In this document: positions 1 to 43,044 of the stretch, one piece after another | How positions within the stretch are numbered: the first letter of the stretch is position 1 | Layout of the letters: every line of letters begins with the position of its first letter | Assembly (NCBI GenBank): GCA_018064725.1 | Contig: JAGHUQ010000014.1 | Location: 1-43,044, forward strand | DNA from: Candidatus Cryptobacteroides caccocaballi | GTDB taxonomy: Bacteria; Bacteroidota; Bacteroidia; Bacteroidales; UBA932 | Direction: 5' to 3' | Length of the DNA stretch: 43,044 nt | Position numbers and translations under genes: made by a program | The notes under the pieces: model-generated | The model's input: only the letters and a program-made list of their open reading frames with translations | Database searches by the model: none | Told to the model about the DNA's origin: nothing

Positions 1-13
1 AGTCATCTAGATA

Positions 14-46
14 AAAAGAGAGGGCTGTTGCACAGCCCTCTCTTCT
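14..46 (-). terminator. Rho-independent terminator of ettA
   Basis: 12-bp perfect stem AGAGAGGGCTGT/ACAGCCCTCTCT (17-28 / 32-43); T-run on the minus strand, just past the ettA stop. Confidence 0.85.
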
Positions 47-47
47 A

Positions 48-1724
48 TTATTCCATAAGTTTCTTGTACTTGAACCTCTTAGGCTCCTCGTTGCCAAGGC
101 GTTTCTTCCTGTTCTCTTCGTACTCGCTGTACGATCCCTCGAAGAAGTAGACCTGAGAGTCGCCCTCGAATGCCAGGATATGTGTTGCGATGCGATCGAG
201 GAACCAACGGTCATGGGAAACGACCACTGCACATCCGGCGAAGTTGTCGAGACCTTCCTCAAGTGCACGTATGGTATTCACGTCAACGTCGTTGGTAGGC
301 TCATCGAGAAGGAGCACATTGCCCTCGTCCTTGAGGGTGAGCGCAAGATGAAGTCGGTTTCTCTCACCGCCGGAGAGGATTCCGCACTCTTTCTCCTGAT
401 CAGCACCGGAGAAGTTGAACCTTGATATATATGCGCGTGCATTGATCTCCTTGTTGCCGAGCTTGACGAACTCCGAGTTGTCCGCAATGGTCTCATATAC
501 CGTCTTATCAGGATCGATGCTCCTATGCTGCTGATCCACGTAGGCAAGCTTCACGGTCTCGCCTATCTTGATCTCGCCGGAATCAGGCTTTTCGATTCCC
601 ATGATGAGACGGAACAGAGTAGTCTTACCGGCACCGTTAGGGCCAATCACACCGACTATGCCTGCCTGAGGAAGCACGAAGCTGAGATTCTCATAGAGGA
701 GCTTTCCGTCATAAGACTTGGAAACATTCTTGAATTCGATGACGTTTGTACCGAGCCTTGGTCCATTAGGGATGTAGATCTCAAGCTTGCTTTCCTTCTC
801 CTTAGCATCCTCATTGGCAAGCTTCTCATATGCTCCGAGTCGAGCCTTTGACTTCGCCTGACGTGCCTTAGGTGCCATTCGTACCCATTCGAGCTCCCTT
901 TCGAGGGTCTTGCGACGCTTGCTCTCCTGCTTCTCCTCCATCGCGAGACGATTGCTCTTCTGCTCAAGCCATGAAGAGTAATTGCCTTTCCATGGAATAC
1001 CTTCTCCCCTGTCAAGCTCGAGGATCCAGCCAGCGACATTGTCAAGGAAGTAACGGTCATGGGTAACGGCGATGACGGTACCCTTATACTGCTGGAGATG
1101 AGCCTCGAGCCACTGGATACTCTCCGTATCAAGGTGGTTGGTAGGCTCGTCAAGCAAGAGGACGTCAGGCTGGCGAAGAAGAAGACGGCAAAGTGCGACA
1201 CGACGTCTTTCACCACCACTGAGAGTAGCGACGTTCGCATCGGCTGGAGGGCACTGGAGTGCATCCATCGCTCTTTCCAGCTTGGAGTCTATCTCCCATC
1301 CTCCACAAGCCTCAATCTTTTCAGTAAGATCTCCCTGACGCTCGATCAAGGCTGCCATCTCGTCGTCCGACATAGGTTCACAGAACTTGAGGTTCACCTC
1401 TTCATACTCCTTGAGAAGGTCCACAACCTCCTGTACGCCCTCCTGAACGACCTCAAGGACTGTCTTGTTCGGGTCCATCTGAGGTTCCTGCTCAAGGTAG
1501 CCTACCGAATAGCCGGGAGCCCACACGACCTCGCCCTGGTATGATTTCTCGATACCCGCGATGATCTTCATGAGAGTGGACTTTCCCGAGCCGTTGAGAC
1601 CGATGATACCGATCTTTGCGCCATAGAAGAAAGACAGGTAGATATTCTTGAGGATTACCCTGTTATTGTGCGGCAAAACCTTGCCTACACCATTCATTGA
1701 AAAGATGATTTTCTCGTCTGCCAT
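48..1724 (-). CDS. ettA: Energy-dependent translational throttle protein EttA (ABC-F ATPase)
   Basis: 558 aa; two ABC domains with Walker A (GLNGSGKST, GPNGAGKTT), LSGGE signatures, ABC-F linker. Confidence 0.93.
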   Translation of the reverse strand: MADEKIIFSMNGVGKVLPHNNRVILKNIYLSFFYGAKIGIIGLNGSGKSTLMKIIAGIEKSYQGEVVWAPGYSVGYLEQEPQMDPNKTVLEVVQEGVQEVVDLLKEYEEVNLKFCEPMSDDEMAALIERQGDLTEKIEACGGWEIDSKLERAMDALQCPPADANVATLSGGERRRVALCRLLLRQPDVLLLDEPTNHLDTESIQWLEAHLQQYKGTVIAVTHDRYFLDNVAGWILELDRGEGIPWKGNYSSWLEQKSNRLAMEEKQESKRRKTLERELEWVRMAPKARQAKSKARLGAYEKLANEDAKEKESKLEIYIPNGPRLGTNVIEFKNVSKSYDGKLLYENLSFVLPQAGIVGVIGPNGAGKTTLFRLIMGIEKPDSGEIKIGETVKLAYVDQQHRSIDPDKTVYETIADNSEFVKLGNKEINARAYISRFNFSGADQEKECGILSGGERNRLHLALTLKDEGNVLLLDEPTNDVDVNTIRALEEGLDNFAGCAVVVSHDRWFLDRIATHILAFEGDSQVYFFEGSYSEYEENRKKRLGNEEPKRFKYKKLME

Positions 1725-1743
1725 AAAAATTTCAGTTATGGTG

Positions 1744-1751
1744 CAAAGATA
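1744..1751 (-). promoter_or_regulatory. Bacteroidota -7 box TATCTTTG upstream of ettA
   Basis: Perfect TAnnTTTG on minus strand about 20 nt before the ettA ATG. Confidence 0.6.
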
Positions 1752-1752
1752 A

Positions 1753-2784
1753 TCATTTTTTCATTTGGGCATGTCGCATGGCAATCCAGTCACTTGGCTT
1801 CATTCCGACGAGATTCTTGAACATCAGGTTCATTGAAGCCTCATTCTTGAAGCCGCTCTGCAATGCCAGCTGGCCAGGTTTGAGGGTAGGGTCCTGCTCG
1901 AAAAGGTCCATGGCATACTGAACTCTGTAGGTACCGACGTAGGTACAATAGTTCTTGCCCGTCATCTTCAGGATTGCCCTTCCCACATAGGCTTTGTTCA
2001 CATACACGGCCCTCGCCACCTCCGTTTCCGAAAGATTCGGATTCAGAAAATTCTGCTTGATGACAATATACTCATGTATCCTGTTGTAGATCCGCATCGT
2101 GCTCTCATCTGCATTGGCGATGATATCGTTACGCACATATGTAAGAGTGTGGTTTTCGATATCGTTCAGCTTATTCTCTCCGAGAAACGGCATCTTGCCG
2201 GTAAGACAACGCACATAAAGGACTGCAAAAAGACTGATGCTCAGGAATCCGGCAACGATACGCAAGATTATAGTCGACAGCATATCGCCACAACCATATA
2301 GGATAGACGACACAGAGGAGATGAGCATGGACGTGGCTCCTACCATTGAACCCATCCAATCAATTATCAACATTGAAAGGGCCTGCTTCTTCACGAGTTC
2401 CTTCGCGTCGCTGAACCGCTTGGAAAACGATAAGGCCAGTATCACGAAAGATCCAAGGACACTGGTCATGGCCAATAAGAGAGGAAGGCCTGCCAATGCC
2501 ATCGCTGAGACGATGGCAAGATATGGAATGAGGAAGGCGGCCCTTGTCCTTGTTTCCAAGATCGAAATGGCGCATGCCAGACATGTAAAAGCAACGGTCA
2601 CAGAAGGCATCGACATATCCGTTCCTTGAATCAGTCCCATTATAGACACCAACAACGCGGACATTGACGGGATGATGAAAAACAATGAGTATTCCTTACT
2701 CTTTCCTTTTCTTGCAAGAAATTTAGCGATGGAAAAAATTGTCAGGAGAATAAAGGCAACTGTTAAAAAATCCGTAATCTTCAT
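1753..2784 (-). CDS. AraC-family transcriptional regulator with multi-pass membrane N-terminus
   Basis: 343 aa; about six hydrophobic segments then a C-terminal AraC HTH (LSETEVARAVYVNKAYVGRAILKMTGKNYCTYV...LALQSGFKNEASMNLMFKNLVGMKPSDW). Confidence 0.8.
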   Translation of the reverse strand: MKITDFLTVAFILLTIFSIAKFLARKGKSKEYSLFFIIPSMSALLVSIMGLIQGTDMSMPSVTVAFTCLACAISILETRTRAAFLIPYLAIVSAMALAGLPLLLAMTSVLGSFVILALSFSKRFSDAKELVKKQALSMLIIDWMGSMVGATSMLISSVSSILYGCGDMLSTIILRIVAGFLSISLFAVLYVRCLTGKMPFLGENKLNDIENHTLTYVRNDIIANADESTMRIYNRIHEYIVIKQNFLNPNLSETEVARAVYVNKAYVGRAILKMTGKNYCTYVGTYRVQYAMDLFEQDPTLKPGQLALQSGFKNEASMNLMFKNLVGMKPSDWIAMRHAQMKK

Positions 2785-2832
2785 AAAGTGAAAAAATGAT
2801 TTAATTGATGATTATGATAGTTCGTATCAAGA

Positions 2833-2840
2833 CAAAAATA
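2833..2840 (-). promoter_or_regulatory. -7 box TATTTTTG upstream of AraC-family gene
   Basis: Perfect TAnnTTTG on minus strand. Confidence 0.5.
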
Positions 2841-2843
2841 TAT

Positions 2844-2876
2844 AAAAAAGACCCCAGGATTGCCTGGAGTCTTTCT
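2844..2876 (-). terminator. Terminator downstream of yitT-family gene
   Basis: Stem AAAGAC(c)CCAGG-ATTG-CCTGG(a)GTCTTT with A/T flanks. Confidence 0.65.
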
Positions 2877-2945
2877 TATGAATCAATATTGAAAATCAAT
2901 TATACTTTTTTACAGCAAATTAATTTTTATTGAGCATGAAGAAAT

Positions 2946-3890
2946 TTATTTTGCGCTCTCAGCAGATTTCTTGACAAGTTTCTTTGTTTTGATTCCAGCC
3001 TTGACTTCTTCGAAACCTTCGCCATAGACGCTGTTTGCAGGAGACACAGAAATGAACGCATCCTTATCAATTTCCTTCACCGCAGCAGTGACATCCCTAA
3101 GCCCTTTTCGACGGACAATAGTGATAAGGACATCCATCTCCTGCTTCTTGTAGCAGCCTACGGACTTGAGCGCGGTAACGCCTTTGTCCAACTCATGCAT
3201 AAGGAAGTTCGAGATTTCTTCGCTTTTCTCAGAGAATATGAGGACCTGTACGGAAGACTTGTTTCCGACGAGCACATAATCAACGAAGAAAGATGAGACA
3301 ATCATCATGAGATAGCCATAGATCATGTCCGCGAATGTCCTTCCTGGAAGCAGGAGCACCATTGCGATAATGACGGCATCAGTCACAAGATAGAACTTGC
3401 CCGGAGATATCGGCCAATACTTGTTTACTATCATTGCAAATATGTCGCTTCCACCGGTACTTCCACCAAAACGGAGCACTATACCCAAACCGAGGCCCTC
3501 GATGATACCGGCTATGACCGGAATAAGGATATTGTCCGGAACATATAGCAAGCCGCCCTCCACGCAATACATCGACTCGAAATGAGGGAGTATGTCGAAG
3601 AAAAGCGTGGACACTGCGATACAATAGATAGTGCGTACGCCAAAGCCCTTGCCAAGAATTGCAAAGGCAAGGAGCAGCAGCACAGCATTCACGACCAGGT
3701 AGGAGGTTCCTACCGGGATCACACCATTCGTAGCATATTGAACAAGGGTAAGAAGACCTGTTACTCCACCGCTGGAATAGTCGTTGGGGATTACGAACCA
3801 ATCCCAAGGGACACAGTAAAGGAAGGTACCGAGAGTAAGAATGAGGTATTCGCCGAACACCTTGAGAATCTTTTTCCTATCCAAAACCAT
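2946..3890 (-). CDS. YitT family membrane protein (DUF161 plus C-terminal DUF2179)
   Basis: 314 aa; SSGGVTGL, GGSTGGSDI motifs, five to six TM segments, DUF2179-like cytosolic tail. Confidence 0.85.
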   Translation of the reverse strand: MVLDRKKILKVFGEYLILTLGTFLYCVPWDWFVIPNDYSSGGVTGLLTLVQYATNGVIPVGTSYLVVNAVLLLLAFAILGKGFGVRTIYCIAVSTLFFDILPHFESMYCVEGGLLYVPDNILIPVIAGIIEGLGLGIVLRFGGSTGGSDIFAMIVNKYWPISPGKFYLVTDAVIIAMVLLLPGRTFADMIYGYLMMIVSSFFVDYVLVGNKSSVQVLIFSEKSEEISNFLMHELDKGVTALKSVGCYKKQEMDVLITIVRRKGLRDVTAAVKEIDKDAFISVSPANSVYGEGFEEVKAGIKTKKLVKKSAESAK

Positions 3891-3900
3891 GTCGCGCGGA

Positions 3901-6630
3901 TTACTTGAGTACGATGTTTACAATCTTGCCAGGCACGACGATAACCTTGACGATATTCTGCTCGCCAACGTACTTCGCAGTCTGTTCAAGCCCACGAACC
4001 TGAGCCTCAACCTCCTCCTTGCTTGCTGACTTAGGGAGATCAAGGGTGAAGCGGGTCTTACCATTGAAAGAGACAGCATAGGTACAGCTGTCCTCAACGG
4101 TGTATGCCTCGACATATTCAGGGAAATGTGCATATGTGATGGTGTCATCATGTCCGAGGGCATGCCAGAGTTCCTCTGTGATGTGAGGAGCGAAGGCAGA
4201 AAGGACGATGATGAGCGGCTCGAGAATCTCGCGCTTGTGACACTCGCCGAGTTCGTTGACAGCAATCATGAACGCACTGATGGTCGTATTGTATGAGAAC
4301 GCCTCGATGTCGGCCTGCGCCTTGCCGATAAGCTTATGGAGAGCCTTGAGCTCAGCAGGAGTAGCCTTCTCGTCAGTCACGACGAGACCATCACGGTCAT
4401 AGAACATCCTCCAGATCTTCTTGAGGAAACGGTTTACACCGTCAATGCCCTTGGTATCCCATGGCTTGCTTTGCTCGAGAGGGCCGAGGAACATCTCGTA
4501 GAGACGGAGGGTATCTGCACCGTAGGTATCACAGATCATATCCGGATTCACCACGTTGAACATTGACTTACTCATCTTCTCAATCGCCCAACCGCAGACA
4601 TACTCACCATTCTCGAGGATGAACTCGGCAGTCTTGTAGTCTGGCATCCAGTTCTTGAATGCCTCGATATCAAGCTTGTCATTGTGAACGATGTTGACGT
4701 CTACGTGGATCTCGGTAGTCTCGTACTGGTCCTTGAGGCCATAAGAGACGAAGGTATTGGTACCGACAATACGATATACGAAGTTCGAACGGCCCTGAAT
4801 CATACCCTGATTGATAAGCTTCTTGAAAGGCTCCTTCTCGCATACGTAGCCGAGGTCATAGAGGAACTTATTCCAGAAACGAGAGTAGATAAGGTGTCCA
4901 GTTGCATGCTCTGTACCACCGATATAGAGGTCAACGTTACGCCAGTACTCATCAGCCTCCTTGCTCACGAGAGCATTCTCGTTGTGAGGATCCATGTAAC
5001 GGAGGTAGTAAGCAGAAGAGCCAGCGAAGCCTGGCATGGTGCTCTTCTCGAGAGGACAGCCCTCATACTCCCAGCCCTTTGCGCGACCGAGAGGTGGCTC
5101 GCCAGTCTCAGTAGGCTTGAACTCGTCAATCTCAGGAAGTTCGAGAGGGAGCTTATCCATAGGAAGAGGATTGGCGATTCCGTCCTTGAAATACATAGGG
5201 AATGGCTCGCCCCAATATCTCTGCCTAGAGAAGATGGCATCACGAAGACGGTAGTTGGTCTTGCGACGACCAAGTCCGTTAGCCTCGACATAATCCTTTG
5301 CAGCCTCGATAGCCTCCTTCACGGTCTTGCCGTTGAGGAAGCCGGAGTTGCACATGATACCCTCCTTTGCATCGAAGCTCTGCTCGCTCACGTCACAACC
5401 CTCGATGAGAGGAATGATAGGGAGATCAAAGGTCTTTGCAAATGCATAGTCACGGCTATCATGTGCAGGAACAGCCATGATGGCACCTGTACCATAGCCT
5501 GCGAGCACATACTCTGAAATCCACACAGGAACCTTGTCCCCTGTAAGAGGGTTGATCGCATAAGAACCCGAGAACACACCGGTAACCTTCCTCGTCTCAG
5601 ACATTCTCTCACGCTCAGTCTTCTTCTTTGCTGCGGCAAGATAAGCCTCGACAGCCTCCTTCTGCTCTGCAGAGGTGAGCTTCTCCACCCACTCACTCTC
5701 TGGAGCGAGCACCATGAATGTAACACCGAAAACGGTGTCCGCACGGGTAGTGAAGATGGTTATGTCGTATTCCTTATCACCGTTGATTGTGTGGAATATC
5801 ATTTCGGTACCCTGGCTCTTTCCGATCCAGTTACGCTGCATATCCTTGAGAGAATCCGTCCAGTCAAGCTCCTCAAGGTCATCGAGGAGACGGCCTGCGT
5901 AGGCTGAGACACGAAGCTGCCACTGGGTCATCTTCTTCTGCTCGACAGGGAAACCGCCACGTACTGAAAGGCCGTCCTTGACCTCGTCATTTGCGAGCAC
6001 GGTTCCGAGCTTAGCACACCAGTTCACTGCTGTCTCACCCTGATATGCGATACGATAGTTCATGAGGATTGCAGACTTCTCCTTGTCGGAAGCTGCATTC
6101 CACTTCTCCGGAGTAATACCGTCATAACCCTCAGTCTCAAACTTTGCCACGAGTTCCTCGATAGGGCGAGCCTTGTCCTGTGCAGGGTCATACCAGCATC
6201 CGAACATCTTGAGGAAAGCCCACTGGGTCCACTTGTAATAAGCTGGATCGCAGGTTCTGACCTCGCGTGACCAATCGTATGAGAAGCCGATACGGTCAAG
6301 CTGCTGACGATAACGGTTGATGTTGTTGACTGTCGTCACCTCAGGGTGCTGACCGGTCTGAATCGCATACTGCTCTGCAGGAAGACCGAACGCATCGTAT
6401 CCCATAGGATGAAGCACGTTGAAACCGCAGAGGCGCTTGTAGCGCGAGTAGATATCACTGGCGATGTAACCGAGAGGATGGCCTACATGAAGTCCGGCGC
6501 CTGAAGGATATGGGAACATATCCAGCACGTAGTACTTAGGCTTCGTAGAATCGACCTCCGCCTTGAAGGTATGGTTCTCTGCCCAATAGGCCTGCCACTT
6601 CTTCTCGATTTCTTTGAAATTGTAATCCAT
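3901..6630 (-). CDS. leuS: Leucine--tRNA ligase
   Basis: 909 aa; HVGHPLGY (HIGH-like), KMSKS, editing domain. Confidence 0.97.
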
Positions 6631-6649
6631 TGTCTTTTATTGTTGTTTC

Positions 6650-8023
6650 TTAATATCCATTAATACCGAACCTGCGCCTCTCGCTCTTCTTCTGGAGTCG
6701 GAACTCGACACCTACGGTTAGTGAAGAACGGACCTTCTCTCCCCTGACCCTTGCAGGCTTCCATTTAGGAGAAGCGCTGATGACCTTGACGGCCTCGTCG
6801 TCGAGCAGAGGATGCACTCCCCTTACCACGGTCACGTCAGTCACGGCTCCATTCTTATCTATCACGAAGTTGACCTGAACCGTACCCTGGATTCCCTGTT
6901 CCACAGCAGAAGCCGGATACTTGAGAAGCCTGTAGACCCAGTCGTTCATGAACTTATTGATGTCCGCACTGTTGGAGAAGAGAGGCTTCTGGTCACAGTC
7001 GTAATATGCAACGATGTCGGATCCCAGGCTTGCGCCTTTCTTCCTCTCACTAACCTGAACCGGGAAGAAAAGGATCTCACTGCCGTTGTTGGCGACAGTC
7101 TGCGTGAAATTGTATATATACTCAAGTTCCTTCTCCATGGTCTCATATTCCAGGAGAGAAGCGGTGTCCTTCGATGTATTGTGCTCCGAATACCTTCCGG
7201 TAGTGAACATGACAGAAGGAATCTCCTTCGCATAGAATGTCCTGTGATCGGAAGGATAAGGTTCAGCAGCGGTCAACTCAGGGAAGATAGGCTGAAGCGT
7301 GCCCTTCATGGAGGCAATCAAGGTGTTCATGTCCTGGTTCGAGGAAGTATATGCATAGAAACCCTGACTACCCGTGCCCAGCATGTCGAGATCTATCATC
7401 GCATCCACCTTGCCACCGAATAGACGGTCAGCGAAATACCATGAGCCGGCAAAGCTCTCACAAGACGCACCGAATGCGACGAACACTACCGAACGACGGA
7501 ATATTATGGAATTGGTAGCGACCATTCTCGCGAGTTCGGCAAGCATCGCCAGACCGGAAGCATTTCCATTTGCGCCGAAATATATCGACTCCACCTTCTG
7601 GCCATCTACGGTCATCGTTCTGGTGCCGAGATTGTCAAGCCTTGCACCTACGACGATATAATGATCCTTGAGCGACTTGTCATAGCCTTCGATGTAGCCG
7701 TATACATTTCTGGACACGAGCGTATCCTGCTCGGAAGCTATTCCGAACTCCGAACCACTCTTGGGTGAGATCATGTCCACTCCATAGGACGAGAGGATTT
7801 CATGCATATATTCCGCAGCCATCTTCTCCCCCTCTGAACCGGCCTTTCGTCCCTCCATCTGGGCAGACGCAAGATACGAAACATGCTCCTTGAGGGCAGA
7901 GACAGTCTCGCTGTCATAAAGGTTGTCATAATTTGCCCCAGTCCTGAACTGGGCAAAGAGCGGTGCGCTCAATACAAGGCCGAGCGTAAGCGTAATGATG
8001 TTCCTAAGTGCTGATTTACTCAT
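6650..8023 (-). CDS. M28-peptidase-like protein (probably catalytically degenerate) fused to a TonB C-terminal domain, exported
   Basis: Signal peptide MSKSALRNIITLTLGLVLSAPLFAQ (start trimmed from 8035 to 8023, ATGA overlap with upstream gene); M28 core GARLD...GANGNASG...VFVAFGASCES...IDLDMLG...SDHRTF; C-terminal VNFVIDKNGAVTDVTVVRGVHPLLDDEAVKVISASPKWKPA is TonB_C. Confidence 0.85.
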   Translation of the reverse strand: MSKSALRNIITLTLGLVLSAPLFAQFRTGANYDNLYDSETVSALKEHVSYLASAQMEGRKAGSEGEKMAAEYMHEILSSYGVDMISPKSGSEFGIASEQDTLVSRNVYGYIEGYDKSLKDHYIVVGARLDNLGTRTMTVDGQKVESIYFGANGNASGLAMLAELARMVATNSIIFRRSVVFVAFGASCESFAGSWYFADRLFGGKVDAMIDLDMLGTGSQGFYAYTSSNQDMNTLIASMKGTLQPIFPELTAAEPYPSDHRTFYAKEIPSVMFTTGRYSEHNTSKDTASLLEYETMEKELEYIYNFTQTVANNGSEILFFPVQVSERKKGASLGSDIVAYYDCDQKPLFSNSADINKFMNDWVYRLLKYPASAVEQGIQGTVQVNFVIDKNGAVTDVTVVRGVHPLLDDEAVKVISASPKWKPARVRGEKVRSSLTVGVEFRLQKKSERRRFGINGY

Positions 8024-8574
8024 TTCACATTCCAATTAGAGTCATTGACGAGCACCCAGGCTTCCTTAGGACACAGAGGATTCTGCTTGACCATCATGAA
8101 AGCCTTGAATGCATCCTGGACCTTGTCGGTCGGAACAACAAGAACAACATTGAGGCCACTTCCCGTGAAAACCACTGCAGGCTTATAAATTTCCGCATCG
8201 AACCTCGAAGCGAGACGCTGTGCGTTCTCCGGAGACTTGAACGCGCCGACGGCGACATAGAATCGGTGATCTACGTTGCCTGACCTGATTCCACGCACCC
8301 TTTCCGGGGTACGCAGGTATCCTGGCATCCTGGCGAACGAATCGCATGCTGCCACTGAATCCGCCTTTGCCTTCTCTGCTGCAGCTACGGCGAGTCTTAT
8401 CGAATCGGCTATTTCCTGTTCTCTGGCCTTGTCCCTTGCTATCCTCTCACGTATCTCCTGAATCTCAACGCTGGTAGGGCGGCCGGCAAGCCTGCGGATC
8501 TGGTCGCACGCTGTAAGGGAAGCCACCAACACGAGGCCTGCAGACAGGGTCAATATTCTGGTTTTCAAATTCAT
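8020..8574 (-). CDS. SPOR-domain lipoprotein
   Basis: Lipoprotein signal LVASLTAC; C-terminal SPOR-like VDHRFYVAVGAFKSPENAQRLASRFDAE; start trimmed to MNLKTRIL. Confidence 0.75.
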   Translation of the reverse strand: MNLKTRILTLSAGLVLVASLTACDQIRRLAGRPTSVEIQEIRERIARDKAREQEIADSIRLAVAAAEKAKADSVAACDSFARMPGYLRTPERVRGIRSGNVDHRFYVAVGAFKSPENAQRLASRFDAEIYKPAVVFTGSGLNVVLVVPTDKVQDAFKAFMMVKQNPLCPKEAWVLVNDSNWNVK

Positions 8575-8595
8575 GTCCATTATACGGGTAACTTG

Positions 8596-8603
8596 CAAAT
8601 TTA
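8596..8603 (-). promoter_or_regulatory. -7 box TAAATTTG for the SPOR lipoprotein operon
   Basis: Perfect TAnnTTTG on minus strand. Confidence 0.5.
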
Positions 8604-8633
8604 CTCAATTAATGGTGGCTCACAAAAAAAATG

Positions 8634-8641
8634 TATATTTG
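8634..8641 (+). promoter_or_regulatory. -7 box TATATTTG upstream of capA-family gene
   Basis: Perfect TAnnTTTG ending 6 nt before the ATG. Confidence 0.55.
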
Positions 8642-8647
8642 CACTGC

Positions 8648-9823
8648 ATGAGGATCAAAGCATTCGCAATACCCATGCTGATAATGTCAGCAGTCATTCT
8701 TTGCGCCTCCAGCCGTCCACGGCGGAAGCACGAAGTTCCTCCTACGCCCATGGGAATCTACATCCATGCTCCGGAGGTACTACTTGACGAAAGTTTCATC
8801 CCTCGCAGTCCATATCACCTGTCCAAGGACACTATCACGATAAGAATCATCGGTGATGTCATGTTGCATAGCGCGCAGATAGACAAGGACTACGGAAGTT
8901 TCCTCTCTGGAATCGAAAACGACCTCAGATCCGCAGACCTGGCCATAGCCAACATGGAATTCGCCTTGGGAGGAGAGCCATATTCAGGTTTTCCCGCATT
9001 CTCGGCGCCTGATGAATACGCTGAATATGTACGAAGGACAGGAGTGGACGTATTCCTTACAGCAAACAACCACATACTCGACAAAGGGCCAAGAGGACTT
9101 AGAAGGACGCTCGGGGTGTACGAATCCATGGATGGGATCATGTTCACAGGTTCCGGAACGGACGAAATCAGTTATGAGGAACATAACCCTCTTATTCTCA
9201 GAGTCGACGGAATCAAGATTGGAATCGTGAACCCCACCTATGGCACCAACGCCGACCAGAGCGAAGGTTATCCCAAGGTATTCAACCTGGGTGACATGAG
9301 CGAGCCTTGTCAGGCTGTGCGAAGAGCCAGGGAAAAAGGTGCAGAAATAGTATTGGCACTTCCCCATTGGGGTAACGAATACGAGCTGACTCACAGCTGG
9401 TACCAGACCTATCAGGCACGCGACCTTGCGCAGGCTGGAGCAGACTGCATCATAGGCTCCCACCCTCACGTGGTTCAGGACATGACCAGAATAAGCGTCA
9501 CTGAGCAGGACGGGAACGAGAAATCCGTACCTGTCATTTTCTCCCTCGGAAACGCCGTATCCAACATGAGCGCAAGAAACACACAGGTCGAGCTCATGGC
9601 TACAGTACGCATAGTCAGGCACGGAAAAGGTAAGCTTGAGCTCATGGACCCTGAGTGGGACTGGCTTTGGTGCTCACGTCCCGGCAATCTGTGCAACAAC
9701 TACAAGACCATAAAGATCAAGGACTACCTTGAAAGGAGGAGCGAGTGGCTCAATCCGGCAGACTACGACAACATGGTGTCGAGCTGGAACAACGTAAGAA
9801 ATGAAACAGGAATAGATAGATGA
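8648..9823 (+). CDS. CapA family protein (poly-gamma-glutamate capsule biosynthesis/metallophosphatase-like)
   Basis: IRIIGDVMLH, ANMEFALGG, LTANNHILDKG, LPHWGNEY, IIGSHPHVVQ motifs; start trimmed to MRIKAFAIP (signal peptide). Confidence 0.85.
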   Translation: MRIKAFAIPMLIMSAVILCASSRPRRKHEVPPTPMGIYIHAPEVLLDESFIPRSPYHLSKDTITIRIIGDVMLHSAQIDKDYGSFLSGIENDLRSADLAIANMEFALGGEPYSGFPAFSAPDEYAEYVRRTGVDVFLTANNHILDKGPRGLRRTLGVYESMDGIMFTGSGTDEISYEEHNPLILRVDGIKIGIVNPTYGTNADQSEGYPKVFNLGDMSEPCQAVRRAREKGAEIVLALPHWGNEYELTHSWYQTYQARDLAQAGADCIIGSHPHVVQDMTRISVTEQDGNEKSVPVIFSLGNAVSNMSARNTQVELMATVRIVRHGKGKLELMDPEWDWLWCSRPGNLCNNYKTIKIKDYLERRSEWLNPADYDNMVSSWNNVRNETGIDR

Positions 9824-10761
9824 AGAAGACAATAACACTGGACGCGATAGATCCCGTGGAGATCTATGGAGCAGGCAACAGGATTCTGGAAGCCCTCTGC
9901 AGTTATTTTCCGAACCTCAAGGTGGTTGCCAGAGGCAACAACATACTCCTTGACGGGAAACAGACGGACATGGAGGAGTTCGAGGCTAAGATCGGGCGGC
10001 TCGTGGAACGTCGTCAGCACAAGATGAACCTGACGCCATACGACGTTGAAGACATCTTCGAAGAGGACATCCATGCACCGTCGCAGCTCAAGCTCAACGG
10101 AGAGTCCCCTATAGTCTTCGGAAATGACGGAAAACCGATCGCTGCACGTAACAAGACCCAGGAAGACATGGTCAAGGCATATTTCGACAATGACCTCATC
10201 TTCGCAATCGGTCCTGCCGGCACAGGAAAGACGTACATCGCAATCGCCCTTGCAGTGCGTGCACTGAAAAACCGGGAGATAAAGCGAATCATCCTTACAC
10301 GTCCCGCAGTAGAGGCCGGCGAGAGGCTGGGCTTTCTCCCAGGAGACCTGAAAGATAAGCTCGATCCATACCTGCAGCCGCTCTACGACGCTCTCGGAGA
10401 CATGATTCCGCCCAAGAAGCTACAGGATTTCATGGCTGAAGGAGTCATCCAGATCGCTCCGCTTGCCTACATGAGAGGAAGAACGCTCGACAAGGCATGC
10501 GTCATTCTCGATGAAGCTCAGAATACCAATCTCGGCCAGCTTAAGATGTTCCTCACCCGAATGGGCACAAACGCAAAGTTCATCGTCACAGGTGACGCGT
10601 CACAGATTGACCTCCCGAACAAGAACGATTCCGGACTGCTCAAGGGAATCGAACTTGTCAAGGACATCAAGGGGATTGCCACCATCAAATTCAGGAATGA
10701 GGACATCGTCCGTCACCCTCTCGTGACAAAGATCGTCAAGGCCTTCGATAAGGTACAATAG
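9820..10761 (+). CDS. phoH: PhoH family protein
   Basis: 313 aa; GPAGTGKTYIAIALAV Walker A, VILDEAQN, TGDASQIDLP; 4-nt overlap with upstream gene. Confidence 0.92.
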   Translation: MKKTITLDAIDPVEIYGAGNRILEALCSYFPNLKVVARGNNILLDGKQTDMEEFEAKIGRLVERRQHKMNLTPYDVEDIFEEDIHAPSQLKLNGESPIVFGNDGKPIAARNKTQEDMVKAYFDNDLIFAIGPAGTGKTYIAIALAVRALKNREIKRIILTRPAVEAGERLGFLPGDLKDKLDPYLQPLYDALGDMIPPKKLQDFMAEGVIQIAPLAYMRGRTLDKACVILDEAQNTNLGQLKMFLTRMGTNAKFIVTGDASQIDLPNKNDSGLLKGIELVKDIKGIATIKFRNEDIVRHPLVTKIVKAFDKVQ

Positions 10762-10772
10762 ACGAAACGTAC

Positions 10773-11330
10773 CTATTTTTTGAGCCATACGGACATCTGT
10801 CCGTCTCCTCTGTTATCCCATACGCAGTACGGAACAGCCTTGAGAGTTCCGTCACTGAGCGTAACGACACCACCGAGAAGGCCAGCCTCATATGAAGGAG
10901 CAAACTCTGCTGTCTTGCTGATGAGGATCTCAGCCTTCTTTGCATCTTCAAGACTGTCATGGCCTGCTGCCTTGATGACTTTTCCGTTGTCTACCTCCTC
11001 GAAGCAATATACGATAGGGCCTCTCTCTATGGCCACAAGTCCTCTGTCAGCCTCCACCTTGTCACTGGCCACGATCTCGCGAACAGGCATAGGGAGATTG
11101 ATTTCCACGACATCACCGTCGTTCCACTTGCGTTCAATGCATGCATAGCCGTCAACGACATCATATGCGACCTTCTCACCGTTCACACTGACTGTGATTT
11201 CCTGGGCAGAGGAGTCGACATAAGAGTAGAGATCTCCTGGCACAGGCTTTCCCTGTGCCCACATAGGAATTCTTAGATTCATGGCAAAGGTAAGCGGCTT
11301 ATCAACTCTGACTATAGCATTTTTCGGGGC
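10773..11330 (-). pseudogene. 5'-truncated GH127 (DUF1680, beta-L-arabinofuranosidase family) C-terminal remnant
   Basis: ORF MNLRIPMWAQ...SVNGEKV...LPMPVREIVASDKVEADRGLVAIERGPIVYCFEEVDN matches the GH127 C-terminal region; the same frame continues upstream of the first ATG as APKNAIVRVDKPLTFA before a stop at 11331, so homology runs past the only start and the catalytic N-terminal part is missing. Confidence 0.75.
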
Positions 11331-11383
11331 TCATACGAGTCACTACCCCATAATTAGTTATCTATTGACCTTGAATTGAAAGA

Positions 11384-11419
11384 CAAAAAAAAGGACCGGC
11401 CTTCCAGCCGGTCCTTTTT
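11384..11419 (-). terminator. Terminator of TPR-protein gene (bidirectional-looking)
   Basis: Perfect 9-bp stem AGGACCGGC-CTTCCA-GCCGGTCCT with A-run and T-run flanks. Confidence 0.85.
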
Positions 11420-11436
11420 CATTATTACAGTATCGA

Positions 11437-12759
11437 TTAAAGACCATTCTTCACGATATCGCTGTACTTGTCATATGCAGCCTGATAGTCAGCACCCTTA
11501 TCGCGGAAACGATAGTAGATATTCTTGAGTGACTCAGCGATGAGGTTCACCTTGATATCAGGATCCTGGCAGATAGCGAAAGCCTTCTCGAATGGATCGA
11601 TAGCCTTGGTGAACTGCTCCTCGAACTGCTCTACGAGCTTCATGTACTTAGCGTCATTGAACTCGTTAGAAGCCTCCTCAGCGATTGCGATAGCCTTGTT
11701 GTAGTAAAGGATACCTACACCGATAAGACCGTTCTCATACTTAGGATCAACCTCATTTGACTTATAGTAAGCTGCGATAGCCTCATCCTCCTTACCAAGC
11801 TGTGAGTAGATGTTACCCTCAACATAGTAGAGAGATGGGTTGTTAGGCTCGTTCTGCTTAGCAACATTGATGAGAGAGAAGAGCTCGTCCTGGTTGTCAC
11901 CAGACTCGATGTAATGGTTGATGAGGCTTACGAGGATAGCCTGGCTGGTAGGGAAAGCCTGGAAACCTTCCTTAAGGATGGCAAGAGACTTGTCAGCGTC
12001 ACCCTCCTTCTTGTAGATCTCAGAAAGCTTAGCGAATACGTCACCGTCCTCGTTGTAGTACTTGTTCTGGTAGCACTGCTCGAAGAACTTCTGTGCGCGT
12101 GCCATGTCACCTGCATAGTAAGCAGTGAAGCCGGCATAGTAAACGCTCTCTGCATCGAAAGTAGAAAGAGGAGCGGTTGCAGAAGCCTCAGCAGCCTTCT
12201 CGAAGCATACGCTTGAAGCAGCGTAGTTACCGAGAGTATACTGAGAAAGACCCTCATCGGTGTACTTCTTCTGGATTGACTGGAGTCCATCCTTGATATC
12301 CTTGGTCTTGGTACCCTTAGGGTCAGCCTTGGCAGCAGAAGCATAAGCCTTGATAGCACCTGCAAGCGGATCGTTTACCACTGGCTTGGTAACCTCAATG
12401 ATAGCAAGTGAGCCCTGCTCATTGAAATAGAGGTTCTTCTCTGCGAATACCATCTTCTCATATGCAGCTGCATTGAGAACGACATTCTCAACTGAGCTTG
12501 GCTTCTCAGGGCCACCGAGGAGCTGGAAGTCAGTCTTGTTCATGCCGACCCATACATTGCCTGATGGAGCGCTGTATGCATCAACATAGCTCTTTGCCAA
12601 TGACAACCAGGTTGCAACCTTGGCTGCCTTCTTTGGGTTAGCTGCAGCAGCTTCAGCGGCCTCAAGAGCCTTCTTTGCAGCAGCTGGTGACTTGGTTGAC
12701 TGTGCATTAGCTGCCTGAATTGAGAGGACGAGTGCCAATGCGATGAAAATCTTTTTCAT
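11437..12759 (-). CDS. Exported tetratricopeptide-repeat protein
   Basis: 440 aa; signal peptide MKKIFIALALVLSIQAANAQ; TPR-like repeats. Confidence 0.8.
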   Translation of the reverse strand: MKKIFIALALVLSIQAANAQSTKSPAAAKKALEAAEAAAANPKKAAKVATWLSLAKSYVDAYSAPSGNVWVGMNKTDFQLLGGPEKPSSVENVVLNAAAYEKMVFAEKNLYFNEQGSLAIIEVTKPVVNDPLAGAIKAYASAAKADPKGTKTKDIKDGLQSIQKKYTDEGLSQYTLGNYAASSVCFEKAAEASATAPLSTFDAESVYYAGFTAYYAGDMARAQKFFEQCYQNKYYNEDGDVFAKLSEIYKKEGDADKSLAILKEGFQAFPTSQAILVSLINHYIESGDNQDELFSLINVAKQNEPNNPSLYYVEGNIYSQLGKEDEAIAAYYKSNEVDPKYENGLIGVGILYYNKAIAIAEEASNEFNDAKYMKLVEQFEEQFTKAIDPFEKAFAICQDPDIKVNLIAESLKNIYYRFRDKGADYQAAYDKYSDIVKNGL

Positions 12760-12780
12760 AATTCTATTAATTAAAGTTTG

Positions 12781-15345
12781 TTATTCCTGTGTGGTCTCTT
12801 CTGCTGCTGCTTCGCCTTCTCCTTCGGAGTTGTTATCCTCCTGTTTAGGAACGACTGTCACAGAAGCTATGAGGTCATTTTCCTTAATGTTGATGAGCTT
12901 GACTCCCTGAGTTGCTCGGCCTGCCTCCCTGATGTCTGATACCGACATCCTGATGGTAAGACCTGCACGGGTGATGATCATGAGATCGTTGTCCTCGGTA
13001 ACATTCTTGAGAGCGACAACCGAACCGGTCTTCTCAGTTATGTTAAGAGTCCTTACACCCTTACCTCCACGGCTGGTAAGCCTGTACTCATCGAAGCCTG
13101 TACGCTTTCCGAAACCGTGCTCACTGACTACGAGAGCAGTGTGGTCTGATGCATCCTCACGGTTAGGATTGAAGCATACTGCGCTTACTACTTCGTCGTC
13201 ATCGTCAATATTTATGCCACGAACGCCGGAAGCTGTTCTTCCGAGTGCTCTTGCATCCTCTTCATCGAAGCGGACACAGCGTCCGTTCCTGGCTGCGAGG
13301 AGTACCTGACTGTCACCGCTGGTGAGGATTGCATCAAGAAGTTCATCGCCCTCACGGATACCGATTGCGTTGATACCCTTGTTGCGGCTGCGCTTGTTCG
13401 AGTACTCGGTAAGGTTGGTCTTCTTGATGATACCGCGCTTGGTAGCAAGGAGGACATAATGGCTGTCCGTGTATGCAGGATCCTCGATGCTCTTGGCAGT
13501 GACGTAAGTCTTGATTATGTCGCCAGGCTCGATGCTGATGACATTCTGGACAGGACGGCCCTTCGAAGCACGTGTACCCTCCGGAATCTCATATACCTTA
13601 AGCCTGTAGCACTTACCGTTCTGGGTAAAGAACAGGAGGGTGCTGTGCATGTTGGCTACATAGATATGCTCGATGAAGTCCTCCTCACGGGTAGAACTTC
13701 CCTTCATGCCCTTACCGCCACGGCTCTGGGTCCTGTACTCGGCAAGAGATGTACGTTTGATATATCCGAGATGGGAGATGGTGATCACCACATCCTCGTC
13801 TGCGTAGAAGTCCTCTGGATTGAACTCGCCCTCGTCAGGAACGATTACCGTACGACGTGCATCGCCGTACTTCTCCTTCATTTCCTCGGTCTCTTCCTTG
13901 ATTACCTGCATCTGGCGCTCATAGCTTCCGAGAATCTCCTCGCAGTACTGGATGAACTTCTGGAGTTCATCGAATTCAGCCTGCAGCTTGTCCCTCTCGA
14001 GTCCGGTAAGCTGACGGAGACGCATCTCGACAATCGCGTTTGCCTGAATCTCGGAGAAACCGAACTTCTCGATGAGACCTGTCCTGGCTTCGTCCACAGA
14101 CTTGCTGGAACGGATGAGATTGATGATCTGGTCGATGATGTCGAGAGCCTTGAGAAGTCCCTCGAGTATATGTGCACGGGCTTTTGCCTTGTCGAGATCG
14201 AACTGAGTCCTGCGGAGGATAACCTCATGTCTGTGCTTCACGAAGTTCCTGATCATGTCCTTGAGATTCAAGGTACATGGACGGCCGTTCACGATAGCGA
14301 CATTATTGACGGAGAAGCTTGACTGAAGCGGGCTGAGCTTGAAGAGCTGATTGAGGATGACATTGGAATTGAAGCCCTTCTTCACCCTGATGCAGATTCT
14401 TACGCCCTTGCGGTTCGTGAAGTCCTGGATATCGGCGATACCCTCGATCTTCTTGTCCTCCACAAGGTCTGCCATCTTCTTGATCATCTCCTTCTTGTTG
14501 ACCATGTAAGGAACCTCGGTCACGACAATTGTATCGGTACCGTTGTCGGAAGTCTCTATGTCGGTCTTTGAGCGGATGACGATCCTTCCATGTCCGGTCT
14601 CGAATGCCTCGCGGATACCTGAATAACCCTGGATGATACCACCGGTAGGGAAATCAGGACCCTTGATGTGCTCCATGAGACCATCGACGTCGATGTCCGG
14701 ATTGTCGATGTAAGCACAGATGGCATCACAGCACTCGGTCAGGTTGTGAGGGGCCATGTTGGTAGCCATACCGACAGCGATTCCTGATGATCCGTTGATC
14801 AAAAGGAGGGGAACCTTGGTCGGAAGTACGGTAGGCTCCTCGAGACGCTCGTCGAAGTTCTTGACCATGTCCACGGTGTTCTTGTCGAGGTCGGCAAGGA
14901 CAGCATCGGAAATCTTCTCGAGCTTGGCCTCGGTATAACGCATTGCCGCAGCTGAATATCCATCCATGGAGCCGAAGTTACCCTGACCCTTGACGAGCGG
15001 ATAACGGAGGTTCCAATCCTGCGCCATACGTACCATGGTATCGTAGATACTTGAGTCACCATGCGGATGGTACTTACCCATGACCTCACCGACAATACCG
15101 GCAGACTTCATGGTAGGTACCGAATAATCGAGACCGAGCCTTTCCATACCGAAAAGGACTCGTCTCTGGACAGGCTTCATACCATCTCTGACATCAGGAA
15201 GTGCGCGGGCCACGATGACGGACATCGAATAGTCGATGTACGCGGTGCGCATCTGATGGTCGATCTCTACCTGTTCAATACGGCCGGTAGGGATTCCGGA
15301 GTATTCCTGCTCCATACCGTTTCCGTTGTTTTCTTCGTTCGCCAT
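12781..15345 (-). CDS. gyrA: DNA gyrase subunit A
   Basis: 854 aa; [45 protein letters not shown]-terminal beta-pinwheel repeats. Confidence 0.96.
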
Positions 15346-15430
15346 AATCTATCTTGCAGTTTTCTTCAAATTTCTGTTTTATGGCCGTTTTTAGGCCGAA
15401 TTCGGGCAAAACGCAGTTTTACCTAGCTTG

Positions 15431-15438
15431 CAAAGATA
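15431..15438 (-). promoter_or_regulatory. -7 box TATCTTTG upstream of gyrA
   Basis: Perfect TAnnTTTG on minus strand in the gyrA/clpC divergent intergenic region. Confidence 0.5.
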
Positions 15439-15477
15439 CTGATTTTTTGTGTAAATTAGCGGCGTAAAGGCAAAAAT

Positions 15478-17829
15478 ATGACCATAAAAATATCAGATAG
15501 TCTAAATATAATCATAAACTTCGCCAGAGAGGAAGCCATGAGGACGGGAAGTTACGGGATTGGACCGGATCATCTGCTTCTCGGACTCATACGACATGGC
15601 GAGAATGACGCCTGTGACGCACTGAAATCGTTGGAGGTCGACCTGCAGGAGCTCAAGCAGTTCATTGACGGCAGGATCTTCACCAACGAGCACATCCCAT
15701 ACTCCGAATTCGACAACATCAGCTTCTCCAGGTCAGCGCACAACATACTCAGCCTGACCGTCCTGGAAGCCACGCGCGCAAAATCCGAGGAAGCACAGCC
15801 GGTACACCTTCTCCTAGCCCTCGCCCGTGCTTCGGGAAGCTATGGACAGAGTTTCCTCAGAGATATCGGAGTCGACTACGGGCGTATTCTGGGCTTCCTC
15901 GAGAGAAGCGGAATGCTGAGAGCGCAGTCAAGCGGGCCTTCTCAGGAACACGGAGATGACGAGACTGACGGAGAGCAGGACCCACCTCAGCAGGAAACAA
16001 TATCCGACAACGCAGAAGACCCGCTCAAGGAATTCGGCTATGACATAACCAAAGCGGCAGAAGAAGGACGTCTCGACCCTGTCGTCGGCAGGGACGACGA
16101 GATAGCCAGGGTGATTCAGATTCTTGACAGAAGGAGAAAGAACAACCCGATGCTCATCGGAGAGCCAGGAGTGGGAAAGTCCGCCATCGTCGAAGGCATT
16201 GCCCTCAGGATTGCTGAAGGACGCATACCGGAAGCGCTGAGAGGGAAACGTCTGATTTCGCTTGACATAGCATCCGTCGTAGCTGGAACGCGCTACCGAG
16301 GAGACTTCGAGAAAAGGATCAAGAACATCATCAACCAGTTGAGCAATGATCCCGACATCATACTGTTCATAGACGAGTTCCACACCATGGTAGGAGCCGG
16401 AAGTGCGTCAGGAAGCCTTGACGCCGCAAACATGCTCAAGCCAGCTCTAGCACGCGGGGACATCCAGTGCATCGGAGCGACCACGATGGAGGAATTCAGA
16501 AAGATCATAGAGAAGGATGGAGCTCTCGACAGAAGGTTCCAGAAGGTGGTCGTCGAGCCGGCAGACATGGCCTATTCGGTGAAGATACTCCAGAAATTAA
16601 GCAAGAACTACGAAGCTCACCACGGAGTCGTATATACGGAAGAAGCCATCGAGGCCTGCGTGAAGCTTTCCGAAAGATATATCACTGACAGATGCCTGCC
16701 AGACAAGGCCATCGACGCGATGGACGAAGCCGGTTCCATGGTCAAGCTCCGCAAGTCACGCAACAAGAGAGCATCCGCCTCTGTAAGCGCAAACGACGTC
16801 GCCACCGTGATTTCTCAGATGTCCGGTATTCCTGTCGGCAGGATTGCGACCGGGGAGAGCGAAAGGCTTCTCAAGATGAAGGACAGGCTGAAGTCGCACA
16901 TAATTGGGCAAGACGAAGCCGTCGACACAGTCGTCACAGCCATCCAGCGTGGTCGTGCAGGAGTGAAGGACCCGAACAGGCCTATAGGAAGTTTCCTCTT
17001 CTTCGGCCCGACTGGTGTGGGAAAGACGAAGTTAGCCAAGCAGATAGCCGATTACATGTTCGATTCTGAAGACAGCATGGTAAGGATCGACATGAGCGAA
17101 TACATGGAAAAGTTCAATGTCTCAAGGCTTGTCGGCGCGCCTCCGGGTTATGTGGGTTTCGAAGAGGGAGGACAGCTGAGCGAACAGGTGAAGCGCAAGC
17201 CATACTGCGTGGTGCTGCTCGACGAGATAGAGAAAGCGCATCCGGACATATTCAATCTTCTGCTCCAGGTCCTGGACGAAGGAAGATTGACGGACAGCAA
17301 CGGAAGGACTGTGAACTTCAGGAACACGATAGTGATCATGACATCCAACGTCGGAAGCCGCGAACTCGAAGAATATGGAAAAGGTGTGGGATTCATCACG
17401 ACGGGCAGGAACATTGCCGCCGACAGGCAGGGCGTGCTTGCGAAAGCAGTCAAGAAAGCATTCCCTCCAGAGTTCATCAACAGAGTGGACGAACTCGTAT
17501 ATTTCAACTCTCTCTCGAAGGCCGATATCGCAAAGATAATCGACATTGAGCTGCGCGAGCTCAGGGAAAGAGTTTCCGAGGCAGGCTTCAAGATAAGCAT
17601 CACCCCGAGCGCAAAGAACTTCGTCGCCGATGCCGGATATGATCCGAACTACGGTGCCAGACCGCTCAAGAGAGCGATTCAGAAGTACATAGAGAACCCT
17701 GTGTCCGAATATATCATCGCCGACAGGATGTCATCGAAGATAACCAAGGGGAACCCAGGAGGTCTCCGGACGTTGAAGATTGTCTTATCAGAAAACAAAA
17801 GCGCCCTTGAACTCAAGGTCGAGGTCTGA
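15478..17829 (+). CDS. clpC: Clp protease ATP-binding subunit, ClpC/ClpA type
   Basis: 783 aa; Clp_N repeats, two AAA+ domains ([26 protein letters not shown]), VGF ClpP-loop-like motif. Confidence 0.88.
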
Positions 17830-17907
17830 AATCATATCGACGAGGACATGGTAAGAATTCTCTGATTCGAAAAGGCTGCTGAGCTTGTTGAGATCTGTAG
17901 TATTCAT
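17788..17907 (-). CDS. Putative 39-aa small protein [39 protein letters not shown]
   Basis: ATG-to-TGA ORF below the track size cutoff; upstream AAGGAAACC purine-rich site and TACTTTTG (TAnnTTTG) box; 3' end overlaps clpC antisense by 42 nt. Confidence 0.4.
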   Translation of the reverse strand: MNTTDLNKLSSLFESENSYHVLVDMISDLDLEFKGAFVF

Positions 17908-17928
17908 GGTTTCCTTGTTTTTATGATG

Positions 17929-17936
17929 CAAAAGTA
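17929..17936 (-). promoter_or_regulatory. -7 box TACTTTTG upstream of the 39-aa ORF
   Basis: Perfect TAnnTTTG, G is 21 nt before the ATG. Confidence 0.4.
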
Positions 17937-17978
17937 AAGCGAGCTTGCACAAAACCATTGTACAAGCTCGCTTTTTAT
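17936..17978. terminator. Long hairpin terminator between clpC and M48 peptidase genes
   Basis: 12-bp stem AAAGCGAGCTTG/CAAGCTCGCTTT (17936-17947 / 17963-17974) plus inner ACAA/TTGT; T-run follows on + strand. Confidence 0.8.
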
Positions 17979-17993
17979 GACTTTTTTCGAAAA

Positions 17994-18764
17994 TTATTTC
18001 ATTGAATCCGCCATTTGCTTGACCCTCGCAGCCCTTTCTCCGCTATCGGGATGAGAAGCAAACCATTTAGCGACAGACGACTTGGTAGAAGAACTGCCCG
18101 ACAGCTGCACGAGCTTGTCAAGCGCCCGGTACATGCTGTACTTGTCGCGGCCATTGTCTACCGCAAACTGGAAACCGTATGAGTCTGCTGCGTACTCCTG
18201 CTTCTGAGAATACTGAGCACTTGTATACGATTCGGCAAGATCGCCAAGCACGGAATCAGAGAGGATGCCGACGACACCTCCTACCGAGCTCACCGCATCA
18301 CGGGCCGCAGAAGAAAGGTATGCCCTCTTCATTGCCTTCTTGCTGTCCTGATGGACTACATGTCCTACCTCATGACCGATTATGGCGACAAGCATATCAT
18401 CATCCATCACGTCAAGCAGACCGCGATAGATACGTATGGATCCGTCCGCACACGCAAATGCATTCACCTCCGGTACGTCATAGACCTTGAAGTTGAACTT
18501 CATCCCCTGAGGTGCCTTGATGGAAGAGGCCACCTTCGTAAGCCTGTCATAATACTTACCTGATGTAAGGACCTTGTTCTGGGCATCATAATGAGCCACC
18601 GACTGCTGACTGAGCTGGATGATCTGCGCATCGGATATTGTCGCCGCATTGAGAGTCTTGGCTGCAGCTGAAGCAAGATAACCTGCATCAAGCTGCCCGC
18701 TCGTGAGAATTCCGCACGAGGTCAGCGACATCGCACAGAGAAGTGAGATAAGAATTCTTTTCAT
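17994..18764 (-). CDS. M48 family metallopeptidase, lipoprotein
   Basis: 256 aa; lipobox LTSCG; HEVGH zinc motif; EYAAD. Confidence 0.88.
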   Translation of the reverse strand: MKRILISLLCAMSLTSCGILTSGQLDAGYLASAAAKTLNAATISDAQIIQLSQQSVAHYDAQNKVLTSGKYYDRLTKVASSIKAPQGMKFNFKVYDVPEVNAFACADGSIRIYRGLLDVMDDDMLVAIIGHEVGHVVHQDSKKAMKRAYLSSAARDAVSSVGGVVGILSDSVLGDLAESYTSAQYSQKQEYAADSYGFQFAVDNGRDKYSMYRALDKLVQLSGSSSTKSSVAKWFASHPDSGERAARVKQMADSMK

Positions 18765-19633
18765 TACTCGGTGAGGATGTTGAGACAGTACTCCACAAGT
18801 TCACGGATACCGCCTTTATATTCGGTGTTGCTGTCGCCGGCATGACGCTGGGCGATGATACAGCAGATTGTAGCTGCGTTATGACCGAGATGGGCGGCAA
18901 GGCCTGCAAGCGCAGAGCCCTCCATTTCGAAGTTCGTGATCTTCCTGCCTTTGCACGAATACGATTCGAACCCGTCCACCATATCAGGCATAGCAAGCGG
19001 AATTCTGATTACACGGCCCTGTGGACCGTAGAAGCCGGATGCAGAGATGGTGATACCGAAGATCGCACGGCCACGGAACTTCTCCGTCATACCCTTTCCC
19101 GCAGGTACGAAATAAGGGACTGGCAGGTATTTGCTCCAGTTCATATGGCGCATGAGCTCATCCTCATAGTCCTTGAGGGCAACGGCATCTCTGTTTCCAT
19201 ACCAGTTCAGAAGGCCGTCACAACCGAGCGAAATCTCCGAGAATACATAAGAGCCGAGAGGGATATCCGGCTGAATCGCCCCAGAAGTGCCTATTCTCAG
19301 TATGTTAAGTGACCTATGATGCTCCTTGACCTCGCGTGTCTCGAAGTCGATGTTTGCAAGAGCATCAAGCTCAGTCATTACGATATCTATGTTATCAGTG
19401 CCGATGCCATGCGAAAGTACGGTGAAACGCTTTCCGTTGTATTTGCCAGCAACTGATACGAACTCGCGGGAAGCATGTCTGTATTCGATGTCAGTCAGGA
19501 ATTCAGCTATCATGTCAACCCTGCCTGGATCACCTACGAGTATGACATCATCTGCCAGCTCTTCAGGACGGAGATGGATGTGGAAAGCAGATCCGTCACT
19601 GTTGATAATAAGTTCTGATTCTGGGATTCTCAT
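18764..19633 (-). CDS. Nucleoside phosphorylase (PNP/UDP family)
   Basis: 289 aa; VGDPGRVDMIAEFL, LSHGIGTDNIDIVMTEL, RIGTSGAIQ, NFEMEGSALAGLAAHLG. Confidence 0.88.
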   Translation of the reverse strand: MRIPESELIINSDGSAFHIHLRPEELADDVILVGDPGRVDMIAEFLTDIEYRHASREFVSVAGKYNGKRFTVLSHGIGTDNIDIVMTELDALANIDFETREVKEHHRSLNILRIGTSGAIQPDIPLGSYVFSEISLGCDGLLNWYGNRDAVALKDYEDELMRHMNWSKYLPVPYFVPAGKGMTEKFRGRAIFGITISASGFYGPQGRVIRIPLAMPDMVDGFESYSCKGRKITNFEMEGSALAGLAAHLGHNAATICCIIAQRHAGDSNTEYKGGIRELVEYCLNILTE

Positions 19634-19686
19634 AATGTAAGGACTTGTGGTTGACTACAAATTTAGCATTTTAAGTTTTAAATCCG

Positions 19687-19694
19687 TATTTTTG
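19687..19694 (+). promoter_or_regulatory. -7 box TATTTTTG upstream of DUF4293 gene
   Basis: Perfect TAnnTTTG. Confidence 0.5.
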
Positions 19695-19720
19695 CGGAGA
19701 ACAAATTGAGTACAACTATC

Positions 19721-20146
19721 ATGTGGCAAAGAATACAGACCTTATATCTTGCGATAGCCTGTGCACTTACGGCATCGCTCTTTTTCTGCAACATCGCAAA
19801 CATCGTCGGAACTGACGGAATCGTGGAGCATATCAGATACAGCGAAAAGCTGATCTATCTCGTACTCACCATCGTCTGTATGCTGACCGGCGTACTCAGC
19901 ATCTTCACCTGGAAGCTCAGGCTCCTCCAGATGAGGCTCGCGATACTCACTGCCCTCCTCTTACTCGGAATACAGGGTGTCATCGTGAGTGACTGGATTG
20001 CCAACCACAATGTCATGGTATTCTCCGTAACTGCGATTTTTCCTCTTATCGCGTCAATACTCTGCTTCATGGCATCACGCAAGATCTTCCAGGACGAGAT
20101 CATGGTGCGTGCTTCAAGCAGGCTTCGTGACACCAGAAAAAGGTAG
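19721..20146 (+). CDS. DUF4293 family membrane protein
   Basis: MWQRIQTLYLAIACALTASLFF start typical of the family, four TM segments; start trimmed from TTG 19706. Confidence 0.7.
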   Translation: MWQRIQTLYLAIACALTASLFFCNIANIVGTDGIVEHIRYSEKLIYLVLTIVCMLTGVLSIFTWKLRLLQMRLAILTALLLLGIQGVIVSDWIANHNVMVFSVTAIFPLIASILCFMASRKIFQDEIMVRASSRLRDTRKR

Positions 20147-20151
20147 AACAG

Positions 20152-21390
20152 ATGGAAAGAAAAGTAGTCGTGACCGGAATGGGAGTCATCTCTCCGGTAG
20201 GTAATGACGTACAGACATACTGGAGCAATCTTGTCAACGGCGTCTGCGGCATTGTTCCAATAAATGAGTATGGGGAACTCGGCCTCAACGTGCATGTAGG
20301 AGGAACCGTCAAGGACTTCCAGCCAGAGGCCTATGGCATAGAGAAGCCGTTTGTCAGGAAACAGGACAAATTCACGATATACGCGGTAGCAGCCGCGCAG
20401 CAGGCTATGGCACAGTCAGGGCTTGTGTCCGGCGAAAACATCGACCCGATGCGACTCGGAGTATATGTGGGTTCCGGAATCGGAGGATACGGCACCATCG
20501 TCGCAGAGTGCGAGAAATCCGTTAAGGAAGGCCTGCGATGGATATCTCCAAATTATGTATCGACAATGATATCCAACATCGCCGGTGCCAATGTAGCCAT
20601 ACGATACAATGCCTGCGGTCCGTGCCTGGACACAGTTTCGGCATGTGCAAGCGGAACAAACGCGATAGGAGAAGCATACCGTGCAATCAGGCATGGATAT
20701 TCCGATGCCATCATCACAGGTGGCGCAGAAGCAGCTCTCGTTCCTATGGCAGCAGCATCTTTCGCCGCTTCAAGAGCACTGACAAAGGAACCGGATCCGC
20801 TCAGGGCAAGCATCCCTTTCAACGCAAACCGCGGAGGTTTCGTGCTCGGCGAAGGCGCAGGAATACTCGTTCTCGAGGAGTATGAGCACGCAAAGGCAAG
20901 AGGAGCAGAAATACTTGCATTCGTGTCCGGATATGGGCACAGCTGCGATGCGCACCATGTGACAGCACCGAATCCGACCGGCATGACCCAGGCTGCCGCA
21001 ATCAGGCAGGCCTTGGACGAAGCCGGATACAACTCTGATGACAAGCTTCACATCAACGCGCATGGTACAGGAACTCCGCTCAACGACAAATGTGAGACCC
21101 TTGCATTCAAGCTGGCTCTCGGTGAAGATGCAAAGAAGGCTCATATATGTTCCACAAAATCCATGACAGGGCACCTTCTCGGTGCAGCCGGTGCAATAGA
21201 AGCCATTGCTGCAATCCTTGCACTCAAAGAAGGTATCGTACCTCCTACGATCGGTCTGGACGAGCCTGATCCTGAGTGCGACCTCGACTACACGCCGAAC
21301 AACGCAGTCAAGACAGACCTCACGATTGCCATATCCGACTCGCTCGGCTTCGGAGGCCACAACGCCTGCGTCGCCTTCCGCAAAGCATAG
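20152..21390 (+). CDS. fabF: Beta-ketoacyl-ACP synthase (KAS II family)
   Basis: 412 aa; VVTGMGVISPVGNDV, catalytic Cys in DTVSACASGTNAIGEAYR, HGTGTPLND, GHLLGAAGAIE. Confidence 0.88.
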   Translation: MERKVVVTGMGVISPVGNDVQTYWSNLVNGVCGIVPINEYGELGLNVHVGGTVKDFQPEAYGIEKPFVRKQDKFTIYAVAAAQQAMAQSGLVSGENIDPMRLGVYVGSGIGGYGTIVAECEKSVKEGLRWISPNYVSTMISNIAGANVAIRYNACGPCLDTVSACASGTNAIGEAYRAIRHGYSDAIITGGAEAALVPMAAASFAASRALTKEPDPLRASIPFNANRGGFVLGEGAGILVLEEYEHAKARGAEILAFVSGYGHSCDAHHVTAPNPTGMTQAAAIRQALDEAGYNSDDKLHINAHGTGTPLNDKCETLAFKLALGEDAKKAHICSTKSMTGHLLGAAGAIEAIAAILALKEGIVPPTIGLDEPDPECDLDYTPNNAVKTDLTIAISDSLGFGGHNACVAFRKA

Positions 21391-21411
21391 GACAACAGTA
21401 TTGAATAACAT

Positions 21412-21441
21412 AAAAAGACCGGCCCAAAGGTCGGTCTTTTC
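21412..21441. terminator. Bidirectional terminator between fabF-like and prfA
   Basis: AAAAGACCGGCC-CAAA-GGTCGGTCTTTT. Confidence 0.85.
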
Positions 21442-21464
21442 TTATGTGTTGACTGTAGTGAAGT

Positions 21465-22553
21465 CTACTGTTCTCCAGCCTCTTTGAGACGCTCTGCGTT
21501 CTCAGCGATGATGAGCTGGTCAATCACGTCCTGGATAGCACCATCCATGAACACAGGAAGGTTGTACATGGTGTAGTTGATACGGTGATCGGTGACGCGT
21601 GACTGCTGATAGTTGTAAGTACGGATCTTTGCCGAACGGTCTCCGGTGCTGACCATGGTCTTACGCTTTGCAGAAATATTGTCGAGATACTTCTGATACT
21701 CCATGTTGTAGATACGTGTACGGAGCTCATTGAGAGCCTTGTCATAGTTCTTGAGCTGAGACTTCTCATCCTGGCACTGGACCACGATACCTGTAGGGAT
21801 ATGGGTGAGTCGGATTGCAGAATAGGTCGTATTCACGGACTGACCACCAGGACCTGAAGAACAGAAGGTATCCTTCCTGATATCCTTCTCGTTGAGCTCG
21901 ATATCGAACTCGCCTGCCTCCGGAAGGACTGCAACCGATGCTGCAGAAGTCTGAACACGTCCCTGAGTCTCAGTCTGAGGCACGCGCTGTACGCGATGCA
22001 CGCCTGACTCGTACTTGAGGGTACCATAGACATGGTCTCCGCTGACCTTTGCGACGATTTCCTTGAATCCGCCGGCAGCACCTTCCGACTGGCTGGTGAC
22101 TTCGATCTTCCAACCCTTGGTCTCAATGTACTTGCTATACATACGGAAAAGGTCTCCAGCGAAGATTGCAGCCTCGTCTCCACCGGCACCACCGCGGATC
22201 TCGAGAATAGCATTCTTCTCGTCCTCCGGATCTGCAGGTATGAGAAGGAGCTTGATATTCTGCTCCATTTCAGGAATCTTAGGCTCAATCTCCGAGATCT
22301 GCTCCTTGGCCATCTCACGGAGATCCTCGTCTTTCTCGTTGGCTATGATATCCTTCGCCATCTCAAGCTCATCCATGAGCATCTTGTATTCCTGACCGGC
22401 CTGAATAACAGGCGCAAGCTCCTTGTACTGCTTGTTAAGCTGCACGAACTTCTTCATGTCCGATACGACATCAGGACTTGCGAGCTGCTCCTGAAGAGAC
22501 TCATACTTTTCCTGAAGTCCAAGGACCTTTTCCAAAAGTGAATTTTCTGCCAT
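21465..22553 (-). CDS. prfA: Peptide chain release factor 1
   Basis: 362 aa; GGQSVNTTYSAIRLTHIPTG; RVPQTETQGRVQTSA (PxT type motif of RF1). Confidence 0.94.
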   Translation of the reverse strand: MAENSLLEKVLGLQEKYESLQEQLASPDVVSDMKKFVQLNKQYKELAPVIQAGQEYKMLMDELEMAKDIIANEKDEDLREMAKEQISEIEPKIPEMEQNIKLLLIPADPEDEKNAILEIRGGAGGDEAAIFAGDLFRMYSKYIETKGWKIEVTSQSEGAAGGFKEIVAKVSGDHVYGTLKYESGVHRVQRVPQTETQGRVQTSAASVAVLPEAGEFDIELNEKDIRKDTFCSSGPGGQSVNTTYSAIRLTHIPTGIVVQCQDEKSQLKNYDKALNELRTRIYNMEYQKYLDNISAKRKTMVSTGDRSAKIRTYNYQQSRVTDHRINYTMYNLPVFMDGAIQDVIDQLIIAENAERLKEAGEQ

Positions 22554-22590
22554 ATATGGTATTTTCTTTTCTCTGTGGTATTAAAGGCTG

Positions 22591-22598
22591 CAAATATA
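22591..22598 (-). promoter_or_regulatory. -7 box TATATTTG upstream of prfA
   Basis: Perfect TAnnTTTG on minus strand. Confidence 0.5.
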
Positions 22599-22616
22599 GC
22601 AATTTCTTACGAATCA

Positions 22617-23423
22617 CTACAATCCCTTGGACTTAGCCTCGTCCCAAAACTTATCCATCTCTGCAAGGGTCATGTCGGAAAGCCTGAGTCCCTTGCGCAT
22701 GGTATTCTCTTCGAGATAGGTGAATCTGCGGCGGAATTTCTCACATGTACCGCTCAACGCAACTTCCGGGTCGACGCCGTAGAGTCGTGCGGCATTGATC
22801 GTAGCGAACATCAGATCGCCGAACTCCTCCGTCATGTGGGCCATATCGTCTTCCTCGCAGGCCTCCTGAGCCTCCCCTATCTCCTCATGCACCTTGTCCC
22901 AGACGTCCTCTCTCCTTTCCCAGTCGAATCCGCATCCTCTTGCCTTCTCCTGCATAGAGAGAGCCTTGAGAACCGCCGGCATAGAAGTCGGGATGCCAGA
23001 CATCACTGTCTTGTTGCCATCCTTCTCCTTGGCCTTGACAAGTTCCCAGGTATCTGCAATCTCCTTCGCACTCGGAGCCTCACCCTCGGGAACGAGAGTT
23101 CCATCGCGGCGGAACACATGCGGATGACGGAAGATCATCTTGTCACAGACCTTGTTGATAGAGTCCGCAATGTCGAAAGAATCACTCTCCTGCCCTATCC
23201 TGGCATAGAATACCATATGGTAGAGCAAGTCGCCTATCTCCTTCATGGTCTCGGCCGAATCCTTCCTGATAATGGCATCGCTGAGTTCATATACTTCTTC
23301 CTCCGTCATAGGGCGGATGGACTCCATGGTCTGCTCTGCATTCCAGGGGCATCTTTCCCTCAATGCGTCCATAACGTCGAGCAGACGGCCGAACGCCTCC
23401 AGCTTTTCCTCTCTTGTGTGCAT
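22617..23423 (-). CDS. mazG: Nucleoside triphosphate pyrophosphohydrolase MazG
   Basis: RCPWNAEQTMESIRP, EEVYELSDAI, EIGDLLYHMVFYARI, EFGDLMFATINAARLYGVDPE; start trimmed to MHTREEK. Confidence 0.92.
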   Translation of the reverse strand: MHTREEKLEAFGRLLDVMDALRERCPWNAEQTMESIRPMTEEEVYELSDAIIRKDSAETMKEIGDLLYHMVFYARIGQESDSFDIADSINKVCDKMIFRHPHVFRRDGTLVPEGEAPSAKEIADTWELVKAKEKDGNKTVMSGIPTSMPAVLKALSMQEKARGCGFDWERREDVWDKVHEEIGEAQEACEEDDMAHMTEEFGDLMFATINAARLYGVDPEVALSGTCEKFRRRFTYLEENTMRKGLRLSDMTLAEMDKFWDEAKSKGL

Positions 23424-23435
23424 CAGATTATTTCT

Positions 23436-23443
23436 TAACTTTG
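23436..23443 (+). promoter_or_regulatory. -7 box TAACTTTG upstream of CoA-transferase gene
   Basis: Perfect TAnnTTTG. Confidence 0.55.
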
Positions 23444-23449
23444 TTGCCG

Positions 23450-23457
23450 CAAAAATA
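23450..23457 (-). promoter_or_regulatory. -7 box TATTTTTG upstream of mazG
   Basis: Perfect TAnnTTTG on minus strand. Confidence 0.55.
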
Positions 23458-23467
23458 ACCAATTTCC

Positions 23468-24766
23468 ATGAATTTGAACTTTGTTTCCGCTGACGAGGCC
23501 GTCAGCCACATCAAATCCGGATCACACATCCACCTCAGCAGTGTCGCAAGCGTACCGCATATCCTCATCAAGGCACTCTGCCGTCGCGCAGATGCCGGTG
23601 ATGTGAAGGACCTGCATTTCCATCATTTCCACACCGAAGGCCCAGCTCCTTACAGCGAGCCTCAGTACGAAGGAATTTTCTTCGATCAGGGCTTTTTCCT
23701 TGGTCCGAATGTCCGCAAGAACGTGAACGCAGGCTATGCAGATTACCTCCCTGTACACCTCGGTGAGACTCCAAGACTCTACCGTCAGGGCTTCATCAAG
23801 CTTGGCGCAGCTCTCGTCAACTGCTCCCTTCCTGATGAGAACGGTATGGTCAGCCTCGGCACATCCGTAGATTGCTCAGTAGCTGCTATCGATTCTGCAG
23901 AACTCGTCATCGGCGTAGTTAACCCTAACGTTCCGTTCGCATATGGAAACCTCATCCCACTCAGCAAGTTCGATTATCTTGTACAGGATGACGCTCCGCT
24001 TGTAACCGCCAATTTCGCAGAACCTACCCCTACCGAAATGCTCATCGGAAAGAACTGCGCAGCCCTCGTAAACGACGGAGACTGCCTCCAGATGGGTATC
24101 GGAGCTCTTCCGAACGCACTTGCCGGCGAGCTTGGAAACCACAAGAATCTCGGCCTCCATACAGAGATGTTCGCAGACGGACTCCTTCGTCTCATCAAGA
24201 AGGGTGTCATCAATGGCATGAACAAGAAGATCGATACCGGAAAGGTCGTATCGTCATTCCTTCTCGGAAGCAACGAAGTCTACTCGTTCATCGACCATAA
24301 CCCTGACGTTCTCATGCGTGACATCGAGTACACCAACAACCCTTGGATCATCGCACAGAACCCTAACATGAAGGCAATCAACTCCGCAGTGGAGGTTGAC
24401 CTCACCGGTCAGATCTGCGCAGACTCGATCGGAACAAGGCTCTTCTCCGGCACCGGCGGACAGCTCGAGTTCGTGCGTGGTGCATCCATGAGCGAAGGCG
24501 GAAAGAGCATCACCGCATTTGCATCAAGGACTGCAAAAGGCCAGAGCAAGATAACTGCTCAGCTCAATCCTGGAGCAGGAGTCGTAACTCCACGTTCTGA
24601 TGCGCACTGGGTAGTCACCGAGTATGGCGCCGTAGACCTCTACGGACGCAGCTGCCAGGAGCGTGCAAAGCTTCTCATAAGCATCGCACACCCCGACGAC
24701 CGTGAGATGCTCGACCGTCAGGCATTCGAGCGCTTCGGTCCTCACTATCACAACTTTGACATCTAA
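23468..24766 (+). CDS. Acetyl-CoA hydrolase/transferase family protein (4-hydroxybutyrate or acetate CoA-transferase-like)
   Basis: 432 aa; GIGALPNALAGELGNHKNLGLHTEMFADG, GGQLEFVRGAS, VVTEYGAVDLYGRS. Confidence 0.88.
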   Translation: MNLNFVSADEAVSHIKSGSHIHLSSVASVPHILIKALCRRADAGDVKDLHFHHFHTEGPAPYSEPQYEGIFFDQGFFLGPNVRKNVNAGYADYLPVHLGETPRLYRQGFIKLGAALVNCSLPDENGMVSLGTSVDCSVAAIDSAELVIGVVNPNVPFAYGNLIPLSKFDYLVQDDAPLVTANFAEPTPTEMLIGKNCAALVNDGDCLQMGIGALPNALAGELGNHKNLGLHTEMFADGLLRLIKKGVINGMNKKIDTGKVVSSFLLGSNEVYSFIDHNPDVLMRDIEYTNNPWIIAQNPNMKAINSAVEVDLTGQICADSIGTRLFSGTGGQLEFVRGASMSEGGKSITAFASRTAKGQSKITAQLNPGAGVVTPRSDAHWVVTEYGAVDLYGRSCQERAKLLISIAHPDDREMLDRQAFERFGPHYHNFDI

Positions 24767-24784
24767 CAGATTCCAATATGACGC

Positions 24785-24816
24785 AAAAAGGCGGTGACGA
24801 AAATCACCGCCTTTTT
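24785..24816 (+). terminator. Terminator of CoA-transferase gene
   Basis: Perfect 13-bp stem AAAAAGGCGGTGA-CGAAAA-TCACCGCCTTTTT. Confidence 0.9.
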
Positions 24817-24830
24817 ATTTTTCGCTCTCT

Positions 24831-24945
24831 GTTCCAGTCATCGACGGTGACGAACCCGTGACCACTCTCGGTCTCGTAAGAGAGGCCCGGCGCAAGCCGG
24901 GAGGGATGAGCGGAGCGAAGGTTCGCAGCCGTCGATGACTGGAAC
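24831..24945. repeat. Intergenic structured palindromic element A (115 nt)
   Basis: Closing stem GTTCCAGTCATCGACGG/CCGTCGATGACTGGAAC (17 bp perfect), 3x3 internal loop, CGAACC/GGTTCG (6 bp); inside TCTC-GTAA-GAGA and CCCGGC-GCAA-GCCGGG hairpins, then AGGGATGAGCGGAGCGAAG. Confidence 0.8.
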
Positions 24946-24949
24946 GAAA

Positions 24950-26176
24950 CTAATAATAGAACATATTGCGCCTAGGGAACTTGCTGCTGTATCGCAGGCG
25001 GCACTCATCGAAAAGCTCGGCAGTCGCCGTAGCCAGCCTAGGACCACGCCATGTGCTCGTATTGGTCACGAATATCCAGCACTCTCCGTCCGGAAAATAC
25101 TTTATCAGCGCACTAGTTCCGGTAAATGTGCCTGTCCTGGTCCAGCCCTTCTCCGGATTAGTGTCATTCCAGCCGAGAGAATACCATTCAGGAGCATGGT
25201 AGGCCGTCATTTCTTCCACGGAATATGAGCTGATGACGTCCTCGACCTCAGGACGTCCGTCAATCGAAGCGATCAGCTTTGCCAGTTCCAGCACCGAGCA
25301 GCACCAACCACCGGCACCGGAGAGTACGGTGATGTCATTGTCGCCATAGCTGTTCTTCGACACATCATGACTATAATACCTGACCTCACCCGGGAAACGG
25401 TCGACATACTCATTGCCAGCTATATGCATGTCATTGCAGCCTATAGGTTCGAGTATATTGCGGTCAATATAGGTCTCGTAGTCAGTGTCACCTATGACCT
25501 CGATTATCCTGGACAGGAGAAGGTATCCGAAATTGGAATACCTGTGGGTATCGCCAGGGCGATAGAGTACCTTCTTGCTCAGCCCATACCGTATATAGTC
25601 ATCGGCAAGAGGCTTCCTTGACAGACCGAGCGACTGTCTTACCGTGGAGGCAGCAAACATCGGATCTGTGGCAAAGCCACCCTGATGGCGCAGAAGATGC
25701 TCCACCGTTATCTTCGCGTAGTTAGGATCCTTCGAAGCATTCTCATACGCGGGTCCCACGAGTATGCCATCCTCCCCGAACACCGGGTCGCTGAGACTCA
25801 GCATGCCCTGATCCACAAGGTTCATGATGCCGACGGCAGTGATAAGCTTGGACACGGAAGCCACCCTCATCAGGTGGTTCGGCTGCATCGGCACCCCTTC
25901 GTCAGCCTTGCCGTAGCCCTTGGCGAAAACGAGCGAGTCATTTCGCATGACAGCTACGCATGCCCCCTTGAGCTCCCACTTCTGCATATACGACCGGATT
26001 TTCGAATCCAGGCCGCTCAGCTCAGGAATGTCAGAGTCAGCGTTTGTTATCGTAGTATTGAGATTCACGCCTACCTTAGGATAAGGAATGCGTGAAATAG
26101 GCCAATTGTCAGCAAACGTAGAAATCGACGCAATAATGGACAAGGCCAAAGATATGACCACCTTCCTATTCATCAA
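24950..26176 (-). CDS. Serine hydrolase, class C beta-lactamase-like
   Basis: 408 aa; SVSK (SxxK), YSN motif, signal peptide. Confidence 0.88.
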   Translation of the reverse strand: MMNRKVVISLALSIIASISTFADNWPISRIPYPKVGVNLNTTITNADSDIPELSGLDSKIRSYMQKWELKGACVAVMRNDSLVFAKGYGKADEGVPMQPNHLMRVASVSKLITAVGIMNLVDQGMLSLSDPVFGEDGILVGPAYENASKDPNYAKITVEHLLRHQGGFATDPMFAASTVRQSLGLSRKPLADDYIRYGLSKKVLYRPGDTHRYSNFGYLLLSRIIEVIGDTDYETYIDRNILEPIGCNDMHIAGNEYVDRFPGEVRYYSHDVSKNSYGDNDITVLSGAGGWCCSVLELAKLIASIDGRPEVEDVISSYSVEEMTAYHAPEWYSLGWNDTNPEKGWTRTGTFTGTSALIKYFPDGECWIFVTNTSTWRGPRLATATAELFDECRLRYSSKFPRRNMFYY

Positions 26177-26765
26177 GCAGCCCTGCCTTACGTGCGTATT
26201 CGATGATCATGTCCGCAGTCTGCTCAATTCCTATCTTGGAAGAATCGATACAGAGATCGTAGTTTGAGGCAACGCCCCAATTCCCGAAGGTATAGTGGTT
26301 ATAATAGCTCTCTCGTGCCCTGTCCTTCTTCTCGATATAAGACTCGACCTTCGCCGGATCAACGCCGCATCGATCGATGATCCTGGCTTTCCTGCTCTCC
26401 ATGGATGCCGTGATGAACACATCAAGAGTACAGTCCATGTCGCGAAGGATATAGTCTGAACAACGGCCCACGATGATTGCAGAACCGCTTTCGGCAATGT
26501 TACGTATGGTCTGGCTCTGCAGCTGGAACAGCATGACATCCTCGTTCGATCCATTGATTACGGAAGAAAGGCCCTGCAAAAGGCTGCTTCTGCTCTCGTC
26601 CTTCCTAGAGAACATTCCGGCACTGAGGCCGCTTTCCTCCGCAGCACGAGTAAGGAGTTCATTGTCATACACAGGTATGCCTAATTTCTTTCCGAGTTCC
26701 ATTGCAGTAGACTTTCCACCACTGCCGAACTGCCTTCCGATGTTTATGATAACCTTCTTTGCCAT
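26166..26765 (-). CDS. Cytidylate kinase-like family protein
   Basis: INIGRQFGSGGKSTAMELGKKLGIPVYDNELL; start trimmed to MAKKVIIN. Confidence 0.85.
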   Translation of the reverse strand: MAKKVIINIGRQFGSGGKSTAMELGKKLGIPVYDNELLTRAAEESGLSAGMFSRKDESRSSLLQGLSSVINGSNEDVMLFQLQSQTIRNIAESGSAIIVGRCSDYILRDMDCTLDVFITASMESRKARIIDRCGVDPAKVESYIEKKDRARESYYNHYTFGNWGVASNYDLCIDSSKIGIEQTADMIIEYARKAGLLDE

Positions 26766-26766
26766 A

Positions 26767-28155
26767 TTACATTCTGCTGCCAAGCACGGCTGGATCATCG
26801 CCGTCATTGAGTGAGTTCAACTGTCTGAGAAGCTTTGCCCTCATGACAAGCGCGATTGCGGCTGCGAGTATATCCGAAATCGGGAAACTCCACCACACGC
26901 CGTCACCATCCAGAAAAAGAGGAAGGACATAGAGAAGAGGGACAAGAATGATGAGCTGTCTTACCAGTGACAGGAAGATGGACTTGGTAATCATTCCCAG
27001 CGACTGGAACAGATTGGTAGCGATCATGCTTATACCGATGCTCCAGATGCAGCAGTTCATTATCCTTAGCCCATGAGCAGAAAGTTCGATGAGCTCCGGG
27101 TCATGAGTGAAGATTCCGGCTAGAGTCCTGGGAATCAAAACGCTGCAAAGGAATGCGGAAGTCACTATGACCGTGGCCATGTTGGTAGTCTTCTTGTAGA
27201 CCTCGATCACCCTCTTGTACTTTCTTGCGCCATAGTTATATCCGGCAATCGGCTGCATTCCCTGATTGAATCCCATGCAGATCATGATGAAAAGGAAGGT
27301 CAGCCTGTTGTTGATGCCATACGCACCGACACCGAGATCGCCGCAATATCTGACGAGCTGCTTGTTGATGAAGATGGTCACGATGCAGCTTGCCGCATTC
27401 ATCAGGAATGGTCCGAAGCCTATCTCTGTCGAATCCTTTGCAATCCTCCAGTCGAAACGGCATATTCCCTTCTCGAAATGCAGGACCTTCTTCTTGTCAC
27501 TGAAGAGCACCATAATCACGATGAGCGCAAGTGTCTGTGACAAAACAGTTGCCCATGCTGCGCCCTTGATACCCAAGTCCAGCACAAATATCATCACCGG
27601 ATCGAGTATCGTATTGAAAATGACGGTGAACAAGGTAAGGCCCATCGCCGTCCTCGGGTTGCCGGAAGATCTCATTGCTCCGTTCAATCCGAAGTAAAGA
27701 TGCGTAACGGCATTACCGGCGAGGATAATCTGCATATACTCTCGCGCATATCCTATGGTATTCTCACTAGCTCCGAAGAACATCAGGATAGGATCCAGGA
27801 ACATCAGGGCGACCGCCATGAATATCAGTCCGACCAATATATTGAGAGTCACAATGTTGCCAAGCACCTTATTTGCAGCAGCATAATTCTTCTGTCCCAG
27901 GAGGATCGAAAGCATAGTCGCACCGCCGACGCCCACGAGCGTTCCGAATGCCGTAGAAAGGTTCATCAGCGGGAATGTGATAGCCAAACCCGAGATTGCA
28001 AGAGCACCTACACCCTGTCCGATGAAGATGCTATCTACCATATTATAGAGAGAAGAAGCCGTCATTGCGATGATCGCAGGGACGGCATAATTCTTCAAAA
28101 GCTTACTTATTTTCTCTGTACCGAGTTCTGTTGGTACTGCCTGATTATCAGTCAT
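26767..28155 (-). CDS. MATE family efflux transporter
   Basis: 462 aa; 12 TM segments, MATE-type repeats (YNMVDSIFIGQGVGALAISGLAITFP, FGLNGAMRSSGNPRTAM). Confidence 0.92.
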   Translation of the reverse strand: MTDNQAVPTELGTEKISKLLKNYAVPAIIAMTASSLYNMVDSIFIGQGVGALAISGLAITFPLMNLSTAFGTLVGVGGATMLSILLGQKNYAAANKVLGNIVTLNILVGLIFMAVALMFLDPILMFFGASENTIGYAREYMQIILAGNAVTHLYFGLNGAMRSSGNPRTAMGLTLFTVIFNTILDPVMIFVLDLGIKGAAWATVLSQTLALIVIMVLFSDKKKVLHFEKGICRFDWRIAKDSTEIGFGPFLMNAASCIVTIFINKQLVRYCGDLGVGAYGINNRLTFLFIMICMGFNQGMQPIAGYNYGARKYKRVIEVYKKTTNMATVIVTSAFLCSVLIPRTLAGIFTHDPELIELSAHGLRIMNCCIWSIGISMIATNLFQSLGMITKSIFLSLVRQLIILVPLLYVLPLFLDGDGVWWSFPISDILAAAIALVMRAKLLRQLNSLNDGDDPAVLGSRM

Positions 28156-29164
28156 TGGAATCGTCTACAATTTCAATTTCGAAAATTAATGGGGCGTACT
28201 CGGGAATCTTGTCTCCGGAGCCAGATGCTCCATATCCATAGTTCGAATAGAAGATGCCGACGCCCTTCTCATTCGGTCTCATGTTCCAAAGGGTAAGGGC
28301 AAAACCACTGATGGTGTTAGACCCGCTCAATGTGATATCCGAATAATTCTCGCCCATCTTGATCTTCACCGGCCCATAGGTCCTATCTGAAGAGTACACA
28401 TTATAGATCTTCGCAAGATCCGGATCCGTGGTATCAAATACCTGACCGTTGAGGAGACGTCCGGTATAGTTGATGTAGAAAGTCGAATCCTTCTTGTATG
28501 CAGTCGTGTCTGAAGGCTCCTTCGTACGGATGTATCTGAAGCCGCGGGAACTCTTCTTGATCTGGCTGGCATCATAATTGGCTGCGATGTACCTGTCCAT
28601 GGTATCGATCTGCCAACGGTCAAGGCTATCGGTAGCGTCAGCGACCTTGAGCTCGTAAATATAGTCCACCGATGCGCCCTTGGTGTCATCAAGGTATCCG
28701 TTCAGAGACTCATGTCTGTTGCCGGTAAGAAGCCAGCGAGGAATAACCACCGTCCTGGTGCCACCTACCTTCATATCCCTGAGGGCATACTCAACACCGG
28801 CAAGCTGATTATTGTCGGCTAGCTTCCACACATGGTCACCATAATAAGTCGCCTTCTCATACTTGCCGAGCTGCTTCATGAGTTCAGGATCAGTAGTCTT
28901 CTCGATATTGCCGGAAATGCTCCTTACTGTATATGTCACGAAGACGTAATCCTTGTCTCCCACCTCTTCGCCGGTACCGACGACCTCGTCAAGGACATAT
29001 AATCCATCATTCCTCATCTGGACATCCGGATGGTTCATCGACATCCACGCCTCAAGGTATCTCTTTGCATCAGCGTAATTATAGCTGCTGACCGTCCTCG
29101 CACAGGAAGCAGAAAGTGCGACCAGCACGCAGGCAGAAAGAATATATGCTAAGTTTCTCTTCAT
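28148..29164 (-). CDS. FKBP-type peptidyl-prolyl isomerase lipoprotein, apparently two FKBP-like domains
   Basis: Lipobox LSASC; C-terminal FKBP (FYINYTGRLLNGQVFDTT...GFALTLWNMRPNEKGVGIFYSNYGYGASGSGDKIPEYAPLIFEIEIVD); start trimmed to MKRNLAYIL. Confidence 0.78.
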   Translation of the reverse strand: MKRNLAYILSACVLVALSASCARTVSSYNYADAKRYLEAWMSMNHPDVQMRNDGLYVLDEVVGTGEEVGDKDYVFVTYTVRSISGNIEKTTDPELMKQLGKYEKATYYGDHVWKLADNNQLAGVEYALRDMKVGGTRTVVIPRWLLTGNRHESLNGYLDDTKGASVDYIYELKVADATDSLDRWQIDTMDRYIAANYDASQIKKSSRGFRYIRTKEPSDTTAYKKDSTFYINYTGRLLNGQVFDTTDPDLAKIYNVYSSDRTYGPVKIKMGENYSDITLSGSNTISGFALTLWNMRPNEKGVGIFYSNYGYGASGSGDKIPEYAPLIFEIEIVDDSND

Positions 29165-29182
29165 TTCTTTAAAATAATCCCG

Positions 29183-29190
29183 CAAATATA
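29183..29190 (-). promoter_or_regulatory. -7 box TATATTTG upstream of FKBP lipoprotein gene
   Basis: Perfect TAnnTTTG on minus strand. Confidence 0.45.
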
Positions 29191-29202
29191 CTAAAAAATC
29201 AC

Positions 29203-29736
29203 TTATTCATTGCTCACGCCCTCAACCCAGACGACATAAGCCAGAGCTGAATTAGCAGGAATCGTGCCGACAGCCTTCTTTCCGAAGCCATACTTACCGG
29301 AAAAAAGGATCACGCACTGTTCACCAGCCTTGACGCCGACCAGTCCGTCACGGAGCCCGCGATGTATGTCCGCATCCGACATATTCACCGTCTTGACCTC
29401 ATAATCAGCGGATTCGGCCGTCCATCCGATGGACTCGGCCTCTTCCCTGTTATTGGTAGCGAACATATACTGGGAAGATATTCCGGAATTGAACACATAT
29501 CCGCAATAATAGAAGGCGACGCGTCCATGATCACCCAGTTCCTCGCCCTGACCTGGATTGAGAACAAGTCTGTGTGAGCCGTTATTATGGACGACCGTCA
29601 GCGTACTATCCCTCTTTATCTGTGACTGGATGTACTGGTCTATCTTGTCTTCCTGGCTGTTGTACGTTGACTCATAGCTGGCCTTGGTACAGGAAGCCAG
29701 CATCAATGCCATGACTATGAAAAAAATATTTCTCAT
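29203..29736 (-). CDS. FKBP-type peptidyl-prolyl isomerase lipoprotein (single domain)
   Basis: 177 aa; LMLASCTKA lipobox; VAFYYCGYVF...GLRDGLVGVKAGEQCVILFSGKYGFGKKAVGTIPANSALAYVVWV. Confidence 0.8.
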   Translation of the reverse strand: MRNIFFIVMALMLASCTKASYESTYNSQEDKIDQYIQSQIKRDSTLTVVHNNGSHRLVLNPGQGEELGDHGRVAFYYCGYVFNSGISSQYMFATNNREEAESIGWTAESADYEVKTVNMSDADIHRGLRDGLVGVKAGEQCVILFSGKYGFGKKAVGTIPANSALAYVVWVEGVSNE

Positions 29737-30782
29737 TCGTTGAAGAATTTCCTTGTTACCGTCTCGATATAGGTGGCGACGCTCTGCGGATCGGTCACAT
29801 CAGCCGGGATTTCAAGTCGCCCGCCGGCTGCATTCTCGTGTCCGCCACCATGGAAATAATTGCCGGCGCACACATTTGCGCTCACGCCCTTCTCTGAGCG
29901 GACGGATATTCTATACACGGACTCATCCTGCTGCTTTGCAAAGATGCTCATCCTCACCCCACGTATGCCCAGAGGCATATTCACGAATGCTTCCGTGTCC
30001 CCTTCCCTCACGTCGAACTTGCGTTTATCCTCTTCGCCGAGCACCATGTAGGCAACACCGTCGGGAGTAATCGTCAACACGTCTGAAAGCAGGTGGCCAA
30101 GCAGACGATATCTCTCTTCACGATAGTTATTGTATATTCCGTAAAGGATAGAATCCCTGTCGACGCCTGCAGCAATGAGTTTAGAAGCCATCTCAAGGGT
30201 AGATGGATAAGTCGAATTCGCGAAATTATTGGTATCCGTAGTCATTCCCGTCATCAGGCAACGCGCGCAATGCGGCGGGAGAGCTGATGCATCTCCGGAC
30301 ACATCCGGCATCTCCATCAGGACATGATAGAGAAGTTCGCTGGCAGATGAGACCTGGGTATCTGAAAAGCACAGGTCGAAAGACTCCCTGTCTGGCCTTA
30401 AATGATGATCAATCAGAACCTTAGGACAAGAAAGCGACTTTAATGAAGAAGACAGGAGATCAGCCCTGCTGAAGTTATTGAAATCCAGACAGACCAGAAG
30501 GTCGGCTGATGCCAGCAACGACTCTGCACGTTCAAGCCCCTCGGCCGCGACTATCGGTTGTCCTTCTGCCGCACCTTCAAGCACAAAACGCAGTGTCTCA
30601 GGCACTTCATCAGAAACGAACACAGTCGAGGCAACGCCTCTTGAATTCAGATAATGCTGAAGACCGAAGCTACTTCCCAGTGCATCCCCGTCCGGATGGA
30701 CATGAGTAACTATCGCAGTGTTGGTTGCTTTACCAAAAAGTTCGTCGAGTCTCGCGAGACTCTGTCTGTCAAGTGTATCCAA
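29733..30782 (-). CDS. DHH family phosphoesterase (NrnA-like oligoribonuclease/pAp phosphatase)
   Basis: 349 aa; VTHVHPDGDALGSS, LIDHHLRP, GGGHENAAGG. Confidence 0.9.
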   Translation of the reverse strand: MDTLDRQSLARLDELFGKATNTAIVTHVHPDGDALGSSFGLQHYLNSRGVASTVFVSDEVPETLRFVLEGAAEGQPIVAAEGLERAESLLASADLLVCLDFNNFSRADLLSSSLKSLSCPKVLIDHHLRPDRESFDLCFSDTQVSSASELLYHVLMEMPDVSGDASALPPHCARCLMTGMTTDTNNFANSTYPSTLEMASKLIAAGVDRDSILYGIYNNYREERYRLLGHLLSDVLTITPDGVAYMVLGEEDKRKFDVREGDTEAFVNMPLGIRGVRMSIFAKQQDESVYRISVRSEKGVSANVCAGNYFHGGGHENAAGGRLEIPADVTDPQSVATYIETVTRKFFNE

Positions 30783-30801
30783 AAGCCAAAATCTTATGAC
30801 G

Positions 30802-30809
30802 CAAATTTA
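30802..30809 (-). promoter_or_regulatory. -7 box TAAATTTG upstream of DHH gene
   Basis: Perfect TAnnTTTG on minus strand. Confidence 0.45.
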
Positions 30810-30841
30810 GAAATTATATTGCATTTCATAAATGAATTTTT

Positions 30842-30849
30842 TAACTTTG
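30842..30849 (+). promoter_or_regulatory. -7 box TAACTTTG upstream of 30905 gene
   Basis: Perfect TAnnTTTG. Confidence 0.5.
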
Positions 30850-30904
30850 TCCGGATTTTAGAATCAACTGCAAAACTGATAATAAAACAAAATAAAATAC
30901 CACA

Positions 30905-31624
30905 ATGAAAATCTTGAAGATCATCCTCACATCAGTAGTGCTTCCACTCTGCATCGCAGGTCTCGCTTATCTTTGCGTCGACAGCGTCATGCAGCCGGTA
31001 AAGTTCAACAAGCAGCAGGACGCCCGTGAGCAGGTTGCCATCCAGCGCCTCAAGGACATCCGTACACTCCAGAACTCATTCAAGAGTAAGTATGGTAGGT
31101 ACGCTCCTACTATCGACTCACTCAAGTGGTACTACAACGAAGGCGAGATGGACATCGTCCTCCAGTTCGGTTCACAGGACGACTCTATCGCTGACCTCAA
31201 CAGAACAAACTTCATCAAGAGCAGCAGGCTCAAGGGCGAGGCTCTCGAGGCACAGCTCTATCAGGAGTACCTCAATGGCAAGGCTGTCTGGGGTAAGGTT
31301 AACCACCCAATTCCAGTAAAGGACACCCTTTGCAAGAGAGACGATTTCTGCATCGACTCAATCGCATTCATCCCTGCTTGTGGAGACTCAGTCATCATGG
31401 AGTCTACCATCAAGACCGTTTCAGGTGTAAAGGTTCCTCTCTTCGAGGCTAAGATGCCTTACGCTATCAACGAGAACGGCAAGATCAAGGAGTACCTCCT
31501 CAAAGGTCTTGATCACCAGCTCGTAGTCAACAGGTATTATGAGAGAGAGGACGGCGGACGCTACCCTGGCCTTATGGTAGGTAGCATCTCAGCTCCTAAC
31601 AACAATGCAGGTAACTGGGAGTAA
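30905..31624 (+). CDS. Conserved hypothetical membrane-anchored protein
   Basis: 239 aa; single N-terminal TM then long helix and soluble domain; well-adapted codon usage, own promoter box. Confidence 0.75.
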   Translation: MKILKIILTSVVLPLCIAGLAYLCVDSVMQPVKFNKQQDAREQVAIQRLKDIRTLQNSFKSKYGRYAPTIDSLKWYYNEGEMDIVLQFGSQDDSIADLNRTNFIKSSRLKGEALEAQLYQEYLNGKAVWGKVNHPIPVKDTLCKRDDFCIDSIAFIPACGDSVIMESTIKTVSGVKVPLFEAKMPYAINENGKIKEYLLKGLDHQLVVNRYYEREDGGRYPGLMVGSISAPNNNAGNWE

Positions 31625-32279
31625 AACTCAGGTTTCCATCCAGGTCAAATCGGATGGATTCGCAATCAATAGCGGCTGCGCCCGGTCAGAATGGCTGGGC
31701 GCAGACCGTATCTTTACCACCCCTGAACTTCAGAAAAGGTATGACGAAGTAGCAATTTCGGTATTCACACCGAAGTTCACTCTCGTTCCGACCAACTTCT
31801 TCAGGGCGGAGGATGCGCGTGCGATGCTCGCAGAGACCTACACTCTGGCTGCCGAAGAAAGTGTCGGCTACGCCCAGCTCCCACAATTCGGAGCAGTAGC
31901 GATATTCTCGACCAGCACTAGCGGATCACTTGCCAGGATGCTCCATGAGTCGGTAAGGAAGACTGACGGAAACAAGGGACTCCTTATTCCGGAGCAGTAT
32001 TTCATGCTGACCTCACTTGACAAGATCAGCGAATACAACAAGATCGTTGCTTCCTATGCAGATGGATACATACATCTGATCGTAGCACAGGGAAAGACAC
32101 TGCTCCTCTGCAATTCATTCGAAGCATCAGACTTCACCACGGCGGAATACTTTATATTTATGGTATTGCGCAAATTCCAGCTCAACCCAGAGGTTTCAAC
32201 AATCTACTTCCGCACTCCTCTCTCCGCGGAAGAAGAAGAATCGCTCTACAGTTATTTCCATTCAGTCGAGAATTTCTAG
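31605..32279 (+). CDS. DUF3822 family protein
   Basis: 224 aa; overlaps upstream gene by 20 nt and abuts rsmD, the usual Bacteroidota neighbour. Confidence 0.65.
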   Translation: MQVTGSKTQVSIQVKSDGFAINSGCARSEWLGADRIFTTPELQKRYDEVAISVFTPKFTLVPTNFFRAEDARAMLAETYTLAAEESVGYAQLPQFGAVAIFSTSTSGSLARMLHESVRKTDGNKGLLIPEQYFMLTSLDKISEYNKIVASYADGYIHLIVAQGKTLLLCNSFEASDFTTAEYFIFMVLRKFQLNPEVSTIYFRTPLSAEEEESLYSYFHSVENF

Positions 32280-32813
32280 ATGAGAATCATAGGCGGCAAG
32301 CTCAAGGGTAAGATGATATTCCCACCTAACGGTTACAAGGCACGTCCGACGACGGACTTTGCCAAGGAGGGCTTGTTCAACATACTCAACAATGAACACG
32401 AATTCGAGGGCCTGAAGGTACTCGATCTTTTCGGAGGAACAGGAGCCATATCCTATGAATTTGCTTCACGTGGAGCAGAGAGAGTCTACTGTGTGGAGAT
32501 GCTTCCGATGCACGCAAACTTCATCAAGTCACAGGCATCAAAGTTCGGATTGGACAACCTTACTACAGTTCACCACAACGTCTTCGACTTCCTTGAGATC
32601 TGTCACGAGAAGTTCGACCTGATCTTCGCGGACCCACCTTATGCAATCGAGGGTCTCGCTGGTATCCCGGATAAGGTATTCTCAAAAGATATACTTCACG
32701 ATGGTTGCTACTTTATACTTGAGCATGGTGACGACTATGATTTCAGCAATCATCCTCATTTCGTAAAGATGAGGAAGTATGGCAATGTACATTTCAGCTT
32801 TTTCGAGAAATAG
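32280..32813 (+). CDS. rsmD: 16S rRNA (guanine(966)-N(2))-methyltransferase RsmD
   Basis: 177 aa; MRIIGGKLKGK start, VLDLFGGTGAIS, FADPPY. Confidence 0.9.
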   Translation: MRIIGGKLKGKMIFPPNGYKARPTTDFAKEGLFNILNNEHEFEGLKVLDLFGGTGAISYEFASRGAERVYCVEMLPMHANFIKSQASKFGLDNLTTVHHNVFDFLEICHEKFDLIFADPPYAIEGLAGIPDKVFSKDILHDGCYFILEHGDDYDFSNHPHFVKMRKYGNVHFSFFEK

Positions 32814-32816
32814 ATA

Positions 32817-33293
32817 ATGGCCAAGATAGAAAAGACAAATGCTGCCCGTCTTCTGGACAAGGCAGGCGTAGCATATGAGCTCGTTCCATACGAGGTTGAT
32901 GAGAACAATCTGGCAGCAGACCATGTAGCAGCTCAGCTTGGCGAGCCGCTCGAGCAGGTATTCAAGACGCTCGTACTTCAGGGCGACAAGACAGGTCACT
33001 TTGTGTGCGTCATTCCGGGCGGCGAAGAAATCAACCTGAAGAAGGCTGCGAAGATTTCAGGAAACAAGAAGTGTGACCTCATACACATGAAGGAATTGCT
33101 TCCTACGACCGGCTACATCAGAGGAGGTTGCTCCCCAATCGGAATGAAGAAGCCGTTCCCGACATATATTGAGGAAAGCGCACTGCTATACGACTATATA
33201 TATATTAGCGCGGGCGTGCGAGGGTTGCAATTCAAGATCAATCCTGAGGACCTCATCGCATTCGTTCCTGCAGAGCCATCCGATATCGTATAA
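32817..33293 (+). CDS. ybaK: Cys-tRNA(Pro)/Cys-tRNA(Cys) deacylase YbaK-like
   Basis: 158 aa; TNAARLLDKAGVAYELVPYE, GCSPIGMKKPFPTYIEESA. Confidence 0.88.
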   Translation: MAKIEKTNAARLLDKAGVAYELVPYEVDENNLAADHVAAQLGEPLEQVFKTLVLQGDKTGHFVCVIPGGEEINLKKAAKISGNKKCDLIHMKELLPTTGYIRGGCSPIGMKKPFPTYIEESALLYDYIYISAGVRGLQFKINPEDLIAFVPAEPSDIV

Positions 33294-33302
33294 TCTTCTT
33301 TT

Positions 33303-33438
33303 CGCCTATAAGGTTGGCAATAGCCGATCTGAGGGCGTGTCCACCCCCGGACACGGGGAGGGCCCAAGCATGCTTGGGAGGGGCCGACGAGGCGAAGCCG
33401 AGGAGTCCCGAAGACGGCTATGCGCAACCTGATAGGCG
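33303..33438. repeat. Intergenic structured palindromic element B (136 nt)
   Basis: 24-nt arms CGCCTATAAGGTTGGCAATAGCCG / CGGCTATGCGCAACCTGATAGGCG pairing as 7+6+7 bp with one mismatch and one 3x3 internal loop; inside GTGTCC-ACCCCC-GGACAC and CCCAAGCATGCTTGGG hairpins, then AGGGG...GAGGCGAAG. Confidence 0.8.
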
Positions 33439-33454
33439 CAGATACAGATAACAA

Positions 33455-33483
33455 ATAAGCCGACCCAGTGGGCCGGCTTATAT
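33455..33483 (-). terminator. Terminator of tpiA
   Basis: TAAGCCGGCCC-ACT-GGGTCGGCTTA on the minus strand (one G-U), followed by T-rich sequence. Confidence 0.8.
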
Positions 33484-33501
33484 TGTCTATGCAGGTTATG
33501 C

Positions 33502-34257
33502 TTAGAATGCAACTGCGATACCGATGAAGTCATCTGCCTTAAGAGCAGCACCACCGATGAGGCCACCGTCGATATCAGGCATTGCGAAGAGCTCCTTAGC
33601 GTTAGAAGGCTTGCAAGAGCCACCATAGAGGATGGTAGTGTCATCAGCAACCTGTGCACCGAACATGTCAGCAAGCACCTTGCGGATGTATGCGTGGATC
33701 TCCTCAGCCTGCTCAGCAGTAGCGGTCTTACCGGTACCGATAGCCCAAACTGGCTCGTAAGCGATGACAACGTTCTTCATATCCTCAGCAGTGAAGTTCT
33801 TAAGAACATTAACGGTCTGAGCCTCGCAAACAGCGAAATGCTTCTCAGCCTCACGCTCCTCGAGATTCTCACCTACGCAAAGGATAACCTTGAGACCGGC
33901 AGCGAGAGCAAGCTTGGTCTTCTCAACGAGCTTCTCATCAGTCTCACCGTAGTACTGGCGACGCTCTGAGTGACCGAGGATGGTGTACTGGCAACCAACT
34001 GAGGTAAGCATGTCAACTGAAACCTCTCCGGTGTATGCACCCTTAGCCTTGTCTGCGCAGTTCTCTGCTGAAAGAGCAACGCGAGTACCCTTTACAACCT
34101 CATTTACAGGATAGAGGTGGGTGAAAGGAGTTGCGATGATAAGTTCTACGTCTGCAGGAACCTCTGCTGACTTTGCAACGACTGCTTTTGCGAGCTCTAC
34201 GCCCTCAGGAACTGTAGTGTTCATCTTCCAGTTACCTGCTACGATGTGTTTTCTCAT
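33502..34257 (-). CDS. tpiA: Triose-phosphate isomerase
   Basis: 251 aa; [33 protein letters not shown]. Confidence 0.97.
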
Positions 34258-34311
34258 GTCTATTGTCTGTTAAGATTATTTCCAATAAGCACTTGCCTAA
34301 GCAAGCGGGCG

Positions 34312-34319
34312 CAAATTTA
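34312..34319 (-). promoter_or_regulatory. -7 box TAAATTTG upstream of tpiA
   Basis: Perfect TAnnTTTG on minus strand. Confidence 0.5.
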
Positions 34320-34342
34320 GCAATTATTTCTGATAAATTGAT

Positions 34343-34350
34343 TAACTTTG
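34343..34350 (+). promoter_or_regulatory. -7 box TAACTTTG upstream of tyrS
   Basis: Perfect TAnnTTTG. Confidence 0.5.
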
Positions 34351-34389
34351 CCGTCCATCCGAATACGAAAAATATAAAAGAAATATACC

Positions 34390-35679
34390 ATGAAGAACTT
34401 TGTAGAAGAACTAAAGTGGAGAGGCATGATCCACGACATCACCCCGGGCACTGAGGAGGAACTCAAGAAGGGAATGATGTCCGCTTATGTCGGCATTGAT
34501 CCTACCGGAGATTCCCTCCACATCGGACATCTCGTCAGCATCATGATCCTCAAGCACTTCCAGGCATGCGGCAACAAGCCTTTCGCCCTCGTCGGCGGTG
34601 CTACCGGAATGATCGGAGACCCATCGATGAAGAGCCAGGAGCGCAACCTCCTCGACGAGGAGACCCTCGCACACAACGTGGCTTGCATCAAGGCACAGCT
34701 CGGCAAATTCCTTGATTTCAATTCTGATGCTGAGAACAAGGCTGAGCTTGTCAACAACTATGACTGGATGAAGGACTATACTTTCATCAATTTCACACGT
34801 GACATCGGAAAGCTCATTACCGTGAACTACATGATGAGCAAGGACTCAGTGAAGAAGCGCCTCAGCCGCGACTCTTCAGAAGGAATGTCTTTCACAGAGT
34901 TCACCTACCAGCTTCTTCAGGGCTACGACTTCCTCTACCTCTACCAGAACAGGAACGTGAAGCTTCAGCTTGGCGGCGCAGACCAGTGGGGAAACATCAC
35001 CACAGGTACTGAGCTCATACGTCGTACCTGCGGCGGAGAGGCATTCGCACTCACCTGCCCTCTCATCACAAAGGCAGACGGCGGAAAGTTCGGAAAGACC
35101 GAAAAGGGCAACATCTGGCTCGACCCAGAGCGCACATCGCCATACCAGTTCTACCAGTTCTGGCTCAATGTAAGCGACGCTGACGCTGAGAAGTACATCA
35201 AGATCTTCACCATGCTCGACCAGGAGACCATCGAGAGCGCGATTGCTGCACATGCAGGGTGTCCTGAGCGCCGCGAACTCCAGAAGCTCCTCGCCAAGGA
35301 AATCACCATCATGGTTCACGGAGAGAAGGAGTACGAGAATGCAGTGAAGGCATCACAGATGCTTTTCGGAAAGGCGACCGCAGATGACCTCCGCAGCCTC
35401 GACGAGAAGACCTTCCTCGCAGTTTTCGACGGCGTCCCTACCTTCGAGGTCGCTGCAGACAAGCTCCCTCTCGGCATCCTTGACGCACTCGCAGTGGAGA
35501 CTCAGGTCTTCGCTTCAAAGGGCGAGGCCCGCAAGATGATCCAGAGCAACGGCTTCTCCATCAACAAGGAGAAGATGACCGACCCTAACTATTCACTCAG
35601 CGAGAAGGACATCATCGACGGCAAGTACATACTCGCACAGAAGGGAAAGAAGGACTACTACATCATCGTAATCAAGTAA
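34390..35679 (+). CDS. tyrS: Tyrosine--tRNA ligase
   Basis: 429 aa; [35 protein letters not shown]-terminal S4-like domain. Confidence 0.96.
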
Positions 35680-35685
35680 CAAGGC

Positions 35686-36033
35686 ATGGAAGCAACCGAG
35701 TCAACAAGACAGCTCAAGGTCGCACGCGAGATCCAGAAGGACCTTGCAGAGATCATCAGGAGCAAGGGAATGGCCCACTACGACGGCGCAATGGTGTCCG
35801 TCAGCGGAGTCAAGATCAGCCCCGACCTTTCAGTGGCACGCGTATACGTGAGCATCTTCCCTTCTTCGAAGGCAGAAAAGATCATGGCGCAGCTCGAAGA
35901 GGAGAAAAGAGAGCTTCGCGGAGAGCTCGGTCGCAACGTGCGCCAGCAGCTCCGAATCGTTCCGGAGCTCACTCTCTTCCTTGACTCTTCGCTCGATTAT
36001 GTCGAGCACATCGAGGAACTTCTCAAGAAATAG
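35686..36033 (+). CDS. rbfA: 30S ribosome-binding factor RbfA
   Basis: 115 aa; KVAREIQKDLAEIIRS, VSGVKISPDLSVARVYVSIF, LTLFLDSSLDYVEHIEELL. Confidence 0.92.
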   Translation: MEATESTRQLKVAREIQKDLAEIIRSKGMAHYDGAMVSVSGVKISPDLSVARVYVSIFPSSKAEKIMAQLEEEKRELRGELGRNVRQQLRIVPELTLFLDSSLDYVEHIEELLKK

Positions 36034-36036
36034 GGA

Positions 36037-37257
36037 TTAGCGTCTCTCCTTCCTGTAGAAGGATGCGACAGGCAGCAAAGCTATCAGATAGCCGACAATC
36101 GCCACGCCTGCCACAGTAATAAGAATATCCGTCCATGAAAGGACGATTGGATATGCCTGGACTATGAAGCTTCCAGGCATTTTTATTATGCCGAAATGCT
36201 GCTGCACCAGGCAAACCAGAATACCGACGACAAGTCCTCCGGCAAGTCCCAGCAAGGATATGAACCATCCCTCGAGGACGAAAATCCTGCGGACCAGCGA
36301 ATCAGTGGCTCCCATGCTGCGCAAAGTCTCCATATCCCCTCTCTTGTCGATGATGAGCATGGAAAGGCTTCCGAAGATATTGAACGCGATGATGATGATC
36401 ACGAAAATCAGAATCAGGAATATCGCAGCCTTCTCATACTTCATCATCTTATACAGGGATTCGTTCTGCTGATAACGGTCACGAACTTGCAAACCGTCAC
36501 CCAGACGCGCCCCAAGTTCCTTCTGAACCCTCTTCACCTCCTGCGGATGAGTACCTGGGGTGAAACGGATCTCGACCCCGGAAACCTCATCCTCATATTC
36601 GAGAAGATTGCGCATCTGGTCTATCGGAAGAAGCATGTATGCATTGTCAATCTCACTGCTCACGGCAAAGGTCGCAGATGGCCAGACTTTCACGGATCGT
36701 ATCGCAGCGGTAGGATTTGCCAATGAGATAGCGCGGGTACGGGTCGGGAAATATATCTCGATAGGCGTCAGGAAACGAGGGCTGATGCCCATCTTGTACG
36801 CAAGTCCTGCACCGACGAGCGCGAGGGGCACGTCTCCTCTGTGGAAACGATATTCTCCCTCACGTATATATGACTCGAGCGGCGATTCCTCCTCATAGAC
36901 CTGGTCCACGCCCTTCGCGATGACGACGCTCTGCTTTCCGGCGTAATTGAGGAACACCTGTTCCTGCAGCACGGTGCATACGGACGCAACACTCTCCTGA
37001 TCATAGAGCCAGTCATAAGCCTCGCCTTCCGGGATGAAGGCCTTACCCTCCGAAGGGACAACGAGCAGGTCAGGCTCCACCGTGCCCATCATGGACCTGA
37101 CAAGTTCGTCGAAGCCATTGTAGACGGACAGGATGATGATAAGAGCCGCCGTACCTATCGCCATTCCGACAGAAGAAATCGTCGATATGATATTGATCAC
37201 ATTGTGCGACTTCTTCGCGAAGAGGTATCTGCGCGCTATGAAGAAAGGAAGATTCAT
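36037..37257 (-). CDS. ABC transporter permease, FtsX/LolC-LolE type
   Basis: 406 aa; MNLPFFIARRYLFAKKSHNVINIISTISSVGMAIGTAALIIILSVYNGFD and C-terminal FtsX TMs. Confidence 0.88.
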   Translation of the reverse strand: MNLPFFIARRYLFAKKSHNVINIISTISSVGMAIGTAALIIILSVYNGFDELVRSMMGTVEPDLLVVPSEGKAFIPEGEAYDWLYDQESVASVCTVLQEQVFLNYAGKQSVVIAKGVDQVYEEESPLESYIREGEYRFHRGDVPLALVGAGLAYKMGISPRFLTPIEIYFPTRTRAISLANPTAAIRSVKVWPSATFAVSSEIDNAYMLLPIDQMRNLLEYEDEVSGVEIRFTPGTHPQEVKRVQKELGARLGDGLQVRDRYQQNESLYKMMKYEKAAIFLILIFVIIIIAFNIFGSLSMLIIDKRGDMETLRSMGATDSLVRRIFVLEGWFISLLGLAGGLVVGILVCLVQQHFGIIKMPGSFIVQAYPIVLSWTDILITVAGVAIVGYLIALLPVASFYRKERR

Positions 37258-37269
37258 CAGTAGACGAGT

Positions 37270-38679
37270 TTATTCCTCAGGCATGAACATAGGATCCCAT
37301 GCAGGAAGAAGCTCAGGCTTCTGGTCGAGCATCTTGAGTATGTCTGCAGGCACATATTTCTTCTCGAGGACGAGACGGAACATATACTCATTGAACCATT
37401 CGTCAGTCATGATGAGGCAGCCCTTGTAGCCTGATGATGCACCCCAGCTGTTCTCCACCATCCACTTCTGCGGATTGCCGTCCTTGAGATCCACGGCGAT
37501 GAGTGTCATCGCGTGCGACGATCCGCTGGCATGGGTCTTCACCCTCTCCTCCTTGTTCATTCCGAAGCTGAAGCCTGAGAGGGACTCATAGTCAAAGTTC
37601 GCGAGATCGAGAGTACCCTTGCTGCGGTCGAGGAACTTGGCCACGTCGCATGAGAAATACATCGCTGTATTATCCTTGATCGAAGCTATTGCCATCTCCT
37701 TGATCCTCTCGATAGGAAGATTGATGTAGAGCCAGTTCTGTCCGTCATATACATGGCGGTCATACTCGATCTCATATACCTTTCCATACTCCCTGCAAGG
37801 ATCGTTCATAACCATCACATAGTTGTTCTCGAGATCCGCACTGACGTACTCGTCATAGAAAGCCTTCGGGGTATAGGTCCTGGTATCGACGACCTCACCC
37901 TTGGAATTGCAGCGTGTCCATTCGAACTCAGTCGGAGGGACGCCGAGACAGAGGACGAGGAAACGATAGATTTCCTTGAGCATCTCGATCTTTGCTGCGC
38001 CCATCTTCTCGACAGCCTTGCCATTCTTCTTGCCGTCGTTCATCTCACGAAGACGAAGTCCGTCCTCACGAAGCTTGAGCTTGAGAAGATTTGCCATGGC
38101 AGAAGTGTTGTTGGAATTGAGAGTCTCTGCCATCGCAGTAGAGGGAACCACGCCATACTTGGTAATGAGGTTCGCTACACCGGTGAACTGGCCACCGTCG
38201 CTTAGAGGATTGCTGAAGAGCCAGTCTACCTTGCGGTCCTCGAAAGGAAGGTCACGGGTATCGATGACAGCCTGAAGGAAGAGATTGCACTTCTCGAGCT
38301 GGTCATAGAAGAACAGATAATTCTGGCTGAACTGGAACTCAGGAAGGTCATACCTGTCGATCATCTTCGCGCGGAGCACGTTCAATCCGGTAAAGAGCCA
38401 GCAGCGTCCCGATGACTTCTGGTCGGTGATGCCCTTGGTCTTCACCCTGTCAGAGAAATGGGTATCCATCATCACCGCATTTTCCATATTCACCGTAAGT
38501 GCAGAGATAGATGCACTTGCAAGAGCATTCTTGATGGCCTTGTCGGCTGGAGTAGCCTCATATCCCTTACTTATTTCAGAAAGAGCAGCGGCATCAAGTC
38601 CGCCACCTGGAACGATATTCTGTGCATTAAGAGCAGCGCCCATGAAAAGAGATGCTGCGAGGAGGATTGTCTTCTTCAT
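37270..38679 (-). CDS. C1B family aminopeptidase (PepC / bleomycin hydrolase-like) with signal peptide
   Basis: Catalytic Cys in KSSGRCWLFTGLN, His in GSSHAMTL, Asn in VENSWGA; signal peptide MKKTILLAASLFMGAALNAQ. Confidence 0.9.
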   Translation of the reverse strand: MKKTILLAASLFMGAALNAQNIVPGGGLDAAALSEISKGYEATPADKAIKNALASASISALTVNMENAVMMDTHFSDRVKTKGITDQKSSGRCWLFTGLNVLRAKMIDRYDLPEFQFSQNYLFFYDQLEKCNLFLQAVIDTRDLPFEDRKVDWLFSNPLSDGGQFTGVANLITKYGVVPSTAMAETLNSNNTSAMANLLKLKLREDGLRLREMNDGKKNGKAVEKMGAAKIEMLKEIYRFLVLCLGVPPTEFEWTRCNSKGEVVDTRTYTPKAFYDEYVSADLENNYVMVMNDPCREYGKVYEIEYDRHVYDGQNWLYINLPIERIKEMAIASIKDNTAMYFSCDVAKFLDRSKGTLDLANFDYESLSGFSFGMNKEERVKTHASGSSHAMTLIAVDLKDGNPQKWMVENSWGASSGYKGCLIMTDEWFNEYMFRLVLEKKYVPADILKMLDQKPELLPAWDPMFMPEE

Positions 38680-38700
38680 ATTAACAGTTCTAGTAAAGTT

Positions 38701-38708
38701 CAAATATA
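38701..38708 (-). promoter_or_regulatory. -7 box TATATTTG upstream of C1B peptidase
   Basis: Perfect TAnnTTTG on minus strand. Confidence 0.5.
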
Positions 38709-38729
38709 GCTATTTTTGGCAACATTGGC

Positions 38730-38737
38730 TATATTTG
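38730..38737 (+). promoter_or_regulatory. -7 box TATATTTG upstream of FecCD permease
   Basis: Perfect TAnnTTTG, ends 10 nt before ATG. Confidence 0.5.
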
Positions 38738-38747
38738 TCTCCGTCAC

Positions 38748-39743
38748 ATGGGAAGAAGAACACCATACAGCATGGTTCTGGCGACAGTCGTACTGGCTCT
38801 CGCCGTCGCTGACATACTCTGGGGAGGAAATGCAGGATGCGATGCCTTCATCATCACCAGAATACGACTCCCACGCGTGCTCGTAGCGCTGATTTCCGGT
38901 GCCGGGCTTGCCCTGAGCGGCCTCCAGATGCAGAGTGTCTTCCGCAACCCACTCGCCGACCCGCACATAATGGGAGTAAGCGCCGGCGCGGGACTGGGCG
39001 CTGCGACAGCCCTCCTCCTCGGAAGCGCCGGCGCGGCTGGCCTCACGTCCGCAGGAGCTGCAGTGACGGGGGGCATGACTCTCGCAGCCGCAGCATTCCT
39101 CGGTGCAGCCATGTCAGCAGCACTGGTAATGGCAGTATCGACAAAGGCAAAGTCAACATCCACACTGCTGATCTTCGGAATAATGCTCGGATTCATCATT
39201 AATGCCATCGTAGCGATACTCCAATTCAGCAGCAACTCCGAATCCCTGAAAGCCTATTACAGCTGGGCTGCAGGCAGCTTCAGCAACTGCAGCTGGGGTC
39301 AGGTCATCACAATGTCCTGCTGTCTGGCAGCAGGGCTCATATTGGCAGCAAGCAACATCAGAGGCCTCAACATCATACTTTTCGGAGACGAATACGCAGA
39401 ACTGTCGGGAGCCAAGACAAAGCGCATACGTCTCAGCGCAATGGCGGCATGCTGCCTGATGACAGCTGCAGTGACAGCTTTCTGCGGCCCCCTCGGCTTC
39501 GTCGGGATAGTCGCTCCGCACATCGCAAGAAGAATCTCCGGTAGAAAGTTCTGCTCTGACCACAGCAAGACGATACCGACCTCCATGCTGGCAGGCGCAG
39601 GTCTTTGTATCACCGCCGACCTCGCATCGCAGTTATGGTCAAGACTGGTGTCGCCCATCCCTGTCGGCAGCTGCCTCGCCATCATAGGCATACCACTCAT
39701 CTTCATCATCCTCATCGGAGGAAACAACAACGACATCAATTAG
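38748..39743 (+). CDS. FecCD/BtuC-family iron-siderophore/cobalamin ABC transporter permease
   Basis: 331 aa; RLPRVLVALISGAGLALSGLQMQSVFRNPLADPHIMGVSAGAGLGA; GPLGFVGIVAPHIAR. Confidence 0.92.
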   Translation: MGRRTPYSMVLATVVLALAVADILWGGNAGCDAFIITRIRLPRVLVALISGAGLALSGLQMQSVFRNPLADPHIMGVSAGAGLGAATALLLGSAGAAGLTSAGAAVTGGMTLAAAAFLGAAMSAALVMAVSTKAKSTSTLLIFGIMLGFIINAIVAILQFSSNSESLKAYYSWAAGSFSNCSWGQVITMSCCLAAGLILAASNIRGLNIILFGDEYAELSGAKTKRIRLSAMAACCLMTAAVTAFCGPLGFVGIVAPHIARRISGRKFCSDHSKTIPTSMLAGAGLCITADLASQLWSRLVSPIPVGSCLAIIGIPLIFIILIGGNNNDIN

Positions 39744-39747
39744 CACA

Positions 39748-40455
39748 GTGAACGACCAGACCATAATACAGGCAGAGAATGCGAGCATAGGATATGGGAA
39801 TCATATCCTATGCAAAGGCATAAGCTTCGAGATCCAGCGAGGCGACTGCATCCTGCTATGCGGTCCGAACGGCAGCGGAAAGACCACCCTCCTGCGCACA
39901 ATCGCAGACGGCAGCATACTAGACGGGCATGGCAGCGATAGAGTCATGGTCCCGACCGGAATACCGAAGGTCATGGGGTTCACCCTGCGCGAGTTCGTAA
40001 GCACATCACTTTACAGGGAAAGCAGTTGGAGAGGACGCATAGGACAGAAGATGGAAACAAAAATGGATGAAGTCCTCGACATGCTTGGACTTTCAGAGCT
40101 CCAGGGCCATGACATCTCCACCCTCAGCGACGGAGAATTCCAGAAAGGGACCATAGCCGCCGCCCTCTGCCGCACCGGAGAAAACGCATGCATACTGCTC
40201 GACGAGCCGAGCTCCTTCCTCGACCCGGAGAACAAGGCGATGATATTCCGCACCCTCCGAAGGATTGCAGAAGACAACGGAACAGCCTTCGTATTCTCAA
40301 CCCACGACGTCGCCGCAGCCCTGCCATCCTGCACCGCGGCCTGGGCCATCGGCAGGGACGGACAGTTCCGCAGCGGACGTGAAACAAAATTTGAGGTGAT
40401 TTCTTCAATATTCTCCGACAAAAGCCTTATCTTTGGGAATTCGACAGAATTCTGA
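39748..40455 (+). CDS. ABC transporter ATP-binding protein (FecE/BtuD-like)
   Basis: 235 aa, GTG start; CGPNGSGKTTLLRTI, ISTLSDGEFQKGTIAAAL, LLDEPSSFLDPE. Confidence 0.88.
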   Translation: MNDQTIIQAENASIGYGNHILCKGISFEIQRGDCILLCGPNGSGKTTLLRTIADGSILDGHGSDRVMVPTGIPKVMGFTLREFVSTSLYRESSWRGRIGQKMETKMDEVLDMLGLSELQGHDISTLSDGEFQKGTIAAALCRTGENACILLDEPSSFLDPENKAMIFRTLRRIAEDNGTAFVFSTHDVAAALPSCTAAWAIGRDGQFRSGRETKFEVISSIFSDKSLIFGNSTEF

Positions 40456-43044
40456 TGAAACAAAGACTATTCCTGATAGACGGACACGCACTTGTATTCA
40501 AGATGTACTATGCGTTTCTCAGACGTCCTATGATCAATTCCAAGGGCGCTGACATGTCCATCCTGTACGGCTTTACCAAATACCTCCTCGAGATGATCGA
40601 GAAGGAACAGCCTACCCATCTGGCCGTATCCTTCGACCCTCCGGGAGGAACATTCCGTAACCAGATGTACCCCGAGTACAAGGCCAACAGGGATGCTACC
40701 CCGCAACTCGTGATTGATGCGCTCCAACCGCTGACCGAGATCTGCCAGGCACTCCGCATCCCCGTTCTCATGATGATGGGCTTCGAGGCAGACGACGTAA
40801 TCGGTTCGATGGCGAAGCGCGCAGAGAAGGAAGGTTTCGAGGTCTACATGGTCACCCCTGACAAGGACTATGGCCAGCTCATCTCCGAAAACATATACCA
40901 ATACAAACCTGGCAAGGGAGGTGACGAAAGAGAGATTTTCGGAATCAGGGAAGTCTGCGAGAAATATGGCATAGAAAGGCCTGAGCAGGTAATCGACATG
41001 CTCGCCATCTGCGGCGACTCCGCCGACAACGTTCCCGGAGTCAAAGGCGTCGGGGAGGTCGGAGCAAGCAAGCTTATCGCGAAGTACGGCACTCTCGAGA
41101 ACATCTATGCTCACCTGGATGAGCTCACTGCCAGCCAGAGGGCAAAGTTCGAGGACGCGAAAGGCCATATCGCTCTCAGCAAGCAGCTTGTGACGATAAA
41201 GACCGACATTGAAATCGAGACCCCGACCGAGGCTATGGCCCTCGATGGAGTCGTCGACGCAAAGGCGACTGAGCTCTTCGACTTCTATGAGTTCGGTTCA
41301 CTCAAGCGCCACCTCAAGAAGCTCTGTGTCGACGGCGCTCTCACCTGCGACATACCGGTCGTGGAAGACAAGCCCGAGTTCAGCTTCGAAGAAAGCGACG
41401 CCGCTACGGTATGCAAGGCCGCAAAAGAAGCAGGAAGGTGCGCAATCAGCATATATGAAGACGGCAGAGTATGCATGGCCGCCGCCGGAAAGGTAGCGTC
41501 TGACCATGCAGACAGCTTTGCGGAGGTCCTTTCTGATGCAGCAATTGCAAAATACGGATATGAGCTCAAGCCGCAGATCAAGATATGCCGTGGCATAGAA
41601 GGACGCCTGATGGACATAGCGCTCATGGACTATCTCGTAAATCCGGAAAAGAGCCACAAGCTGGACATGCTCTGCAAGACCGAGCTGGGAATAGACCTCG
41701 CCGTCGATGAAGAAAAGCCAGCTCAGACCTCATTCTCGCTTTTCGACGAAATCCCTGACGAGGTGGAAAGTACCGATTCGGGAAAGACACGCGAGACAGC
41801 ACTGCTTTTCGAGCTTGGAAGGAAGAAGGAGGAAGAGCTCGCCGCCCATGACCTCACGAAACTCTTCGACGAGATGGAGGAGCCGCTCATAAGAGTGCTC
41901 GCCGGCATGGAAGAGGAAGGTGTCAAGGTGGATCTCAGCATACTCAGGCAGTTCGCCGACACCCTCAGGCAGGAAGTCGCTGAGCGCGAGGACAGGATTC
42001 GCGAAATGGTGGACGAACCATCGCTGAACATACTCTCGCCGAAGCAGATAGGCATCGTTCTCTTCGAGAAGCTCGCACTCGACCCAAAGGTCAAGAAAAG
42101 CAAGACCGGAGCATACCCGACCGATGAGGAGACCCTTCTGGATCTCGCCGACCGCCATCCGGTAATCAACGAGATATTGGAATTCAGGGCAGCCAAGAAA
42201 CTGCTCTCAACCTATATTGAACCATTCCCGGAGTTCGTCAACCGGCGCACGGGGAAGATACACACCACCTTCAACCAGGCGCTCACCGCGACCGGACGCC
42301 TCAGTTCGTCAAAACCTAACCTCCAGAACATCCCTATCCGTACGGAAAGGGGCAAGGAGATACGCAAGGCCTTCGTCCCGAGCCGCCCGGACGGCATCAT
42401 AATGTCTGCCGACTACTCCCAGATTGAGCTAAGGATCATGGCACATCTATGCCAGGACCAGCACCTCATCGCATCCTTCAACGCCGGCGTCGATGTCCAC
42501 AAGGCCACCGCTGCGAAGATATTCAAAGTAGACGCATCGGAAGTGACATCCGACCAGAGACGAATCGCGAAGACCGCGAATTTCGGCATCATGTACGGAA
42601 TATCCTCATTCGGACTTGCACAGAGGCTGAAGGTCTCACGCTCCGAGGCAAAGCAGATCATCGACGACTATTTCGAATCCTTCCCATCCATCAGGATGTT
42701 CATCAACGACACCCTCACCGCAGCACGCGAGAACGGATACGTTGAGACACTTTTCGGAAGAAGGAGATATGTCCCTGACGTGAACGCCAAGAACGGAACG
42801 GTGCGGGCACTCGCAGAGAGGAACGCCGTGAACGCCCCTATCCAGGGAACCTCCGCCGACATCATCAAGATTGCGATGATAAACGTCGACAGGAGGATAC
42901 GCGAAGCCGGCCTGAAGAGCCGCATGGTACTCCAGATCCACGACGAACTCGTATTCGACGCCGTGATGGAAGAAGCAGAAACATTGAAGAACATCATAAC
43001 CGAGGAGATGGAGAACGTCATCAAGCTCTCGATCCCGCTCACAG
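40455..43044 (+). CDS. polA: DNA polymerase I, 3' end outside the window
   Basis: Open frame from ATG at 40455 (TGATG overlap with preceding stop) to window end: MKQRLFLIDGHALVFKMYYAFLRRP...DKDYGQL (5' nuclease), TATGRLSSSKPNLQNIPIR, SADYSQIELRIMAHL, RRIAKTANFGIMYG, QIHDELVFD (family A polymerase). Confidence 0.95.
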   Translation, partial: MKQRLFLIDGHALVFKMYYAFLRRPMINSKGADMSILYGFTKYLLEMIEKEQPTHLAVSFDPPGGTFRNQMYPEYKANRDATPQLVIDALQPLTEICQALRIPVLMMMGFEADDVIGSMAKRAEKEGFEVYMVTPDKDYGQLISENIYQYKPGKGGDEREIFGIREVCEKYGIERPEQVIDMLAICGDSADNVPGVKGVGEVGASKLIAKYGTLENIYAHLDELTASQRAKFEDAKGHIALSKQLVTIKTDIEIETPTEAMALDGVVDAKATELFDFYEFGSLKRHLKKLCVDGALTCDIPVVEDKPEFSFEESDAATVCKAAKEAGRCAISIYEDGRVCMAAAGKVASDHADSFAEVLSDAAIAKYGYELKPQIKICRGIEGRLMDIALMDYLVNPEKSHKLDMLCKTELGIDLAVDEEKPAQTSFSLFDEIPDEVESTDSGKTRETALLFELGRKKEEELAAHDLTKLFDEMEEPLIRVLAGMEEEGVKVDLSILRQFADTLRQEVAEREDRIREMVDEPSLNILSPKQIGIVLFEKLALDPKVKKSKTGAYPTDEETLLDLADRHPVINEILEFRAAKKLLSTYIEPFPEFVNRRTGKIHTTFNQALTATGRLSSSKPNLQNIPIRTERGKEIRKAFVPSRPDGIIMSADYSQIELRIMAHLCQDQHLIASFNAGVDVHKATAAKIFKVDASEVTSDQRRIAKTANFGIMYGISSFGLAQRLKVSRSEAKQIIDDYFESFPSIRMFINDTLTAARENGYVETLFGRRRYVPDVNAKNGTVRALAERNAVNAPIQGTSADIIKIAMINVDRRIREAGLKSRMVLQIHDELVFDAVMEEAETLKNIITEEMENVIKLSIPLT

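Follow-up and report, generated by a model that had tools for sequence, protein, structure and literature searches.

An intergenic segment at positions 24831-24945 of a 43,044-nt stretch of DNA from Candidatus Cryptobacteroides caccocaballi (contig JAGHUQ010000014.1; the whole stretch is called the window here) consists of complementary arms enclosing a structured core. It raises the question of what kind of element this is, and whether a second palindromic segment at 33303-33438 is related to it. The two segments, A and B, belong to one dispersed family with about 20 copies in their own genome. On sequence comparison they are very probably copies of a family of non-autonomous mobile palindromic elements of one Bacteroidales family, which also lie in frame in genes. 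Genomes, contigs and loci used for comparison carry G, C and L numbers. The features considered in the window are as follows.

24785-24816, ordinary terminator (AAAAAGGCGGTGACGAAAATCACCGCCTTTTT) directly upstream of A; direct reading
24831-24945, + strand, element A, whole unit of arms and core; own-genome BLAST copies, covariance model, fold z of -8
24831-24856, + strand, 5' arm of A (17-bp stem, TGA side of the internal loop, CGAACC), pairing with 24920-24945; direct reading
24857-24863, + strand, P2 5' strand CGTGACC of A, pairing with GGTCTCG at 24870-24876; family covariation, with 6 of 7 pairs in A by reading
24865-24869, + strand, pseudoknot 5' strand CTCTC of A, pairing with GAGAG at 24880-24884; family covariation, in A by reading
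24870-24876, + strand, P2 3' strand GGTCTCG of A; family covariation
24880-24884, + strand, pseudoknot 3' strand GAGAG of A; family covariation
24886-24901, + strand, P3 hairpin CCCGGC-GCAA-GCCGGG of A; family P3 paired in 100% of cells, with compensatory changes
24902-24919, + strand, conserved joint AGGGATGAGCGGAGCGAA of A, including the short P4 hairpin GC-GGA-GC (24910-24916); columns nearly invariant
24920-24945, + strand, 3' arm of A, complement of the 5' arm; direct reading
33303-33438, + strand, element B, divergent member of the family of A; covariance model built without B
33336-33342, + strand, P2 5' strand CGTGTCC of B, pairing with GGACACG at 33349-33355; direct reading, compensatory relative to CGTGGCC/GGCCACG
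33363-33378, + strand, P3 hairpin CCCAAGC-AT-GCTTGGG of B; direct reading

Element A is an intergenic copy between two convergent genes, behind an ordinary terminator. An earlier sequence-only reading had described this terminator as complete, and inspection of 24785-24816 confirms it. The geometry given there for A is likewise correct in its coordinates, its 17-bp closing stem, its 3x3 internal loop (TGA/CAG), the 6 bp that follow and the purine-rich joint behind the CCCGGC hairpin. The predicted fold of A has an energy of -73.4 kcal/mol (z = -8.0 against dinucleotide shuffles), and none of 200 shuffles was as good. The two plain hairpins proposed for the core fared differently: the CCCGGC hairpin stands as P3, but the first small hairpin gives way to a pseudoknot. 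Its letters, TCTC-GTAA-GAGA, are present in A but are peculiar to it. Their family equivalent is the P2 3' strand GGUCUCG, which pairs with CGUGACC, and GAGAG pairs with the upstream CUCUC to form the pseudoknot.

Used as a BLAST query against its own genome, A found further copies at E = 1e-7 and 1e-6, and the pattern GGGAGGG..GAG..GCGAAG occurred 4 times as against 0 in a reversed control. The score of A in the family covariance model is 67 bits, which is not independent because A is among the 35 training rows. No ortholog of A was found in other species, since synteny at A is not conserved there. Element B is an intergenic copy between a small gene (32817-33293) and tpiA (33502-34257, minus strand). 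A covariance model trained without B recovered it with 34.8 bits and E = 2e-8 genome-wide, which bears out the proposal that A and B share fold and joints. The fold z of B is -5.1 against dinucleotide shuffles, again with 0 of 200 shuffles as good. B is mostly absent beside tpiA orthologs, with one weak match adjoining tpiA (L224 in G432; E 8e-6).

The covariance model R1 was built from 35 copies (alignment A1), with A included and B excluded. A search of this kind for further copies had been proposed in the sequence-only reading, and it returned a dispersed family in the window's own genome and in relatives. R1 matched 21 places in the window's genome, of which two, at the ends of contigs C82 and C144, are halves of probably one copy, and the weakest are uncertain. 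Several relatives hold 10-39 copies each (G096 35, G016 39, G094 33, G073 14, G013 13 and G044 10), and R1 found 0 copies in G052; the genomes compared are mostly incomplete assemblies. Elements are about 97-140 bp long. A composite core query had matches in 75 of 101 genomes of the genus. Within the taxonomic family, 107 of 250 genomes, spread over 11 of 26 genera, have matches. The host group is one Bacteroidales family, probably gut-dwelling. In a phylum sample the window's own genome alone gave convincing matches; four further ones were weak, and phage records gave no match. The weak phylum matches outside the taxonomic family (L105-L109) proved on reading to be unrelated palindromes or coding sequence. 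Two of these loci, from other families of the phylum (L105:1501-1600 and L106:201-330), hold palindromes of other kinds, which carry a GAGCGAAGCGGAG-like motif and seem to be repeat families of their own. The absence of a recognised named family was upheld by Rfam, which returned nothing above the gathering threshold for the window, the A region (E up to 5) or 20 copy-bearing loci. Sub-threshold lines for ar35, PrrB and CsrC were dismissed as chance; they mostly involve the terminator adjoining A.

The common core is an H-type pseudoknot followed by two stem-loops, about 65-110 nt in all, between inverted-repeat arms of about 20-30 bp. Its parts are, in order, the 5' arm; the P2 5' strand (consensus CGUGGCC); R; the pseudoknot 5' strand (CCCGU); the P2 3' strand (GGCCACG or GGCCUCG); URA; the pseudoknot 3' strand (ACGGG); AGGGG; the P3 hairpin CCC...GGG; AGGGAUGA; the P4 hairpin; GAA; and the 3' arm. 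The P4 hairpin is GC-GAA-GC or has 4-8 bp (e.g. GUCGC-GAA-GCGAC), and in many copies it varies in sequence and stays self-complementary. Across the 35-copy alignment, 86% of cells were paired and 153 were doubly changed, compared with 60 in shuffles; the covariation score was 0.363, as against 0.150 shuffled and at most 0.104 in slid controls. Compensatory changes thus exceed both controls, and the proposal that divergent stems with conserved joints mark a structured family holds. The pseudoknot helix kept pairing in 99.4% of cells with 26 doubly changed cells, and P3 was paired in 100% of cells with compensatory changes. Among 102 copies the pseudoknot was Watson-Crick in 509 of 510 cells, a count unbiased by model fit because the model included no pseudoknot pairs; GC, AU and UA pairs occurred at one position, UA and CG pairs at its neighbour. 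Non-Watson-Crick cells on the sense strand favoured G-U over A-C by 39:15 in P1, 9:2 in P2 and 55:4 in P3, the last ratio being dominated by one position and possibly favoured by the model fit. This excess hints that the sense strand may be the strand that folds.

Copies are found in intergenic stretches, in 5' untranslated regions and within protein-coding genes, and occur in either orientation; many are located in long open frames. The genes were identified with Pfam and NCBIfam, a codon-usage classifier for coding flanks being too weak. By these domain assignments, copies lie within or between the domains of rsmA, recG, rlmB, rsmF, dsbD, hemW, ribF, murE, rsmH, queH, xerC, dnaX, pmbA/tldD, a hisD-hisC fusion, an FAD-dependent protein and a pseudouridine synthase; the window's own genome has copies inside hemW and truB. 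At least 14 named genes host in-frame copies. About half of the copies examined in G096 (27 examined) are in genes, about a quarter in G094 and hardly any in G016. The named genes stay open through the element, and the insert extends the open frame.

The frame was examined in pmbA without an open-frame filter, because that filter would favour in-frame cases. At site a the anchor distances in 11 species are 191, 155, 173, 179, 173, 224, 293, 365, 164, 185 and 83 nt, all 2 mod 3. At site bc those in 8 species are 376, 229, 226, 121, 223, 49, 247 and 193 nt, all 1 mod 3. Element content thus varies among species and the frame never does, in 19 of 19 species-site comparisons. An exception elsewhere is the second rlmB allele of G447 (contig C97), which changes frame at the element. 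Since in-gene copies keep the frame, they would be read as about 36-55 extra amino acids, and from frame conservation we infer that they are translated. With so many copies in frame inside genes, the family is better read as resembling the Rickettsia palindromic elements (RPE) than as an intergenic regulatory RNA.

Several individual loci may be recorded here. Contigs C97 and C124 of G447 (L283 and L278) carry two rlmB alleles with a different element each at the same site, possibly two strains in one assembly. Nested or tandem copies occur in one gene at L290 (xerC, G447) and L257/L266 (pmbA, G058), pmbA remaining in frame. In G094, a single open frame at L161:1457-3928 encodes both HisD and HisC domains, and the linker contains an element copy. 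The copies L118:2500-2607 and L135:2592-2701 follow directly behind a TANNTTTG motif resembling the Bacteroidota -7 promoter element, and therefore probably lie in a 5' untranslated region.

Presence or absence at the same site varies among species. Empty pmbA sites are found in G015 (site a) and G008 (site bc), and G548 retains only an apparent arm remnant at site bc. G447, which over a long stretch shares about 94% identity with G096, lacks the copies of L135, L137, L119 and L128. G094 lacks the L031 copy; two genes overlap there and no palindrome is seen (L159:4611-4820). At orthologous sites in recG, rsmA, pmbA and one intergenic region, the core points in opposite directions in different species. 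In some genomes the family seems to have amplified recently. No clear target-site duplication was found at the empty sites examined; L135 has CCGGCA on both sides when compared with its empty site (L269), a repeat that is ambiguous since CCGG is itself palindromic.

The arms stay complementary while their sequence varies from copy to copy. In G094 they are about 27-31 bp long with mostly 0-2 mismatches, and differ at each locus between nearly identical cores, sharing a purine-then-pyrimidine profile despite the differing sequence. Arms common to several copies were seen only in a G016 subfamily, where one imperfect pair is shared by about 20 copies, and in four G096 copies, which have the same inner arms and outer 5-8 bp that differ and are still complementary. 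In recG of G096 and G447 the flanks are 94-97% identical, whereas the arms are only about 67% identical, and arm differences (GCGGC to AA, CAG to CCCCCC) are mirrored in the opposite arm. Such mirrored changes make single point mutations followed by compensation seem too slow; strand switching inside the palindrome would do, as would replacement by a different copy at the same site, and the arms may well be re-written in one of these ways, to judge from a handful of orthologous pairs.

These observations bear on four other explanations. A host-beneficial structured RNA, serving at gene ends as a cis-regulatory element, a terminator or an mRNA-stabilising 3' end, would account for the strong pseudoknot covariation, for the G-U excess in P1 and P2, which is expected if the sense strand folds, and for the many G094 copies about 10-25 nt from the stops of convergent genes. 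It is nevertheless improbable in view of copies that occupy coding regions in both orientations and whose direction at one site changes from species to species, of the patchy distribution (G052 none, G016 39) with its seemingly recent amplification, and of the complete terminator that A already has ahead of it. Highly improbable is a micro-intron or translational bypass, in which the insert would be spliced out or skipped by the ribosome and the protein left unchanged. A structured core within complementary arms inside genes does resemble the anatomy of introns and bypass elements, but neither the kept pmbA frame nor the open frame of the named genes would be required if the insert were removed or skipped, and no group I or II intron or Rfam ribozyme was matched. 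Programmed removal was accordingly rejected on the pmbA frame evidence.

If instead the core entered the loops of hairpins already present in the host, such as terminators, the arms would be host sequence. This would fit arms that are near-perfect and unique to each site, with outer 5-10 bp that differ even where inner arms are shared (L130-L133). No such hairpin is present, however, at the empty sites L159:4611-4820, L269 and L272 or in pmbA of G015 and G008, which shows that the arms were not pre-existing host hairpins there; the common purine/pyrimidine profile in G094 and the single arm set across about 20 G016 copies speak against it as well. Insertion into terminator hairpins is therefore contradicted at these sites, and this explanation is quite improbable. 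A REP or MITE family moved by a Y1 (IS200/RAYT-type) transposase is rather unlikely, though it deserves more weight. In its favour, the palindrome is folded and strand-asymmetric; of the 21 genomes searched, 12 have Y1 transposases (24 loci), and G052, G041 and G050, which have no element copies at E 1e-6, have no Y1 transposase either. Against this, none of the 24 Y1 loci has an element copy within 1.5 kb, and the copy-rich G016 (39 copies), G447 and G058 gave no Y1 match at E 1e-5, so the RAYT link suggested in the sequence-only reading is not borne out. REPs moreover measure 20-40 bp and bear a GTAG or CGTC tag (PMC3733652), as opposed to 100-150 bp and a pseudoknot here. No mobilising gene or transposase linked to any copy was found. 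A dispersed, MITE-like palindromic family with compensatory stem changes, also envisaged in that reading, is supported by the copy searches and the covariation.

A possible but tentative extension of the preferred reading is that this is a new kind of mobile element. Recognition would then depend on the fold, the end sequences playing no part; the core would be inherited and the terminal inverted repeats rewritten at or after each insertion by strand switching, which would give every copy unique complementary ends and a core that flips in place, and the element would spread in frame through essential genes. On the preferred reading itself, the moving enzyme would recognise a folded single strand, not a linear sequence. 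The arms would be kept complementary and rapidly re-written through strand switching in the palindrome or a swap with another copy, and strand switching within the palindrome would also flip the core. The element would survive as a selfish passenger, tolerated and not needed by the host gene.

REP/RAYT elements are dispersed imperfect palindromes that are probably recognised as folded single strands. The Bacteroidales element is likewise a dispersed imperfect palindrome, probably recognised in folded, single-stranded form; it differs in that REPs are 20-40 bp long, tagged, mostly extragenic and Y1-linked, none of which was found here. The closest behavioural likeness is to the palindromic elements of Rickettsia and Wolbachia, which are dispersed, 100-150 bp long and in frame in housekeeping ORFs (PMC10969869, PMC3767692); such invasion is regarded as unusually frequent in Rickettsia (PMC10969869, PMC3767692). 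Both groups are dispersed palindromic repeats of about 100-150 bp in frame in unrelated genes, a comparison by behaviour with no claim of sequence kinship. The RPE hosts belong to another phylum, and orthologs are reported to carry RPE insertions at one and the same locus (PMC3767692), whereas here the core orientation and presence vary among species at one site, the core combines a covarying pseudoknot with P3 and P4, and the arms differ between copies of one genome. By analogy, the Bacteroidales element would work as the coding palindromic elements of Rickettsia do, with two additions, a pseudoknot in the core and arms that are rapidly re-written. MITEs, for which occasional in-frame fusions are described (PMC10969869), are similarly short and non-autonomous, with inverted repeats and tens of copies, but their terminal repeats stay the same from copy to copy and match a transposase; in the Bacteroidales family it is the centre that is conserved and mostly not the ends, and no parent IS came to light. 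Nematomorpha mitochondria have perfect inverted repeats inside translated genes (PMC6649704), a likeness limited to the position within genes, as their arms encode conserved protein parts, unlike the inserted, dispersed element with its shared core described here.

A large Bacteroidales family with many species and a high copy number provides natural experiments in the form of filled, empty, flipped and doubly occupied versions of genes. They make it possible to ask by what route the elements move, why an addition of 36-55 residues is tolerated by proteins and how the repeats stay complementary during turnover. For annotation, rsmA, recG, murE and others here carry inserted peptides, not domains.

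The G016 loci L140-L155 hold about 20 copies with near-identical arms that adjoin common segments of about 230 nt whose order varies, which makes the subfamily one component of a larger composite repeat.
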